From positions 99,025 to 163,024 of the forward strand of contig CACYKF010000004.1 in assembly GCA_902774905.1 (NCBI GenBank): 64,000 nucleotides of DNA. Reading direction: 5' to 3'. The translations under genes were made by a program, and so were the position numbers. The stretch is from an uncultured bacterium (GTDB lineage: Bacteria > Cyanobacteriota > Vampirovibrionia > Gastranaerophilales > Gastranaerophilaceae). Below, in pieces: positions 1-64,000 of the stretch (the stretch's first letter is position 1; the number at the start of each line of letters is the position of its first letter). A model generated the notes under the pieces. The model was not told the DNA's origin and ran no database searches. It saw only the letters and a list, made by a program, of their open reading frames with translations.

Positions 1-173
1 GCTGTTCTGCATCATAGCCCACTGTGCATTGTGCATTGTATTTATAGCATTCAATCTTGCCATCAAACTTACTAACATATTTTATACCCGCCTACTTTAA
101 AAACTACAAGTGTAGTATAAATTAATTTTCTGATTTTGTAAAGCGGGTAAAAGATTTTGTAACATTTATTTAC
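1..173. other. Window-edge intergenic segment
   Basis: No open frame or RNA gene is evident. The first 60 bases hold short direct repeats of GTGCATTGT. It lies downstream of the panE-like gene, so it is probably that gene's 3' region. I see no convincing terminator. Confidence 0.4.
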
Positions 174-1088
174 TCATTCTTCAATAATTTCAATCATTTC
201 TTTGAGCATTTTATTGTAAGGAGTAGAAATATTATATTTTTCACCCATTTCAATTACTGCACCTGCAAACATTTCAACTTCGGTTTTTCTGCCTGCTTCA
301 ATATCTTGCAGCATGGAAGTTTTACCTTCTGGGCACATTTTGTCAAACCCTTTAAACGCATCATCAATTATTGTGTCAGTATTTTTTACTCCTTTTGCCT
401 TTGCGATTTCCACGACTTCAAGCATAATATTTTTGAGTAAATTTCTTATTTTTTTACTGTTTTGCATCTGCCCAAAAGTTTTGTGCAAAATTGCCGAAAT
501 CTGATTTGAACTAACATTGAGCATAAATTTTAGCCACATTGAGCGCTCAATATCTTCAGGAATACTATAAGAGATTCCGGCTTTATCAAAATAATTTTTT
601 AAAATTGTTTCATCTTTTTTGTCGGTAATATCGGAATTTAACACCCCAAAAACAATATCTCCCGTACCGTCAAAGGTAATTTTGTTGCCATCTCGCATTG
701 CACTGTGTCCGATAAAATAGGAATGAATAATATGTTTCCATCCGTATTTTTGCGCAAGATAATCCTCACTTGTAACCCCGTTTAAAAGGGAAAGGATTAT
801 AGTATCATCTTTTACAAAATTCTTTATGTTATTCAGCACATCAAAAAAACCATTATATTTTGTAGCAATAATTAATAAATCAGCCTTAAAATTCTCATTA
901 TCCGGTAAAACATAGTTTAATTTTAATTCTTTTCCGTTGAAAATTTTTGGATTTTTAATATATTTTTCAAATCGTTTTTTATCAACAAGAATTTTTAAAT
1001 TTTCATTATCATAAGTACTTATTTTATCGGCATAAATAGAGCCGATAGCCCCTATTCCGCATATCAAAACATTTTTAATTTCTTTCAT
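174..1088 (-). CDS. Ketopantoate reductase family protein (PanE/ApbA-like)
   Basis: This 304-residue protein fits the 2-dehydropantoate 2-reductase family, which reduces ketopantoate to pantoate with NADPH in the cytosol during pantothenate synthesis. The dinucleotide site GIGAIG lies at residues 11-16. K77 in ATKYNG, N103 in LLNG and K187 in the WLKF segment match the family's cofactor and catalytic positions. The C-terminal helical domain ends with GRKTEVEMFAGAVIEMG, the usual PanE tail. No other pantothenate gene is nearby, and the family includes members acting on other 2-keto acids, so the exact substrate is inferred. No clear ribosome site precedes the ATG. Confidence 0.8.
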   Translation of the reverse strand: MKEIKNVLICGIGAIGSIYADKISTYDNENLKILVDKKRFEKYIKNPKIFNGKELKLNYVLPDNENFKADLLIIATKYNGFFDVLNNIKNFVKDDTIILSLLNGVTSEDYLAQKYGWKHIIHSYFIGHSAMRDGNKITFDGTGDIVFGVLNSDITDKKDETILKNYFDKAGISYSIPEDIERSMWLKFMLNVSSNQISAILHKTFGQMQNSKKIRNLLKNIMLEVVEIAKAKGVKNTDTIIDDAFKGFDKMCPEGKTSMLQDIEAGRKTEVEMFAGAVIEMGEKYNISTPYNKMLKEMIEIIEE

Positions 1089-1233
1089 AGCAAAAATATT
1101 TTAACACTAAAAAATTTTTAATTAAAAAAACTTTACATTTATGAAAATTAGGGCAATTCTCACGAAAAAAAATACTTTATATAAAAGTAGTAGTTATACA
1201 TGTGTGTGTAAATTTTAATAGTGTGGTCTTTTA

Positions 1234-1992
1234 GTGGGAATAGAATTTAATCCTTGGCGGTTGTTTAGCAACCCCGTCAATCAGGTACAATTAAATAACA
1301 AATATACTATCCCTTTTGGAAATAATGTAGGTAAAGACAGTTTTCAAAATAATTCTGTTGAGCGTTTTTTCAATGAAAAAAGCATCATGATGGCGATTGT
1401 TCAAAACCGAGAATTAAAAGATATAATGAGCAAAAACAAGTTGCCTGTCAGGTTAAATATGAAAGAGCTTATGGAGTTGAAACAGGGTCATTGTCGGGAT
1501 AGTGCGGAAATTTGTGCCAAAATTTACAAGGTTCTTCCGCCTGCGCTAAAAAGTCAGGTAAATATAAAAGACCTAAAAGACGGTGCTATGCTTCATGATT
1601 TTGGTAAAGTTTTAATCCCTGCTGAAATTCTTAATAAAGACGGGAAATTAACGGAAGAAGAATTTAAAATTATGCATCTTCATTCAGAACTTGGTTATCA
1701 GTTGCTCAAAAACAGCGGAGTAAATAACGAAGTTTTGGCTTTGATTCGTCATCACCACGATAATCTTGAGAGTAATAATAAATTTGTTCCCGATATGAAT
1801 ATTCAGATTCTAAATATTGCGGATAGATATTCCGCTTTGACGGAAAATCGTGTTTATAAAAAGGCTTTAAGTCCTGAACAGGCATTGGGAATTATATATG
1901 ATGATGTTCAAAAAGGTCGTGTTCATCCGATTCTTTATTATTCACTTGTTCAGGCAGTAAGACAAACCCCTCAGCCCGTTGCAAAAGTTTAA
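1234..1992 (+). CDS. HD-domain protein related to HD-GYP phosphodiesterases, GYP motif lost
   Basis: The 252-residue protein starts at a GTG. Residues 1-75 are an unrecognised lead. Residues 80-240 look like an HD-GYP domain: H86, the LHDFGK motif with H121-D122, H148/H150, HHHD at 173-176 and ADRYSAL near 196-202. The diagnostic HHExxDGxGYP stretch is replaced by HHHDNLESNNKF, so the Gly-Tyr-Pro needed for c-di-GMP hydrolysis is gone although most metal ligands remain. It may be a phosphohydrolase of other specificity or a signalling adaptor. The full HD-GYP protein at 31.8-33.8 kb is a useful contrast. It stands 20 bases before the DUF4236 gene. Confidence 0.75.
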   Translation: MGIEFNPWRLFSNPVNQVQLNNKYTIPFGNNVGKDSFQNNSVERFFNEKSIMMAIVQNRELKDIMSKNKLPVRLNMKELMELKQGHCRDSAEICAKIYKVLPPALKSQVNIKDLKDGAMLHDFGKVLIPAEILNKDGKLTEEEFKIMHLHSELGYQLLKNSGVNNEVLALIRHHHDNLESNNKFVPDMNIQILNIADRYSALTENRVYKKALSPEQALGIIYDDVQKGRVHPILYYSLVQAVRQTPQPVAKV

Positions 1993-2012
1993 AAAAGTGA
2001 TATTATAAATTT

Positions 2013-2207
2013 ATGGGTTTTTCTTTTAGAAAAAGTATAAATTTGGGTTTGTTCAGAATAAATATTTCCAAATCGGGAATAGGTATATCTTTTGGCGTAA
2101 AAGGATGCAGAGTGTCGGTTGACCCTAAAGGCAGAACTACTCTTAATGCCGGCAAAGGTCCGATTCGTTATACAAAAACTCTTAAAAAAGCCTCTAAAAA
2201 GAAATAA
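2013..2207 (+). CDS. DUF4236 domain protein
   Basis: This 64-residue protein matches the short DUF4236 domain: it begins MGFSFRKSINLGLFRINIS, continues with SGIGISFGVKGCRVSV and ends with a basic Lys-rich tail. The domain is common as a small stand-alone or N-terminal module in bacteria and has no known function. No signal peptide or membrane segment is seen. It follows the HD gene by 20 bases and may be cotranscribed with it. Confidence 0.8.
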   Translation: MGFSFRKSINLGLFRINISKSGIGISFGVKGCRVSVDPKGRTTLNAGKGPIRYTKTLKKASKKK

Positions 2208-2251
2208 TTATTTAGCAAAAAAATTTTTGTTTTAGTGTTATAAAAAACATC

Positions 2252-3055
2252 ATGAGAATTTGTTCTATACAAAATTACAATTTAAATTTTAAAAGTTCTG
2301 CGCCTGTCAATGTTAATTGGCGTGAAAGTTATGCCCCTGATAACAGTGAAAATAAACCCCAAAAACAGAACGAATATCCCGAATGGCTGCGCAAGGGTGC
2401 GTTATTTACGTTGATAGGTCTTGCAGTATATAATGACCCGTCAACAAAAGAGTTTTTAAAACCTGAGAACATTAAACAACAGGAAAAATTAAAGCAGGAG
2501 TATTTTGAAGATGTTGCAAACAGAGGGATTTCTGTTTCAACTTATCATTTAAACAGACTTGGAGATGTTGATAAACCAATAATAAAATCAATAGGAATGG
2601 GAAATTATAACCTTGAATTAACTCTTGATAACGGTAAAAAAATTGAATTTGATGTAAATACATCTGAAAAAAATGACAATATGCTTGTCGGATATTTTAA
2701 ATCCGGTAAAAATACATCATTAAAATACAAAGCCGTGTTTAATCCGCAAAATCCCGAAGAATTTGAAATTTTTGTACGCAACAAAGAAAATCAAAAATTT
2801 ATTTTTGGCAGAAAACCAAACGGTGAATTATATCAGCTGAAAAACGGTAAAAAAATAATCTTAAACAAAGAAAATGTCCAAAAATATCAGGCGGAAATCA
2901 GACAGGCAGAAGAACTTGAAGATTTTGAGTTTTTCTCAACAAAAAATGATATGTGGCGAAAACTGAACCTGATTTTATTATTCTTATTAACCCTTAATGA
3001 ATGGGGACATGACATGCAAAAAAGAGATGAAGCAAAAGAGAAAAGCGGCAAATAA
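2252..3055 (+). CDS. Unknown protein with Asn-rich N-terminal motif (NFKS)
   Basis: A 267-residue protein with no family I recognise. It begins MRICSIQNYNLNFKSSAP, one of several N-termini in this window with an Asn-rich run ending in F-x-[GS]. The start of the protein at 61024 (MNICSICQNRTYTLNF) is strikingly alike. A hydrophobic stretch lies at about residues 48-60 and another near the C-terminus (LNLILLFLLTLNEWG), so it may be membrane-associated with the middle, charged part (residues 65-235) on one side. No ribosome site is obvious. The gap to the next gene holds a small hairpin (CCCTC-TGAAT-GAGGG at 3148-3162) followed by an A/T tract that could be a weak terminator. Confidence 0.65.
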   Translation: MRICSIQNYNLNFKSSAPVNVNWRESYAPDNSENKPQKQNEYPEWLRKGALFTLIGLAVYNDPSTKEFLKPENIKQQEKLKQEYFEDVANRGISVSTYHLNRLGDVDKPIIKSIGMGNYNLELTLDNGKKIEFDVNTSEKNDNMLVGYFKSGKNTSLKYKAVFNPQNPEEFEIFVRNKENQKFIFGRKPNGELYQLKNGKKIILNKENVQKYQAEIRQAEELEDFEFFSTKNDMWRKLNLILLFLLTLNEWGHDMQKRDEAKEKSGK

Positions 3056-3186
3056 TAATCCGCTTCTTGAAATTAAACTTTGTTTGGGATAGACTTGATT
3101 GGCTGGGTATATGAGCAGAACAAACTTTCTTATGCCTGTTGAGTATTCCCTCTGAATGAGGGTTAAAAAATTTGAAAGGGAAAAAG

Positions 3187-4563
3187 ATGTATAATGTCGC
3201 TATAATCGGAGCAGGACCTGCGGGAATTTTTGCCGCTTTGGAAATAATGAAATTAAAACCTGAATGGAAAGTGGTTTTAATAGAAAAAGGACAGAGAATT
3301 GAAACAAGAAAATGTCCTTTAAGACAAGGTTCACCGAAGTGTGTAAACTGCAAAAAATGCGGTCTTTTATGCGGTTGGGGCGGAGCAGGCGCATTTTCAG
3401 ACGGAAAATTAACCCTCACTCCTGATGTTGGCGGACATTTGGCTGAATATATGTCAAGAAAGCAAGCAGAAGATTTAATCGGTTACGCTGACGATTTGTA
3501 TTTAAAATACGGTGCAACTGACGAAGTTTTCGGAACAGACATAAAAGTTTTTGAAGAACTCGAACATCAGGCGGTTCTTGCGGAACTCAAACTTGTTCAT
3601 TCCCCTGTCAGACACTTGGGAACGGAAAGAAGTCTGGATGTTTTGAAAAACATGCAGGATTATCTTGATGAAAGAATAACAATTTTAAATAATGTCTGCG
3701 CAAAATCACTTATAGTTGAGTGTGAACAGGTTAAAGGTATTGAACTTGATAACGGTGAAACAATTTGTGCGGAATACACGATTATTGCGCCGGGCAGAGA
3801 AGGTGCCGATTGGCTTACACAAGAATTTGCAAAGCACAAAATCGGCATGGTTAATAATGCAGTTGATGTCGGTGTCAGAGTAGAACTTCCTGCGCCTGTA
3901 TTTGAACCTTTAACATCAAAATTATACGAATCAAAACTTATTTATCATTCACCGACATTTGGCGATGAAGTAAGAACTTTTTGTATGAACCCGAATGGTG
4001 AAGTAGTACAGGAAAATTATTCGGGTATTGCAACCGTAAACGGTCACAGTTACGCAAACTTTAAAACTCCGAATACAAATTTTGCGCTGTTGGTCAGCGA
4101 AAAATTCACTGAACCGTTTAAAGAACCTATCCAATACGGTCAGCATATCGCAAGACTTGCAAATATGCTCGGTGGCGGAATTTTGGTACAAAGATTCGGC
4201 GACTTGTTAGAGGGCAGACGCTCTACACCTGAAAGAATTAAATCAAGCGTAATTACTCCGACTTTGACCTGCGCAACTCCGGGGGATTTGAGCCTTGTAA
4301 TTCCTTATCGTCAAATGACAAGTATTATTGAAATGCTTAAAGCACTTGACAAACTTTGCCCTGGGACAGCATCAAGATACACACTTCTTTACGGTATAGA
4401 AGTCAAATTCTATTCTGCAAGAGTAAAACTCACAAATGAACTTGAAACAGAGGGCGTAAAAAATCTGTTTACAATCGGCGACGGTGCAGGGGTAACAAGA
4501 GGATTACTCCAAGCCTCCGCTTCAGGTGTTTATGTAGCAAGAACCATCTGCGAAAGAGGATAA
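3187..4563 (+). CDS. FAD-dependent dehydrogenase-like flavoprotein (COG2509 type)
   Basis: The start is set at the ATG at 3187, preceded by AAAGGG; an upstream in-frame TTG has no ribosome site. The 458-residue product opens with a Rossmann FAD site (NVAIIGAGPAG, residues 3-13) and an acidic end of the second strand (VVLIEKG). A cysteine cluster KCVNCKKCGLLCGWGG follows at about residues 51-66. This matches the uncharacterised FAD-dependent dehydrogenases of COG2509. The C-terminal FTIGDGAGVTRGLLQASASG is the second FAD-binding segment. The physiological substrate is unknown. Confidence 0.8.
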   Translation: MYNVAIIGAGPAGIFAALEIMKLKPEWKVVLIEKGQRIETRKCPLRQGSPKCVNCKKCGLLCGWGGAGAFSDGKLTLTPDVGGHLAEYMSRKQAEDLIGYADDLYLKYGATDEVFGTDIKVFEELEHQAVLAELKLVHSPVRHLGTERSLDVLKNMQDYLDERITILNNVCAKSLIVECEQVKGIELDNGETICAEYTIIAPGREGADWLTQEFAKHKIGMVNNAVDVGVRVELPAPVFEPLTSKLYESKLIYHSPTFGDEVRTFCMNPNGEVVQENYSGIATVNGHSYANFKTPNTNFALLVSEKFTEPFKEPIQYGQHIARLANMLGGGILVQRFGDLLEGRRSTPERIKSSVITPTLTCATPGDLSLVIPYRQMTSIIEMLKALDKLCPGTASRYTLLYGIEVKFYSARVKLTNELETEGVKNLFTIGDGAGVTRGLLQASASGVYVARTICERG

Positions 4564-4566
4564 TAA

Positions 4567-4851
4567 TCATTTCGGAAAACATGCACCGAACATGCAGTCT
4601 TGATTTAATGCGGGAAATCCAAACTTAAAAGGCACAGGATACGACATTGTGGGAATTTGATACATTTTTTGAAGTTCTTCTTTTGTATCAATATTATTTT
4701 CCTGTGAAACATCAGGCAAGGTTTTATCGATTCCCGATGCCCCGCCTGTGCAACTTTGTTTCTTTTGCAAATCCTGCAAAAGACATTTTCCGTTTGCGTG
4801 CAAAGCAGTCACAACAAGTGCGACCAAACTTAATATAATAAACTTTTTCAT
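4567..4851 (-). CDS. Small secreted cysteine-containing protein
   Basis: The start is the ATG at 4851 because GGAGG lies 7 bases before it; the ATG two codons upstream is too close to that ribosome site. The product is 94 residues: a typical signal peptide (KKFIILSLVALVVTALHA) and a mature part with four cysteines (at KCLL, QSCTGG, QDCMFG, ACFPK) and a Pro/Phe-rich tail. I do not recognise the family. The cysteines could form disulfides or bind metal after export. It ends 3 bases from the convergent flavoprotein gene. Confidence 0.65.
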   Translation of the reverse strand: MKKFIILSLVALVVTALHANGKCLLQDLQKKQSCTGGASGIDKTLPDVSQENNIDTKEELQKMYQIPTMSYPVPFKFGFPALNQDCMFGACFPK

Positions 4852-4926
4852 AATCATACCTCCGTAAATTTATTATTACGGATTATTTGCAAATTTTCAT
4901 GCCCCAAAATAACGACAGTAAGGCTA

Positions 4927-5358
4927 TTACAAACGGATAATATTTTTAATTTTTTTCTTTTCCATTTTTTTCAAAACATCTTTAAACGGAATTATTGGTT
5001 CCATCTTGAATCCGCAATCATCTGATAGCGTTCCGCCCATTGCAAAAAGTTCTTCCTGCGGATAGCGTCTGCAAATCGGCGGACGCCAAAAATGAATCTT
5101 ACATCTTTTTGTATCAGGGTCAAGATGCTTACACTCAAAAATTAATCCTAATTCATCTTTGCCGATAATTTTTAACCCCGAATAAAAACTGAATAACCCC
5201 TGCAACTTTTCAAACTCTTTTTCGTCTTTAAGTACATGCTTAAAATGTTTAACATAAATATGAGTACAGCACTGTCCGCACCCTTTGCATTTTCCGGTGC
5301 GCCAATAGTGTTTCCGAAAGACCTTTGCCCATATAAATTTTTTTAGTTTTTCAAGCAT
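4927..5358 (-). CDS. YkgJ-type cysteine cluster protein
   Basis: This 143-residue cytosolic protein has the CxxCxxCC cluster of the YkgJ/PF03692 family (CKGCGQCC near residues 24-31), a second ligand set at CKHLDPDTKRC, and the RPPICRRYP segment. The family is thought to bind zinc or iron and members often accompany other genes without a fixed role. A second member lies at 56.9-57.5 kb, so the genome has at least two paralogues. It is separated from the upstream HxlR gene by about 220 bases. Confidence 0.8.
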   Translation of the reverse strand: MLEKLKKFIWAKVFRKHYWRTGKCKGCGQCCTHIYVKHFKHVLKDEKEFEKLQGLFSFYSGLKIIGKDELGLIFECKHLDPDTKRCKIHFWRPPICRRYPQEELFAMGGTLSDDCGFKMEPIIPFKDVLKKMEKKKIKNIIRL

Positions 5359-5538
5359 AATTACATAATAATATTAAAAATCAACCGAAATTGTTAATTT
5401 TTGTAAATATATAACAAAAAACAGGCAAAAGTAAATCTTGAGGAGAATTAAGAAAAGAGGAAAGACACAAAAAAATAAAACCTATATACAGTTTTTTAAC
5501 TGACATAATACTATAACATAACCAAAAATAACCAACCT

Positions 5539-5562
5539 GACCTCGAAAGAGGTCTTTTTTTT
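5539..5562 (+). terminator. Orphan intrinsic terminator on the + strand
   Basis: A perfect 6-bp stem (GACCTC/GAGGTC) closed by a GAAA tetraloop is followed by eight T's on the + strand. Both neighbouring genes are on the - strand, and the - strand side of the stem has no T tract. The terminator therefore serves a + strand transcript lying in about 5360-5540 with no long open frame. A small RNA is the simplest reading. I could not define its promoter. Confidence 0.6.
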
Positions 5563-5576
5563 ATGCAAAATACAGA

Positions 5577-5924
5577 TTAAGCCTTTGCCTTACCAAAACT
5601 TTTTTCAGTCAGTTTTACATATTTTTTATAATCTTTTCCCCAATCATAAAACGACAGTATAACAGGGCGCAGGGAATATCCGATATCTGTCAGGGTATAT
5701 TCAACTTTTGTTCCGGCTTCTTCTCTTGTCAAAATTCCGTCTTGTTCAAGTTCTTTAAGTTTTGACGATAAAACTTTCTGCGTAATGCCTTTTAACGATT
5801 TTTTTATTTCACTGAATCTTCTTGTACCATTCATTAAATCTGCTATTATCATTACTTTCCAGCGGCAGCCAATCATTTTTATTGTTACTGCAACAGGATT
5901 TTTTGGTAAATCTTTTAAATTCAT
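5577..5924 (-). CDS. HxlR-family transcriptional regulator
   Basis: The start is placed at the ATG at 5924 (CGGGGA just upstream, normal HxlR N-terminus MNLKDLPKNPV), not at the longer frame start at 5972. The 115-residue protein is a MarR-like winged helix of the HxlR class: CRWKVMIIADLMNGTRRFSE, the recognition helix ITQKVLSSKLKELEQDGILTR, and wing residues VEYTLTDIGYSLRPV. Such regulators usually respond to redox or electrophile stress. The target is unknown; the short YkgJ gene downstream is one candidate. Confidence 0.85.
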   Translation of the reverse strand: MNLKDLPKNPVAVTIKMIGCRWKVMIIADLMNGTRRFSEIKKSLKGITQKVLSSKLKELEQDGILTREEAGTKVEYTLTDIGYSLRPVILSFYDWGKDYKKYVKLTEKSFGKAKA

Positions 5925-5995
5925 ATATTCCCCGTATCTTTTTACTACCAGATTTTTATGCCATAATACCATATTATTTAAGGCTTTGCAACTGA

Positions 5996-7063
5996 TTAGA
6001 AACTTATTTGGTCAATATTAAATTTAAAGGCTTCAACTTTGGCATAATCCGTTGGCAAAATAAAGGTTATATAATCACTGCCCGCTTTTTTATCAGTTTT
6101 CATAATATTTATTATTTTGTTTTTATCAAATTGAGGAATTTTTAAAAATTCAAATTTTGAAATCAAATCTTCACATAAAAACTTGTATTCTTTATCAATT
6201 TTGCCCAATTTGAATGAGAAATTCAGTGCAAACAATATTCCTGCCGCTACACATTCGCCGTGCAGAAATTTTTTATAATTCCCGATAGTTTCTATTGCGT
6301 GACCGTATGTATGACCATAATTGAGAATTTTGCGCAGTCCTTTTTCTTTTTCATCCTGATTAACAACAGAAATTTTTAGTTTTATGCAAATTTTTATCAA
6401 ATCGGCAAGGGTTAAAATATCTTTATTGAGAATATTTTGAACATTTTCAGTCAAAAAATTCATAAGATTAAGTTCTTCATCACATAAACAACTTTTTTCA
6501 ATGAACCCGTATTTCACAACTTCCCCAAGACCACTTTTAAATTGCCTCATATCAAGAGTCTTGAGAAAATTGACATTTATAAAAACTGCGCAGGGCTGAT
6601 AAAAAGACCCGACAAGATTTTTACCGTAACTTGTATTTATGGCAGTTTTACCGCCGACAGAACTGTCTGTGCAAGCAAGCAAAGTTGTCGGAACCTGAAT
6701 ATATTTTATTCCTCTCATATATGTTGATGCCGCAAACCCTGCCAAATCGCCAACTACACCGCCCCCGATTGCTATTATGGAATCCTCTCTTGTGAGATGA
6801 TGTGAAAGTGCAAAATTTAGAATTTTTGTGTAATTTTGAATATTTTTTTCTTTTTCGCCGTCTTTTAAAATAAAAACTTTTTCCTGCGGAAAATCTAAAA
6901 TTTTGCCGTAAATTTTAAAAACTTTTTGGCTTATTACAACGATATAATTTTTTGACGGAATAGTATTAAAAATCTCATCACGCAAGGTTTCTATGTCGTG
7001 ATTATTAATAAATATCGGATAATTTTTTTGCGTGCTTTTTATATTTACTTCAAGTTTGCACAT
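5996..7063 (-). CDS. aroB: 3-dehydroquinate synthase
   Basis: A 355-residue enzyme converting DAHP to 3-dehydroquinate in the shikimate pathway, NAD- and zinc-dependent. The family signatures are clear: GGGVVGDLAGFAASTYMRG, the VPTTLLACTDSSVGGKTAIN segment, LGEVVKYGFIE, and the zinc histidines in NYGHTYGHAIE and LHGECVAAGI. It begins inside the 3' end of aroK (19-base overlap), so the two are translationally coupled. The length is normal for the family. Confidence 0.95.
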   Translation of the reverse strand: MCKLEVNIKSTQKNYPIFINNHDIETLRDEIFNTIPSKNYIVVISQKVFKIYGKILDFPQEKVFILKDGEKEKNIQNYTKILNFALSHHLTREDSIIAIGGGVVGDLAGFAASTYMRGIKYIQVPTTLLACTDSSVGGKTAINTSYGKNLVGSFYQPCAVFINVNFLKTLDMRQFKSGLGEVVKYGFIEKSCLCDEELNLMNFLTENVQNILNKDILTLADLIKICIKLKISVVNQDEKEKGLRKILNYGHTYGHAIETIGNYKKFLHGECVAAGILFALNFSFKLGKIDKEYKFLCEDLISKFEFLKIPQFDKNKIINIMKTDKKAGSDYITFILPTDYAKVEAFKFNIDQISF

Positions 7064-7551
7064 TTTAATATTTCCCCTGCCAAATCGTTAATATTTTTAT
7101 TATCCGTTATAACCGTAAAATGGGCAAGTTCGTAATTTTTTTTGCGTAAATCCAAAAGTTTTTTTATTGCAGATAAATTCATATTATTGTTCAAAAGTGG
7201 TCTGTCAGTTGAATTTTTCAATCTGTTAAAAATTGTTTCAGGAGAAGTTTGTAAATAGATTACAGTTGAGTTATTTAATAAAAAATTTCTTGTCCTGTCA
7301 TTTTCAAATGCGCCTCCGCCAAGAGATATGACAAGATTTTCAGGTTCAAAAACATTTTTTATAGTCTGAACTTCAAGTGCTCGGAAAAAATTTTCGCCAT
7401 TTTCGGAAAAAATTTCATTTATTGATTTGTTTTCGTTTAAGACAATTTGTTCATCAATATCAATAAATTTCAATTTACGCTTTTCTGCTAAAAATTTTCC
7501 GACAGTAGATTTTCCTGAGCCGGACATTCCTGTTAAAACAATGGTTTTCAT
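7045..7551 (-). CDS. aroK: Shikimate kinase
   Basis: The start is set at the ATG at 7551 (MKTIVLTGMSGSGKST); the longer frame runs into the adjacent mobile element. The 168-residue protein has the Walker A loop GMSGSGKST at residues 8-16, the shikimate-binding acidic residue in IDIDEQIV, GGGAF near residue 75 and the lid segment STDRPLL. It phosphorylates shikimate with ATP. It forms an overlapping pair with aroB downstream. Its promoter region is only 24 bases from the terminal repeat of the MITE-like element at 7575-7954, whose TIR contains TATATTAT and could supply a -10 box. Confidence 0.93.
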   Translation of the reverse strand: MKTIVLTGMSGSGKSTVGKFLAEKRKLKFIDIDEQIVLNENKSINEIFSENGENFFRALEVQTIKNVFEPENLVISLGGGAFENDRTRNFLLNNSTVIYLQTSPETIFNRLKNSTDRPLLNNNMNLSAIKKLLDLRKKNYELAHFTVITDNKNINDLAGEILKCANLK

Positions 7552-7574
7552 AGTGTCATAATAACACAAAAAAT

Positions 7575-7954
7575 ACATAATATATGTTATCGGTAGTGAT
7601 TGAGAGATTGAAACTTTCTGCCTGTTCATTTTTTCTTTTTGTCTTGAAGCAAAAAGAAAAAACGAACCAAAAAAGAAAAACTCGCTTATTACAATACCGC
7701 CTATGGCGGTATAAGACTGCTAACGCAGTAATATGTGTTTTTGCCTATCGGCAAAAATCTCTTAGCGCGCCTAAGGACAACGGCGCGCGCTTTCAAGATG
7801 TCCGACCTTTACGCAGTGAGCAATCATTGTTTGCGACACGACAACAAGGCGGGATTTGGTCGGGGAGTTTCTTTGCGCCCCGTTTCTTTGCGGTCAAAGA
7901 AATGGGGCAAGGTAGTTTTGATGAAACAAAAACTACCTATAACATATATTATGT
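7575..7954. mobile_element. MITE-like hairpin-rich element with 23-bp terminal inverted repeats
   Basis: The ends 7575-7597 and 7932-7954 are inverted repeats of 23 bp with one mismatch. The 380-bp interior has no credible gene but at least six hairpins: T-rich/A-rich arms around 7629-7663, ATACCGCC/GGCGGTAT, ACTGC/GCAGT, TTTTTGCC/GGCAAAAA, AGCGCGC/GCGCGCT and GTTTCTTTG/CAAAGAAA. Its base composition is less AT-rich than the surroundings. No transposase is present, so it would be non-autonomous. A target-site duplication is not clear. It sits between the divergent aroKB and symporter genes. Confidence 0.6.
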
Positions 7955-8039
7955 TATTTATTACGCTTTTTTACAAAAAAGCACAATAGTGTTTATATAA
8001 CCATGTTTGAGATATAATTTGCTTAAAGAGGTATATACT

Positions 8040-9371
8040 TTGAAACATTCAAAATTAACATGGATGATATTCATAGCACTTATCTTAGGTGTTATTTTTG
8101 GTCATTTTTGCCCTGTTTATGCGGTCAAAATGAAAACTTTTGCCGTAATATTCTTACGCATGGTAAAAATGATTATAGCCCCGTTGTTGTTTGCAACTCT
8201 TGTCCGAGGGCTTGCAAGCCATAGCGATATTAAAAAACTCGGCAAAGTCGGATTGAAAACCATTGTATATTTTGAAATCGTAACAACTTTAGCACTTATA
8301 ATCGGACTTACCATGGGTAATTTGTTTAACCCCGGACATGGCTTTGGTAAGGTTATGGCAAACCCTCATCTTATGAAAGAAGCAGGTCTTATGGCAGCAA
8401 CAAGTTCGCCTATGACTTCTGTTTCAGAGATTGTTTATAATATTTTCCCGACAAGTATAGTGGAAGCAATGGCAAACGGAAATCTACTGCAAATTGTAGT
8501 ATTTTCAATATTTTTTGCTATTGCAATTTGTGCTGTCGGAGAAAAAGCAAAACCTGTCATGACACTTTTGGAATCAGTTTCACAGGTTATGTTTAAATTT
8601 ACCGAATATGTAATGTATTTTGCACCGTTAGGAATTTTTGGTGCAATTGCATCAACAGTCGGAATGAACGGACTATCAATATTAAAAAATTATTTTAAAG
8701 TAATATTCTCTCTATATACGGCTCTTGCGGTATTTGTACTATTAGTTTTATTTATCGCCTGCAAATACGCAAGAATATCTTTGAGAAATTTATTAAAAGT
8801 TATACAGGAACCTGCCGTATTGGCTTTCACAACGGCAAGTTCTGAAGCGGCTTTCCCAAAAGCAATTGACCTTATGGAAAGATTTGGTGTTCCGCAAAAC
8901 ATTGTCAGTTTTGTAATGCCGACAGGCTACACTTTCAATCTTGACGGAAGCACACTATACCTTGCGATGGCAGTAATTTTTTGCGCGCAAATCAACGGGA
9001 TTGAACTCGGATTAAGCCAGCAAATTGTAATGATGCTTGCACTGATGCTTACAAGTAAAGGTATAGCCGGAGTACCGAGAGTTGCACTTGTTGTACTTGC
9101 AGGAACTCTTGCAAGTTTCAATATCCCGCTTGTCGGAGTTGCAATTCTTTTGGGCATTGACCAAATTCTTGATATGGGCAGAACAACAGTAAACCTTGTC
9201 GGAAATTGCGTTGCAACCGTTGTTATTGCAAGATGGGAAAATTGTTTTGATTACGAAAAAATGAACAATTATATGAAAGAATGTGACAGCGAGGGCGGTT
9301 TATTTGGCAGTATTGCGAGAAAAACCGTACCTGAACCGATAGAAATTACACAAAATACAGAGGATAAATAA
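8040..9371 (+). CDS. Sodium/proton dicarboxylate or glutamate symporter (SDF/DAACS family)
   Basis: The chosen start is the TTG at 8040, which has GAGGT 7 bases upstream; the frame open from 8007 lacks one. The 443-residue inner-membrane carrier shows the SDF family hallmarks: TTASSEAAFPKA (hairpin 1), MPTGYTFNLDGSTLYLAM, SKGIAGVPRVALVV (hairpin 2), and DMGRTTVNLVGN. By analogy with GltPh, the Asp and Arg of DMGRTTVN bind the substrate amino and side-chain carboxylate, favouring aspartate/glutamate. This specificity is inferred. It ends exactly where ileS begins. Confidence 0.88.
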   Translation: MKHSKLTWMIFIALILGVIFGHFCPVYAVKMKTFAVIFLRMVKMIIAPLLFATLVRGLASHSDIKKLGKVGLKTIVYFEIVTTLALIIGLTMGNLFNPGHGFGKVMANPHLMKEAGLMAATSSPMTSVSEIVYNIFPTSIVEAMANGNLLQIVVFSIFFAIAICAVGEKAKPVMTLLESVSQVMFKFTEYVMYFAPLGIFGAIASTVGMNGLSILKNYFKVIFSLYTALAVFVLLVLFIACKYARISLRNLLKVIQEPAVLAFTTASSEAAFPKAIDLMERFGVPQNIVSFVMPTGYTFNLDGSTLYLAMAVIFCAQINGIELGLSQQIVMMLALMLTSKGIAGVPRVALVVLAGTLASFNIPLVGVAILLGIDQILDMGRTTVNLVGNCVATVVIARWENCFDYEKMNNYMKECDSEGGLFGSIARKTVPEPIEITQNTEDK

Positions 9372-12197
9372 ATGACTGAAACAACAGAACAAAAACAGTA
9401 CAAAGATACCCTTAATTTGCCTCAAACCACTTTGGCAATGAGAGCAAATGCAACTCAAAGAGAACCGCAAATTCAACAATTTTGGGAAGAAAATAAGATT
9501 TATGAAAAAATGACTTCTAATCGTGATAAAACAAATTCATTTGTTTTGCATGATGGCCCACCGTATTTGAGTTCGGAAAAAATTCATGTCGGTACGGCTT
9601 TGAATAAAATTTTGAAAGATATTTTGATTAAGTATAAGACTATGAAAGGTTTTTATGCCCCTATGGTTCCGGGATATGACGGACACGGATTGCCTATTGA
9701 AAACGCAGTCGTAAAAAATATTAAAGGCGGTCGTCATTCAATTACAGAAGGCGAATTAAGACAAAAGTGCAGAGAATTTGCACATAAAAACCTCAAAGGT
9801 CAGGAAAGTGAATTTCGCCGTTTGGGTGTTTTGGGGAATTGGGAAAATCCTTACCTCACAATTAACCCTGAATACGAAGCGCAACAGGTTCGTGTTTTTG
9901 GCGAAATGTATAAAAAAGGCTATATTGAAAAAGGTTTGAAACCTGTTTATTGGTGTGCATCCTGCGAAACAGCACTTGCAGAAGCAGAAGTTGAATATGC
10001 AGATATTTCTTCAAAATCTATTTATGTAAGATTTGAATTTGACCAGACAAGTACAGAAAAAATAAATAATGAGATTCTGAAACAAGTTCAGAATGACAAA
10101 AAAATATATGCAATTATCTGGACAACTACTCCTTGGACAATTCCGTCAAATGTTGCAATATCAATGCACCCAAGATTTGAATACACTTTGTTTGATTACA
10201 AAGGCGACATTTATGTAACTGCAACCGATTTGCTTGGCACATTTTTAGCAGATGTAGGCTGGGAAGAAAGTGATATTAATGTTATCGGAACTGCAATCGG
10301 ACAAGATTTTGAACTGATGGAAACAAAACATCCGCTTGTTGACAGAAAATCAAAAATTATTTTGGGCGAACATGTTACGCTTGATGCAGGTACGGGTTTG
10401 GTTCACACGGCTCCGGGGCATGGTCTTGAGGACTATGAAGTTGGGGTAAAATACGGTGTTGAAGTATTTTCACCGTTAGATGCAACAGGATGCTGGAAAG
10501 ACGAAGTAGGTATTCCTGACCTTGTCGGTGTTCCTTATTATAAAGGAAATGACATGGTAATTGATATGTTGGAAAATTGTAAAGCATTAGTTTATCAAAA
10601 TGAAATCAGTCACTCATATCCGCATTGTTGGAGATGTAAACACCCTGTAATTTACAGAGCAACACCGCAATGGTTTGTAAAAGTTGATAAATTCAGACAA
10701 CAAGCAATGGACGCTATCCATGATGTCAAATGGATTCCTGCAAGCGGTGAAAGTCGTATAGGAAATATGGTTGCAAGCAGAACGGATTGGTGTATTTCCC
10801 GTCAGAGAGCATGGGGCGTACCTATTCCGATTTTCTATTGCGAAGACTGCGGTGAAGTTATCTGCAACGACCAAACTATTGAAAATGTTGCACATATCTT
10901 TGAAAAAGAAAGTTCTGATGCATGGGTAAATCATAGCGCAGAAGAACTTTTGCCGTCAGGATTTGTTTGCCCTAAATGCGGAAAAACTCACTTCAAAAAA
11001 GAAAAAGACATTATGGATGTTTGGTTTGATTCAGGAGTATCTTGGAGTGCGGTTGTAGAAGCAAGAGCAGACGAACTCGGTCATACACCGGTTGATATGT
11101 ATTTGGAAGGTTCAGATCAGCACAGAGGCTGGTTCCAGTCTTCTCTTTTAACCTCTATTGCAACTCAGGGTAAAGCACCATATAAACAGGTTCTTACTCA
11201 TGGTTTTGTATTTGGGGAAGACGGAAGAAAAATGTCCAAATCTTTAGGCAACTATATTCGCCCTGATGATATTATCAAAAATTACGGTGCCGATATTTTA
11301 AGACTTTGGGCGGCATCCGTTGACTATAAAAATGATATAAAAATCGGAAATAATATTGTCGGACAACTTGTTGAAATATTTAAGAAAACAAGAAATACTG
11401 CAAGATTTTTAATCGGTAATTTATTCGATTTTGACCCTGCAAATGATTATGTAAAATATGATGATTTAAAATTGATTGATAAATTTGCATTACACAAATT
11501 GAACAAATTAATTGAAGAAGTAACTCAAAGTTTTGAAAGTTATGAATTTTACAAATATTTCCAATGCTTACAAAACTTTGCTGCGGTGGATTTGAGTTCA
11601 TTCTATCTTGATATTGTGAAAGACAGATTATATACTGCAGGCAAAAAATCTCTTTCCCGCCGTGCATGTCAGACAGTTTTGTACGAAAATCTCATGGCAC
11701 TTGTACGAATTTTGACACCTGTAATGCCACATCAGGCGGAAGATATTTGGCAAAGTGTTCCTGAAGTGCAAAAAGGTGGTTTAATCAGTATCTTACTTGC
11801 CGATTTCCCTGAAGTTCACCCTCAGTGGAACAATGAACAACTTGCAGACGATTTTGCAAAAATTCTGAAATCAAGGGAAGTTGTAACAAGAGCCATTGAA
11901 CCGTTAAGAGCGGATAAAAAAGTCGGAAGTGCATTGGAAGTAGGTGTTTACATAAAAGCAGAAGATAATTCTGTACTGAAAACCAACGAAAATGATTTGT
12001 CTGATATTTATATCGTTTCACAGGCAACTTTGACAGATGAAAAGCCGTCTGAAGAAATCTTGAATGAATACAGTGAAGATGGTTACACCGTTTGGGTCGT
12101 AAAAGCAAAGGGCGAAAAATGCTCACGCTGTTGGAAATATCGTGAACTCAATTCAAACGGTATTTGTCCTGATTGTGCCGAAGCAGTCGGTGAATAA
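9372..12197 (+). CDS. ileS: Isoleucyl-tRNA synthetase
   Basis: A 941-residue class I synthetase that charges tRNA-Ile. Visible landmarks are PPYLSSEKIHVGTALNKILK (the HIGH region, here HVGT), GYDGHGLPIE, the editing-domain WTTTPWTIPSN, RQRAWGVPIPIFYC, DVWFDSGVSW, GRKMSKSLGN and the C-terminal zinc motif CSRCW...CPDC. The fourth position of the HIGH box is Thr instead of His. Residues about 235-243 (NEILKQVQND) are encoded by a REP-like palindrome inserted in frame just before WTTTPWT. The ATG abuts the symporter stop codon with AGAGGA inside that gene's tail, so the two are coupled. A strong terminator follows. Confidence 0.96.
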   Translation: MTETTEQKQYKDTLNLPQTTLAMRANATQREPQIQQFWEENKIYEKMTSNRDKTNSFVLHDGPPYLSSEKIHVGTALNKILKDILIKYKTMKGFYAPMVPGYDGHGLPIENAVVKNIKGGRHSITEGELRQKCREFAHKNLKGQESEFRRLGVLGNWENPYLTINPEYEAQQVRVFGEMYKKGYIEKGLKPVYWCASCETALAEAEVEYADISSKSIYVRFEFDQTSTEKINNEILKQVQNDKKIYAIIWTTTPWTIPSNVAISMHPRFEYTLFDYKGDIYVTATDLLGTFLADVGWEESDINVIGTAIGQDFELMETKHPLVDRKSKIILGEHVTLDAGTGLVHTAPGHGLEDYEVGVKYGVEVFSPLDATGCWKDEVGIPDLVGVPYYKGNDMVIDMLENCKALVYQNEISHSYPHCWRCKHPVIYRATPQWFVKVDKFRQQAMDAIHDVKWIPASGESRIGNMVASRTDWCISRQRAWGVPIPIFYCEDCGEVICNDQTIENVAHIFEKESSDAWVNHSAEELLPSGFVCPKCGKTHFKKEKDIMDVWFDSGVSWSAVVEARADELGHTPVDMYLEGSDQHRGWFQSSLLTSIATQGKAPYKQVLTHGFVFGEDGRKMSKSLGNYIRPDDIIKNYGADILRLWAASVDYKNDIKIGNNIVGQLVEIFKKTRNTARFLIGNLFDFDPANDYVKYDDLKLIDKFALHKLNKLIEEVTQSFESYEFYKYFQCLQNFAAVDLSSFYLDIVKDRLYTAGKKSLSRRACQTVLYENLMALVRILTPVMPHQAEDIWQSVPEVQKGGLISILLADFPEVHPQWNNEQLADDFAKILKSREVVTRAIEPLRADKKVGSALEVGVYIKAEDNSVLKTNENDLSDIYIVSQATLTDEKPSEEILNEYSEDGYTVWVVKAKGEKCSRCWKYRELNSNGICPDCAEAVGE
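10071..10097 (+). repeat. REP-like palindrome inside ileS
   Basis: The sequence ATTCTGAA-ACAAG-TTCAGAAT followed by GAC is an inverted repeat within the ileS reading frame. Nearly the same unit occurs in intergenic DNA at 29709-29732, and GGATCCTGAA-type relatives lie in the repeats at 16.95, 29.85 and 52.77 kb. It encodes EILKQVQND, adding about a dozen residues in a surface loop ahead of the editing domain. The coding frame is intact. Confidence 0.75.
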
Positions 12198-12226
12198 TAT
12201 ATAAAACACATTGAAGAATTAAAATT

Positions 12227-12259
12227 AAAAGTGCGAAATTATAATTTCGCACTTTTTTT
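12227..12259 (+). terminator. Intrinsic terminator of the symporter-ileS operon
   Basis: A near-perfect palindrome of AAAGTGCGAAAT and its complement around a short TAT loop, followed by a run of seven T's, lies 30 bases after the ileS stop. Confidence 0.9.
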
Positions 12260-12383
12260 GACATTTGCCTAAAAATCCTTAAATAAAACATGTAAAAAAT
12301 CATACAAATGATTGACTACATAAGAAAATAAATATGGTACAAATAAAGTACCGGACAATAGAGTAGAGGCAGGTAGTTTTTTA

Positions 12384-13922
12384 ATGGGATTGAGTCTTAA
12401 CAACATATATCAAAGACCGTATGTGAATCAGGATGCAAGAAGTAATGTTAAACGCAAGGCGCAAGACGAACAAACCGCATCTGCTAATGCTCAACGAGAA
12501 GAAAGCGCAAACCCCAACGCCAAAAGCAAAGGACTTCAATATACAGAACAAAAAAAACCTGCATACACCCCGAATTATGCACAGTCTTTTGCGGCAAGCG
12601 CATATTCAAATGTAAATATTAATTCTCAAAAAACAAGAAATCAGGGGCAGGCAACTTCTTATGTTCAAAATGCACAAGAAAATCACACAGATTTTAATAA
12701 TGCTCAAATAAATATTGCACAAATTTTGAAAGATTTTAAAAATACCGCTCTTGCAATAGGTACCCCTGAAAACATTTCCGATGAAGTTGACGGCTATCTT
12801 GCTTTGATAGAGAAACAGGTTACAAAAGATAATCCGAATGTAAAACTGATAAAATCAAATCTTAAAAATGCCGCATCATTACTTGACGGACACATCTCCG
12901 AAACCTTAAATAAAGATTCAAAAGTTGTTGAAAATTGGGTTGATACTCTGTTTTTACAAAAAATCAATTTCAAATATGACGAAAATGATGTCAACGAAAG
13001 ATTTTTGGTCAAGTTTCCGGACGGCTCAACAAGCAAAACAAAGCGTCAGGAAGAATTGCAGGAAACAAATCAGGAAGCAACTTCAACCATAGAGGATAAC
13101 TCAAAAGTTATTCCGATAAATGTTGCAGGCGACTCTGGAGTAAAAATTCCGCAGGATAAACAACTGAAATCACTGTTTATACAAGCAAAGAAATTTGCTT
13201 ATGCACAGAACCCAGAAAAAGCAATTCAAACTTTTGAAAAAGCATTAAACAGAGCAAACGAAATTGATGACACCGAAACATCAGGCAAAATCTATTTTGA
13301 AGTCGGGAAAATCTATGACAACCATGATTATTTACCACAGGCATTGAAAAGTTATCATCAGGCAACAAAACTTTCAAAAGATGAAAATGTAAAAGCAAAA
13401 GCATACTATTCTATGGCTCAAATTTATGATGATGTAAGCCAAATTACACCTGCACTGAAACATTATGCAAGTGCGGTATCTCATGCAGGAGAAGCAGAAA
13501 ATCTTCCGGCTCAGAGTGCTTCTTTGACAAAAATGGGTAATATTTATTCCGATATGTATGAACACGAAGCATTTGACTACTATGAACTTGCCAAAGATAT
13601 TGCAGACGAAACCGAAAACTATAACCTTAAAGGCTTTGTTTCTTCAAACACAGGCAAAGCACATTTGAAATTTGATGAACCTGAAAAGGCACTCAAATCA
13701 TTTTCTCAGGCAGTTCAGGATTACACACAGGGCGACACTCCGTTAAAAACCGCTCAGAACTATGAAGCGGCTGCTGATATTATGGTCGAATTTAATAACC
13801 TCAATAAAGCATACAGATTATTAACCAAAGCCCAAAACTATGCACGCAAAACAGACAATTTGGAATATATGCATGTAATAAATACAAAATTAAATCAGTT
13901 AAAGGAGTTAGATGTCAAATAG
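12384..13922 (+). CDS. TPR-repeat protein with low-complexity N-terminus
   Basis: The 512-residue protein has a polar Gln/Asn/Ala-rich first 115 residues without a signal peptide, a helical middle (115-210), and at least five tetratricopeptide repeats from about 255 to 505 (for example KAIQTFEKALNRANE, QALKSYHQATKLS, PALKHYASAVSHAGE, KALKSFSQAVQDYTQ). TPR domains bind protein partners; the partner is unknown. AGGCAGGTAG lies 8-17 bases before the ATG. A 51-codon frame overlaps its 3' end. Confidence 0.75.
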   Translation: MGLSLNNIYQRPYVNQDARSNVKRKAQDEQTASANAQREESANPNAKSKGLQYTEQKKPAYTPNYAQSFAASAYSNVNINSQKTRNQGQATSYVQNAQENHTDFNNAQINIAQILKDFKNTALAIGTPENISDEVDGYLALIEKQVTKDNPNVKLIKSNLKNAASLLDGHISETLNKDSKVVENWVDTLFLQKINFKYDENDVNERFLVKFPDGSTSKTKRQEELQETNQEATSTIEDNSKVIPINVAGDSGVKIPQDKQLKSLFIQAKKFAYAQNPEKAIQTFEKALNRANEIDDTETSGKIYFEVGKIYDNHDYLPQALKSYHQATKLSKDENVKAKAYYSMAQIYDDVSQITPALKHYASAVSHAGEAENLPAQSASLTKMGNIYSDMYEHEAFDYYELAKDIADETENYNLKGFVSSNTGKAHLKFDEPEKALKSFSQAVQDYTQGDTPLKTAQNYEAAADIMVEFNNLNKAYRLLTKAQNYARKTDNLEYMHVINTKLNQLKELDVK

Positions 13923-14067
13923 CAAGTATATGCAGGTTGTAAGCATGCCTGTCGATTTTACCCAATACATTATCCCGGAACAAAAAGACACAGAAAACTA
14001 CAGTATTTTAAAATACATACGCAGTTTTTTGGAATTTAACACGCTTAATTGCAGTTACAAATTCTAA
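13912..14067 (+). CDS. Small overlapping ORF, 51 residues, unknown
   Basis: An ATG at 13912 overlaps the last four codons of the TPR gene in another frame and has AAAGGAG four bases upstream. The product begins MSNSKYMQVVSMPVDFTQ and ends with NCSYKF. It has no recognisable domain and could be the remnant of a longer gene. The good ribosome site and overlap favour translation; a chance frame of this length cannot be excluded. Confidence 0.45.
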   Translation: MSNSKYMQVVSMPVDFTQYIIPEQKDTENYSILKYIRSFLEFNTLNCSYKF

Positions 14068-14071
14068 AACA

Positions 14072-14401
14072 CTATTTTGTTGCAAATTCCTGGTGCATTT
14101 TTTCAAACATTTGCAATGTTTCTTCTTCACTGTGATTTTGAGCGTATTTGTCCATTGCTTCATTCAGTTCTGCAACAAGTTGCGGATGTTTTTGTAAAAA
14201 CTTCAAATCTGTTTCAACAGAATCAGATGCAACCTGCGACTTCCCAAGTTCTGCAGCAGGCATATTTTTTAAATCTTTGATTTCTTTTTGCTCAACAGGA
14301 GCAACAGGAGCATCAGCCTTTGCAGAAGTTTCTTCAACAGCCGGCATTTGCGGAATCCCTTTGAAATTTACATTGTTTAGGTTGTTTTCAATTTCTCTCA
14401 T
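14072..14401 (-). CDS. Small acidic protein with NFKG N-terminal motif
   Basis: A 109-residue protein opening MREIENNLNNVNFKGIPQMP, a clear example of the window's shared Asn-rich F-K-G N-terminus. The following 35 residues are Ala/Pro/Glu-rich and probably disordered; the C-terminal 45 residues (DLKFLQKHPQLVAELNEAMD onward) look helical. AGGTGA lies 3 bases before the ATG. No family is recognised. It converges on the TPR gene and the 51-codon frame. Confidence 0.65.
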   Translation of the reverse strand: MREIENNLNNVNFKGIPQMPAVEETSAKADAPVAPVEQKEIKDLKNMPAAELGKSQVASDSVETDLKFLQKHPQLVAELNEAMDKYAQNHSEEETLQMFEKMHQEFATK

Positions 14402-14566
14402 AGTATCACCTGCTTTTCTTTAACTATCCATGTATCAATCTTTGTTTATAAACCATCTCTACGAATTTTTTTGCTACTTTGTACCTTAAATTATTACAAA
14501 AATTTACATAAAATTAATTTCATGTTATTATGCATTATATATTATAAAGGGGTTTGAGGGCAACTT

Positions 14567-15658
14567 ATGAATTTTGAACAAATAAAAAAAAATCTGAATT
14601 CGATTCTTACTTCTCCAAAAATTCTTGATAATTTGCCTGATATGTTCTTGTATCTTGACTCTGACGGCTTTATCAAAGAAGCCAATTTTAACGCAAGAAA
14701 TAATTTAGGTGCTAATGAAAATATTACGATAAATGAACTTTTTAGCAATGGGCTGAAAGCAGTAAGACAATCGATTAAATATAAAAAGGCCGTTCTTGTA
14801 GAAACCAATACCCCAAACGAATTTCTTGAATTGACTGCATCTAAAATAGACGGAGATTATTGCGTATGTATAAGAGATAATACAAAAATTATTAAAGATA
14901 ATATTGAAAAAGACAATATAGAAAAATTTAATAATGAAAAAAATGCAATGATTTATAAACTTCAAAATGAGTTCAGAGCACCGCTAAATTCAATGACAGG
15001 ATTTTGTCAGGGACTTGTTGACGGAATAGCCGGCGAAGTAACCGAAAAACAATCAAAATATCTTAAAATTATTCAGTCTAATGCCAATGAATTAAATGAA
15101 TTTACCGAAAAATTTATTGATTTCAGTTATGCAGAATCTCTGCAATATGAAAGCGAATACAAAAAATTTGATATTATTTCGGAAATCAAAGATATTATAA
15201 AAGAATTTGAAAAAAACATTGATAAAGAAAAAATCAGTATCAATTTTATTTATGACAGTATTGAATCAAGAAATGTCTATAATGATTTTAATGCAATAAA
15301 AAAATCAATCATAAATATTCTTGAATTGTCTTTAAAATCAACGGAATCAGGTAACATTCAGGTAATTTTATCAAACCCGAATGATGAAGAATACATCACA
15401 TACGGACTTAATGAAAGCAAAAAATATTTGCAAATAAAAATTATAGATACAGGAACACCTGTTGCACCAAAGGATTTGCGCCAAATATGCAATCCTTATG
15501 CACAACTTGAAAAAAATAAAAAACATATCGTAAAAAGTCTGCGACTTGGAATTATCAGCATACTAACCAAAAGAGCAAACGGTATTTTTAACATTAAATC
15601 AAACAATGGGAATGAATATAATATAATTATCCCGACTGAAAAGGAAGAAGATGAGTAA
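14567..15658 (+). CDS. Histidine pseudokinase (PAS-HisKA-HATPase fold, catalytic His absent)
   Basis: The 363-residue protein lacks membrane segments. Residues 20-110 resemble a PAS domain ([20 protein letters not shown]). Residues 125-200 match the HisKA dimerisation helices, but the phosphorylated His of the usual SHELRTPLN box is Asn134 ([14 protein letters not shown]). The ATPase domain is also decayed: the N-box reads [10 protein letters not shown], the D-box IIDTGTPV, and the glycine box RLGIISI instead of GxGLGL. Signalling by phosphotransfer is therefore unlikely; a binding or scaffolding role is inferred. Its last eight bases overlap the ABC ATPase start, implying coupled synthesis. 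Confidence 0.75.
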
Positions 15659-16649
15659 TGTAATTTTAAAAAATGTCAAAAAAACTTATGACAACAACAA
15701 AGTAGTTATAAATAGCGTAAATTTAGAGATAAAAGACAAAGAATTTATAGTTCTTGTCGGCTCATCAGGTTGCGGGAAATCTACACTTTTACGAATGATA
15801 GCAGGATTAGAAAATATAACAGACGGTGAAATTTTCATCGGTGATAAAAAAGTCAATGATGTTCCTCCAAAAGACAGAGATATAGCATTTGTATTCCAAA
15901 GTTATGCACTTTATCCGCACATGACTGTGAGAGAAAATATTGCATTTGGTTTGAAAATGCGAAAAGTTCCAAAAGCGGAAATTGAAAAAAAAGTACAGGA
16001 TGCCGCTCAAATACTCAATTTGACCGAATATTTAGACCGAAAGCCAAAACAACTTTCAGGCGGTCAAAGACAAAGAGTTGCCTTAGGGCGTGCCATTGTC
16101 AGAAATCCGAAAGTATTTTTGATGGATGAACCACTGTCAAACCTTGATGCAAAACTTCGTGTTCAAATGCGTTCTGAAATCAAAAAGTTGCACGAAAAAT
16201 TGCAAACAACTTTTATCTATGTAACTCATGACCAAACAGAAGCACTAACTATGGGCGACAGAATAGTTTTACTAAATAACGGTGATATTCAGCAGGTTGA
16301 CAGCCCAGATGAAGTTTATAACAACCCAAAAAATACTTTTGTAGCAGGGTTTATCGGATCACCGCAAATGAATTTTATTGATGGAAAAGATTTAGGTCTT
16401 GATGAAAATATTTTATACGGAATACGACCTGAAAAAATGGTCAAACCCGATGGTAATATAAAATTGACAGTTGAAGTTGACATATCAGAAATGCTTGGCA
16501 GTGAAAAAATTGCTTATTTTGATATTGGTACAAAACATTGTTCTGCGGTTTTGAGTTCGGATTATAATATCGGCAAAACACTTGACCTGTCAATAAATTC
16601 TGCTGATTTATATAAATTTGATAAACAAACAGGCGAAAGAATTTATTAA
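15651..16649 (+). CDS. Sugar-type ABC transporter ATP-binding protein (MalK/UgpC class)
   Basis: A 332-residue ATPase with Walker [10 protein letters not shown] (residues 37-45), Q-loop [16 protein letters not shown], signature [14 protein letters not shown], Walker [14 protein letters not shown] and the switch His in [10 protein letters not shown]. The C-terminal TOBE-like regulatory domain is present but about 30 residues shorter than in typical MalK. Such ATPases energise uptake of sugars or glycerol-phosphate. No permease genes are next to it; the binding protein at 18349-19509 could belong to the same transporter. It overlaps the pseudokinase gene by 8 bases. Confidence 0.88.
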
Positions 16650-16748
16650 AAATAAAAATTAATGGTAATTATATAATATTTTACAGTTATGTAGGGTGCG
16701 TTTATACGCACCAAAAACTTCCCTAAGTAGGGAAGGGAAATTTAATAT

Positions 16749-16804
16749 GTAAGTTGGGCTTTCAGCCCAACAAATAAAATGTTGGGGTAGAAACCCCAAC
16801 TTAC
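16749..16804. repeat. 56-nt double-hairpin repeat, copy 1
   Basis: Two hairpins (GGGCTTTCAGCCC and GGGGTAGAAACCCC) flanked by GTAAGTTGG and CCAACTTAC, so the whole unit is also a large imperfect palindrome. Three more copies occur at 22692, 33987 and 52502, two in each orientation. Other hairpins nearby (GGTGCGT/ACGCACC, CTTCCCT/AGGGAAG) make 16.68-16.99 kb a repeat island. Confidence 0.85.
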
Positions 16805-16913
16805 TTATTACTCAAAAAACGAGAATTTTGTCATTCTGAATCAGGCTCGAGTTTACAATTTGTAATATTTACACAATTTTATCCGTTTTGTCATTCCGAA
16901 TTTATTTCGGAAT

Positions 16914-16988
16914 CTCCTACTGAACACTCTTAAATTTGATTAACAAGGAGATCCTGAAACGAGTTCAGGATGACAATTTTGTTTATTT
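16914..16988. repeat. 75-nt repeat carrying a GGATCCTGAA-type REP, copy 1
   Basis: The segment from CTCCTACTGAACACTC to GACAATTTTGTTTATTT contains the inverted repeat ATCCTGAA/TTCAGGAT. Near-identical copies start at 29823 and 52728. In copies 1 and 2 it is followed by a ~270-bp module with a small hydrophobic ORF; in copy 3 it is joined directly to the right-hand flank. Confidence 0.8.
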
Positions 16989-17007
16989 ATGAATTATTAT
17001 TAAGTTT

Positions 17008-17037
17008 TTGTTCTTTAAACTTTTAGTCTGTTATTAT
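17008..17037 (+). promoter_or_regulatory. Promoter of hydrophobic-peptide locus, copy 1
   Basis: TTGTTC (-35), an 18-base spacer and an extended -10 box TGTTATTAT. The second copy at 29907-29936 keeps both boxes (TTGTTA, TGCTATTAT) and the spacer length while the spacer sequence differs, which supports function. The predicted transcript begins near the TGTTGAGGGTAAG that starts the invariant leader. Confidence 0.6.
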
Positions 17038-17134
17038 TTTTGTTGAGGGTAAGCCCTGTATAAACAACACTTACTTTCCGTTCGCTGCGACTGTAAATCG
17101 TACCAAAACGAATGATGAAAGGAGGTGGTATCAT

Positions 17135-17203
17135 ATGGAATTTAGTGTAACTACAAAAGCGCTAATCCTATTATTGCTAATAGTAATAGCGCTTAAACAC
17201 TAA
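17135..17203 (+). CDS. 22-residue hydrophobic peptide, type I toxin-like, copy 1
   Basis: An ATG 9 bases after a perfect AGGAGG opens a 22-codon frame: MEFSVTTKA, then a hydrophobic run of Leu/Ile/Val (LILLLLIVIAL), then KH. The second copy at 30033 matches in 13 of 22 positions with mostly conservative changes and many third-base differences, which is how a translated peptide diverges. Inverted repeats AAGCGCTA/TAGCGCTT bracket the membrane-spanning codons. Size and layout resemble Ibs, Fst or Ldr toxins; no antisense RNA has been shown. A membrane micropeptide of other function is possible. Confidence 0.65.
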   Translation: MEFSVTTKALILLLLIVIALKH

Positions 17204-17207
17204 ATCA

Positions 17208-17256
17208 AAGAGGGCTTTTAAAGAGGCAGGCTGCAACCTGCTTCGCCCTTTTCTTC
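17208..17256 (+). terminator. Nested hairpin terminator of peptide locus, copy 1
   Basis: Outer arms AAGAGGGC/GCCCTTTT enclose a second stem GAGGCAGG/CCTGCTTC (one G-T pair), followed by TTTTCTTC. The same structure is found in copy 2, almost unchanged. Confidence 0.75.
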
Positions 17257-17286
17257 ATTATAAACTATTATTCTGCATTTTTCAAG

Positions 17287-18324
17287 TTACATCCACGGCT
17301 TGATTAAAAATTTAATCGCATTGCCTTCAATATGCTGCTGCATTGCATATTCAACTTTTTCTAAAGGCAAGGTATCTGTTATAAGTTTTTCAACCTCAAC
17401 TTCGCCTGATGCGATATATTCAAACGCTTTCCTGAAATATTTCGGAGTATGATGAAAAACGCTCAACATCTTTATATCGCCATAATGCATTTTTGTAGTA
17501 TCAAAACTAACTTTTGAACCCGATTTGCAGCCGCCAAAGAAATGCACCGTACCACCGGGTCTTACACAATTAAAAATTTGTTCCCAAATTTCAGGCAAAC
17601 CTACGCACTCAATCGCAACATCCAAACCTTTGTTTTCATCAGAAAAACTTTTGAAAATCTTTTCAGGATTAGGGTATTTTTTTAAATCAACAATTTCATC
17701 AGCATGCGCAAAATCTTCCGCCATCTGAAGTTTAATCGGATTTCTACCCGCAACAATTACTCTTGCCCCCATAAGTTTTGCAATTCTTGCAAACATCAAC
17801 CCAATAGGGCCGATACCGATTATGCCGACACTTTGCCCTTTTTTAATTTCTGTTCTGTATGCGCCATGAACTACATTAGCAAGCGGTTCGCAAAAAGCCG
17901 CTCTGTCAAAACTCATATCGTCAGGTAAAATGAGCATATTTTTTTTGACAATTCGTGCAGGAACAGTTATATACTGTGCATAAGCACCGTTTAATAAATC
18001 TAAATTTTCGCACAAATTATATTCTTCATGCCTGCAATAAAAACATTTTCCGCACGGTGCGGAATTAGCCGCTACAACTCTGTCACCGACTTTGAACCCT
18101 TCGACATTTCTGCCGACTTTTTCAATAATTCCGGCAAATTCATGCCCAAACCCTGACGGAACTTCTTTTATAAGTACAGGATGACCCCTGCGATAGGTTT
18201 TGACATCTGTTCCGCAAGTAAGTGCCGACATAACTTTTACAACAACTTCGCCCTCTTGCGGCGGTTTTATTGGTACTTCTTCAAATCTTATATCTTTCGG
18301 CGCATAAAATTGTATTGATTTCAT
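17287..18324 (-). CDS. Zinc-dependent medium-chain alcohol/polyol dehydrogenase
   Basis: A 345-residue MDR-family enzyme. The catalytic zinc Cys is in LTCGTDVKTY (about residue 37), the GHEFAGIIEKVG segment supplies the next ligands, and the structural zinc is held by the four cysteines of CGKCFYCRHEEYNLC. The NAD site is GIIGIGPIGLMFARIAK. It groups with sorbitol/threonine dehydrogenase-like proteins; the substrate cannot be read from the sequence. It lies 24 bases downstream of the sugar-binding protein gene on the same strand, so oxidation of an imported sugar or polyol is a reasonable inference. The peptide-locus repeat ends at its stop codon. Confidence 0.87.
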   Translation of the reverse strand: MKSIQFYAPKDIRFEEVPIKPPQEGEVVVKVMSALTCGTDVKTYRRGHPVLIKEVPSGFGHEFAGIIEKVGRNVEGFKVGDRVVAANSAPCGKCFYCRHEEYNLCENLDLLNGAYAQYITVPARIVKKNMLILPDDMSFDRAAFCEPLANVVHGAYRTEIKKGQSVGIIGIGPIGLMFARIAKLMGARVIVAGRNPIKLQMAEDFAHADEIVDLKKYPNPEKIFKSFSDENKGLDVAIECVGLPEIWEQIFNCVRPGGTVHFFGGCKSGSKVSFDTTKMHYGDIKMLSVFHHTPKYFRKAFEYIASGEVEVEKLITDTLPLEKVEYAMQQHIEGNAIKFLIKPWM

Positions 18325-18348
18325 AAACTAATTATATCATTAATAAAA

Positions 18349-19509
18349 TTACTTATTAAAAATATATTCCGTTTTGGAGTTCAAATCGTCAAGAATTTCG
18401 TTATAATTAACCGTAACAGGTGTAGGTACGGAATTTTTTGCAGTATTTAAAAACACTTTAGCATTTTTTGGTTTTTGACCGTCAAGAAAATATTTTGAAT
18501 TTGCACTATCCATTCTTGCAGGAACTATAAGACCACTCTGCGCAAATTTTTGCGAATTATCTTTTGAAGCCAAAAATTTAATGAGTTTAATTGCTTCGGA
18601 CTTATGTTTAGAAGATTTTGATATTGCCCAGCCTGAACTGTCCATAAACATTGTTTTTGGAAATTCAGCCACATCCCAATCAAATTTTGCTTCTTGTCGA
18701 AATTTGGGTACCAGCCAACGACCTGATAAATACATTCCGATTTTACCTTGCAAAAACATCTGTGCCATAGTTGCACTGCCGATTTCCTCTTTCTTGGGAG
18801 CAACATGATATTTTCGCCTTAAATCCGCATAAAATTCCAACCCTTTTTTATTTGCGCTTTTATTTAAAACATCACTGCTGAAATAATTTGCGCTGTCATT
18901 TAGTCCCCAACCCCCATAATAAAGCATATAAGGCAGATAATAAAGCGGTTTTTCCTCAAAAGATATTCCAAATGTTTCCTTTGTAGTGAGTTTTTTCGCC
19001 TTATTTAATAAATCATCTAAAGTCCAATCTTTAGCCGGATAAGAAACTTTTAGTTTTTTAAATAAATCTTTGTTATAAAAGAACACAAGATTAGAAACAT
19101 CTCTCGGTAACGCATAAATTTTACCTTTAAACTTCATTGCTTCAATTGATTTTGGAAAATACCTGTCGTATTCAAATCCCTCATAATTTGTTAAATCCTC
19201 TAACACTCCGGCATTTGCATACAACGGCAGATACAAATTGTTTATAAAAATGACATCAGGTGCAGTATTTGAAGCAAACAAAAGATGAATTTTCTGAAAA
19301 TAATTCTGAGGAATATGCATTAAATCAACCTTAATTCCGTCATTTTGTTTTTCAAAATCTTCAAGCATCGGTTTTAAAATATTAATTTCAGATTCCGAAC
19401 CCCAAGTCGCAAACTCAATATGCACATAATTGTCTCTTTTGTTATGTAAACAAAAAACTGTAAAAATAAGTACTAATATTGCTGATATAAAAATTATTCT
19501 TTTTAACAT
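18349..19509 (-). CDS. Extracellular solute-binding protein of a sugar ABC transporter (family 1)
   Basis: The start is placed at the ATG at 19509 (MLKRIIFISAILVLIF); the longer frame reads through an intergenic repeat. The 386-residue protein has a signal or anchor segment ending FTVFC, where the Cys could be a lipid attachment site though the lipobox is not canonical. The body matches MalE/UgpB-type binding proteins: IEFATWGSESE, APDVIFINNLYLPLYANAGV, GKIYALPRDVSNLVFFYNKDLF, MFLQGKIGMYLSGRW and SGWAISKSSKHKSEAIKLIKFL. It captures a sugar outside the membrane. The ribosome site (GAGGG) is contributed by the adjacent repeat. Confidence 0.85.
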   Translation of the reverse strand: MLKRIIFISAILVLIFTVFCLHNKRDNYVHIEFATWGSESEINILKPMLEDFEKQNDGIKVDLMHIPQNYFQKIHLLFASNTAPDVIFINNLYLPLYANAGVLEDLTNYEGFEYDRYFPKSIEAMKFKGKIYALPRDVSNLVFFYNKDLFKKLKVSYPAKDWTLDDLLNKAKKLTTKETFGISFEEKPLYYLPYMLYYGGWGLNDSANYFSSDVLNKSANKKGLEFYADLRRKYHVAPKKEEIGSATMAQMFLQGKIGMYLSGRWLVPKFRQEAKFDWDVAEFPKTMFMDSSGWAISKSSKHKSEAIKLIKFLASKDNSQKFAQSGLIVPARMDSANSKYFLDGQKPKNAKVFLNTAKNSVPTPVTVNYNEILDDLNSKTEYIFNK

Positions 19510-19510
19510 T

Positions 19511-19590
19511 CCCTCACCCGAAAATCTAAAACTCATACTTCGTTTTGATTTTCTACCCTCTCCCACCAAATTGATGCTGTGGGCGAGGGG
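19511..19590. repeat. GGGTGAGGG / CCCTCTCCCA hairpin repeat
   Basis: Holds CCCTCACCCGAAAATC, its complement-like GATTTTC, and a CCCTCTCCCAC...GTGGGCGAGGG hairpin. Related units are at 28843-28890 and 52433-52480. On the - strand it ends in GGGTGAGGG directly before the binding-protein start codon. Confidence 0.7.
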
Positions 19591-19597
19591 ATATTAA

Positions 19598-21670
19598 TTA
19601 TATTTCAAGCAAAGTACCCATTTTGTCTTCTGCGACATCAACAAGACACTTGAATCCGCCGACTTTTACGATATACACACTGCCGTAATCAAGTCTGACC
19701 TGAAGCGGTTTGTTTACGATTTTATCAAATTTTTTCAATACATAAACATTTTCGCCAATCTTACCGATTAGGGCCGAAACTCCGTCAGATTCAACCATGA
19801 AGATACTCTTGTCATTATCTATATCATATTTTGACTTGATAGAAATGTCAAAATCTGATGCCTGCGGTTTTTTAAACGGAACTTTTCTATCAACCGGATT
19901 AGTTACGCTCATCATCTCGGAACGGCTGCGTTTCGGAATCATATTTGTAATTTCTTCCGTTACGGCAGAAACAGGTTCCCTATTATTTTCATTATCAACA
20001 ATACTCAAATATTCTTCCAAAGAAGATACCAAATACTGTTCCTGAAGTTCTTTCATTTCATCGGAAATTTTATTTTTCGGTAAAAATCTTCTGCCTGTTC
20101 TGACTAAATCAGATATGCTGAATCCGTGACCGCCAAAATTTCTTCTGCTGACATTTAATCCGCTATTTTTCAGTTTAACATGCTGCCCTTCATGAAGCGG
20201 TTCTGTAACGACATTTTCACTTTCTGACGGTAAACTTTGTCTGCTTGTCATTTTCAGGTCAAGATTTTTTGCAAAAGATTTTAAGTTTAGTCCTGACATT
20301 CTTTTTGCGATTGCTTCTTCTTCAGACTGAACACCCTTCGGGGAAGTACTAAACTGCTTCATAGAAGGAGTTTGAGAAAGTGCATGCTCCATTTGTGAAA
20401 CTCTTGCAGCCATATCATTTACAAGTACACCTTTGGTACCGTCAATATTTGTAACATAAGATGTACCGCTCTGATTTTGACCATCTTTTGCTTGCGAATA
20501 CAATTTGTATTTTTCCTGCCAACTCAAATTTTCATTATCGGCAATTTGAGAATAATCATCACCCTTGGCCTTTTCAGGTTCAGAGTTATAATTTTCAAAA
20601 TATTCTTTTAACTGTGAATTATTCTTAACCGCTCTTGCAATAATATTCATCAAAGCACCGAGTATAAAAATACCGATAACCGATAATGCTCCTGCAATCG
20701 GTATAATAGGCAAACCTTTTCTTGTTGTTTTTGATTTAACAGTTTTTTCAATGTTTTTTGAATTATCTGCTTTTGCACTTTTTGATTGTGCCGGTGTATT
20801 TTTTAAATCAAATGCCGAAACAGGTTTGAATTCAACAGATTTTGCTTCAGGTTTAGATTCAACTTTTTGAGCAGGTTTTACTTCTGATTTAACCTCAATT
20901 TTTGGTTTAACTGCTTCGGTTTTTACTGTTTTAGGTTGAACTTTTGCAGTTTGAACAGAAGATTTTGCACTATCCGTTTTTATGACAGGAACATGAACAG
21001 CAACGGGTTTTAACGCAATTTTGTTCACATTTTGAGTAGTTGTCTTTGGTTGTGTAGTTTGCGGGGTAATTTTTTTTGCTTCAACAGGCTTTGTTGTCGT
21101 TGTTTTTGTAGTTGCAACAGGTGGCTTTGTAGCGGCAGTTTTTGTGATTGAAACCGCAGGTTTTGCACTTGAAGTTGCAGTTGTTGAAGCAGAAGTGCTT
21201 GTTTTTTTGAAATTTGCCATTTTCTTATCAGGATCAAATTTATTATTTTGAACAATCAAATTTTTATAATCCTGCTGAGCCTTAGTTAATGGTGCAGTTC
21301 TTTTTGTGTAAGTTTGAATTTTTATAGGTTTTGTTGTATTAAATGTGACTTTTGTATAACCGCCGATACCATCATCAACATTTTTTACTCTAACATCGGA
21401 AACCAAATCTTTTACTCCGCCCAAAGCAGGTACGATAGACTGATTACCTGCAACATTTGGCAGTAACACAACATAAGTGTTGCCTGATTTTCTTGTTACA
21501 ACGGTATTTGTCGGAGCGCCTGTTGTATAAAATGTTACATCTACCGTATCATCACTTGAGGATTTTTTGACATCCATTCTCAATAAATCACTTGAATCCG
21601 CCATTACGGAATTGCCTGCAATTAAAAATGCTGAAAGAACAGTTGTAATTATAAATTTTCTATTTATCAT
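19598..21670 (-). CDS. AMIN-like secreted/membrane protein with Lys/Thr/Pro-rich linker
   Basis: The start is the ATG at 21670 (MINRKFIITT), with GGGA just upstream. The 690-residue protein has a signal peptide, then a beta-rich domain at about residues 25-140 that looks like an AMIN domain (FYTTGAPTNTVVTRKSG, GGYTKVTFNTTKPIKI), then a long Thr/Lys/Val/Pro-rich linker (150-320), a single membrane helix (IPIAGALSVIGIFILGALMN) and a 340-residue tail with little order until a C-terminal beta domain. AMIN domains bind peptidoglycan and are frequent in cyanobacterial envelope proteins. The topology (AMIN outside, tail in the cytoplasm) suggests an envelope linker. It is divergent from era. Confidence 0.65.
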   Translation of the reverse strand: MINRKFIITTVLSAFLIAGNSVMADSSDLLRMDVKKSSSDDTVDVTFYTTGAPTNTVVTRKSGNTYVVLLPNVAGNQSIVPALGGVKDLVSDVRVKNVDDGIGGYTKVTFNTTKPIKIQTYTKRTAPLTKAQQDYKNLIVQNNKFDPDKKMANFKKTSTSASTTATSSAKPAVSITKTAATKPPVATTKTTTTKPVEAKKITPQTTQPKTTTQNVNKIALKPVAVHVPVIKTDSAKSSVQTAKVQPKTVKTEAVKPKIEVKSEVKPAQKVESKPEAKSVEFKPVSAFDLKNTPAQSKSAKADNSKNIEKTVKSKTTRKGLPIIPIAGALSVIGIFILGALMNIIARAVKNNSQLKEYFENYNSEPEKAKGDDYSQIADNENLSWQEKYKLYSQAKDGQNQSGTSYVTNIDGTKGVLVNDMAARVSQMEHALSQTPSMKQFSTSPKGVQSEEEAIAKRMSGLNLKSFAKNLDLKMTSRQSLPSESENVVTEPLHEGQHVKLKNSGLNVSRRNFGGHGFSISDLVRTGRRFLPKNKISDEMKELQEQYLVSSLEEYLSIVDNENNREPVSAVTEEITNMIPKRSRSEMMSVTNPVDRKVPFKKPQASDFDISIKSKYDIDNDKSIFMVESDGVSALIGKIGENVYVLKKFDKIVNKPLQVRLDYGSVYIVKVGGFKCLVDVAEDKMGTLLEI

Positions 21671-21761
21671 ATTTCCCATAATCTTTAAAAAACTACACTT
21701 CAATTTATATAATAGTCGAGAATAAAAATTTTTGCTACTTTATTAATATTTGGTAAATTTA

Positions 21762-21770
21762 TGTTACAAT
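21762..21770 (+). promoter_or_regulatory. Extended -10 promoter of era
   Basis: TGTTACAAT lies so close to the era ATG at 21777 that the predicted transcript start falls on or next to the start codon. No ribosome site is visible. The mRNA may be leaderless. Confidence 0.4.
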
Positions 21771-21776
21771 ACAGAA

Positions 21777-22667
21777 ATGAAATGCGGATTTGTAACTATA
21801 ATCGGACGCCCGAATGTGGGCAAATCAACCCTGTTAAATCAGATTTTGGGGCAGAAAATTGTTATTGCAACTGACAAAGCACAAACTACACGAAAAAGAA
21901 TTAAAGGTATTCTGACAAACGAGCAGGGACAAATTGTTTTTATTGATACTCCGGGAATTCACAGACCGCTTAATAAACTCGGCGAATTTTTGATTGATGA
22001 AGCAAAAATCGCTATTCCTGATGCTGATGTAATAATTTTTCTTGTTGACGGTTCGGAAAGTGCCGGTAAAGGCGATAAATGGATTGTCCAAAACCTTTTG
22101 GAAACAAAAATTCCTGTTATTATAGTAATGAACAAGGTTGATAAGGTTAAAAAGCCTGAAAAAATTGAACAAAATCTGTTGAGTTACAAAACGCTTTTTG
22201 ACGAAAATCTGCCTGTCATCAGAATTTCTGCAAAAACCGGGCGAAATATTGACACTCTGCTCAAAAATTTATACAAAAAATTGCCGGAAGGTGAAATCAT
22301 GTACCCCGAAGATGTGGTGACAGAAGAAACTATGCGTGATGTTGCACAGGAAATTATAAGAGAAAAAATTTTGTTAAACACGTCTGACGAGATTCCGCAC
22401 GCAGTTGCAGTCAAAATTGAAAACTATTTTGAGCAGGAAGATATTGATAAAATTTATGCAACAATTTATTGTGAAACAAAGAGCCAAAAAGGAATTTTGA
22501 TAGGCAAAGGCGGAAATTTGCTCAAAAAAATCGGAACAGAAGCAAGACAGGATTTGGAAAAAATTACAGAAAAAAAAGTTTTCTTGGGGTTGGAAGTCAA
22601 AGTTGAAAAAGATTGGCGCAAAAAAGATAATATTTTAAAAGATTTTGGGTATCTGGAAGAAAAATAA
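21777..22667 (+). CDS. era: GTPase Era
   Basis: The start is set at the ATG at 21777 (MKCGFVTIIGRPNVGKST). The 296-residue protein has G1 GRPNVGKST, G3 DTPGIH, G4 NKVD and the RISAKTG motif, followed by a KH domain with ILIGKGGNLLKKIG and the ending LEVKVEKDWRKK. Era binds the 3' end of 16S rRNA during small-subunit assembly. Length and domain order are normal. Confidence 0.95.
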   Translation: MKCGFVTIIGRPNVGKSTLLNQILGQKIVIATDKAQTTRKRIKGILTNEQGQIVFIDTPGIHRPLNKLGEFLIDEAKIAIPDADVIIFLVDGSESAGKGDKWIVQNLLETKIPVIIVMNKVDKVKKPEKIEQNLLSYKTLFDENLPVIRISAKTGRNIDTLLKNLYKKLPEGEIMYPEDVVTEETMRDVAQEIIREKILLNTSDEIPHAVAVKIENYFEQEDIDKIYATIYCETKSQKGILIGKGGNLLKKIGTEARQDLEKITEKKVFLGLEVKVEKDWRKKDNILKDFGYLEEK

Positions 22668-22691
22668 ATTCAAAATCATTTATACCAATTT

Positions 22692-22747
22692 GTAAGTTGG
22701 GGTTTCTACCCCAACAATATTAAGGTTGGGCTGAAAGCCTAACTTAC
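22692..22747. repeat. 56-nt double-hairpin repeat, copy 2
   Basis: Same unit as at 16749 in the opposite orientation (GGGGTTTCTACCCC first, then GGGCTGAAAGCC). It follows era by 24 bases. The rest of the 245-base gap to the next gene shows no gene. Confidence 0.85.
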
Positions 22748-22912
22748 TGATTACTACTCATAAATCTGTAAAGGACTATTCACAATTCACCACTCTCCAT
22801 TCACTCAAAAGCATTATCCGACCTGCAATACCAACAAACTTTAATCAGATAATAAATACTGTTAAAATATCCGACATAAAAACTATTTACTTGAACTTTT
22901 AAAGACAATATA

Positions 22913-23878
22913 ATGAACTTGATGTCTGTTTTAGAAGTAAAAAATCTTAATTTGGGATTTAATGTTGAAGATAGTTTTCAGCAGGCACTTTTTGATGTAA
23001 ACTTTTCACTTGAAAAAGGTCAAACACTTGCACTTGTTGGCGAATCCGGTTGCGGAAAGACAATGAGCGCAATGAGTATTCTCAACCTTATACCCAAAAC
23101 CGCAAAAATTACAAGCGGTGAAATTATATACAACGGCGAAAATCTTTTAAACAAAACCCAAAAAGAAATGAGCAAAATCAGAGGGGGTAAAATTGCACTC
23201 ATACCACAAGACCCGATGACTTCGCTAAACCCGTTATACACTGTCGGCGACCAACTTTTAGAGGTTATAAAAATTCACAAAGGACTTAAAGGAAATGAGG
23301 CAAAAAGACAAGCCATTGAAGCGTTTGAAGCCGTACAGATACCTGATGCACGAAACAGGCTAAATAACTACCCCCACGAATTTTCGGGCGGAATGAAACA
23401 AAGAGCGGTTATTGCGATGGCTCTTGCAACGGATGCGGAAATTCTTATAGCAGATGAACCGACAACTGCGCTTGATGTAACAATTCAGGCACAAATTATG
23501 AAACTCTTAAACGAGATTAAACAAAATAATCAGACATCAATTCTTTTGATTACACACGATTTGGCGCTTGTAAGCGAAAACTCCCAAAATATTGCGGTAA
23601 TGTACGCAGGCAGAATAGTAGAAAGCGCGCCTGCCAATGAATTTTTTGCAAACCCCAATCACCCGTATTCACAAGCATTGTTAAAGTCTATTCCGTCAAA
23701 CAGACAAACTCCGCTTGAAACAATAAAAGGTCAACCTCCGACATTATCCCAAAAAATTGACGGCTGTCGTTTTCACCCAAGATGTGATTTTTGCGGAGGA
23801 AAATGCCAAACACAAATACCAAAACTTATTCAAATCGGGCAAAACCATTTTAGTGCGTGCTTTTTAAATGAAATATAA
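22913..23878 (+). CDS. Oligopeptide/dipeptide ABC transporter ATP-binding protein (DppD/OppD class)
   Basis: A 321-residue ATPase with Walker A GESGCGKT, Q-loop IPQDPMTSLNP, signature FSGGMKQRAVIAMALA, Walker B ILIADEPTTALD and switch His in LLITHDLALV. The C-terminal oligo/dipeptide extension carries four cysteines (CRFHPRCDFCGGKCQT) typical of Opp/Dpp ATPases, where they can hold an iron-sulfur cluster. No partner ATPase, permease or binding protein is adjacent, so it is an orphan component. A second ATG at 22922 is an alternative start. Confidence 0.88.
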   Translation: MNLMSVLEVKNLNLGFNVEDSFQQALFDVNFSLEKGQTLALVGESGCGKTMSAMSILNLIPKTAKITSGEIIYNGENLLNKTQKEMSKIRGGKIALIPQDPMTSLNPLYTVGDQLLEVIKIHKGLKGNEAKRQAIEAFEAVQIPDARNRLNNYPHEFSGGMKQRAVIAMALATDAEILIADEPTTALDVTIQAQIMKLLNEIKQNNQTSILLITHDLALVSENSQNIAVMYAGRIVESAPANEFFANPNHPYSQALLKSIPSNRQTPLETIKGQPPTLSQKIDGCRFHPRCDFCGGKCQTQIPKLIQIGQNHFSACFLNEI

Positions 23879-24049
23879 AAAGAATATTAGTCAGCGTTGC
23901 AACGCTGGCTAACCCTTACCGTCGGTAGAGGGCTCGAAAAAAAGGAAGCGAAAATCACTTCCTGTCTTATATATACTACTGTTAAAATATTATAAAACCC
24001 GTAAAAATAAAATTTGCAATATATCTGCGCTAATATCATTATTATCGCA

Positions 24050-24080
24050 AAAATACCCTCTCAAATTGAGAGGGTATTTT
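24050..24080. terminator. Bidirectional terminator between ABC ATPase and adhE
   Basis: AAATACCCTCTCAA and its complement form a near-perfect stem with A's on one side and T's on the other, 19 bases past the adhE stop codon on the - strand. The preceding 23880-24000 has further hairpins (AGCGTTGCAACGCT). Confidence 0.8.
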
Positions 24081-24098
24081 CATATTTTATAATCAGTC

Positions 24099-26795
24099 TT
24101 ATTTAGAAGATTTTTTCTTTGCTGATTTTGCAGGGTAGTAATCTCTTACAACACCGTTGAATGCGTCAATATAGATTTCTCTGATATCACTCATTAACGG
24201 ATATGCAGGGTTAGCACCTGTGCATTGGTCGTCAAATGCCAATTCTACCATTTCATCAAGTTTTGCGTAGAATTCTTCTTCTGTTACACCAAAATCTTTG
24301 ATAGAATTTGGTAAGTTGATTGATTTCATAAGTTTATCAACTGCCTGAATATACAATTCAACTTTTTCATCAAGAGTTTTTCCGCCCAAACCTAATTCGT
24401 CAGCAATTTGAGCATATTTTTCTTTTGCATTCGGATATTTATATTGAGGGAATGTTGCCTGTTTATGCGGATAATCTACTGCATTATATTTGATAATTTG
24501 TCTGAATAATAATGCGTTTGCAACACCGTGAGGAACATGGAACATTGCACCGAGTTTGTGAGCCATAGAGTGACACAAACCTAAGAATGAGTTAGCAAAT
24601 GCCATACCTGCAATAGTTGCGGCATAGTGCATTTTTTCTCTTGCTTTAGGATTGTTTGCACCTTCTGACCAAGACGGTTCTAAATATTTGAATACCAATT
24701 TAATTGCTTCCAAAGCGTTTGAATTAGTGAAGTTTGTAGCCATACAAGAAACATACGCTTCAGTTGCGTGAACCAATGCGTCAATACCTGATGCTGAAGT
24801 CAAACCTTTTGGCATGCCGTCAACAAAGTTCGGGTCAATAATTGCCATATTAGGAGTCAAAGCATAATCTGCAATTGCGTATTTAACATGAGTTTCATCA
24901 TCTGTGATAATCGCAAACGGTGTAACTTCAGAACCCGTACCTGATGTTGTCGGGATTGCAACCATAGTTGCTTTTTTACCCAAATCAGGAATAGAGCAGA
25001 TTCTCTTTCTGATATCCATAAATCTCATTGAAATATCACTAAAATCTGTATCAGGTTGTTCATACATTAACCACATAATTTTTGCAGCATCCATTGGAGA
25101 ACCACCGCCCAATGCGATAAATACATCAGGTTCATAAGGTTTGATTATATCCATTGCTTGTCTGATTGTAGATAATGTCGGATCAGGTTTTACATCAAAG
25201 AAGATTTCATGGTCAATTCCGATTTCATCAAGAACATTTGTAATCGCATCAACAGCACCTGAATTAAACAAAAATCTGTCAGTTACGATAAATGCACGCT
25301 TTTTACCTGCCAATTCACGAAGAGCCAAATCAGTAGCGCCTCTTTTAAAGTAAACCTTTGAAGGAACCTTGAACCACAACATGTTTTCTCTCCTTTCAGC
25401 AACTGTTTTGTAGTTAAGTAAGTTTTCTACCCCGATGTTACCTGAGATAGCGTTTTTACCCCAAGAACCGCAACCTAAAGATAATGACGGTTCAAGTTTG
25501 AAGTTGTATAAATCACCAATACCACCCTGTGATGAAGGTGAGTTGATAAGTACACGGCAAGAAGGCATCAATTCTGCATAATGGTCAATTCTTTCAGATG
25601 TTCTCGGATCTGTGTAAAGAACTGAAGTGTGACCTGCACCGCCTTTTGAAACTAATTCATAAGCCATTTTTGATGCTTCTTCATAGTTTTTAGCCTTATA
25701 CATAGTCAAAATCGGTGATAATTTTTCTCTTGAGAACGGATCAGACCAATCAACAGAAGGTCTTTCAACCAAAAGAATTTTTGAATATTCAGGAATTTCA
25801 AAGCCTGAAAGTTCAGCAATCTTAACTGCACTTTGCCCGACAATCGCAGGATGAGCAGTTCCTCTGTTCGGGTCGATAAACGGCAAATCAATCATTTTTT
25901 GCTGTTCTGCTTTAGATACTAAATAAGCACCTCTGTACTGAAATTCTTTTTTAACTTCTTCATAAACATCTTCAACAACTACAACAGATTGTTCAGATGC
26001 GCAAATCATACCGTTATCAAAAGTCTTTGACATAATAATTGAAGAAACAGCCATTTTTATATCAGCAGTTTCATCAATAACGGCTGAAGTATTACCAGGA
26101 CCTACGCCCAATGCAGGATTACCTGATGAATAAGCAGCCTTAACCATTCCCGGACCGCCTGTTGCCAAAATACAAGCAATATCAGGGTGCTGCATCAATT
26201 GTCCTGAAAGTTCAACTGACGGAACATCAATCCAGCCGATAATATCTTCCGGAGCACCTGCCTTAACTGCGGCTTCCAATACAACCTTTGCAGCCTCAAT
26301 AGTAGATTTTGTTGCTCTCGGATGCGGTGAAAAGATGATTGCGTTTCTTGTTTTCAAAGCAATTAAAGATTTGAAAATTGCTGTTGAAGTCGGGTTGGTT
26401 GTAGGAATAATACCTGCAATAATTCCGAGAGGTTCAGCAACAATTTTTATTCCGTTTGCTTTATCTTCTTTAATGATACCGCAAGTTTTTGCGTTTTTGT
26501 GCTTGTTGTAAATGTATTCACTTGCAAAGTGATTTTTAATAATTTTATCTTCCAAAACGCCCATGCCTGTTTCTTCAGCTGCCATTCTTGCCAAAGGAAT
26601 ACGAGCCTTGTCAGCAGCCGTTGCCGCCGCTTTAAAAATCTTATCAACCTGTTCCTGTGTATAAGTTGAATAAATTTTTTGAGCCTTTTTAACTCTTTCA
26701 ATAAGCAGTTCAAATTGTTCTGCACTGTCTACTACTGTTGATTTGTTCAAACTTTTTTCAAGTTTTTCAACAGTTTTTTTACTTTTCGTTGTCAT
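24099..26795 (-). CDS. adhE: Bifunctional acetaldehyde-CoA / alcohol dehydrogenase
   Basis: An 898-residue fusion that reduces acetyl-CoA to ethanol with two NADH, the main redox outlet of many fermenters. The N-terminal aldehyde dehydrogenase half has the catalytic Cys in DNGMICASEQ and the substrate loop GGPGMVKAAYSSG. The C-terminal iron-dependent alcohol dehydrogenase half has GGGSPMDAAKIMW, TTSGTGSEVT and the iron histidines in LCHSMAHKLGAMFHVPHG. A short Lys/Ser-rich N-terminal extension precedes the usual start. AAGGAG lies 6 bases before the ATG. A Rex-like operator lies 46 bases upstream, consistent with NADH control. Confidence 0.96.
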   Translation of the reverse strand: MTTKSKKTVEKLEKSLNKSTVVDSAEQFELLIERVKKAQKIYSTYTQEQVDKIFKAAATAADKARIPLARMAAEETGMGVLEDKIIKNHFASEYIYNKHKNAKTCGIIKEDKANGIKIVAEPLGIIAGIIPTTNPTSTAIFKSLIALKTRNAIIFSPHPRATKSTIEAAKVVLEAAVKAGAPEDIIGWIDVPSVELSGQLMQHPDIACILATGGPGMVKAAYSSGNPALGVGPGNTSAVIDETADIKMAVSSIIMSKTFDNGMICASEQSVVVVEDVYEEVKKEFQYRGAYLVSKAEQQKMIDLPFIDPNRGTAHPAIVGQSAVKIAELSGFEIPEYSKILLVERPSVDWSDPFSREKLSPILTMYKAKNYEEASKMAYELVSKGGAGHTSVLYTDPRTSERIDHYAELMPSCRVLINSPSSQGGIGDLYNFKLEPSLSLGCGSWGKNAISGNIGVENLLNYKTVAERRENMLWFKVPSKVYFKRGATDLALRELAGKKRAFIVTDRFLFNSGAVDAITNVLDEIGIDHEIFFDVKPDPTLSTIRQAMDIIKPYEPDVFIALGGGSPMDAAKIMWLMYEQPDTDFSDISMRFMDIRKRICSIPDLGKKATMVAIPTTSGTGSEVTPFAIITDDETHVKYAIADYALTPNMAIIDPNFVDGMPKGLTSASGIDALVHATEAYVSCMATNFTNSNALEAIKLVFKYLEPSWSEGANNPKAREKMHYAATIAGMAFANSFLGLCHSMAHKLGAMFHVPHGVANALLFRQIIKYNAVDYPHKQATFPQYKYPNAKEKYAQIADELGLGGKTLDEKVELYIQAVDKLMKSINLPNSIKDFGVTEEEFYAKLDEMVELAFDDQCTGANPAYPLMSDIREIYIDAFNGVVRDYYPAKSAKKKSSK

Positions 26796-26840
26796 ATTTT
26801 TCTCCTTTTATAAAATGATAACATAATAATTTTATTTTAA

Positions 26841-26858
26841 TCGTGATTTTTTTCACAA
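26841..26858 (-). promoter_or_regulatory. Rex-like operator upstream of adhE
   Basis: On the - strand the site reads TTGTGA-AAAAAA-TCACGA, differing from the Rex consensus TTGTGA-N6-TCACAA in one base. Rex represses fermentative dehydrogenase genes when NADH is low, and adhE is a classical target. The rex gene is not in the window. Confidence 0.65.
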
Positions 26859-26879
26859 ATAGATTGTAATATTATTATA

Positions 26880-26901
26880 TGATAAATAAATTTATTTATC
26901 A
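26880..26901. promoter_or_regulatory. Perfect 22-bp palindrome upstream of adhE
   Basis: TGATAAATAAA and its exact complement meet with no spacer, 84 bases upstream of the adhE start. It could be an operator for an unknown regulator or a cruciform-prone site. The rest of the 459-base gap up to 27170 shows no gene. Confidence 0.4.
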
Positions 26902-27172
26902 AGTGTATATTTTACAATCTTTATAAGTTCTTTATATTCTCTGAAAATTAAGTTAAAAAGGGAGAAGTCGGGATTTTTGGAAAAATATTGTGCAGTTTTT
27001 TGCAAAATTTTATTTACCTACAACAATAAGAGGATTCATTTTTGTCACAAAATTTTAATTTTCTCAGGTAAAAAACTCTTAAATCAAGGAATAAGTGTAT
27101 TTTTGGCACTTTATCGTTAAACCTTTTGGTAGTCTTGATTTCAGCATGCTTAACAAAAGTTCATAATAGGTA

Positions 27173-27201
27173 TTGACAAATTATTTATTATGATTTATAG
27201 T
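27173..27201 (+). promoter_or_regulatory. Strong sigma-70-type promoter
   Basis: A consensus TTGACA, exactly 17 bases, then TATAGT. It is the best match to consensus in the window and drives the 94-residue protein gene at 27255. Confidence 0.75.
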
Positions 27202-27215
27202 ATTTGTGTTAAATG

Positions 27216-27234
27216 AAGTGTTTAATTTACACTT
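27216..27234 (+). promoter_or_regulatory. Palindrome downstream of the 27173 promoter
   Basis: AAGTGT-N7-ACACTT lies in the predicted early transcribed region, between the -10 box and the ribosome site. Position and symmetry suggest a repressor site; no regulator is identified. Confidence 0.35.
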
Positions 27235-27254
27235 AATCCCGAAAGGAGAAGACA

Positions 27255-27539
27255 ATGATTACAATAAATCCTGTAAAGATAACAACAATAAAGCCGATTT
27301 CATTCGGTACTAATAATAACAATAATAACTCAAGAGTAGGTTTGATGAATCTTGATAAAAACTCAAACAACAAAATCAACTTTGAAAAAGATTTATATAT
27401 TACCCAAAAGGCAGATTTTGTTCATTCAAACCCTTTAAAAGCACTTGGTTACAGTTTTGTTAAGGCTTATAATATACTATCAACCCCAAAAAGAAGCACA
27501 GTAAACGAAAACTATATACATTTACCGTATATGGCTTAA
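27255..27539 (+). CDS. Small Asn-rich protein with PISFGTNN N-terminal motif
   Basis: A 94-residue protein of unknown family. It begins MITINPVKITTIKPISFGTN and has a run of Asn, so it shares the window's N-terminal pattern. The rest (KADFVHSNPLKALGYSFVKAYNILST) has no signal peptide or clear membrane helix. The promoter is near consensus, AAAGGAG precedes the ATG, and a hairpin with T's follows, so it is probably strongly expressed as a single gene. Confidence 0.65.
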   Translation: MITINPVKITTIKPISFGTNNNNNNSRVGLMNLDKNSNNKINFEKDLYITQKADFVHSNPLKALGYSFVKAYNILSTPKRSTVNENYIHLPYMA

Positions 27540-27621
27540 TAAATATAATTTAACTCCTAAATTAAATTTACCCCTATAAACCCCATAAACACAGTCTATT
27601 TTAGACTATTACCCCAAAAAG

Positions 27622-27666
27622 AAACTCAAGCAATTTACCCCAAACTGCTCGAGTTTTTATTTTTTT
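27622..27666 (+). terminator. Terminator after the 94-residue protein gene
   Basis: AAACTCAAGCA and TGCTCGAGTTT pair with one mismatch and are followed by a T-rich run. Confidence 0.6.
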
Positions 27667-27698
27667 ATAAGAACTATTCACCATTCACAATTCACTTT

Positions 27699-28733
27699 TT
27701 ACTTTATTACTCTTATCCAGCCTTCCGGTGCTTCAATTTTACCGTATTGAATACCTGTAAGAGTATCATAAAGTTTTTTGGTAATTTCTCCAGGAGCGTC
27801 CATGCCGGATGGGAAGTTAATTGATTTGCCGTGGTCATCGATTCTCCCGACAGGGGAAATAACTGCCGCTGTACCGCAAAGACCACATTCTGCAAAATCT
27901 TTAAGTTCTTCAAGATAAACTTCTCTTTCTTCAACTTCAAGCCCTAAATAGTGCTTTGCAACATACATCAATGAGCGTCTTGTAATAGATGGCAGAATAC
28001 TTGATGATTTCGGAGTAACAACTTTTCCGTCTTTTGTTATAAATAAGAAGTTTGCTCCGCCTGTTTCTTCAACTTTTGTACGAGTTTGCGGGTCAAGATA
28101 TAAGTTTTCCGCATAACCTTCTTTGTGTGCGGTTACACCTGCATGCAAACTCATAGCGTAGTTTAGACCTGCCTTAACATGTCCTGTTCCGTTAGGTGCG
28201 GCTCTGTCAAAATCACTGACTTTTAATGTAATAGGTTTTGAACCACCTTTAAAATAAGGTCCGACAGGAGAAACAAAAATTCTAAACATAAAATCCTGTG
28301 CGGGTTTTACACCCATAACAGGAGAATAACCAAACAAATATGGTCTTATATAAAGGCTTGCACCTGTTCCGTAAGGAGGAACATATTTCAAATTCGCTTT
28401 AACAACCTGTTCAACTGCTTCAATAAATTTATCCTGCGGATATGGTTGCATTTCAAGTCTTTGAGCAGTATCAAACATTCTTTGAGCGTTCATATCAGGT
28501 CTGAAAATTACTACATGTCCATCAACAGTTTCGTAGGCTTTCATCCCTTCAAAACATGTTTGAGCGTACTGCAAAACACACGCACACTCATTCATAGTAA
28601 TATTTTCATCATCTGTCAATCCGCCTTCATCCCATTTGCCGTCTTTAAACATAGAAACAAATCTTTTATCGGTCTTGTAATAACCAAAACCCAAATTTGC
28701 CCAATCAATATTTGCTTTTTCCATAGTTTGCAT
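27699..28733 (-). CDS. ilvE: Branched-chain amino acid aminotransferase
   Basis: A 344-residue PLP enzyme (fold type IV) interconverting Val/Leu/Ile and their 2-keto acids with glutamate. The Schiff-base Lys lies in GTGHVKAGLNYA; EETGGANFLFI, ITRRSLMYVAKHYLGLEVEE and the ECGLCGTAAVISPVG phosphate/cofactor loop are typical of the ~340-residue BCAT class. AGGAGG lies 8 bases before the ATG. An extended -10 box is 24 bases upstream, divergent from fabG. Confidence 0.94.
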   Translation of the reverse strand: MQTMEKANIDWANLGFGYYKTDKRFVSMFKDGKWDEGGLTDDENITMNECACVLQYAQTCFEGMKAYETVDGHVVIFRPDMNAQRMFDTAQRLEMQPYPQDKFIEAVEQVVKANLKYVPPYGTGASLYIRPYLFGYSPVMGVKPAQDFMFRIFVSPVGPYFKGGSKPITLKVSDFDRAAPNGTGHVKAGLNYAMSLHAGVTAHKEGYAENLYLDPQTRTKVEETGGANFLFITKDGKVVTPKSSSILPSITRRSLMYVAKHYLGLEVEEREVYLEELKDFAECGLCGTAAVISPVGRIDDHGKSINFPSGMDAPGEITKKLYDTLTGIQYGKIEAPEGWIRVIK

Positions 28734-28756
28734 AAAATATCCCTCCTGATATGTTT

Positions 28757-28765
28757 AGTATAACA
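28757..28765 (-). promoter_or_regulatory. Extended -10 box of ilvE
   Basis: On the - strand this reads TGTTATACT, 24 bases before the ilvE start codon. It is divergent from the fabG promoter about 40 bases away. Confidence 0.5.
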
Positions 28766-28802
28766 TAAAAAAGTCAATAAATTATTTACAAAATTATATT
28801 TA

Positions 28803-28811
28803 TGCTATAAT
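28803..28811 (+). promoter_or_regulatory. Extended -10 box of fabG
   Basis: TGCTATAAT with a possible -35 TTTACA at 28785. The predicted leader of about 100 bases includes the CCCTCTCCCA/TGGGCGAGGG hairpin repeat at 28843-28890. Confidence 0.55.
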
Positions 28812-28842
28812 TTAAAAGTTGAAAAGGGGATATTTTATTCGC

Positions 28843-28890
28843 AAGGGGAAAACACCCCTCACCCTACCCTCTCCCATCAATGGGCGAGGG
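28843..28890. repeat. CCCTCTCCCA / TGGGCGAGGG hairpin repeat in the fabG leader
   Basis: A hairpin of the same family as those at 19511 and 52433, located between the fabG promoter and start codon. Confidence 0.65.
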
Positions 28891-28919
28891 AAGAATGAAA
28901 AATAAGGAGAAAGATTAAA

Positions 28920-29651
28920 ATGACTGAAAGAAAAATTGCTTTGATTACAGGCGGTTCAAGAGGAATCGGTTTTAGTTGTGCGAAAGAACTTGCACACGCA
29001 GGATGCGACATTATTATCAATGACATTTGTGATGCGGCAACTGCACAGCCTGCTATTGATGAACTCAAGGCTATAGGTGTTAATGCTTGGTTCTATCAAT
29101 TTGATGTATCAAATGATGAACAGGTTAAAACAGCCGTTGACAAAATGATTGAAGAACACGGACACATTGACATTTTGCTAAACAACGCAGGTATTACAAA
29201 AGACGGTTTGTTTATCAGAATGGATGCTGAACAATGGGAAAGAGTTATTAAAATTAACCTTGGTTCTGCATATTATGTAACTCATGCAGTTATCAAATAT
29301 ATGATGAAAGCAAGACAGGGTTCAATTATTAATATGTCATCAATCGTTGGTGTTCATGGTAACGCAGGTCAGGCAAACTATAGCGCATCAAAAGCAGGTT
29401 TAATCGGTTTAACTAAAACTCTTGCCAAAGAATTTGGTTCAAGAAATATCAGAGTAAATGCTGTATGTCCTGGATTTATCCAAACTGCAATGACTGCAAA
29501 CCTTGGTAATATCGAAGAATACGCAGCAGCAATTCCGATGAAAAGATTCGGTACTCCTGAAGATATTGCAAAAGTAGTTAAATTCTTAGCACTTGATACT
29601 GATTATGTCACAGGTCAGGCTATCGAAGTTGCCGGCGGTTTGATGCTGTAA
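28920..29651 (+). CDS. fabG: 3-oxoacyl-ACP reductase (short-chain dehydrogenase)
   Basis: A 243-residue SDR enzyme reducing 3-oxoacyl-ACP with NADPH in fatty acid elongation. The cofactor motif TGGSRGIG is at residues 10-17, LNNAG near 90, catalytic Ser in NMSSIVG, and YSASK with Tyr and Lys. The C-terminal GQAIEVAGGLML is FabG-like. The N-terminal half also resembles acetoacetyl-CoA reductases, so that activity is an alternative. AAGGAG precedes the ATG. It stands apart from the other fab genes of this window. Confidence 0.88.
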   Translation: MTERKIALITGGSRGIGFSCAKELAHAGCDIIINDICDAATAQPAIDELKAIGVNAWFYQFDVSNDEQVKTAVDKMIEEHGHIDILLNNAGITKDGLFIRMDAEQWERVIKINLGSAYYVTHAVIKYMMKARQGSIINMSSIVGVHGNAGQANYSASKAGLIGLTKTLAKEFGSRNIRVNAVCPGFIQTAMTANLGNIEEYAAAIPMKRFGTPEDIAKVVKFLALDTDYVTGQAIEVAGGLML

Positions 29652-29690
29652 AACTGTTGAACAGTTGAGAGATTTAACTTTTATATAATA

Positions 29691-29746
29691 AAAAAAGAGG
29701 CTTTTAAAATTCTGAAATAAGTTCAGAATGACAAAGCCTCTTTTTT
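29691..29746 (+). terminator. Terminator of fabG with a REP palindrome in its loop
   Basis: Arms AAAAAAGAGGCTTT and AAAGCCTCTTTTTT enclose an ATTCTGAA/TTCAGAAT palindrome at 29709-29732 that matches the one within ileS. The layout suggests that a REP unit entered the loop of a terminator. Confidence 0.75.
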
Positions 29747-29753
29747 ATATTCA

Positions 29754-29889
29754 TTGTTGGGTTACACCCAACCTACATTAAAATATGCTTTGTGTTGGGC
29801 AGGTATGCCCAACATACTATGGCTGAACACTCTTAAATTTGATTAACAAGGAGATCCTGAAACAAGTTCAGGATGACAATTTTATTTAT
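29754..29889. repeat. Repeat island before peptide locus copy 2
   Basis: Contains GTTGGGTTACACCCAAC and GTTGGGCAGGTATGCCCAAC hairpins (29754-29818), then copy 2 of the 75-nt repeat (29823-29889) with ATCCTGAA/TTCAGGAT. A frame open through here from 29839 is a reading of repeat DNA. Confidence 0.75.
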
Positions 29890-29906
29890 GAATTATTATT
29901 AAGTTT

Positions 29907-29936
29907 TTGTTATTTGATTTCTTTGTTTGCTATTAT
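29907..29936 (+). promoter_or_regulatory. Promoter of hydrophobic-peptide locus, copy 2
   Basis: TTGTTA, an 18-base spacer and TGCTATTAT. It matches copy 1 in boxes and spacing but not in spacer sequence. Confidence 0.6.
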
Positions 29937-30032
29937 TTTTGTTGAGGGTAAGCCCTGTATAAACAACACTTACTTTCCGTTCGCTGCGACTGTAAATCGT
30001 ATCTGTACGAATGATGAAAGGAGGTGATGAAG

Positions 30033-30107
30033 GTGAAATTCTGTATAACAGAAAAAGCGCTTTGGCTTATCTTACTGATAATCATTGCGCTTTACTTCAC
30101 CAAATAA
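30033..30107 (+). CDS. 24-residue hydrophobic peptide, type I toxin-like, copy 2
   Basis: A GTG 8 bases after AGGAGG opens a frame of 24 codons: MKFCITEKALWLILLIIIAL followed by YFTK. The GTG start aligns with the ATG of copy 1. An in-frame ATG at 30027 is possible but sits too close to the ribosome site; it does overlap the stop of an upstream frame (TGATG). Only 13 of the first 22 residues are identical to copy 1 although the flanks are nearly identical, and the differences are conservative. GCGC-cored inverted repeats again bracket the hydrophobic codons. The expected product is a single membrane helix with a short basic N-terminus. Confidence 0.65.
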   Translation: MKFCITEKALWLILLIIIALYFTK

Positions 30108-30154
30108 GAGGGCTTTTAAAGAGGCAGGCTGCAACCTGCTTCGCCCTTTTCTTT
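30106..30154 (+). terminator. Nested hairpin terminator of peptide locus, copy 2
   Basis: AAGAGGGC/GCCCTTTT around GAGGCAGG/CCTGCTTC, followed by T-rich DNA, as in copy 1. The stop codon of the peptide overlaps the first base pairs of the stem. Confidence 0.75.
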
Positions 30155-30264
30155 ATTATAAACTATGGTTTTACATTTTTCAAGACTACACACAAAATAA
30201 TATTTCCTTTTCTTGTTAAATATTTAATTTTTGCGTAAAATATCTTTAACAAAGGAAGATGTTT

Positions 30265-31566
30265 ATGAAAAAGTTTAGTGTTTTATTATTAATAAGTATT
30301 TTAGGAATTTTTACGGCAGTACAAAACCCGTCAGATGCCATTGTAATCACTGCAAATAATGCTCAAAATACAAAAACCTACACCAAATCTATGCCGTATT
30401 ATAATTATCTCAAATTCTATACCATTGAAAACGGCAGAGTACAAATTCATTTTAATAAAATGAATGATGAAGTTGAGAAAAATTTTGTCCGTAATTTAAC
30501 TAAAGAAGAAAAACAGGATTACAAATATACAAAAAAAATTCAGCAACTCATAGACAAAGGTGCCTGGGGTGAAGTCTTATATAAGTATCCGAATTTTTAT
30601 CCCGCTTTAGTGCAATATTATAATAATTGCATTGAAAAAGAACTCTATGAAGAAGCACTGCGTACAATGGATAAAATTCGCATGGCAGACAGAAATTATC
30701 AAATTTTTTCAAAAAATACAATAAATGATGACCTTGGCAGGCTTTACATGAAAAACAATCAATACCAAAAGGCGCTTGATGTATATAAACTTTATGAAAA
30801 CACCGGTGATGAAAAAATTTATTCCTCAATGGCAAAATGCTATTACGGTATCGGAGATTACCAAAATGCTATCAACTACATTGGTAGAATAAGAAATAGA
30901 AGATACGAAGATAATGAACTTCTATACACAATTTACAGTGAAAAAAATGACATGCCCAACGCTCACAGAATCGCTATTGCGCTTAATAACCAAAAATATA
31001 ATTTTGAAAATTTGATGCGAATTCAAAAAACATCCCAAAACGATACTGACAGACTGAAATACGCTTATCAGGCACGAAATACAACCATGAATGAAGGTGA
31101 CATCGCAATAGTTAATGAAATTATTGCCAATTTGGAACAGAAAAAAATTGACAAACAATTATCCAAACTAAAAATATTTATTAAAGCACCAAAATGGGAA
31201 TATTTCAGAAATCAACTTCCTGAGAATATAACTGCAGCGGAACTTTGCCAAAAACAAGACGAATTTTTCCGCACCGCAAATCAATATCTTATAAAATATG
31301 ATGGGCAGCAACTTACAAATGCCTTTTATTCGCTTAATCAGGACTATATGAACTATGTTCTTGCCAAAAAAGAACAATATTACAGGGAAAAACAACAAGA
31401 AGCGGAACAAATAATGCTTGAAATGCAAGCACAACAACAATATATCAATGAACAACTAATCCAGCAGCAACGCATGCAAAACTATGTTCGCATGCAAAGA
31501 ATTCAAAACCTCGGAAATCAGTCATATTATATGAATCCTGCAGTTATGTATGACCCGTTTTGGTAG
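30265..31566 (+). CDS. Secreted TPR-like protein with Gln-rich C-terminus
   Basis: The second ATG (30265) is used because GGAAG is 7 bases upstream of it and touches the first. The 433-residue product has a signal peptide (KKFSVLLLISILGIFTA), a central helical region with TPR-like pairs (EEALRTMDKIRMADR, QKALDVYKLYENTGD, QNAINYIGRIRNRR) at about 125-240, and a Gln/Met-rich coiled coil at about 370-420. It would act outside the cytoplasmic membrane. No family is recognised beyond the repeats. Confidence 0.65.
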   Translation: MKKFSVLLLISILGIFTAVQNPSDAIVITANNAQNTKTYTKSMPYYNYLKFYTIENGRVQIHFNKMNDEVEKNFVRNLTKEEKQDYKYTKKIQQLIDKGAWGEVLYKYPNFYPALVQYYNNCIEKELYEEALRTMDKIRMADRNYQIFSKNTINDDLGRLYMKNNQYQKALDVYKLYENTGDEKIYSSMAKCYYGIGDYQNAINYIGRIRNRRYEDNELLYTIYSEKNDMPNAHRIAIALNNQKYNFENLMRIQKTSQNDTDRLKYAYQARNTTMNEGDIAIVNEIIANLEQKKIDKQLSKLKIFIKAPKWEYFRNQLPENITAAELCQKQDEFFRTANQYLIKYDGQQLTNAFYSLNQDYMNYVLAKKEQYYREKQQEAEQIMLEMQAQQQYINEQLIQQQRMQNYVRMQRIQNLGNQSYYMNPAVMYDPFW

Positions 31567-31825
31567 AAATATTACAGGGGCATATTAATATTTCTTAAAA
31601 CATGGGTTGGAAAAGGTTAAAACATGTTTTATACTATAAGTGTAGTAATAAATTTGTAGAAATAGCGGGGCATGAATTAGAAATTTGCGGATTTCCATCT
31701 GTTTGCAGTATTTCATAAAGGAAAGTTTTAGGGTAAAATTTATTTAAGTAATGTAAATAATTTCCAAAAATTTGTCAAAAAAAATTTGTTACGAAACTTT
31801 AGGAAAAAAAACAGGTAGTTGAATT

Positions 31826-33808
31826 TTGGAAAATACAGAAAAGAAAACTGAAGAAAAAAAGACTCAATCTAAACAAAAGTCTTTGAGTTCCAATCCTATT
31901 GAAAATATATTAAACAGGATTGAGGAGTCTTTGCCTAATGTTTCTGAAAACAGGAGAAATCCTTATAGTTCGGAAACATCAATATCTGCTCCGGTTCAAG
32001 AACCTGTCAAGAAAAATCCGTTCGGAGAAAATCAAAGTTTCAGCAGTATTGTTGAAACAATAAATAATTTTAATATCGACAGAGCAAAATCTCATCCGTT
32101 TGTTCCGTATCCGGAAGAACAAACTTCGACGCCTGTCGCTGTAAATTATGCAGAGATAATGAAAAGCATTTCTGATGCATTTACAAACAATTCAAGTTTG
32201 ATAAATCTGTTTTCACGCTTGAATGATATTTTTGTAAAAAAACAAAAATGGAATTTTATCGGTTTTGGTATTTTGCATGAAAAATCAAAATGTCTTAATA
32301 TCAGATTATATTCAAAAGCAGGTAATTCATACAGTTCAAAGGTATTTTTATCTGACGAGTCAAACCCGATAGTTCAGTGTTTCAATTCAAGAACAATAAT
32401 TGATAAAGATAACATTGATTACATAAAAATCCCTTATTTGAGCAAAACCGGTTCAGTAATCATCCCGATGATGTCTGTTGACAAATGTATTGGTGTAATG
32501 CTTGTCGGCAAAAGCATTTCAAGACTCAATATTAATCTTTCCACATTCCTTTCAAATTATATGGGAATGTATATCCACAATATTCAACTGCTTGAACAGA
32601 CAAACAAATTTGCAAACACTGATAACCTGACTTCTTTATACACTCACAGAGGATTTCAGGAAGTTCTTGCAAAAGAAATGGCAAAAGCAAAAGACAACAA
32701 TACGCCTTTGTCTGTCATAATGTTTGATGTTAATAACATCACAAAAATCAACAGAGAACTTGGGCATGCCAAAGGTGACGAAGTTATTAAAATTATTGCC
32801 GAAAAGGTTAAACAAAATATCAAAAATACCGACAGTGCAGGTCGCTACGGCGGAGATGAAATCGCTGTTATCATGCCTGAAACCGATACCAAAAATGCAA
32901 AATATATGGCAGAATATATTACATACTGTCTGTCATGTTGTTTTGTAGATGATGTCGGGCCTGTTAAGGTATCTGTCGGGGTTGCAACATATCCTGACTG
33001 CGCACAGGATCAGGAAAAACTGTTGTTACTTGCCGAACAAGCAATGTATATTTCGCAGGCAAAAGGCTACAAAGAAGGCATGTCTGCAATTATCAGTACC
33101 GAAGATTTCAATTTCTGGGATGATGTTGCGGTTAATTCATTTACCGAAATCCTTGCAAAACGCCATTTTGAAACAGGCATAAATTTTGAAGACGAATTTG
33201 TTAAAAAGATTAATAATGTTGATATTCTAAACCATAACAACCTTATGGAAATGGTTACATCGCTTGCGGGTGCAATTGATGCCAAAGACCCTTATACAAA
33301 AGGTCATTCAACAAGTGTTTCAAGATACTCCGAAGCCCTTGCAAGAGCAATCAATCTTCCTGAAGCAGATGTTGAAAGAATTAAGATTGGTGCAATGTTA
33401 CATGATATCGGCAAAATCGGTATCCCTGAAACAGTCCTCAAAAAACCGGGTAAACTCACTGATGAAGAATGGGAAATAATGAAACAACACCCGACAATCG
33501 GTGCAGAAAAAGTTCTTGCGCCAAATGAAGCGTTGAGAGAATTTATCCCGATAGTAAAACATCATCACGAAAGACTTGACGGAAAAGGTTATCCTGACAA
33601 ATTGAGCGGGGAACAAATACCACTGGAAGCAAGAATTGTATCGGTTGCAGATGCTTATCACGCATTGGTCAGTGACAGACCTTACAGAAAAGGCATGCCG
33701 ATAGAAAAAGCATGCGCTATTTTGCAGGAAGGTGCAGGAGTTCAGTGGGACAGCGATTTGGTCAGAGCATTTATTGCTATCGCACCGTCTTTGACAACTA
33801 AAGTGTAA
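31826..33808 (+). CDS. GAF-GGDEF-HD-GYP cyclic-di-GMP turnover protein
   Basis: This 660-residue soluble protein starts at TTG with AGGTAG 7 bases upstream. Residues 1-100 are polar and disordered; about 105-255 form a GAF-like sensor; 265-420 a GGDEF diguanylate cyclase (FDVNNITKINRELGHAKGD, RYGGDEI); 470-650 a complete HD-GYP phosphodiesterase (GHSTSVSRYSEAL, MLHDIGKIGIP, HHHERLDGKGYP, VADAYHAL). The inhibitory I-site RxxD before GGDEI is KNTD, so product inhibition may be weak. Both synthesis and breakdown motifs look intact; the GAF domain probably sets the balance. Confidence 0.9.
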   Translation: MENTEKKTEEKKTQSKQKSLSSNPIENILNRIEESLPNVSENRRNPYSSETSISAPVQEPVKKNPFGENQSFSSIVETINNFNIDRAKSHPFVPYPEEQTSTPVAVNYAEIMKSISDAFTNNSSLINLFSRLNDIFVKKQKWNFIGFGILHEKSKCLNIRLYSKAGNSYSSKVFLSDESNPIVQCFNSRTIIDKDNIDYIKIPYLSKTGSVIIPMMSVDKCIGVMLVGKSISRLNINLSTFLSNYMGMYIHNIQLLEQTNKFANTDNLTSLYTHRGFQEVLAKEMAKAKDNNTPLSVIMFDVNNITKINRELGHAKGDEVIKIIAEKVKQNIKNTDSAGRYGGDEIAVIMPETDTKNAKYMAEYITYCLSCCFVDDVGPVKVSVGVATYPDCAQDQEKLLLLAEQAMYISQAKGYKEGMSAIISTEDFNFWDDVAVNSFTEILAKRHFETGINFEDEFVKKINNVDILNHNNLMEMVTSLAGAIDAKDPYTKGHSTSVSRYSEALARAINLPEADVERIKIGAMLHDIGKIGIPETVLKKPGKLTDEEWEIMKQHPTIGAEKVLAPNEALREFIPIVKHHHERLDGKGYPDKLSGEQIPLEARIVSVADAYHALVSDRPYRKGMPIEKACAILQEGAGVQWDSDLVRAFIAIAPSLTTKV

Positions 33809-33962
33809 TTTTTATTAGTTTGCAAATTTAGGTATTTATATACTTAATTAGCCAAGAAATAAAAATATTTCCCTCTCCTGTTTACAGGAAAGAAAAATCT
33901 ATTTTGGCTAATTAAATATATAAAACCCCAAATTTATTTCATATTTGTGTTTTTATCTTTTC

Positions 33963-34042
33963 GTAAGTTGGGGTTTCTACTGCTTTGTAAGTTGGGGTTT
34001 CTACCCCAACAATTATAATGTTGGGCTAAAAGCCCAACTTAC
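33963..34042. repeat. 56-nt double-hairpin repeat, copy 3, with a partial duplicate
   Basis: A full unit at 33987-34042 is preceded at 33963-33980 by a truncated copy of its first 18 bases. Orientation is as at 22692. The rest of 33809-34100 has a CTCTCCTG/CAGGAAAG-type imperfect hairpin and no gene. Confidence 0.85.
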
Positions 34043-34101
34043 AAATTTAATTAATAACTGTAAAGAACTTCAAACTTAAAACCCACAAACTTTATTAAAA
34101 C

Positions 34102-34132
34102 AAAAAGCCCTGCATTATTGCAAGGCTTTTTT
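34102..34132. terminator. Terminator downstream of fabF
   Basis: AAAAAGCC-C-TGC and GCA-A-GGCTTTTTT pair with one internal mismatch, with A's and T's on the outside, so it can act from both sides. It lies 22 bases past the fabF stop. Confidence 0.7.
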
Positions 34133-34153
34133 AAATTTGGAATAATTATTAAA

Positions 34154-35416
34154 CTATACTTCCTTAAAGATTAAAGAAGCGTTTTGTCCCCCAAATCCAA
34201 AAGAGTTTGAAAGTGCCGTATGAATTTCTGCCTTAACGGCTTTATTCGGCACATAATTTAAGTCCGCTACTTCAGGGTCTTGGTCTTTAAGATTGATAGT
34301 AGGAGGAACTATATTATCATTTATTGTCTTAACGCATGCTATCGCTTCAACCGCACCGGTTGCACCAAGCATGTGTCCGTGCATACTCTTTGTTGAAGAC
34401 ACATAAAGATTCGGGTTTTGTTTTCTGTCACCAAATAATTTTGCAACGGCATGTGATTCTGCCTTATCACCCAAACCTGTACTTGTACCATGTGTATTTA
34501 CATACTGAATTTGTTCAGGTTTTAAATCTGCATCTTTTAGAGCAAATTCCATAGCCTTTATTGCGCCTTTACCTTCAGGATCCGGAGCAACAACATCATA
34601 AGCATCTGCTGTTTGACCATAACCGGCAATTTCAGCATAAATATGGGCGCCTCTTGCTTTTGCGTGTTCATATTCTTCCAAAACCAAAACACCTGCGCCT
34701 TCGCCCATTACAAAACCATCTCTGCCTATGTCGTAAGGTCTTGATGCAGTTGCAGGGTCATCATTGCGTCTTGACAAAGTTCTTGCTGCTGAAAAAGCGC
34801 CGACACCAACATCACAAATTGTTGCTTCACAACCGCCTGCAACAATTATGTCAGCATCACCGTACTGAATTGAACGGAATGCATCACCTACAGAGTGAGT
34901 ACCTGTTGCACAAGCAGATACAACAACTTTGTTCAGACCTTTATAACCGTATTTCATTGAAATTTTACCAGACGGCATATTTACAATCATCATAGGAATT
35001 GTAAACGGTGAACATTTGTTTGGTCCTTTTTCCAAAATTCTGATATGGTTGTCTTCAAATGTTCTGAACCCGCCTGCTGCTGAACTGACTATTACACCGA
35101 CTCTATAAGGGTCTATACCCAAACTTTCAATATCTTCAATTTTTGCATCTTTGATTGCTTCATCAGCCGCAACCATTGCAAACTGAACAAACCTGTCAGT
35201 TTTCTTAATTTCTTTCGGATCCATATAATCTTCAGGATTAAAATCTTTTTGTTTTACTTCCCCTGAAACATGAACAACATGCTTTGATATATCTATTGAT
35301 TCGGATAAAGTTATTCCGCTTTTTCCTTCTTTCAAACTATTCCAAAATTTATCAACACCAACGCCAAACGGGGTAACAGCGCCTAATCCTGTGATAACTA
35401 CTCTTCTCTTTGTCAT
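34154..35416 (-). CDS. fabF: 3-oxoacyl-ACP synthase II
   Basis: The start is the ATG at 35416 (MTKRRVVITGLGAVTPFG) with AAGGAA 7 bases upstream. The 420-residue condensing enzyme elongates acyl-ACP with malonyl-ACP. The Cys-His-His triad is visible in VVSACATGTHSVGDA, VNTHGTSTGLGD and KSMHGHMLGATGAVE, and the C-terminal SNSFGFGGQNAS closes the site. It follows acpP on the same strand after a 160-base gap with a GGGAG/CTCCC hairpin that may attenuate the operon. Confidence 0.95.
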   Translation of the reverse strand: MTKRRVVITGLGAVTPFGVGVDKFWNSLKEGKSGITLSESIDISKHVVHVSGEVKQKDFNPEDYMDPKEIKKTDRFVQFAMVAADEAIKDAKIEDIESLGIDPYRVGVIVSSAAGGFRTFEDNHIRILEKGPNKCSPFTIPMMIVNMPSGKISMKYGYKGLNKVVVSACATGTHSVGDAFRSIQYGDADIIVAGGCEATICDVGVGAFSAARTLSRRNDDPATASRPYDIGRDGFVMGEGAGVLVLEEYEHAKARGAHIYAEIAGYGQTADAYDVVAPDPEGKGAIKAMEFALKDADLKPEQIQYVNTHGTSTGLGDKAESHAVAKLFGDRKQNPNLYVSSTKSMHGHMLGATGAVEAIACVKTINDNIVPPTINLKDQDPEVADLNYVPNKAVKAEIHTALSNSFGFGGQNASLIFKEV

Positions 35417-35576
35417 AATTAATTTCCTTATTAATTGGCAGACCAAAGCCTACCCTACAATCTATTTTCTTTGTGTCTTAATGTCCTAATATTTTTTAGT
35501 ATCTTATAAACAATACGGGAGCGAAACAATACTGTCCCACTCCCATATTTATAAAATTCAATTTTTAAAACTCAAA

Positions 35577-35813
35577 TTAGTGAGACAATTTGCTGTCAAT
35601 ATAATTTACAGCATCTTGAACTGTTTGAATTTTTTCTGCGTCTTCATCAGGGATTTCGCATTTGAATTCTTCTTCCAAAGCCATAACTAATTCAACTGTG
35701 TCTAATGAATCTGCACCCAAATCATCTGTAAATTTTGCTTCAGGTGTAACTAATTTTTCATCTACACTCAATTGCTCTACTACAACTTTTTTAACTGTTT
35801 CTAATGTACTCAT
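35577..35813 (-). CDS. acpP: Acyl carrier protein
   Basis: A 78-residue acidic four-helix protein. The phosphopantetheine Ser is in [40 protein letters not shown] is also typical. It carries the growing fatty acyl chain for FabD, FabG and FabF, all encoded in this window. AAAGAGG-type ribosome site upstream. Confidence 0.96.
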
Positions 35814-36006
35814 GTTTTTCTTTCCTCTTTTTTTGTAATAAATGTATTACTATTAATACTTCTCTTACATAATTATATTTCAACAAATTTTTTTTGCAAG
35901 AAATTTACAATTTATATAATAATTTGTTATAAAACTTTATAAAACAACGCAAAAAAAGTTTTGTTTGGATATTATTAGGAGTAGATAAGCAGATAAGGGA
36001 AATCAC

Positions 36007-36894
36007 ATGCAAATATCACCAATAAACAACAATAATCAAACTTTCGGACATTCTTTCAGAGTAAGCATTTGCACAAGAGGGGATGACGGCATAGCAAAAT
36101 TTGTAAATCCGTCCGAAAACAGTAAACTTTACAAACAACTCAATTCAAAAATTGTAAATTGGCTTAACGAAGATTATTATAACAACCTGCGCAGTCTGTA
36201 CGGAATACCACGCAAAGTTGAAAAAACAAAACCCGAAACTTTGAAACACAAAGAAATGTCTGCAAAACTCAGAGAAATTGACGATGATTATGCAAAATTC
36301 AATGTTGTCCGCTCTGTTTACCGCAAAAATAAACTCGGTATAATTGCAACCGGTGCGGATGTTTCTATCATAGAAAACCTCAAAGGCATAAAAAACTTAG
36401 GTCTTGCAAAATCTGATGCCATTTGGACGCAAGGTGATGCGCACAGTGAATATGTTAAAGCACTGTCAAAAGCAGTAAAAAATAATGTTACGGATTTTGT
36501 GCAACATGACAATGTTTTGTTACATTCCCCGACTAATAAAGAAATTATGCTGAAAGCGATATTCAAACCGCTTGGCAAAAAAGCAGGAGTTGAACGCTAT
36601 GAACTTGATGATTTTGAATTTCACCCAAATTATACAAAACGCACGCTTGCACCCGTCAATCCGAATTTTATCCGCTTCAAACAAAGTAAAGGCATGCTTG
36701 CGGAAATTAAAAAAACTGTTGAATATCATTTGAACAAAATTCTCAAAAAAAGAGTCCATTTTGAAGATATAGACAAAGTTTTGTACCCGAAATTTGAAAC
36801 TCCTCAGGCGATAAATAAAGCAAAAAAAACAGAACCGAAACCGACATTCATCCGCAAAGAACCAAAACAGTTAGAATTGAAGTTTGAAGAGTAA
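36007..36894 (+). CDS. Unknown protein with INNNNQTFG N-terminal motif
   Basis: A 295-residue basic protein beginning MQISPINNNNQTFGHSFRVS, the clearest case of the shared Asn-rich F-G motif. The rest is mixed alpha/beta with no recognised domain; residues 110-190 (KLGIIATGADVSIIENLKGIKNLG) could be a small nucleotide- or metal-binding fold but show no diagnostic motif. No signal peptide follows. The protein from 61434 has the related AFGARFKIN after its motif, suggesting the two belong to one loose family. Confidence 0.6.
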   Translation: MQISPINNNNQTFGHSFRVSICTRGDDGIAKFVNPSENSKLYKQLNSKIVNWLNEDYYNNLRSLYGIPRKVEKTKPETLKHKEMSAKLREIDDDYAKFNVVRSVYRKNKLGIIATGADVSIIENLKGIKNLGLAKSDAIWTQGDAHSEYVKALSKAVKNNVTDFVQHDNVLLHSPTNKEIMLKAIFKPLGKKAGVERYELDDFEFHPNYTKRTLAPVNPNFIRFKQSKGMLAEIKKTVEYHLNKILKKRVHFEDIDKVLYPKFETPQAINKAKKTEPKPTFIRKEPKQLELKFEE

Positions 36895-36905
36895 CTAATC
36901 TTAAA

Positions 36906-37499
36906 TTAATAAATTCTTGTTATACTCCCATCAAGATAAGGTATTATCATTGATGTGAATTTCGGTGCTCTTGCTTTCATCCTTTGTAATAAAACTTCTC
37001 TTGGTATAATCGGATTTGTATATTTTGATTCCATTTCTTCAAATATTTTTAAAACTTTTTTATATGACAAATTTAAGATATTGACTAAAAATTCATCGGG
37101 AGTTTGAGCTTCAATTGAAAATTGAATTAAATCTTCTTGGGGAAAATCTTTAACATTATAGGTTAAAATAACTTGTGAATCACTACATATTGCTGTACTT
37201 ACTACATGTCTGTCTTTTGGGTGAATATTTGTATCTTTAAAATCAATGTTAGCAGAATTGTTTAAATCCATTGCTTCGGGAAATGCTTGATTTAACGCAT
37301 TAACAATTTTTTGTACTTTTGAATAGTCAATTCTTTGAACAAGATTTTTTTCAACTTCTTGACAAATTTCTTTGCTCCATATAGGTCTGTATAATTCTTT
37401 TTCTGCTATACACAAAAGAAAATCTCTCATGACAGAATCATACAATACACACGCATCTAAAACTACATTAAAATGTCCAAGTCTAATCATATAAGCCAT
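36906..37499 (-). CDS. PIN-domain toxin of a toxin-antitoxin pair
   Basis: A 197-residue protein whose first 130 residues are a PIN nuclease domain. Acidic metal ligands appear in VVLDACVLYD, SKEICQEVEKNL, HPKDRHVV and TYNVKDFPQ. PIN toxins cleave RNA, often tRNA or rRNA. The C-terminal 65 residues are helical and longer than in minimal VapC proteins. Its start codon overlaps the 3' end of the antitoxin gene by 17 bases. An alternative ATG lies three codons in. Confidence 0.8.
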   Translation of the reverse strand: MAYMIRLGHFNVVLDACVLYDSVMRDFLLCIAEKELYRPIWSKEICQEVEKNLVQRIDYSKVQKIVNALNQAFPEAMDLNNSANIDFKDTNIHPKDRHVVSTAICSDSQVILTYNVKDFPQEDLIQFSIEAQTPDEFLVNILNLSYKKVLKIFEEMESKYTNPIIPREVLLQRMKARAPKFTSMIIPYLDGSITRIY

Positions 37500-37920
37500 A
37501 CTCCTGACTTAGATTTATTATTTCATTAATTTTATTTGTACGATTTTTATTTATTTGCTCTTTATATTCTCTTAAATCTTTCATAAGAATTTTTCTATGT
37601 GTGCCTGTTTTATGAAAGGGTATTTCACCATTTTCTAATAAATTCACTAAAAATGGTCTTGAGACATTTAATATATCTGCTGCTTGTTGTGTTGTTAATT
37701 CCTTTTCCATAGGAATAATTGTTAAAGCCCCGCCTTTACTCAAAATTGTAATAATTTCATATAGAATTTTTGTAACTATTGAAGGAATTTCAATTTCTTG
37801 ACCATCAGATTTAAGCATTACAAATTGATCTAAATTCGAAATTTTAGAAACTAATTCAATAATTTCTTGAAGTTCTTCCTCATTTTTAGGAGGCTGAATC
37901 ATAAAACCCGCATTTGCCAT
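37483..37920 (-). CDS. Antitoxin with excisionase-type helix-turn-helix
   Basis: A 145-residue protein with AAAGG 7 bases before the ATG. Residues 1-65 are acidic and helical. Residues 70-120 form a MerR/excisionase-type DNA-binding domain (LTTQQAADILNVSRPFLVNLLENGEIPFHKTG, followed by HRKILMKDL). It precedes and overlaps the PIN gene, the usual order for antitoxin then toxin. It should bind the toxin and repress the operon; direct repeats in the promoter are candidates for its site. Confidence 0.8.
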   Translation of the reverse strand: MANAGFMIQPPKNEEELQEIIELVSKISNLDQFVMLKSDGQEIEIPSIVTKILYEIITILSKGGALTIIPMEKELTTQQAADILNVSRPFLVNLLENGEIPFHKTGTHRKILMKDLREYKEQINKNRTNKINEIINLSQEYGLYD

Positions 37921-37965
37921 AATAAAACCTTTCTTATATGTACAATTATATTATAACATATAAAC

Positions 37966-37993
37966 GAAATAATCGCAATATAAGAAATAATCG
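37966..37993 (-). promoter_or_regulatory. Direct repeats upstream of the PIN toxin-antitoxin operon
   Basis: GAAATAATCG occurs twice, starting 18 bases apart (37966 and 37984), next to a - strand TATAAT. The spacing of nearly two helical turns suggests an operator for the antitoxin. Confidence 0.45.
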
Positions 37994-38070
37994 AAATTTT
38001 ATATATCAAAATTTTTCAGAAATTTCCACAGCATTATATATACTTGTAATTATATAATTAAATTTGAGAT

Positions 38071-38106
38071 AAAAAAAGACCTGATAAATCATAATCAGGT
38101 CTTTTT
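38071..38106. terminator. Terminator downstream of pfp
   Basis: AAAAAGACCTGAT and ATCAGGTCTTTTT form a 13-bp stem with an 8-base loop, 20 bases beyond the pfp stop on the - strand. Confidence 0.85.
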
Positions 38107-38125
38107 ACAATATATTTGTCTCAAA

Positions 38126-39808
38126 CTACACAGATGCTAATGTTTTAGCCTGTTCAAGTTGCAGGGTTACTGTCGTAATATCGCAAACAGAACTTGGTCC
38201 GAAATATTGGATTGCCCCAGGGAACAGGTATCTGTCATTCATTGCCCAATCTTCACGGTTGTTTTGCAACTGTGCAAAAACAGGACCGTTAAGTTCAACC
38301 AATGCTTTTTTAATAACAGGTTTCATTGCACCGTGGCGTTTTTCCATGTTCATCATCATTGTCAATGGAACACCGCCAGCAACCCATTCTTTTGCAGGTG
38401 CAGTAAGATTTTTAACTGATGATAAATAACCTGTCAATCCGTTAGAAATTAATGCATAAGCATTGTAACCCAAAGAATAACAATAATCCGCATCAAAGTT
38501 TGACGGGAATGCACATCTGCCTTCATACCCAAAGAAATGAGATTGTGTTGAGAATTTGCCTATATATTGACCTTCTGATTTTAATTCTGCTAATTTTGTT
38601 GAAAGCATTTCAATAAGTAATTTTTCTGTTTCAATTTTAGAAACCTGAACATTACCGTGCGGATCTCTGTCTGCAAGCAACTGTTCTTTAATTATTGAAG
38701 GTAATGAGTTATATACTTTTGCATTTTCATCATCAAGTCTGCGTTCAACTATTGTAAATTTTTCACGAATTGTTGTTGCATTTACAAAACTCGGGTCAGA
38801 TTCAAGTTCTGCCATAATATCATTTAAATTCGCAATCATCGTTTTCATTTCAGGTATAAATTCAATTAAACCTTCAGGAACAACTGCTATACCGAAATTT
38901 TTACCTGCATTTGCGCGTCTTACAATGATATCTGACATATAATCAATAATTGATGATAATGACATTTTCTTTGCTTCAACTTCTTCACTGATTAAAGTGA
39001 TATTTGGCTGAGTTTGCAAAGCGGCTTCAAGTGCTACATGAGATGCACTTCTGCCCATAATTTTGATAAAATGCCAATATTTTTTAGCGGAATTAGCATC
39101 TCTTTGGATATTCCCTATTAGTTCGGCATAAGTTTTTGTTGCGGTATCAAACCCGAATGAAATTTCAATCTGGTCATTTTTCAAGTCACCGTCAATGGTT
39201 TTCGGGCAACCGATAACCTGAATACCTGTTTTATTTTTCACAAACCATTCAGCCAAAAGTGCGGCATTTGTATTTGAATCATCACCGCCGATAATTACAA
39301 CTGCGCTGATACCAAGTTTTTTGCATACATTATAAGATTCATGGAATTGGTCTTCTGTTTCCAATTTTGTTCTGCCTGAACCGATAATATCAAATCCGCC
39401 GGTGTTTCTGTATGCATTGATAAATTCATCATCAAATTCAACATACTTACCGTCAATGATACCACTTGGACCGCCTAAAAATCCGTATAATTTACTTTCA
39501 GGATTAGCACTTTTTAAAGCATCATAAAGCCCTGCGATAACATTGTGTCCGCCCGGAGCCTGTCCGCCTGAAAGAATTACACCGACATTTCTTGCCGGAG
39601 TTTGTTTTGAGTCTGATGTTGATTTGAAGGTAACAACAGGTTTCCCGTAAGTATTAGGAAACAGGTTTTGAATATCCTGCTGATCTGCAACTGACTCTGT
39701 TGCGGAACCTTCTGTCATTTCAAGCGAATTAATACCGTTTTGCAAACTTGCAGGAAGTTTTGGCTGGTATTTTAATCTTTCAATCTGTAACGGTGAAAGT
39801 TTTGTCAT
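38126..39808 (-). CDS. pfp: Pyrophosphate-dependent 6-phosphofructokinase
   Basis: A 560-residue enzyme that phosphorylates fructose 6-phosphate reversibly with pyrophosphate. Landmarks are [25 protein letters not shown], the [15 protein letters not shown] loop (the Asp after GGD marks the PPi type; ATP enzymes have Gly), PKTIDGDLK with the catalytic Asp and Lys, and [14 protein letters not shown]. Length matches the long PFP class. In an anaerobe this saves ATP in glycolysis. GGAAG precedes the ATG, and a strong terminator follows. Confidence 0.92.
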
Positions 39809-39937
39809 AATTTCTTCCTTTCTCTCTTTGTGATAATTTTTACATTTTAAATTGTACTATAAAAATAATTTATTATTTATTTTTTGTTTTGTTTGTCGTA
39901 AAATTTGCATATAAAATATTTTTAAGGAGTAGGGTAT

Positions 39938-41059
39938 ATGAAATTTATTATAGGAAAAGAAGATTTACTAAACGGCATAAGAATTGTAGAGCGTGCCACA
40001 TCTCAAAAAGCAGTTCAGCCTGTTTTATACAATATATTGATTGAAACACTTGAAAATAACAAAATTCGTTTGAGTGCAACTGATTTGGTTTTAACAGTCA
40101 TAACAACCGTTGATGCACAGGTTCAGGAACAGGGCAAAATTACGCTTCCTGCCAAAAAACTTAATGAAATCGTTTCAAAACTCGGCAATGACCTTGTTAC
40201 ATTTGAAGCCGAAAGCGAAAATACAAATGTATCCATTACTTGCCAAAAATCGAAATTTGATATAATAGGAATCAGCGCAAATGAATTTCCTGCAGATATA
40301 TTTAATTATGAAATTGATGAATCAAAATGTTTTGATGTTGAATTAAAACCGTTTTTAAAAGGTATCCATCAGGCAGGTTTTGCGGCTGCAAGTTACGAAG
40401 TATCAAACCTTTTGTCAGGTATAGTTTGCGATTTCAATAACGGTATATTAGAAATTGCTTCAACTGACGGTAACAGACTTGCAAGAGTGAGAGAAAAAAT
40501 TACAAGTGATATTTCAGAACAAACTCAACTGATTATTCCGTCAAGAACTTTGAATGAACTTTTGAAAATGAGTTCGTTTATTGAAGAAGATTCAATAAAA
40601 ATCTGCAAAGATAAATCAACTATTATCTTTAAATCAGAAAAAATTACAACTATTTCAAGACTATTGGAAGGACAGTTCCCGAGATATAACCAACTTATCC
40701 CGTCAGAAAGTCCAAAACAGGCAGTAGTCAATGTTTCACAACTTATTTCAGCATTGGAAAGAGTTTCTGTAATGGTTAATGACAAAACAAGTATTGTTAA
40801 GATGCTTTTTGCGGATAATGAATTAACCTTGAGTGCGGATACTCCTGATGCAGGTAAATCAGAAGATAAAATTGACATTGAATATGATGCGGAAGAACTT
40901 TTAATTGCATTCAATTACAGATTTGTGCTTGATGCTTTGAGAATAATCGAAAGTGATAATGTCATTATCGGATTAAATGCTCCGTTATCGGCAACCGTAT
41001 TAAAACCGCAGAGCGAAGATGATTTTATCTGCTTAATTATGCCTGTTCAAATCAGATAA
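39938..41059 (+). CDS. dnaN: DNA polymerase III subunit beta (sliding clamp)
   Basis: A 373-residue protein with the threefold DnaN fold: the start MKFIIGKEDLLNGIRIVERA, the middle RTLNELLKMSSF, EGQFPRYNQLIPSE and the C-terminal peptide-binding end SEDDFICLIMPVQIR. It encircles DNA and tethers the polymerase. It is not beside dnaA or recF, and no origin-like DnaA-box cluster was seen next to it. AAGGAG lies 8 bases upstream of the ATG. Confidence 0.95.
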   Translation: MKFIIGKEDLLNGIRIVERATSQKAVQPVLYNILIETLENNKIRLSATDLVLTVITTVDAQVQEQGKITLPAKKLNEIVSKLGNDLVTFEAESENTNVSITCQKSKFDIIGISANEFPADIFNYEIDESKCFDVELKPFLKGIHQAGFAAASYEVSNLLSGIVCDFNNGILEIASTDGNRLARVREKITSDISEQTQLIIPSRTLNELLKMSSFIEEDSIKICKDKSTIIFKSEKITTISRLLEGQFPRYNQLIPSESPKQAVVNVSQLISALERVSVMVNDKTSIVKMLFADNELTLSADTPDAGKSEDKIDIEYDAEELLIAFNYRFVLDALRIIESDNVIIGLNAPLSATVLKPQSEDDFICLIMPVQIR

Positions 41060-41076
41060 TAAGAATTTAAACAGTT

Positions 41077-41544
41077 ATGAAAGAAATTAAACGAAATCAT
41101 TATGTAGATACAGTAATCTATTCTGTTGACATGATTATCAAAAACCTAAAAGCGGAACTCAAGCACAGAATTGACAAACTCGATTTGGGTATAACCGGTG
41201 AACAGTTTGTAGTGCTTGATACTGTTTCGTATTACGAAAACATTTACCCTCAAAAACTTTCAGATATTTTGATGAAAGACAAATCAAATACGACAAGAAT
41301 GATTCAGATACTTGTTGATAAGGGGTTATTGATTAAAGAAGCAGGCAAATCAAATAACAGACTTGTTTATATTTTAAAAATTACCGATAAAGGTAAAAAA
41401 CTTGTTAATGATAATATGCCAAAAATCAAAAAGTATATAACAGAAATTTTCGCAAATATTTCTGATGAAGAAATTGAACTTCTGCACAAAATGAGTACAA
41501 AATTTGAAACAGCACTAATAGATAACATAAAAAATAAAACTTAA
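41077..41544 (+). CDS. MarR-family transcriptional regulator
   Basis: A 155-residue winged-helix protein: TGEQFVVLDTVSYYENIYPQ, the recognition helix SDILMKDKSNTTRMIQILVD, and the wing KSNNRLVYILKITDKG. It starts 17 bases after dnaN and may be cotranscribed. Ligand and targets are unknown. Confidence 0.88.
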   Translation: MKEIKRNHYVDTVIYSVDMIIKNLKAELKHRIDKLDLGITGEQFVVLDTVSYYENIYPQKLSDILMKDKSNTTRMIQILVDKGLLIKEAGKSNNRLVYILKITDKGKKLVNDNMPKIKKYITEIFANISDEEIELLHKMSTKFETALIDNIKNKT

Positions 41545-41616
41545 AAAATACAAATTTGAATTTTATAATATTTGACATACTATTAAGATGATATATTTGA
41601 AATAAGAGAAAAAATA

Positions 41617-42561
41617 ATGGAAAAGTTTAAATTATATAATGGGGATTGCAGATCTTATTTAAAGGAAATTCCGGATAATTCAATAGATTTAATTATCACA
41701 GACCCTCCATATTTTATTGATGGAATGGGTGATGAATGGAATGATTGTGATTTGACGAAAAAAGTGAAAAAAGCAGGGGTAATAGGGGGATTACCTGTTG
41801 GAATGAAATTTGATAAAGAACAAGGAATCCGTTTGCAAGAATTTATGCAACCAATATGCAAAGAATATTATAGAATACTTAAACCCGGAGCATTTTGTAT
41901 TGTGTTTTCTCAAGCCAGATTATATCACAGAATAGCGGTTGTTTTAGATGATATTGGTTTTGAAATGAGGGATATGCTTGGATGGAAATATGAAGGACAA
42001 GCAAAGGCATTTTCTCAAGATCATTTTATCAAAAAAAGAAAAGACTTTTCTGAAATAGAAAAGGCTAAAATAATAAAAGAATTACAGGGATGGAAAACTC
42101 CGCAATTGAAACCACAAATTGAACCTATGACTTTAGCACAAAAACCCAAAGAAGGTACTTTTGTTGATAATTGGCTGAATTATGGAGTTGGACTGATGAA
42201 TACAAATGAATCAATAAACGGAATGTTTCCCGGGAATATTATAGAAATTTCAAAAAAAGAAAGAAATGAAGATGAAGATTTTAAAATCGAACATTTGACT
42301 GTAAAACCGGTAAAATTGATTGAGCATTTAATTAAATTATTTACAAAGGAAGGACAAGTAGTATTAGATTCTTTTGCGGGCAGTGGTTCGCATGGTGTCG
42401 CAGCATTAAGAAGCAATCGAAAATTTATAGGAATTGAAATAGAAAAGAAATATTATGACATTTGTTTAAAAAGATTAAATAGAATTGAGGAGAAATCTTC
42501 AAATCTGATAAAGTTAAATTCTTATGAATATAATCAACAAATGGCTTTATTTAGCAATTAA
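41617..42561 (+). CDS. Type II DNA methyltransferase (DPPY, beta-class order)
   Basis: A 314-residue amino-methyltransferase, N6-adenine or N4-cytosine. The catalytic DPPY is at residues 29-32 and the AdoMet motif DSFAGSGSHGVAAL near 247-260, so the order is catalytic motif, target domain, AdoMet site (beta class). KPVKLIEHLIKLF is the usual lead into the AdoMet motif. It converges with a putative HNH endonuclease whose tail overlaps it by 15 bases, the arrangement of a restriction-modification pair. Recognition sequence unknown. Confidence 0.88.
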   Translation: MEKFKLYNGDCRSYLKEIPDNSIDLIITDPPYFIDGMGDEWNDCDLTKKVKKAGVIGGLPVGMKFDKEQGIRLQEFMQPICKEYYRILKPGAFCIVFSQARLYHRIAVVLDDIGFEMRDMLGWKYEGQAKAFSQDHFIKKRKDFSEIEKAKIIKELQGWKTPQLKPQIEPMTLAQKPKEGTFVDNWLNYGVGLMNTNESINGMFPGNIIEISKKERNEDEDFKIEHLTVKPVKLIEHLIKLFTKEGQVVLDSFAGSGSHGVAALRSNRKFIGIEIEKKYYDICLKRLNRIEEKSSNLIKLNSYEYNQQMALFSN

Positions 42562-43263
42562 ACTTTTTAAAAATTCAAAAATTTCCATACGAAGAATTGG
42601 GGTAGCATTTTTTAAAAATTCTTTTACTATTCTGGCTCCATCTTGAGAAACAGCAACAGATATAACTCTACCTGTTTTATCATATACCCATTTATTTCTA
42701 TCAGGTCTGTTACATACCTGACATTGCGGAATAATATTTCCTTCTTTGAGAGGATACGCAGGATTCATATGACCTTCTTGTAATTGAACAATAACACCCT
42801 TACGAAAAAAGTGTTCTTCTCCTTCTTTTGAACCGCAAGTTGCACATCTGTAATTATACGCTTTTTTTATTGCATCAAAATTCCCTTTAAACCCTTCGCG
42901 TCTGTCACGACAAAAAGCAGGATAAGGTTTCTCTAAAGTAATCAATTTGTAAGAACCACTTGGTATTTTAGCATCTCCACGAGTACCGGATGCAATATAC
43001 CAACCTTTTTGCATGGATAAATGCCTTGCTTGTTGAACATCCCTTGTATCAGGATAAAATTCGTGCATAAATTTTGTAAGTTCTTCTTTTGATAGTATTT
43101 TAGTATTTGGATATCCTTCTGAAAGTTTTATTAATACTAAAGCATCTTTTACATACTTTCCGTTTGATACCAATTCAGGTAATTTAATTCCATAACCTGT
43201 TAAGTATTTATTATGATACTCTTTAATTAATTCATATTGTTTTTTAATTGCTTCTTTATTCAT
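42547..43263 (-). CDS. Putative type II restriction endonuclease with HNH/zinc motif
   Basis: The start is the ATG at 43263 (AAGG 9 bases upstream), giving 238 residues. A Cys4-type zinc HNH module lies at about residues 140-200: RCATCGSKEGEEHFF, then VQLQEGHMNPAYPL with the catalytic-type His, then PQCQVCNRPDRNKWVYD. The N-terminal 110 residues probably contact DNA. Position tail-to-tail with a DPPY methyltransferase is the main argument for restriction activity. It could alternatively be another HNH nuclease. Confidence 0.75.
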   Translation of the reverse strand: MNKEAIKKQYELIKEYHNKYLTGYGIKLPELVSNGKYVKDALVLIKLSEGYPNTKILSKEELTKFMHEFYPDTRDVQQARHLSMQKGWYIASGTRGDAKIPSGSYKLITLEKPYPAFCRDRREGFKGNFDAIKKAYNYRCATCGSKEGEEHFFRKGVIVQLQEGHMNPAYPLKEGNIIPQCQVCNRPDRNKWVYDKTGRVISVAVSQDGARIVKEFLKNATPILRMEIFEFLKSLIAK

Positions 43264-43384
43264 ATACCAGCCTTCTCTTAACAATTATAAAAAAGTTGGT
43301 TTAATCTGTGCACCTCTATTTAGACGAACCTAAATGTAACTATCAAATATAAAAAATTCTCAAAAATTAACATATTGTATTTAT

Positions 43385-43413
43385 TTGACAAGATTTTTAA
43401 AATATGAGATATT
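43385..43413 (+). promoter_or_regulatory. Promoter of the STAS/phosphatase operon
   Basis: Consensus TTGACA, 17-base spacer, GATATT, 45 bases upstream of the STAS start. Confidence 0.5.
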
Positions 43414-43458
43414 AAGAATGTTAGAATATAAGTATATTCTTATAAGAGGGCTTTTAAT

Positions 43459-43773
43459 ATGGAAATTGAAATAAAAAATACCGGAATAGACGGATTGTAT
43501 GCAAAAACTTCAGGCAGACTTGATTTGGATTCTGCAGTAGAATATGGTGTAGCAATCAAAGATGCATTGACAGATGCATCAGAAGATATAAAAGAATTAG
43601 TGCTTGATTTTTCAGAAATTACTTTTATTTCAAGTTTCGGATTAAAGGTTGTTTTGGAATTGTATAAAGAAATGCAAGCAAAACAGGGGACTTTAAAATT
43701 AAAAGATATACCCGAACAACTCAAAAACTCTTTTAAAATGGTTGGATTTGATAAATTTTTAGATTTAGATTAA
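43459..43773 (+). CDS. STAS-domain anti-sigma factor antagonist
   Basis: A 104-residue single STAS domain of the SpoIIAA/RsbV type. The segment LVLDFSEITFISSFGLKVVLELYKEM holds the Ser that is normally phosphorylated by the partner kinase (ISSFGL). GAGGG lies upstream. Its stop codon overlaps the next gene's start (TAATG), so antagonist and phosphatase are made together. Confidence 0.88.
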   Translation: MEIEIKNTGIDGLYAKTSGRLDLDSAVEYGVAIKDALTDASEDIKELVLDFSEITFISSFGLKVVLELYKEMQAKQGTLKLKDIPEQLKNSFKMVGFDKFLDLD

Positions 43774-46109
43774 TGTTTAAAACTTTAAAATCAAAAATTA
43801 TTTTTACTTCATTCATAATGCTGACATTGTTGATGTCTGTGTTTATATTTTTTGCCATTCAATCAAGAATGTTCACCAAACAACTTATGGTGCAAAATTA
43901 CAGGTATTCTATTGATGCATTATTTGTTAATGACATTAATGACAGCATAATGACATTAGAAGATAATCTTAAAAGTTTGGCACTAATCGGCGGATTGCAT
44001 TACAGAACCAGCCGTAGTGATGAACTTACTGATGAAGTTGTAATAAGAATTTTCCGCAATTACCCTCATACCTTGGGTGGCGGGATTTGGTTTAAACCAT
44101 ATATTTTTGGTGATAATAAAAAATATAATTGTTTTTATGCATACCGAAATAAAGATAATAAAGTCGTACTTGATAAAAATTTTGCAAGTGCGGAATATGA
44201 CTATCCAAATCAACAATGGTATAAGGAAATCATTTCAAAAGTTACTCCAAAACGCAATATTGTCTGGACTAAACCGTATTATGAAAAAATCGGAAGTACA
44301 ACCAAAATGGTTACCGCAGGTACAGGCATATATGCCAAAGGAAAACTTGTCGGTATTGCTACTGTCGATTGGGAAATAAGTTCGGTTATAAAAAATATTT
44401 CAAAAATGAAACCGCATGAAATGAAATTCTCTATGTATAAAACAGGAAAAAAAATAAAAAACAGTTTTGTTTTACTGGGACATGCTGATGATGATTATAT
44501 TATTGCCACAAATGACCCGTATCTTGACGGGGATTCTCTTGTAGGTCATTCATTAAAAGAAATTCCATGGTATGCACCTGATTTATACGGCACAACATAC
44601 TTTACATATCATGGTAAAATATATACACCATTTTTTTGGAAATTACCTAACGGAATGGTTTTAGTAATATGTCTGCCGAAAACAGAAATGTTCATAAATG
44701 TAGATATGTTTTATTTCCCATTTACAGCCTTAATTCTTTTGTTTATTTTTATGATATTTGTGCGTGTATATTTTGGAATAAACCGCTATATTATAAATCC
44801 TATTGATAAACTTATTGATATCGCGCATAAAATCAGTGACGGAAAAGATGTAAATATCAAAATTGATAAACCTGCCGAGTTTGCGCAACTTGCCTCAACT
44901 TTTGACACAATGACAAAAGACTTGAAAATTATTACAAAAGAAAAAGAACATATAAATTCCGAACTTAATATCGCAAAATCCATTCAGGCATCAAGTTTGC
45001 CTGATGTATTCCCGCCATTTCCTGACAGAGATGAATTTGATATTTATGCGTTTATGGAACCTGCTAAAGAGGTTGGCGGTGATTTTTACGATTTTTATTT
45101 TATAGACGAAAATCGCTTTATGTTTTTAATTGCTGATGTTTCAGGCAAAGGTGTACCTGCAGCATTATTTATGATGACAGTTAAAACACTTATTAACAAC
45201 CTCTCCCAAGTCGGTTATGAACCACAGGAATTGATAAAAGTAATTAATAACAAGGTTTGCCAAAGTAACAAACAGGGATTTTTTGTTACGATGTTTGCCG
45301 GCATAGTTGATGTTGAAACAGGCGACATTACTTATATAAATTGCGGTCACAATGCACCGTTAATTAAATCAGGCATAGGTGAATACAAATATTTGGAATG
45401 TGATTCAAATATTGTACTCGGTGCATTTGAAGATTTTGATTTCAAAATTGTTCAGTCAAAACTTGAAGTTGGCGATACAATTTGCTTATATACTGACGGT
45501 ATGACGGAAGCAACAAACCAAAATAATGAAATGTACGGCGAAGAAAGGTTGCTTGAAAAAATTAATAAATTTGATAATGATGATATTTATACAATGGCAT
45601 CTGATATGAAAAATGATGTTATTAAATACAGCGAAAAAATTGAACGCAGTGATGATATTACCCTTGTGATTTTCAAATACAAAAATAAACATAATAATGT
45701 ACGCAAAACTATTTATAAAGCACCTGCTTCACAGGAAAACTACAAGGATTTTTACAAATGGCTTCATAATATTTGTGACCAGTGGCAAATTAATGATGAA
45801 CTGAAAAACAAACTTGATATGTGCGGAGAAGAAATATATGCAAATATAGCATTTTATGCTTACCCACAAACAGAAGGCGATATTCGTGTTGCAGTTTTAA
45901 AAGACGAAACACAAGTTACACTGAAATTTGCAGATGACGGTATTCCATACAACCCGTTAGAAAAACCTGACCCTGACATTACACTTCCGCCGGAACAAAG
46001 ACCGCTTGGGGGGTTAGGAATATTTATGGTTAAAGAAATGGCTGATGATATTCAATATGAATACACAAATAATAGTAATATTTTAACTTTAAAATTTAAT
46101 CTGCAATAA
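43773..46109 (+). CDS. Membrane sensor PP2C phosphatase fused to an RsbW-like kinase domain
   Basis: A 778-residue protein. A membrane helix at about 8-27, an extracellular Cache-like sensor (30-305), a second helix (about 305-328), HAMP (330-390, YIINPIDKLIDIAHKISDG), SpoIIE/RsbU phosphatase (410-635; EPAKEVGGDFYDFY, LIADVSGKGVPAALFM, YINCGHNAPL, YTDGMTEATN) and a C-terminal HATPase of the RsbW/SpoIIAB type (650-778; DMCGEEIYANIAFY, LKFADDGIPYNP, LGGLGIFMVKEMAD). Phosphatase and kinase for the STAS partner are thus in one chain. No sigma factor gene is nearby, so the final target is unknown. Confidence 0.9.
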   Translation: MFKTLKSKIIFTSFIMLTLLMSVFIFFAIQSRMFTKQLMVQNYRYSIDALFVNDINDSIMTLEDNLKSLALIGGLHYRTSRSDELTDEVVIRIFRNYPHTLGGGIWFKPYIFGDNKKYNCFYAYRNKDNKVVLDKNFASAEYDYPNQQWYKEIISKVTPKRNIVWTKPYYEKIGSTTKMVTAGTGIYAKGKLVGIATVDWEISSVIKNISKMKPHEMKFSMYKTGKKIKNSFVLLGHADDDYIIATNDPYLDGDSLVGHSLKEIPWYAPDLYGTTYFTYHGKIYTPFFWKLPNGMVLVICLPKTEMFINVDMFYFPFTALILLFIFMIFVRVYFGINRYIINPIDKLIDIAHKISDGKDVNIKIDKPAEFAQLASTFDTMTKDLKIITKEKEHINSELNIAKSIQASSLPDVFPPFPDRDEFDIYAFMEPAKEVGGDFYDFYFIDENRFMFLIADVSGKGVPAALFMMTVKTLINNLSQVGYEPQELIKVINNKVCQSNKQGFFVTMFAGIVDVETGDITYINCGHNAPLIKSGIGEYKYLECDSNIVLGAFEDFDFKIVQSKLEVGDTICLYTDGMTEATNQNNEMYGEERLLEKINKFDNDDIYTMASDMKNDVIKYSEKIERSDDITLVIFKYKNKHNNVRKTIYKAPASQENYKDFYKWLHNICDQWQINDELKNKLDMCGEEIYANIAFYAYPQTEGDIRVAVLKDETQVTLKFADDGIPYNPLEKPDPDITLPPEQRPLGGLGIFMVKEMADDIQYEYTNNSNILTLKFNLQ

Positions 46110-46171
46110 TCAATATTTTTATATTATAATAATCTTATTGAGAGAAATTTTGAATTAAGAGGGATATTATT

Positions 46172-47116
46172 ATGAATAAATTAGCATTTATCTTCCCCGG
46201 ACAAGGGGCTCAGGTTGTCGGTATGGGAAAAGATTTGTATGAACACTACCCTGCGGCAAAAAAAGTTTTCGATATTGCTGACGAAGTATTAGGCAAAAAG
46301 GTTACAAAAATGTGTTTTGAAGGTCCGGAAGATGACCTTAAACAAACAATAAACACTCAGCCTGCAATAGTTACAATGTCTATTGCGGCACTTGAAGCAT
46401 TCAAATCAAAACTGAATCTTACACCGCATTTTACGGCAGGACACAGTTTGGGTGAATATTGTGCAATGTTTTGTTCAGGTGTTATGAATCTTAAAACAAC
46501 ACTTTTGGCAATTCAAAAACGTGCAGCATTGATGAATAAGGTTAATAAAGGTATGATGGCAGCGGTTTTAAATGCTCCTGAAGGAAGTATTGAAAAAGCA
46601 TTAAAAGAGGCTTCAAAAGAAGGTTATGTAGATGTTGCAAACTACAATTCCCCTGTTCAGGTTGTTTTGACAGGAGATGAAAAAGCAGTAAATAAAGCAG
46701 GTGAAATTCTTACCCAAGCAGGTGCAAGAAGATTTGTTCCGCTTGCGGTTTCAGGTGCTTTCCACTCAAAATATTTAAATGAAGCAAGTAAAGAATTTGG
46801 CGAATTTGCAAAGGAATTAGATTTATCAAGCGCATCAGTTCCTGTTGTTACAAATGTAGATGCATCAGCAACAATCAGTGCAGAAGATTTCAGAAACAAA
46901 ATGCCTCGCCAGATTTGTTCATCTGTTCACTGGACTCAAACCATTGAAAATATGGTCAAAAACGGTGTTGATACTTTTGTTGAATTTGGACCGGGGAAAG
47001 TACTTGCAGGTTTGAACAAAAAAATTAATCCTGAAGTAAAAACCTATAATGTTTATGATAAAGAATCATTAGAATCAACCATTTCGGCTCTTGAACATGA
47101 ACATGCTAATGTTTAA
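46172..47116 (+). CDS. fabD: Malonyl-CoA:ACP transacylase
   Basis: A 314-residue enzyme moving malonyl groups to ACP. FIFPGQGAQVVGMG opens it, the catalytic Ser is in AGHSLGEYCA, Arg in IQKRAALM, and the second catalytic His in VSGAFHSKYLNEA; FVEFGPGKVLAGL is the usual C-terminal motif. GAGGG lies 9 bases upstream. It starts 62 bases after the phosphatase gene. Confidence 0.95.
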   Translation: MNKLAFIFPGQGAQVVGMGKDLYEHYPAAKKVFDIADEVLGKKVTKMCFEGPEDDLKQTINTQPAIVTMSIAALEAFKSKLNLTPHFTAGHSLGEYCAMFCSGVMNLKTTLLAIQKRAALMNKVNKGMMAAVLNAPEGSIEKALKEASKEGYVDVANYNSPVQVVLTGDEKAVNKAGEILTQAGARRFVPLAVSGAFHSKYLNEASKEFGEFAKELDLSSASVPVVTNVDASATISAEDFRNKMPRQICSSVHWTQTIENMVKNGVDTFVEFGPGKVLAGLNKKINPEVKTYNVYDKESLESTISALEHEHANV

Positions 47117-47119
47117 GTT

Positions 47120-47437
47120 ATGAAAAAAATAATAATAAAAATATTTCTTATATTAGTATTTATTGTCGGTAACTGTGCAATGGCACAGGATAATTTGGGC
47201 AATGTTTTGGATTCTACATCTGTAGAGAGTTCTGATAATCAAGGTATAAATACTAAAGAAGAATATTTATTTGTAGATTCACGCATCAAAAAAGAATTAA
47301 AAAATTCTATTCAAAATGTTTATGGTCAAGATAATGTCCAAAATATATATGATAATATAATTAAACATGCTCAAATTTCTATTGAAAACAGGCCTCTAAA
47401 TCTTAAACAACAAGATTTGGAAAGAAATTCCGATTGA
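47120..47437 (+). CDS. Small secreted protein
   Basis: A 105-residue protein with a signal peptide (KKIIIKIFLILVFIVGNCAMA) and a polar, Asn/Asp-rich mature part. It starts 3 bases after fabD with no ribosome site of its own, so it depends on coupling. The tail (SRIKKELKNSIQNVYGQDNV) is helical. Family not recognised. Confidence 0.6.
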   Translation: MKKIIIKIFLILVFIVGNCAMAQDNLGNVLDSTSVESSDNQGINTKEEYLFVDSRIKKELKNSIQNVYGQDNVQNIYDNIIKHAQISIENRPLNLKQQDLERNSD

Positions 47438-47458
47438 TTTAAAGATGAAATTATCTAT

Positions 47459-49204
47459 ATGTTTTATGTAAATCAATTTGGGGTTATTCAAAATGATAAA
47501 GATAATACTTTTGATAATACAAAAGAAATGCTTGATTATCTGCAAAATTTAGGTGTGACAACTCTTTATTTATTACCTTTTGTTGATAGTCCAATGGAAG
47601 ATTCCGGATTTGATGTCAAAAATCCACAGGATGTTCGCAGAGACTTAGGCGGCATGGAACAATTTAAAAATTTTATTAAAACCGCCAAAGAAAAGGGGTT
47701 TAAAATAAAATCCGACTTAGTTTTAAATCATTTATCCGATAAGCATGATTGGTTTCAAAATTTAAAAAACGGTGATTTGTCGTATTTAAATTATTTCATT
47801 TGGCGAGATAAAATGCCGGAATATAAAAAGTACTACGATGAAAAACTCGGAACAATAGTTGAATATACGGAAGATAACGGAACAGTTTCTAAACGACGAT
47901 TGATTTTCCCTGAAAATACCGAAACAAATTGGCGAGAAGTAGAAATAAACATAAAAAATGAAAATGGTGAAGACGAAACAAAAACATTTTATCTTTATCA
48001 TACATTTTACCCGTTCCAACTTGATATAAATTGGGAAAATCCTGAAGTTCTTTATTATATGCTTGACACAATCACAACTTGGGCAAATTTGGGAGTAGAT
48101 ATTTTCAGAATGGATGCAATACCTTATTTATCAAAAGAAGAAGGAACAAATGCCGAAAATCAGCCTAAAACTCATTCGATAATTAACATTTTGAGTAATT
48201 ATTTGCAATTAACAGCACCATCATCTGTTATTCAGGTTGAAGCATGCCAGCACCCCAAAGATATTATTCCATATTTTGGCAAAACAAGAAATGTAGAAGT
48301 TGATATTTTAGAAAACAAAAAAGAACTTTTTAGAACATCAGAAGCACAAATTGCATATAATTTCCCTTATATGAATGCTATTTGGGCAAGTTTAATTTCT
48401 GAAGATAAAAAATATTTTATTGAAACCTATAAAAAAACACCAAACATTCCTAAAAATACATCCTGGGGAATATTTTTACGGGTTCATGATGAATTAACAC
48501 TTGAAATGGTATCACCGGAAGTCAGAAATCTTATATTTGAAGACTTGGAACCAAAGGGAGCCGGTTTTAGAAACGGTTTTGGTGTCAGCGGACGACTTGC
48601 TAATTTTTTAGACAAAAATCCAAGCAGAATACAAGAGGCTTTTGGGATATTATTTTCAATTCCCGGAATTCCAATTATTTATTACGGAGATGAAATTGGT
48701 GTAACAAATAATTTTGAAAATGCAAAAAAATCCGCTCAAAAAAGAAAAAATAAAAATAAATTTTTAAAATTATTATCTTTTTTTGATTCTCGAGACATAA
48801 ATCGTGGAAATGTACCCAAAAAACTTTTTTATGGTTCGACGAAAGGTTATTACAAATTTAATTCAAAAATTTACAATATCACAAAAAATCTGATTAATAT
48901 AAGAAAGAATAATCCCGCACTTGTAAACGGGGATTTTGAGATATTAAAAACAAATTCTCCGCACAATTTTGCATATATCAGAAAAAATAAAGAACAGCAA
49001 ATACTTGTAATAAATAATTTATCTAAAGAAAAATTAATTGCAGAAATTACCCTGCCAATAAATTTAGTCTTAAAAAAACAAGGAAAAATAACTCGTTTAA
49101 AAAATCTTATTAACAGAGATAATATTAAAGTAAATATATCAACAACGAACCGAACAATGCATTTAAGACTATCACCATACCAAGTTGTTTGGCTTGAATT
49201 GTAG
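47459..49204 (+). CDS. GH13 alpha-amylase family enzyme, trehalose-synthase-like
   Basis: A 581-residue enzyme with the GH13 regions: I KSDLVLNHLSDKHDWF, II GVDIFRMDAIPYL (nucleophile Asp), III SVIQVEACQHP (acid Glu), IV FLRVHDELTLEMV (third Asp). The HDELTLEMV wording and IPIIYYGDEIGV resemble trehalose synthase (maltose to trehalose). The GVRTPMQW motif of TreS is replaced by FDSRDINRGN, so hydrolase or phosphorylase activity is possible. No signal peptide, so cytosolic. Four or so bases separate it from the acyltransferase gene. Confidence 0.8.
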   Translation: MFYVNQFGVIQNDKDNTFDNTKEMLDYLQNLGVTTLYLLPFVDSPMEDSGFDVKNPQDVRRDLGGMEQFKNFIKTAKEKGFKIKSDLVLNHLSDKHDWFQNLKNGDLSYLNYFIWRDKMPEYKKYYDEKLGTIVEYTEDNGTVSKRRLIFPENTETNWREVEINIKNENGEDETKTFYLYHTFYPFQLDINWENPEVLYYMLDTITTWANLGVDIFRMDAIPYLSKEEGTNAENQPKTHSIINILSNYLQLTAPSSVIQVEACQHPKDIIPYFGKTRNVEVDILENKKELFRTSEAQIAYNFPYMNAIWASLISEDKKYFIETYKKTPNIPKNTSWGIFLRVHDELTLEMVSPEVRNLIFEDLEPKGAGFRNGFGVSGRLANFLDKNPSRIQEAFGILFSIPGIPIIYYGDEIGVTNNFENAKKSAQKRKNKNKFLKLLSFFDSRDINRGNVPKKLFYGSTKGYYKFNSKIYNITKNLINIRKNNPALVNGDFEILKTNSPHNFAYIRKNKEQQILVINNLSKEKLIAEITLPINLVLKKQGKITRLKNLINRDNIKVNISTTNRTMHLRLSPYQVVWLEL

Positions 49205-49210
49205 GAATAA

Positions 49211-50317
49211 ATGATGGAAATACAACATAAAAAACAATTTTTAAATTATATAAATATATTTAGAGGACTTGCAATTCTTTTGATAATTGCAGGACATACA
49301 ATGCAATTCGGAGAAAGTTCAAGTTTAATACACAAAATCAATTGCGAAATAATTTGCGGCGGAACGGCATTATTTATATTTATTTCAGGTTTTTTATTTC
49401 AACATTTGTCATACAAATTTGAATATAAAAACTATCTTTCAAAAAAATGGACTAATGTGGTCTTGCCATACTTTATAACATCAATAGTCGGTATTATATT
49501 CTGTTTCATTTACCCCCAAACTTACGGAAATTCTTTTGACGGATTAAATCCGTTTATTCAGATACCAATGTTTTTAACGACAGGCAGAATACACAATACA
49601 CCGACTTGGTTTATTCCAATGATAATCTTATTTTTTATCTGCTCATGGATGTTGTTGAAATTGGAACAAAAGGGGTGGTTATACAAATTATTACCGTTTA
49701 TGTTTTTAATAACCCTGATTTGCCCCAGAATAGATGTTGATTACAATTCAATAATGAACTTGACATATACTCAAAAATATCTTGCTTGTTTGGGGTATGT
49801 ATTCAACGGTTTTATACATTTCTTTTCTTTGTATGTTTTTGGAATGTTTTGTTCAAAGTATAAGGAAGTTATTGATACTTTTTATAACAAAAGATTTATT
49901 CTTTGGGTATTGATGCTTGTTTTGGCAGGAGCAAATGTATATTTATCTTATAAGGGTATTTATTCAAGTTACACAATCTCAAAAACAATACTTACAATGC
50001 TTATTTTAGGATATCTGAAACATTATGATAAATGGATTATGAAAAAGGAAACACTAAATAAAGTCTTTGATATTACGGCAAAATATTCTTTCGGATTATT
50101 TTTTGTTCATTGGTATTGGTTCTTCATTTATAATCAAATTTTTGGATTAGAAAAAGTTATTCCGATTATTGATAATAGTTATATGGGCGTTTTAGGCATA
50201 GTGTTTATCAGATTTGTCGGAGTCACAGTACTTTCTATGCTTTCACTGTATTTAGGTAAAAAATTTATTTTACTAATAAATAAAAATGCTAATGTAAGAA
50301 TGTTTTTAGGCATTTAG
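49211..50317 (+). CDS. Membrane acyltransferase (acyltransferase-3 family)
   Basis: A 368-residue integral membrane protein with about ten helices. NIFRGLAILLIIAGHTMQF carries the Arg and His typical of the family, followed by ALFIFISGFLFQ and WFIPMIILFFICSW. Such enzymes O-acetylate surface sugars or other envelope glycans. It follows the GH13 gene by six bases; the functional link is unclear. The alternative start is the adjacent ATG at 49214. Confidence 0.85.
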   Translation: MMEIQHKKQFLNYINIFRGLAILLIIAGHTMQFGESSSLIHKINCEIICGGTALFIFISGFLFQHLSYKFEYKNYLSKKWTNVVLPYFITSIVGIIFCFIYPQTYGNSFDGLNPFIQIPMFLTTGRIHNTPTWFIPMIILFFICSWMLLKLEQKGWLYKLLPFMFLITLICPRIDVDYNSIMNLTYTQKYLACLGYVFNGFIHFFSLYVFGMFCSKYKEVIDTFYNKRFILWVLMLVLAGANVYLSYKGIYSSYTISKTILTMLILGYLKHYDKWIMKKETLNKVFDITAKYSFGLFFVHWYWFFIYNQIFGLEKVIPIIDNSYMGVLGIVFIRFVGVTVLSMLSLYLGKKFILLINKNANVRMFLGI

Positions 50318-50323
50318 AAATTA

Positions 50324-50614
50324 TTAACTAATGATAAAATCAGATTTTTGGGAAATAAAGTAGTCTTTGTAATCAATGACTACTTTATTATTTTGAGGAA
50401 CATAATGAGAGAGTCTTTTTTGTCTTGCCGAATTTTTAGAGTGAATAAAATCCGCAGTTGTCAAAGCAAATGAAATTCCAAAAATAAAACAACTCAAAGC
50501 AATTATTGGCAAAAATAATATATTATCAAGATTTATATAAAAAACTAATGACAGACTGAATAAAAATCCTAAAGCATTAAATAACATTGTCAAAAGGTAC
50601 AATAAATTTTTCAT
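50324..50614 (-). CDS. Small two-helix membrane protein
   Basis: A 96-residue protein with AAGGAG upstream, two hydrophobic helices (about 3-26 and 31-55) and a polar, Lys/Ser-rich C-terminal tail. No family is recognised. It ends six bases from the convergent acyltransferase gene. Confidence 0.6.
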   Translation of the reverse strand: MKNLLYLLTMLFNALGFLFSLSLVFYINLDNILFLPIIALSCFIFGISFALTTADFIHSKNSARQKRLSHYVPQNNKVVIDYKDYFISQKSDFIIS

Positions 50615-50708
50615 TTCTTCTCTCCTTTAATTTCTTTTTCAATTTCGATATTTTTATGTTATTATGTGCATGCGTCAAAAACGGTTGTATAAATTTGAGG
50701 AGTATAAA

Positions 50709-51668
50709 ATGTTGGATAAGCCAAGATATTCAAGAGTTTCGGATATTATTGACCTTGCAACTTATATGGCATCTAAAGTTCAGGGAATTACTATCGGTGA
50801 TATTATGGAAAGATATAATGTTTCACGCAGAACATCAGAGCGCATGCGTGACAGTCTTATGAATATTTTTCCTGAAGTTGATGAAATTGAAACAAACGAC
50901 AATTATAAACACTGGGGTTTCACAAACAATGTAATTTCGAGTTTAATCAGTTTTAAGCCTAAAGAAATCGCCAATTTGGAACAAATGCAGCGTCGCACAA
51001 CAAACAAAGAACTCAAAAATGAACTTACTGACACAATTACCAAAATTAAGGCACTGACAAACAAACGACAAACAAATGCCGAAGAAAATATTGAACTTTT
51101 TATGCAGACAGAAGGTTATGCCGTTCGCCAAATGCCGCAATATACTATTGATTTAAAAACTTTGGATATTATAAGAAAAGCACTTCAGACTTCAAAAAAA
51201 GTAACTGGAATTTATCACGATAAACAGCGAACAATTGAACCTTTGGGAATGATTTACGGTTCAAAAATTTATTTAATTGCAAGAGAAAAAGCAAAAGGTG
51301 ACGGAATTTATAACTATCTTTTGCACAAATTTTCAGACCTTAAATTGACAGAAAAAACTTTTGACAAAGGTGATTTTAATTTGCACGAATACGCAAAAGA
51401 ATCTTTTGGGGTTTATCACGGTGAAATTTTGAATGTTAAACTTCTTTTCTCAAAAGAACTTGCACAAGAGGCGAGTAATTTTAACTTCCATCCGACACAA
51501 AAGGGAACATTAAACCCTGACGGCACTTATACGGTAACTTTTAAGGCAAGCGGTGATAAAGAAATTATCTGGCATGTTTTCAGATGGGGTGAAGGGTGTA
51601 AAATTCTCTCACCAAAATCACTCCAAAAGGAATACAAACAATATTTGCAAAATTGTTTAAATAATTAA
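50709..51668 (+). CDS. WYL-domain transcriptional regulator
   Basis: The start is the ATG at 50709 with GAGGAG 6 bases upstream; an upstream in-frame ATG has no ribosome site. The 319-residue protein has an N-terminal helix-turn-helix (GITIGDIMERYNVSRRTSERM) and a WYL ligand-binding domain at about 155-250 (KVTGIYHDKQRTIEPLGMIYG, YLIAREKAKGDGIYNYLLHKFSD), then a C-terminal WCX-like extension. WYL regulators sense nucleic acid or nucleotides and often sit beside defence genes, though none is adjacent here. Confidence 0.88.
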   Translation: MLDKPRYSRVSDIIDLATYMASKVQGITIGDIMERYNVSRRTSERMRDSLMNIFPEVDEIETNDNYKHWGFTNNVISSLISFKPKEIANLEQMQRRTTNKELKNELTDTITKIKALTNKRQTNAEENIELFMQTEGYAVRQMPQYTIDLKTLDIIRKALQTSKKVTGIYHDKQRTIEPLGMIYGSKIYLIAREKAKGDGIYNYLLHKFSDLKLTEKTFDKGDFNLHEYAKESFGVYHGEILNVKLLFSKELAQEASNFNFHPTQKGTLNPDGTYTVTFKASGDKEIIWHVFRWGEGCKILSPKSLQKEYKQYLQNCLNN

Positions 51669-52313
51669 CTACTTTATTGCAGGAAAGAAATATCTTACTC
51701 CATTATCACTACGCCATCTGACATAGCCTGTTTTTGGGGTTTTATCCAAATCCATAACACTCACAAGCGCAAAATTTCCTCTGATAATATTCAAATGAAT
51801 TTTTTGCGGCATGTTCATTGTAGAAATTGTTTGAGATAAATCATCAGGCGAACCCTTCAAGTCTTTACAAACTGACGGCGCACCTTTTAGTATAGTCAAA
51901 CCGTATTTTTTGCCGTAAGTATTATAAAAATTTGTCCATGTCATAAATTTGTACGGATCATCTTCTTTTATCCAGCCTGTCAAACCTTTTGAATTGTCAT
52001 AAACAATTTCAACCCAACCATCGACAATATCGACAACATTTACATAAGCCAAATCTTTTTTGGTTATAAATAACGCAAAGAAATTATCTGCACCTATGCT
52101 TTCAGGGAAAAATTCTTCTTTATTCCAGCGAATACGATAAAGAATTTGCGCATCTTCGTCAGGAAATTTATAAACATTTATATCGTCTTTAACCTGATAC
52201 AACCCGACTGTACGAACCCCTTCCATAGACGGAGTTACAGGAATAATATCTTTTGCCAAAACACCTAAAGTCATTACAAAAACCATTAATATTGATAAAA
52301 ATATTTTTTTCAT
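51669..52313 (-). CDS. Secreted SH3-like domain protein
   Basis: A 214-residue protein with a signal peptide (KKIFLSILMVFVMTLGVLA) and an SH3b-like domain at about 35-125 (VYKFPDEDAQILYRIRW ... YVNVVDIVDGWVEIVYDNSKGLTGWIKEDD), the type used to bind cell-wall peptides. The C-terminal part (SVMDLDKTPKTGYVRWRSDNG) looks like a second copy. It ends next to the WYL gene stop. Confidence 0.75.
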   Translation of the reverse strand: MKKIFLSILMVFVMTLGVLAKDIIPVTPSMEGVRTVGLYQVKDDINVYKFPDEDAQILYRIRWNKEEFFPESIGADNFFALFITKKDLAYVNVVDIVDGWVEIVYDNSKGLTGWIKEDDPYKFMTWTNFYNTYGKKYGLTILKGAPSVCKDLKGSPDDLSQTISTMNMPQKIHLNIIRGNFALVSVMDLDKTPKTGYVRWRSDNGVRYFFPAIK

Positions 52314-52432
52314 ATATTTGCCCTCTGTTTTGAAAAAATCAATCTAAATATTATTATAGTTATTATAAAAAAAAATACAAGAATCAAAAAATGCCTTGTA
52401 TTGGACAAGCATGCCCTATCTACAATTCTCAT

Positions 52433-52480
52433 ACCCTCCCCTTGAGGGAGGGTGAAAATCTTTGATTTTCGGGTGGGGTT
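52433..52480. repeat. CCCTCCCC/GGGAGGG and GAAAATC/GATTTTC hairpin repeat
   Basis: Same family as the repeat at 19511, here in the opposite orientation. It begins the 524-base repeat island that fills 52314-52837, in which I see no gene. Confidence 0.7.
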
Positions 52481-52501
52481 AAATATTTGTCGGCATAATA
52501 T

Positions 52502-52557
52502 GTAAGTTGGGCTTTCAGCCCAACAAATATAATGTTGGGGTAGAAACCCCAACTTAC
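52502..52557. repeat. 56-nt double-hairpin repeat, copy 4
   Basis: Orientation as at 16749 (GGGCTTTCAGCCC, then GGGGTAGAAACCCC). The two copies are almost identical. Confidence 0.85.
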
Positions 52558-52564
52558 TTATTAA

Positions 52565-52692
52565 AAAAAAGAGGCTTTTGTCATTAATGAACTGACAGTT
52601 ATACTGTCACCCTGAACTTGTTTCAGGGTCTCACCCCAAGCATATTATATGACAATTTTAACAGAGTGTTTCAGAATCTTAAAGCCTCATTT
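52565..52692. repeat. AAAGAGGCTTT/AAAGCCTC hairpin with REP units in its loop
   Basis: The outer arms match those of the fabG terminator. The loop carries CCCTGAAC/TTTCAGGG (52606-52632) and a further TTTCAGAATC half-site. It is a second case of REP units nested in a terminator-like stem. Confidence 0.65.
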
Positions 52693-52727
52693 TTATATTT
52701 TTTGTTGGGTTTCACCCAACCTACAGG

Positions 52728-52830
52728 CTCCTACTGAACACTCTTAAATTTGATTAACAAGGAAATCCTGAAACGAGTTCAGGATGACAATTTTGTTTAT
52801 TTTATAAACTATTATTCTGCATTTTTCAAG
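52728..52830. repeat. Empty third copy of the peptide-bearing element
   Basis: The left flank (CTCCTACTGAACACTC to GACAATTTTGTTTATT) is joined directly to the right flank (TTATAAACTATTATTCTGCA to TTTTTCAAGT). In copy 1 these flanks lie at 16914-16988 and 17258-17286 with the ~270-bp peptide module between them. As in copy 1, the right end abuts the stop codon of a - strand gene (pheT). Confidence 0.75.
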
Positions 52831-52837
52831 TGACAAA

Positions 52838-55318
52838 CTACTCTCTGAAACTAATCTGTGCATAAGTTTTTTGAAGTTTTTCACGAACAGACTGCATTTG
52901 TTGTTCAATAATTTCATCTGTCAATGTTGTCGTTTCATCCTGCATTTTTATTCTGAACGCAACTGATTTAAAGCCGTCTTCAACATGTTCACCCTGATAA
53001 ATATCAAAGATTTCAGAGCCTTTAAATATATTTTGTTTAACGGAACCTTTGATAACCTTTTGAATATCCTCGCAGGTTACATCTTCATTTATAATAAATG
53101 CAATATCTCTGCGAACTTCAGGGAATTGAGGAATATGTTTAAATCTTGGCACTGATTCTTTTACGGCACCGATAAGTTCGTTCAAATCAACTTTAAACAA
53201 ATATGCTTTTTGATTTAATTTCAATTTATCCTCAACTGTCGGATGCAATTGACCAAAATATCCGATTGGTGTGGGTTTTTTGCCTAATAACATAATTACA
53301 CCCGTTCTGTATGGGTGAAGAACATTGTGCGACTGTGCCAATTCTGTTTTGTCGAGTGCTACAAATTTTATTCTTCTTGAGACTTCAAGTTCATTAAACA
53401 AGTTTTCAATAATACCTTTTACATAATAAAAACCTGTTTCAGTCTTAACTTCCCACTTTGAATTTTGAACTTCTCCGGTTATAACACCTTCAAGAACTCT
53501 TGTTTCTTTTACACCTGTGTGCTTTTCATCAGCCTGACCGACTTTTATATAAGTTTTGCCGATTTCATAAGCCCAAAAAGTTTTCTGACCGTTATCAAAA
53601 TTTGTTTTCATGCAATTCAGGACACTGACGGCAAGATTTTGTCTTAACATTGAAAATTCTTCACTTGCAGGATTTGCAACTTTTATGGCATTTTCATCAT
53701 CATAAGTCATTTTGAATTTATCTAATAAAGATTTTCCGATTAATGAACTTGTCTGAATTTCGTTAAGTCCTGCGCTTTGCATGATATCTCTGACTTTTGC
53801 AATAACTCTTTCTTCAAGAGAAATTTCAGGCAGTTCTGTTTTTGACGGTAACGAAGGAGAAATCTTATCATAACCGTTAATTCTTGCAATTTCTTCGATT
53901 AAATCTATTTCTCTTGAAACATCACCGGCTCTGAAACTCGGTACTGCAAATTTTGCAGCAAGTTCGTTTCCGCCCAATTTTTCAAACCCGAGTTTTTCAA
54001 GAATATTTATACATTTTTCCGGTTCTATTTCACAACCCAAAATTCTTTTTATTTGTGCGTAGCGCAGAGTTATATTATTTTCAGGCAGTTTATTTTCTCC
54101 GTCTTCGACAACGCCAACAACTTCTGCATCTGCGTATTCAACCAAAAGTTGCATCGCACGCATCAAGGCAGGTTTTACTGCTTCTATATCAATTCCTCTT
54201 TCAAATCTTGCACTTGCTTCACTACGATAACCCACACTTCTTGCAGATTTTCTGTTTGAAACAGGGGTAAAATATGCGGCTTCTAATGCCATAGATGTTG
54301 TATTGTTATCAATTTCGGAATTTTCACCGCCAAATACACCCGCCAAGCATACACCTTTATCTTTTGTGGCTATCAAAACACTATCCGTTGTCAATTCTCT
54401 TTCAACACTATCTAATGTTGTCAGTTTTTCGCCTTCTTTTGCGCGTCTTACACACAAATACCCGTCTAATTTGTCAAAATCAAATGCATGCAACGGACAA
54501 CCGTATTCAAGCATTACATAGTTTGTAATATCTACAACATTATTTATTGGGCGCATGCCTGATGCAATCAATCTTTTCTGCATCCAGTCAGGAGATTTTT
54601 TTATTTTTATATTCTTCAAAAGTCCGACAGAATAGTATTTACAAACATCTTTATCAATTATTTCAACTTTGAATTTGTCAGTTGTTAAATCTTTTGTGCA
54701 CTCTATAGGATTAAATTTTAACGGCTTATCAAACAATGCACACAGTTCTCTTGCAACCCCGATAACAGACATTTGGTCACCCCTGTTTGCCGTTGGTGCA
54801 ACATCAATAATAGTATCCTTTTCAAACCCTAAAACATCTTTTACATCAATACCGATTTGAACATCAGGAAAAATTCTGTTCAAAACCAAAATTCCGTCTT
54901 CTTCCTGATAATTTCTGTCAGAAACACCGAGTTCATCTGCAGAACAAAGCATTCCCTGAGATTCAACTCCGCGAATAACCGCAGGAGTAAGTTCAAATTG
55001 TTCGCCGGTTTTTCTGTCCAATACTTTTGAACCGACACTTGCATAAGGAACAATCTGACCTTCTTTTATATTTTGCGCACCGCAAACAACTGTTTTAATT
55101 CCCGATCCTGTGTTTACCGTAACTAAATGCAAATGATCTGAATTTGGATGATTGTCGATTTTTTCTATTTTCACCGTTTTTATATCCGTAAAAGACGGTT
55201 TTAAATCTTCTATCGCTTCAACCTCTAATCCGCTCATAGTAAGTTCATGAGCAATCTGGAGCGGTTCTTTGTCAGATAAATCAACTAATTCGTTCAACCA
55301 ATTCAATGATATTTGCAT
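52838..55318 (-). CDS. pheT: Phenylalanyl-tRNA synthetase beta subunit
   Basis: An 826-residue protein with the full PheT layout: N-terminal MQISLNWLNELVDL, the tRNA-binding-like EMAP domain (TVKIEKIDNHPNSDHLHLVTV, VVCGAQNI), the B3/B4 editing domain (GMRPINNVVDITNYVMLEYG, LHAFDFDKLDG), B5, the catalytic-like core and the C-terminal anticodon domain (HIPQFPEVRRDIAFIINEDV). It pairs with PheS to charge tRNA-Phe; pheS is not in the window. GAGGG lies 8 bases before the ATG. Confidence 0.95.
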   Translation of the reverse strand: MQISLNWLNELVDLSDKEPLQIAHELTMSGLEVEAIEDLKPSFTDIKTVKIEKIDNHPNSDHLHLVTVNTGSGIKTVVCGAQNIKEGQIVPYASVGSKVLDRKTGEQFELTPAVIRGVESQGMLCSADELGVSDRNYQEEDGILVLNRIFPDVQIGIDVKDVLGFEKDTIIDVAPTANRGDQMSVIGVARELCALFDKPLKFNPIECTKDLTTDKFKVEIIDKDVCKYYSVGLLKNIKIKKSPDWMQKRLIASGMRPINNVVDITNYVMLEYGCPLHAFDFDKLDGYLCVRRAKEGEKLTTLDSVERELTTDSVLIATKDKGVCLAGVFGGENSEIDNNTTSMALEAAYFTPVSNRKSARSVGYRSEASARFERGIDIEAVKPALMRAMQLLVEYADAEVVGVVEDGENKLPENNITLRYAQIKRILGCEIEPEKCINILEKLGFEKLGGNELAAKFAVPSFRAGDVSREIDLIEEIARINGYDKISPSLPSKTELPEISLEERVIAKVRDIMQSAGLNEIQTSSLIGKSLLDKFKMTYDDENAIKVANPASEEFSMLRQNLAVSVLNCMKTNFDNGQKTFWAYEIGKTYIKVGQADEKHTGVKETRVLEGVITGEVQNSKWEVKTETGFYYVKGIIENLFNELEVSRRIKFVALDKTELAQSHNVLHPYRTGVIMLLGKKPTPIGYFGQLHPTVEDKLKLNQKAYLFKVDLNELIGAVKESVPRFKHIPQFPEVRRDIAFIINEDVTCEDIQKVIKGSVKQNIFKGSEIFDIYQGEHVEDGFKSVAFRIKMQDETTTLTDEIIEQQMQSVREKLQKTYAQISFRE

Positions 55319-55387
55319 TATAAAATCCCTCGTTTTTCTTTTAAATACATAAAAATAGTATTACAAAACAAAGGGATTGTAAATAAA

Positions 55388-55591
55388 TTAGTCGCTTTCT
55401 GCAACGACAGTTGCAATAAGTTCTCCGTAACTGTCAACACAACCATTTGTTTCTTCAACAATATATCTTAAATCACTGTGACCTTCAATTGCTTTTTCTG
55501 CACAGTCCATAGCATCATCATATTCTTTAAATTCACCGATTAAATTTTTTGATAGTTCTGATTTGTCTTTTGCAGTATATACCTGAAACAT
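55388..55591 (-). CDS. Small unknown protein (67 residues)
   Basis: A compact acidic protein with GAGGTG 4 bases upstream. It begins MFQVYTAKDKSELSKNLIGE and ends GELIATVVAESD. The alternating pattern suggests a small alpha/beta fold. No family recognised. It lies 69 bases upstream of pheT on the same strand and may be cotranscribed. Confidence 0.6.
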   Translation of the reverse strand: MFQVYTAKDKSELSKNLIGEFKEYDDAMDCAEKAIEGHSDLRYIVEETNGCVDSYGELIATVVAESD

Positions 55592-55626
55592 CTTTCACCT
55601 CTAAATATTTTGTTACTACAAAAGTA

Positions 55627-55947
55627 TTATACACCAAAAACTTCAGACAATTTATAATCTATTGATTTAAAAAACGGCAAGCCTGTTGATATATGATTTG
55701 TATTATCAAAAATTGGAACAATTTCATCCGGATTTTCTGTTATGTATTCCAAAACTTCGTCATCTTCAATTGCAGATTCAGGTTCAACTTTTACATATTG
55801 CGAAATTTTTTCAAGCATTTCAATTTCTTTATCGGCAGATTTTTCTGTTCTGTAACCTTTGAAAACATCCCCGAATTTTGATGCTTTAGTCAAATTTTCA
55901 AACTTCATAGCCTTTGCCATTGATTCATCTAATGTTTTAGAAATCAT
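55627..55947 (-). CDS. Small unknown protein (106 residues)
   Basis: A soluble acidic protein with AGGAG upstream. Residues 1-60 are helical and charged, and the end (HISTGLPFFKSIDYKLSEVFGV) is more hydrophobic. No family recognised. It precedes the 67-residue gene by 35 bases on the same strand. Confidence 0.55.
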   Translation of the reverse strand: MISKTLDESMAKAMKFENLTKASKFGDVFKGYRTEKSADKEIEMLEKISQYVKVEPESAIEDDEVLEYITENPDEIVPIFDNTNHISTGLPFFKSIDYKLSEVFGV

Positions 55948-56169
55948 AATCCTCTCTCCTCATTTTTTCTTATTATATATTTTCTTCTTGCGGATTACAT
56001 ACACCAAAAGGTTGAAAAAACAGTAATTTCTACCATTATATTAACTTTTGTAACAAACTGTATATATCCTGTAAATACTGGAAAGCAATTTTCAATTGAA
56101 AAAATTTTTTTATAAGACATAGGGGATAAAAAATCTTTTAGGATAGAAAGTTTTAAGGAGGAATTAAGA

Positions 56170-56877
56170 ATGACAAAAGCATTAGACGTTGTGGATTTTC
56201 AGGGTTACACTGCGAGAAATTTGAAAAACGGTAAATATGTAAGTGCTCAACAGGCAGGAAAATTAGTTAAAGATAAAGTTGTTGAAATTTTTAAGAAAAA
56301 ACCAAATATTTCATCCGGAACAATTGATGCAGGTCTTGGAATTGGCAGAGCAACAAAATCTGCAGAAGAATCTGCAAAAGTATTTATTGAAAACGGTTTT
56401 AAAGAAGCCACTAAAAAACCGAGTATGTGGAAAAATGCATTAAAATGGGGTGCAATCGGTCTTGGTATAGCTGCATTAGTTGCCGGCGGTGTTTATTTAT
56501 ACAAAAAATACAAAGATGGTAAAGCACAGGCAAATCAACCGGTAAACCCGACACCAACTCCGGTTCCAACAAAACCAGCAGACCAAACAAAACCACCGGT
56601 TAAGGGTGATGAAAATCAGGCAAATCCAACAAAACCAACTATTCCAACAGAATATACGGTTAAAAAAGGTGATAATCTCTGGAACATTGCAAAACAATAT
56701 TTAAAAGATTTGCATAAAGACGACCCGAATTACAAACCGACAAACAAAGAAATTTTGGAAAAGACGGAAGAATTAATGAGATTAAACAACAAAGAATACA
56801 GAACACCACTTCCTTCAGACAGCAGAAAAAGAGTTGTTGTAATTCACGAAAACGAAAAAATAAGACTTTCTGCATAA
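56170..56877 (+). CDS. Membrane-anchored LysM protein
   Basis: A 235-residue protein with AAGGAG upstream. The N-terminus (VVDFQGYTARNLKNG) carries an F-x-G like other proteins here. A single hydrophobic helix lies at about 98-112 (GAIGLGIAALVAGGVYLYKK), then a Pro/Thr/Lys-rich linker (120-162) and a LysM domain at 163-232 (YTVKKGDNLWNIAKQYLKDL). LysM binds peptidoglycan, so the C-terminus should lie outside the membrane, tethered to the wall. There is no N-terminal signal peptide; the internal helix would be a signal anchor. Confidence 0.8.
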   Translation: MTKALDVVDFQGYTARNLKNGKYVSAQQAGKLVKDKVVEIFKKKPNISSGTIDAGLGIGRATKSAEESAKVFIENGFKEATKKPSMWKNALKWGAIGLGIAALVAGGVYLYKKYKDGKAQANQPVNPTPTPVPTKPADQTKPPVKGDENQANPTKPTIPTEYTVKKGDNLWNIAKQYLKDLHKDDPNYKPTNKEILEKTEELMRLNNKEYRTPLPSDSRKRVVVIHENEKIRLSA

Positions 56878-56892
56878 GTAAACAATCATAAT

Positions 56893-56925
56893 AAAAGGGC
56901 TTGTTCAACAGAACAAGTCTTTTTA
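56893..56925. terminator. Terminator of the LysM gene
   Basis: AAAAGGGCTTGTTC and GAACAAGTCTTTTT pair around AACA (one G-T pair), followed by T-rich DNA. It overlaps the 3' end of the convergent YkgJ gene. Confidence 0.8.
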
Positions 56926-57486
56926 TTTTCCCAAAATCCAATCTAACATAGGACGAATTTCACCACACTCTATATTATACTTTTTTGCAAGTTCACTGTT
57001 CAAAACTCTGTCTATTCTTAAATTTACCATCGGAACATCTTTTATATTTAATGTATTTGTTTTGGTGTCAAAATATTCACTGTAATTAAGACCGTCAAAT
57101 ACACAGTCCGGAAGCCTTACATAACCCTCTTTATCATCATAATAACAAACTCCGAAAGTTCGGCAGATTATTCCCCGATATTCATATACACAACATTCGT
57201 TGTTTATTAAAAACGGACATTTATGTTCAAATCTTTGCTCTTTTGAATTTTGTTTTTGTTGTAATAGTTCCTTTATATTGTTTTGAACAATTTGCTTTAT
57301 TTTATCATCAAGATTTATAAAACCCTGTGTAAGGTATGCAAATTCTATCTGCGAAAATGGGTAATCGCCTTTGGAACAACATCCGGCACAACCCTTTTTG
57401 CATTTTATATATTTTTTTTGGGCTTCAAATATCGGTTTTAATGCATTGTCAAAATCGTGTATAAATTTTTGATATGTTTTGAACAT
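56923..57486 (-). CDS. YkgJ-type cysteine cluster protein, second copy
   Basis: The start is the ATG at 57486 with GGAAAG 5 bases upstream. The 187-residue protein has KCKKGCAGCCSKGDYPFS near residues 29-46 and a second cysteine set in HKCPFLINNECCVYEYRGIICRTFGVC. It is a longer, more divergent member of the family of the 4927-5358 protein. Metal binding is inferred. About 230 T-rich bases separate it from the next gene; I see no gene there. Confidence 0.78.
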   Translation of the reverse strand: MFKTYQKFIHDFDNALKPIFEAQKKYIKCKKGCAGCCSKGDYPFSQIEFAYLTQGFINLDDKIKQIVQNNIKELLQQKQNSKEQRFEHKCPFLINNECCVYEYRGIICRTFGVCYYDDKEGYVRLPDCVFDGLNYSEYFDTKTNTLNIKDVPMVNLRIDRVLNSELAKKYNIECGEIRPMLDWILGK

Positions 57487-57723
57487 ATTTTCTTTCCGGT
57501 TTGTAGAAAAGTTTTTATTTTTTTGTACTTCCAATTATTATTTTTATTTTTCTACAATCTTTTGTTTTTTTCTTTTTTTTTCTACATTTTTTATTCATGC
57601 TATATTTCTTTTATAGTCTTTGTTTCCAAAGTTTTTGACAATTAATTTTTGTTATTACTATCATTATTTATTACTTATTAATTAATTTATTAATTAATAA
57701 TATTATAAATTTTTCAAAAACTT

Positions 57724-58107
57724 TTACCAAACAACTTTTTCTATGATTTCTATTTCATATCCGTCAGGATCTTTTACAAAAGCAATTTTTGAACCTTTTC
57801 CAGTTAAATCATAGGGTTCGTATAAATATTCATAATTCAAAGATTTTAATTTTTCAGAAAATTCTTCCATAGATTTAATCCCGAATGCAAAATGCCCGAA
57901 TCCTGTTCCTATTTCGTATCCGTCTTTTGGTGTTTGGTCATTGTAAGTCAATTCAATCTGAAAACCTGTTTCTTTATCTTCCAAAAAATACAATTCACAA
58001 TCTTCTAATCTTTTCTTTTTACAAAGTTCCATATTGAACAAATTTTGATAAAAATCCAAACTTTTTTGAATATCTTTTACTCTAATCATTGCGTGCAAAA
58101 ATTTCAT
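57724..58107 (-). CDS. VOC-family protein, glyoxalase I-like
   Basis: The start is the ATG at 58107 (MKFLHAMIRVKDIQKSLDFY) with AAGGAG upstream. The 127-residue protein matches lactoylglutathione lyase: metal ligands His5, the Glu of FQIELTYN, His of GFGHFAFGI and the Glu of GYEIEIIEK, plus FVKDPDGYEIEI. It could detoxify methylglyoxal. The short length is normal for bacterial GloA. Confidence 0.85.
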   Translation of the reverse strand: MKFLHAMIRVKDIQKSLDFYQNLFNMELCKKKRLEDCELYFLEDKETGFQIELTYNDQTPKDGYEIGTGFGHFAFGIKSMEEFSEKLKSLNYEYLYEPYDLTGKGSKIAFVKDPDGYEIEIIEKVVW

Positions 58108-58310
58108 TTTATTCTCTCCTTTTAAAAAATCATAATACATTAGAAATAAAAAAACAAAATATTACATAAAAAGTTTTAGGTAAATAATTTCTTGATCATT
58201 ATTACAATGAAATTTTACTTTTTTACAATACCCCAAAAATTTTTTCGGTAAAATACATATATTATTTATTTTTGCGCCATTTTATGTATATTTTTATTTG
58301 TCTTTTTAAA

Positions 58311-58472
58311 TTAAACCATTCTTTTTTTTCTGTCGCATCTGTTTAAAATAATATCTTCTAAATTGCAATATATATAATACAATTCTCCCAATATCGTATC
58401 AGGTAAAATTATATCATCTTCTGAATCATAAAATTCTAATACATTTATATTTTCATCAAATATTTCGTTCAT
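58311..58472 (-). CDS. Possible 53-residue acidic protein
   Basis: A frame beginning MNEIFDENINVLEFYDSEDD and ending RCDRKKRMV. It has no visible ribosome site and lies in very AT-rich DNA, so translation is uncertain. The composition (acidic first half, basic end) is more protein-like than its neighbours' shadow frames. It is divergent from the 58568 gene. The rest of 58108-58567 shows no gene. Confidence 0.35.
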   Translation of the reverse strand: MNEIFDENINVLEFYDSEDDIILPDTILGELYYIYCNLEDIILNRCDRKKRMV

Positions 58473-58567
58473 AATAATTTTTATTCGTTATTATCAAATA
58501 ATATTTGGTATAAAATAGCAAAATTTTATATATTTGTCAATATTTATTAATAATTTAGACTATTAAT

Positions 58568-58780
58568 ATGTTAGATATAAAACAGGAAATTGGAATATTA
58601 CTATGGAAAAAGGGAGTTCGCTCTATGCGAAAACTCATATCACTTATGAATGATGAGGGTTATGATATACCTAAACCAAGTACAATGTCTGTTCAATTAA
58701 ATAAAAAGCGTGTAAGATTTCAAACTGTTCAAGAAATTCTTGACTTTCTCGGTTATGAACTTGTTATAAAAGAAAAATAA
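58568..58780 (+). CDS. Small helix-turn-helix-like protein (70 residues)
   Basis: The sequence MLDIKQEIGILLWKKGVRSM, followed by helices ending in STMSVQLNKKRVRFQTVQEI and LDFLGYELVIKEK, looks like a small XRE-type DNA-binding fold. The ribosome site is weak. Such small proteins often occur near mobile or accessory DNA. Exact family not assigned. Confidence 0.55.
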   Translation: MLDIKQEIGILLWKKGVRSMRKLISLMNDEGYDIPKPSTMSVQLNKKRVRFQTVQEILDFLGYELVIKEK

Positions 58781-58921
58781 TTCTGCCGATGCTTTTGTCG
58801 TGGTTTCGGTGTCAAAATTGTTTGGCATAAGAATCAATTTGCATATTATTTGAATTTTTATTCATAAGCATTGCCTTTTTGTGGAATGTGGTATTTTACA
58901 GCTTTTTGCAATATTGGATAT

Positions 58922-60250
58922 ATGAACAATGTAAATAAATTATTAAATGCTTTAAATGAAACAACCGAACTCTCGGTTGATGATTGGACTATTGAACATC
59001 AAATTATTGCCGGTATGAAAAAATGGGTTGCAAATATTGTACCGTCAGAACTTTTATCCCGAAGTATAAAGGATACACTAAATTCATTAATGACATTGAA
59101 TCAAGACGGAAATTTTTACAAAACATTTCCTGATAAGATTTTGACCCCTGATTATGGTGATAAATGGGGTGTCAGTGCAAATTATATTGAAATAAATAAC
59201 CGTGCAATTGCGGAGATGAAAGTAAATGAAAACGGTGAACACATCTGCCGAAACGGTTTGCAAAGTACAATAAAACTTCTGCCAGCAATAGTACCAAGTG
59301 CAAAAAGTTGGGCAAATTGTATAATTTTATCCCAAATTTTTCCTAATATATACGGTGACGGTTACAGTAAACCTGTAAATGAAGAAAACTCAATTTACGG
59401 AATAAAACTAAATAACGGTTTTAGTAAAAACATTATAAATTATGATATTAAAGACAAAATAAGTCCGTCAGAGCAGTTTGAAGCCTTTAACGATTTGGCT
59501 CATTTTCACGGGTTAAAGACAGGTTTTCGTACAGTAATTTCTGCCGACCAAATAAAAGTTGTTCAAAAAGACGGCAGTGATATAACTTTTGACTGGAATA
59601 ATCCGGAACATTTTGATTTGTTTTTAAATTCACATATAGAACTTATTAATATGGGATTTGAAGCAATTTTTATAGACAGTGCAAAACATATCGGCGGATA
59701 TGATATGGATAATTATACAGGTGTCGGTGCATTGCCAAGTTATGAGCAAATGCAATATATAATTCACGAAATAAGAAGCCGCAGCGGTAAAACACATTTA
59801 AGTTTTGTCGGAGAAAAAAGTACCGGAGATTTTTCCCGTTACGAAAACCTTGGTTTATCAACAGGAACAGGTTTTATTGACCCAAACGATTTTCACAGTG
59901 TAAAAAAAGAGGCTATTGATTATAAATATTCAAAAAATTACTCTCCGGGGGTAGAAGTATCAAATGACAACGATACAGGAGGCAGAAGTTATGAACAACG
60001 ACTGCACAGAATACATAACTCAATATTTGCCTATGAATATCCGAGTGACAAACTTGCATGTTTTATGCAGATGGAAGATTTGTTTCCGTTAAGATATGAC
60101 ACAAACACGCACCATCTTATGATGTGTAATCCGTCTTATTCAACAGACGGAACACCGCAAAGTCATTGGGAAAACCTTTTTACAAAAGATGACGGCAGAG
60201 AATATAATAAAAAAGTTGCAGAACTTTTCTTACATGCATTAAATTTGTAA
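58922..60250 (+). CDS. Unrecognised protein, possibly a TIM-barrel glycosidase-like enzyme
   Basis: The start is the ATG at 58922 (MNNVNKLLNALNETTELSVD). The 442-residue cytosolic protein has a pattern of strands and helices like a TIM barrel in residues 150-330: DLAHFHGLKTGFRTVIS, LINMGFEAIFIDSAKHIGGYD and KTHLSFVGEKSTGDF. Asp in FIDSAKH and Glu in VGEKS occupy positions like the nucleophile and acid of GH13-type barrels. FMQMEDLFPLRYDTNTHHLM near the end is unusual and well ordered. I cannot name a family. The fold proposal is inference. Confidence 0.55.
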   Translation: MNNVNKLLNALNETTELSVDDWTIEHQIIAGMKKWVANIVPSELLSRSIKDTLNSLMTLNQDGNFYKTFPDKILTPDYGDKWGVSANYIEINNRAIAEMKVNENGEHICRNGLQSTIKLLPAIVPSAKSWANCIILSQIFPNIYGDGYSKPVNEENSIYGIKLNNGFSKNIINYDIKDKISPSEQFEAFNDLAHFHGLKTGFRTVISADQIKVVQKDGSDITFDWNNPEHFDLFLNSHIELINMGFEAIFIDSAKHIGGYDMDNYTGVGALPSYEQMQYIIHEIRSRSGKTHLSFVGEKSTGDFSRYENLGLSTGTGFIDPNDFHSVKKEAIDYKYSKNYSPGVEVSNDNDTGGRSYEQRLHRIHNSIFAYEYPSDKLACFMQMEDLFPLRYDTNTHHLMMCNPSYSTDGTPQSHWENLFTKDDGREYNKKVAELFLHALNL

Positions 60251-61024
60251 TTATAATTCTTTCATCGGTAAATTTACGCTATAGGTGTGAATTAGTTCTT
60301 TGCGTTCAAGTTCTTCTGTGCGTTTTTTCAAACTGTTTTTTATATCTCTTGTGGTTGCTTTCATTGGAATGATATTGTCTTCCAACGCATCAAAATCACC
60401 AATTAAATAACGATTATCATTTTCTCTTTGAATTTCTCTTTGTTCATCAGAAAGAGGTTCAAAACCCATTTTTTTATAAAAATCCTTCGCAAAAGATTTT
60501 TCAGGTACTTCAGATCGAACATAAATCTGTTTGAAACCGTCTTTTAATGCAGAATGAAAAAACTCTGTTACAATAACTTTGCCTTCGCCAAGAATTTTTT
60601 TATTCCAGGTTGCAAGCCAATCAAGTTCTGTTTCGTCTTTAGAATGATTTTTTCTGCTTGAGTAATGAAAACCGCCGTTTTTATCGACTTTTAAAACATT
60701 ACCGATTAATATTGCGCTTGGCTCCTCATCAGACAGGGCAAGTAGTACTTTTGCCTTCTTTTCATATTTACTTTGCAAAATTTCAATACCTGCATCTACG
60801 GCTTCTTTTACAACCTGTTTTGTAGAATCATCCTTAATATCGTGTTTTTTATAAAAACCGTCTATATTATCAGAAATGTACTGCAAATAATCAACATCTT
60901 TTTTTTCGAGTTGATAAACCATTACATCCTGTTTTTTATCATGCAGATAACCGTATTTGGCTAACGGTATTGCCGTAAAATTAAGAGTATAAGTTCTATT
61001 TTGACATATTGAGCAGATATTCAT
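60251..61024 (-). CDS. GNAT-like protein with CSICQNRTYTLNF N-terminal motif
   Basis: A 257-residue protein beginning MNICSICQNRTYTLNFTAIP, with the same M-x-I-C-S-I start as the 2252 protein. Residues 55-190 resemble a GNAT acetyltransferase fold: KAKVLLALSDEEPSAILIGNV, then VIVTEFFHSALKDGFKQIYV, then KSFAKDFYKKMGFEPLS, the last being the usual GNAT C-terminal signature. The acetyl-CoA loop is not canonical, so activity is uncertain. It follows the 61033-61434 gene by eight bases. Confidence 0.65.
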   Translation of the reverse strand: MNICSICQNRTYTLNFTAIPLAKYGYLHDKKQDVMVYQLEKKDVDYLQYISDNIDGFYKKHDIKDDSTKQVVKEAVDAGIEILQSKYEKKAKVLLALSDEEPSAILIGNVLKVDKNGGFHYSSRKNHSKDETELDWLATWNKKILGEGKVIVTEFFHSALKDGFKQIYVRSEVPEKSFAKDFYKKMGFEPLSDEQREIQRENDNRYLIGDFDALEDNIIPMKATTRDIKNSLKKRTEELERKELIHTYSVNLPMKEL

Positions 61025-61032
61025 ATAAACCC

Positions 61033-61434
61033 TTATTTACTGATTTTGCTACTTGCTAATCTTTTTATAAATTTAATATATTCTTCAATTCTTTCTTCTA
61101 AATTATAATAATATCTATCTATGCTATCGCCAATTTTTGTATATTCAAATTTCAAATCATCATTTTTTATTTTTATCCCGTTAATTTTTGATTCGGCAGA
61201 AATATTTTGTTTTCTGAATATAGAACCGGCATTTATATCGTTTTTACCCAAGTTTATGATTATTCTGTCTTTGTCAGTACCAATAAATTTTGCTTTCCAT
61301 GCCCATTTTTCCTGATTTTCTGCTAACCATTCTCCAAAATATTTGTCAGGTTCTTTAAATGTTTTGTTACAGTTAATTTTAAATCTTGCCCCAAAAGCGG
61401 TTGAATTTGAATTATTGATATTGTTTACAATCAT
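61033..61434 (-). CDS. Unknown protein with INNSNSTAFG N-terminal motif
   Basis: The start is the ATG at 61434, with GGAG 9 bases upstream; the longer frame from 61500 adds residues without a ribosome site. The 133-residue protein begins MIVNNINNSNSTAFGARFKI, close to the start of the 36007 protein (TFGHSFRVS). The remainder is basic and mixed alpha/beta, with a helical end (LEERIEEYIKFIKRLASS). It is the first gene of a two-gene operon with the GNAT-like gene. No family recognised. Confidence 0.6.
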   Translation of the reverse strand: MIVNNINNSNSTAFGARFKINCNKTFKEPDKYFGEWLAENQEKWAWKAKFIGTDKDRIIINLGKNDINAGSIFRKQNISAESKINGIKIKNDDLKFEYTKIGDSIDRYYYNLEERIEEYIKFIKRLASSKISK

Positions 61435-61572
61435 TTTATTTTTCTCCGTATTGTATATTTTGATATTTTGTATAATGTCTATAAATATTTTTATTGACAT
61501 AAAACAAACGCATTTTTACAATACTTAATATTTTGTACTATTTATTAATTTTTTACCCGTTACGCAAAAAAA

Positions 61573-61581
61573 TGTTATACT
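61573..61581 (+). promoter_or_regulatory. Extended -10 box of pepA
   Basis: TGTTATACT lies 23 bases upstream of the pepA ATG and before its AAAGGAG-type ribosome site. Confidence 0.5.
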
Positions 61582-61604
61582 TAAAGAAAAGGAGAGTTTT
61601 ATTT

Positions 61605-63002
61605 ATGGATATTAAAATTGTAGAAAATGTAAAAGATACCGAATGTGATGTTTTAATTATCAATAAATTTGAGGGTAAACAAACAACTTGTGATTTAGTA
61701 AATCAGTTTTTGCCTTCAGATTTTAGCGGGAAAAAGGGAGAAACTTTTGTTCTTCACACGCACAAACAAAGACCTGCAAAAAATATTTTGGTTATTGGTC
61801 TTGGGAAAGAAGAAGAAATTTCAAATAATATAGTCAGGGAAAGTGTTGCAAAAGCAATCAAAAAATGCGGAGAATTAAAGGCTAAAAAAGTCGGTATTTG
61901 TTTTGCTACCGATTTCAATTATGGCGGACCTGCCGTTTTGGGTGCTAAAATCTCAGATTATCGTTTTGACAAATACAAAACCAAAAAAGATTTTCACATT
62001 GAAGAACTTTATCTTTCAAATGTAGATAATGAACTTGTTAATAAAGCAATTGTTGTTGCAGATTCTATGGAACTTTCAAGAAATTTGGCAAACGAACCTG
62101 CCGCTTATGCAACACCGACAAGACTTGCTCAAATTGCTCAAAGTCTTGAAGGTATTGAAACAAAAGTTTTTGACCATAACCAAATTGAACAAATGGGAAT
62201 GGGCGCATACCTTGCAGTTGCAAAAGGCAGTATTGAACCGCCAAAATTTATCCACATGAAATATGTTCCGCAAAATCCTAAAAAAAGAATTGCAATTATC
62301 GGGAAAGGGCTTTGTTTTGACAGCGGCGGATTAGACTTAAAACCTGCAAATTCAATGCTTACAATGAGAGATGATATGTCCGGTTCGGCAGTTGTAATAG
62401 GTATTATGAAAGCAATGGCTAAATTGAAACCTGATGTCGAAGTTCACGGAATCATCGCCGCATGCGAAAATATGCCGGGAATGGGTGCATACAAACCGGG
62501 TGACATCTTAACCGCTATGAACGGTAAAACAATTGAAGTTGATAATACTGATGCCGAAGGTCGTTTGACACTTGCGGATGCTCTTTGTTATGCATGTAAA
62601 CTTGATGTAGATGAAGTTATTGATATAGCAACACTTACAGGCGCTTGTATGGTGGCTCTTGGTACTGCAGCATCAGGTATTATGGGTAACAATGAAGAAT
62701 TTGTTTCTAAAATCATTGAAACAGGAAAAGTTTCGGGTGAAAAATTCTGGGAACTTCCTATGTGGCAGGAATACAGAGATAATATGGACAGTGATATTGC
62801 AGATATGAAAAATACAGGAACCCGTTATGGCGGAGCATCTGCTGCCGGAATGTTCTTGAAAGAATTTGTTACCGATAATGTAAAATGGGCTCATTTGGAT
62901 ATTGCAGGAACAGCATTTTTGGAAAAACCACAGAAAGAGTTTTTCTGCAAAGGTTCAACGGCCTGCGGTATCAGAACATTGATTAAATATATTACTGAAT
63001 AA
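61605..63002 (+). CDS. pepA: Leucyl aminopeptidase (M17)
   Basis: The start is the ATG at 61605 with AAAAGGAG upstream. The 465-residue protein has an N-terminal M17 domain and the catalytic domain with two-zinc ligands: VIGKGLCFDSGGLDLKP (Lys, Asp), MRDDMSGSAVVIG, and NTDAEGRLTLADAL (Asp, Glu, Arg). It removes N-terminal residues from peptides in the cytosol, usually as a hexamer. Length is normal. Confidence 0.94.
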   Translation: MDIKIVENVKDTECDVLIINKFEGKQTTCDLVNQFLPSDFSGKKGETFVLHTHKQRPAKNILVIGLGKEEEISNNIVRESVAKAIKKCGELKAKKVGICFATDFNYGGPAVLGAKISDYRFDKYKTKKDFHIEELYLSNVDNELVNKAIVVADSMELSRNLANEPAAYATPTRLAQIAQSLEGIETKVFDHNQIEQMGMGAYLAVAKGSIEPPKFIHMKYVPQNPKKRIAIIGKGLCFDSGGLDLKPANSMLTMRDDMSGSAVVIGIMKAMAKLKPDVEVHGIIAACENMPGMGAYKPGDILTAMNGKTIEVDNTDAEGRLTLADALCYACKLDVDEVIDIATLTGACMVALGTAASGIMGNNEEFVSKIIETGKVSGEKFWELPMWQEYRDNMDSDIADMKNTGTRYGGASAAGMFLKEFVTDNVKWAHLDIAGTAFLEKPQKEFFCKGSTACGIRTLIKYITE

Positions 63003-63020
63003 TATATTTATCTTTCAAAA

Positions 63021-63053
63021 ATAAAGGACAAGGGAATTTTTCTCTTGTCCTTA
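63021..63053 (-). terminator. Terminator facing the 63081 gene
   Basis: AAGGACAAG/CTTGTCCTT stem. The T tract (TTTATTTTT) lies on the - strand side, so it ends transcripts coming from the 63081-63272 gene. Confidence 0.65.
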
Positions 63054-63080
63054 AAAATTGCTTTTATTATGTTTATTTAA

Positions 63081-63272
63081 TTACTTTTTTACATCTTCTT
63101 TTACAACAATCAAATTATTCATAATTTTCATTGCAGTAGTAGGAAGAACAACATGCTCTAAACCATCTGCAATACTGATGATTTTGCCTGCACCCAAAAC
63201 TACTTCTTCCCCTTTGTAAATGAATTTGTAATCTGTTTCTCTGTCTGAACGAATTGTAATTTGTGTTGTCAT
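63081..63272 (-). CDS. Small unknown protein (63 residues)
   Basis: A short, beta-rich protein (MTTQITIRSDRETDYKFIYK ... GAGKIISIADG) with GGAAAGG upstream. The pattern suggests a small barrel. No family recognised. It is the last gene of the hisS strand set in this window. Confidence 0.55.
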   Translation of the reverse strand: MTTQITIRSDRETDYKFIYKGEEVVLGAGKIISIADGLEHVVLPTTAMKIMNNLIVVKEDVKK

Positions 63273-63343
63273 TTCTTTTCCTTTCCAAATCGGTTAACAG
63301 TGTTTATTATAAGCGATATTTCCCCTTTTTGCAAGCAGATATT

Positions 63344-63568
63344 TTATGCAAAGATATCTAATATTTTTTTGTCTTGTTCTTTTGACAAATCCGAAATAGA
63401 TGGTTTTGTTAAGATTTTTTCGTCCCAAAATTCTTTATCAAACGGGTTTTCTCTTTCATCCGTAAATGAATCGGTTATATCAGGAACATTTGCTATATCA
63501 TCCCAATCTCCGACTGATTTTTTTATACTGCCGTGTAAATAATCACTTAATATTTTTTGAACTTTCAT
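63344..63568 (-). CDS. Small unknown protein coupled to hisS (74 residues)
   Basis: Its ATG overlaps the hisS stop codon (ATGA), so it is translationally coupled. The sequence is acidic, with helical ends ([20 protein letters not shown] ... [12 protein letters not shown]) and a Pro/Asp-rich centre. No family recognised. Confidence 0.6.
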
Positions 63569-64000
63569 TTTATATTTTCTACCGTGTCTTTTCTGTCTAT
63601 GGTGATTTGTTCACCTGTTTTCAAATTTTTTACTGAAACTTTATTTTTTTCTATCTCATCTTCACCTAAGATTATGGCATAATTTGCTATTTTTGAGGCT
63701 TTTTCAAGTTGTTTGGTAAACTTTTTATTTGTCAAATCCATTTCTATATTTAAACCCTGCAAACGAAGTTCCTGTGCAAGTTTTAATGCTTCTGTAGTAT
63801 TGTTTGAAACAATATAACCGTCAAGTTTTGAACATTCTTTTTCTTTTAGTAATGATATAAGTCTTTCCATTCCCATCGCAAAACCGATTGCAGGAGTTGG
63901 TTCTCCGCCGAGTTCAGATACAAGGTTATCATATCTTCCGCCGCCGCATACCGCATTTTGTGAACCCAAATTATTTGATTTAATCTCGAAAACAGTTCTT
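63565..64000 (-). CDS. hisS: Histidyl-tRNA synthetase, 3' part (gene runs off the window)
   Basis: Only the C-terminal ~145 residues are present. The class II motif 3 region ([31 protein letters not shown]) is followed by the anticodon-binding domain ([40 protein letters not shown]). HisRS charges tRNA-His. The start lies beyond position 64000. Confidence 0.92.

Follow-up and report, generated by a model that had tools for sequence, protein, structure and literature searches.

In the hok/sok system the toxin mRNA is closed by a 5'-3' helix and carries a metastable hairpin at its 5' end; Hok, the toxin, has about 50 aa and a mok frame coupled to it, and the Sok RNA overlaps the leader. Ibs is covered over its whole length by Sib, and IsoA overlaps the AapA toxin RNA on the 5' side. 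To our knowledge, the antisense terminator in the Bacillus subtilis systems BsrG/SR4, TxpA/RatA and YonT/SR6 is not a covarying hairpin that codes for the membrane segment of the toxin. A hidden transcript, closed 5'-3' and with a blocked Shine-Dalgarno (SD) sequence, is a hallmark of type I toxin mRNAs, and metastable hairpins have been described for aapA3 (PMC6733600). Fst peptides possess the motif APxxxG (PMC8309996). Type I loci had been reported from only Proteobacteria, Firmicutes and Tenericutes until a Microcystis candidate was described in 2025; the Microcystis antisense candidates mostly overlap the coding sequence and the 3' UTR, and Melainabacteria and Vampirovibrionia are unmentioned in that paper (PMC12390103).

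The locus examined here is present in two copies, A and B, within a window of 64,000 nucleotides from an uncultured bacterium of the Gastranaerophilaceae (contig CACYKF010000004.1). It resembles AapA/IsoA of Helicobacter and other Epsilonproteobacteria in being a multi-copy chromosomal locus that codes for a small hydrophobic peptide and has an overlapping antisense RNA (here predicted), in the long-distance 5'-3' helix that closes the full-length mRNA (here by prediction and covariation), in an SD blocked in a hairpin (here predicted), and in covarying short hairpins, one of which lies inside the coding sequence (PMC6733600). No sequence relation to AapA/IsoA was seen in a comparison made through Rfam and Pfam profiles. 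The antisense arrangement appears to differ from that of AapA/IsoA: the predicted antisense RNA runs from beyond the toxin terminator to a point within the frame. The anticodon-like loop in the leader, not known from AapA/IsoA, is new here. Ibs/Sib, Ldr/Rdl and Fst (par) are similar in their hydrophobic peptides of 19-35 aa, their repeated loci and their cis or overlapping antisense RNAs. No profile of the Ibs, Ldr, Fst or TisB families in Pfam or NCBIfam matched the present peptides, which would set the new family apart from Ibs, Fst and Ldr, and the Fst motif APxxxG is absent from them. The three B. subtilis toxins (30-60 aa) have no sequence relation to these peptides. The present mRNA is like that of hok/sok in its closing 5'-3' helix and 5' hairpin, both predicted, and unlike it with regard to toxin size, the mok frame and an antisense RNA over the leader. 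The wider cyanobacterial lineage has just one other type I candidate, MsoT1/MsoA1 of Microcystis aeruginosa. Its paper is similar in that the antisense candidates mostly cover coding sequence and 3' UTR, as the RNA predicted here would; the toxins in that paper are 39-81 aa, unlike the 19-41 aa found here (PMC12390103).

Both copies, at 16989-17257 and 29890-30155, agreed with the original prediction, and blastn identified no further copy in the 2.0-Mb genome. The sense promoters (TTGTTC-N18-TATTAT in A and TTGTTA-N18-TATTAT in B, each with a TG ahead of the -10), the shared leader (A/B identity over about 70 bases), the SD (GGAGG at 17121 and 30020) and the terminators (17211-17248 in A, identical to 30109-30146 in B) were all found, and the peptides match in 13 of 22 residues, provided that the GTG of copy B is read as Met. 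This GTG was taken as the start of copy B in place of the ATG at 30027 (26 aa), because the latter stands too near the SD. The conserved unit reaches about 17286 in A and 30184 in B, since a minus-strand promoter, TTGAAA-N17-TATAAT, sits beyond each terminator. We infer that the toxin RNA of copy A starts at about 17044. The features of the two copies are as follows:

17008-17037, plus strand: copy A toxin promoter; weak -35 TTGTTC, 18-nt spacer, extended -10 TGTTATTAT
17046-17057, plus strand: copy A 5' element AGGGTAAGCCCT (fold, own-partner pairing test, covariation helices 1 and 2)
17086-17102, plus strand: copy A leader hairpin; anticodon-like loop CTGTAAA at 17091-17097
17120-17125, plus strand: copy A Shine-Dalgarno AGGAGG, in a predicted stem with upstream CTTACTTTCC
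17135-17203, plus strand: copy A toxin-like peptide, 22 aa, MEFSVTTKALILLLLIVIALKH (frame, dN/dS)
17157-17194, minus strand: copy A in-frame hairpin, at which the antisense RNA is predicted to terminate; its T-tract lies opposite 17155-17158
17211-17252, plus strand: copy A 3' pairing element and nested toxin terminator (fold, sequence)
17257-17285, minus strand: copy A antisense promoter TTGAAA-N17-TATAAT; -35 at 17285-17280, -10 at 17262-17257, 11 of 12 matches
17151-17250, minus strand: copy A predicted antisense RNA (putative antitoxin), about 100 nt with two hairpins (from promoter and terminator; fold)
29907-29936, plus strand: copy B toxin promoter TTGTTA-N18-TATTAT (sequence)
29945-29956, plus strand: copy B 5' element AGGGTAAGCCCT (fold, sequence)
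29985-30001, plus strand: copy B leader hairpin, loop CTGTAAA (sequence, loop count)
30033-30107, plus strand: copy B toxin-like peptide, 24 aa, GTG start, VKFCITEKALWLILLIIIALYFTK (frame)
30054-30093, minus strand: copy B in-frame hairpin, predicted antisense terminator (hairpin/T-tract test, fold)
30109-30150, plus strand: copy B 3' pairing element and toxin terminator (sequence)
30155-30183, minus strand: copy B antisense promoter TTGAAA-N17-TATAAT, 11 of 12 matches
30047-30148, minus strand: copy B predicted antisense RNA, about 100 nt (from promoter and terminator; fold)

The predicted RNAs fold at z -4.5 (A) and -6.6 (B) relative to dinucleotide shuffles, and 14 copies from the same genus could be aligned, with the frame, the terminator and the flanking promoters conserved. 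These two results confirmed that the two-copy observation is more than chance. The genes around A and B are of ordinary chromosomal kinds and code for an ABC transporter, an alcohol dehydrogenase, a FabG-like reductase and a TPR protein. A plasmid or phage origin was considered and rejected: phage and plasmid records gave no match, and IMG/VR, in a narrow test, contained no exact match to the terminator pattern.

A search of related genomes had been proposed along with the original prediction, and it was carried out with covariance models, which match their own training members by construction. The first model, R1 (alignment A3), was built from the 14 same-genus copies and matched 16 of 46 genomes of the genus and 157 of 383 genomes of the order Candidatus Gastranaerophilales. 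The broader model R2 identified the family in 180 of the 383 genomes and in 34 of the 52 genera of the order, under strict filters by which weak matches were lost in the large searches. In a sample of 386 genomes from the phylum, all of the matches listed by the covariance searches fell within Candidatus Gastranaerophilales. Other resources gave little: the exact 58-base leader pattern had no match in GTDB contigs, Rfam gave no match at gathering score in the window and a single sub-threshold match across six loci, Pfam had no match to six peptides at E up to 1, and NCBIfam returned for the peptides searched only chance TatA matches far under the cut-off. No earlier description in Melainabacteria or Gastranaerophilales was found in the literature searched, which excluded subscription papers. 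For comparison, 107 copies were extracted, a few of them near-identical. Several copies per genome are common across the order, and some stand in head-to-tail arrays about 300 bp apart (genomes G101, G105 and G183). Tandem arrays of two to four copies with a spacing of about 300 bp were observed at L086 (L078), L087, L088, L089, L090, L092, L119 and L039; in such arrays the leaders and 3' parts are often near-identical and the peptides different.

Nearly all copies have a short frame of 19-41 aa after a strong SD, and in nearly all of them the peptide has a hydrophobic core, K-A-L-x-x-x-L-L-I-I-I-A-L. The peptide is thus hydrophobic and below 60 aa, as type I toxin-antitoxin systems require, its membrane location being predicted. 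Six copies fell outside automatic frame calling and were judged by eye together with L044: the frame is retained in L055, L078_1804, L103, L126 and L045, L118 has no SD, and in L044 the start codon is gone. L118 and L128 are among the copies that fit the family poorly. Disruption of the frame in most homologues, named beforehand as evidence against the peptide, was not found, nearly all extracted copies keeping it. The pooled dN/dS, also proposed beforehand, was about 0.28, and so not near 1 (1443 pairs from 90 distinct cores), with pN below pS in 97% of the pairs; these values are a rough guide, as the pairs are non-independent and the same sites are also under RNA-structure constraint. Overall, the comparison of these sequences demonstrates purifying selection on the peptide frame. 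Longer peptides of 35-41 aa, in which the antisense-terminator hairpin comes after the membrane segment, were seen in L105, L107, L119, L116 and L125, which belong to other families of the order.

The sense mRNA has a predicted structure in which the SD lies inside a stem and the 5' end pairs with the 3' end through a covarying helix, as evidenced by folds, the pairing test and covariation. Among the 31 pairs of the model, 30 change on both sides, with 601 cells vs 160 in shuffles (106 distinct rows), although the rows had been aligned to fit the model, which tilts the count in its favour. In the same 106 rows, 95% of the cells were pairing, compared with 31-52% for slid structures. Free of the model-fitted alignment is the own-partner test, in which the 5' element scored 17.4 with its own 3' element, 15.2 with those of other copies (maximum 15.7) and 11.5 with shuffled ones. 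The 5'/3' pairs include AAGCCCT/AGGGCTT, AGCTCC/GGAGTT, AGAAGTCC/GGGCTTCT and ATGCCC/GGGCAT. The covariation is sufficient to define the RNA structure ahead of any experiment. In copy A, the 5' element has as alternative partners a local hairpin (AGGG/CCCT) or the 3' AGGGCTT at 17211-17217; since it also fits the local hairpin (AGGG-TAAG-CCCT), a short-lived 5' hairpin that is later replaced by the 5'-3' helix is plausible.

On the minus strand, a promoter of the form TTGAAA-N16/17-TATAAT stands nearly always 4-8 nt beyond the sense terminator. At least 10 of 12 positions match in 98 of 106 copies, which are related by descent, vs 4.5% of shuffles, and the conservation of the unit ends at the -35 of this promoter. 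A hairpin with a T-tract on the antisense strand was found inside the frame in 98 of 99 distinct ORFs (20% of shuffles), and its stem covaries (GCGCT/AGCGC, GCACT/AGTGC, GAACT/AGTTC). From the conserved promoter and the in-frame terminator we predict a two-hairpin antisense RNA, about 100 nt long, that is complementary to the toxin terminator and to the greater part of the peptide gene. The antisense RNA over the leader that had been anticipated was not borne out, in that the promoter and terminator signals place the predicted RNA on the 3' half. One DNA segment would then have a membrane helix encoded in one of its strands and a predicted transcript end in the other. A second small covarying hairpin (helix 4, TTCTGT/ACAGAA type) was observed in the N-terminal codons at 17139-17158 of the window and at equivalent positions, just ahead of the antisense terminator.

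In our main reading, both copies belong to a new family of type I toxin-antitoxin loci, and on the sequence data we assign this reading a probability of roughly 0.78. Of the original prediction, the new type I toxin-like family stood, supported by the dN/dS, the antisense promoter and terminator and the covarying 5'-3' helix; an antisense RNA over the leader and dependence on a repeat did not. In the plus-strand mRNA, of about 205 nt, the 5' end would pair with the bases immediately ahead of the terminator, a stem would enclose the ribosome site, and little peptide would be made from an mRNA held in this way. The minus-strand RNA of about 100 nt would anneal to the mRNA over its 3' half and bring about mRNA silencing or destruction. 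Should the antisense RNA drop, or 3' trimming of the mRNA open the 5'-3' helix, the peptide would be translated, enter the membrane and slow or kill the cell. The in-frame hairpin would be used by both strands, as coding sequence for the membrane-segment ends and as terminator of the antisense RNA. Such loci would add a deep, diverse and multi-copy candidate family in uncultured gut Gastranaerophilales, present in about half of the sampled genomes.

The peptide could also be a regulated membrane micropeptide that has no toxin role and modulates a membrane protein or process, with the antisense RNA only tuning its level. Small membrane peptides with such functions exist, and the same evidence (antisense promoter, dN/dS, hairpin with T-tract, covariation) would fit, the toxin role being itself a prediction; we nevertheless regard this reading as unlikely. 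Among paralogues within a genome, identity was 90% in the leader, 87% in the antisense promoter, 81% in the 3' UTR and 69% in the frame. As the frame is less alike than the other three, the non-coding parts are held or homogenised while the peptide diverges, and such fast divergence between paralogues favours a toxin. Tandem arrays and patchy presence also suit a toxin better than the partner of one conserved protein, as do several layers of predicted translational block. Very improbable is a non-coding structured RNA whose open frame is a by-product of the hairpins. Its structure covaries strongly and two hairpins do lie inside the frame, but an SD and a start codon are found in nearly all copies, the dN/dS of 0.28 is confined to this frame (0.71 and 2.5 in the other two), and second codon positions are T-rich (86%). 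Moreover, L105, L107 and L119, from another family of the order, have peptides of 37-38 aa and retain the hydrophobic segment although the hairpin does not include it; coding is therefore separable from structure. That the locus acts as a leader peptide or attenuator on a gene downstream, as a short ORF ahead of a terminator might suggest, is hardly credible, given that the downstream neighbours differ (a convergent alcohol dehydrogenase gene at A, a TPR protein gene at B), that conservation stops at the antisense -35 and that there is no run of codons for the same amino acid.

Returning to the toxin-antitoxin reading, the leader of the candidate toxin mRNA contains a further element. A hairpin ahead of the SD with the loop CTNNAAA and a stem of at least 3 bp was present in 56 of 100 distinct leaders, vs 0.28 expected from shuffles. 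When the best hairpin was taken regardless of loop sequence, 37 seven-base loops were obtained, with C in 33, T in 31, two variable positions, and then A in 33, 34 and 36. The stems vary and covary (helix 3: ACGA/TCGT, ACAAA/TTTGT, CACG/CGTG). The loop C-U-N-N-A-A-A has the pattern of a tRNA anticodon loop, C32-U33-N34-N35-A36-A37-A38, of which A36-A37-A38 is the recognition sequence of tRNA isopentenyltransferase (PMC7200024). The hairpin might mimic an anticodon arm. The toxin mRNA would then be bound by a factor that modifies tRNAs or binds anticodons, and toxin translation would be set by the state of tRNA modification or of translation; we consider this a long shot. With this family one could ask whether an mRNA leader can sense tRNA biology through an anticodon-like loop. 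Of two other readings of the loop, a GNRA tetraloop was rejected, as the third loop base is often not G, and pairing of the heptaloop with the 3' TTTT was not supported, as the loop varies at two bases and the 3' sequence does not. A second class of leader, of the GTTAAG type and without the CTNNAAA loop, was observed in L100, L102, L103, L104, L108, L110 and L120; here GTTAAG occurs in the leader and again directly past the stop codon (GGGAGTTAAG).

Upstream of the two copies lies a dispersed repeat with inverted arms, GATCCTGAAAC..GTTCAGGAT, which occurs at 22 places in the genome, and a third site was noted within the window:

16925-16990, 29828-29885 and 52739-52800: dispersed repeat, just upstream of the toxin promoters and separate from the locus
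52721-52860, no strand assigned: third site, locus deleted; what is left is the repeat on the upstream side and, of the antisense promoter, the -35 side

The original prediction had the locus riding on this repeat. A mobile repeat as its carrier was rejected, as there are 22 repeat sites vs two copies of the locus; moreover, the downstream flanks of A and B are common to copies in related species, so these sites are inherited. The segment 52721-52860 matches on both sides a site in the related species G002 that holds an intact copy (L028). About 270 bp are missing at the third site, from the toxin promoter up to the edge of the antisense -10, and because part of the antisense promoter remains, we read the site as a natural joint loss of the putative toxin and antitoxin.
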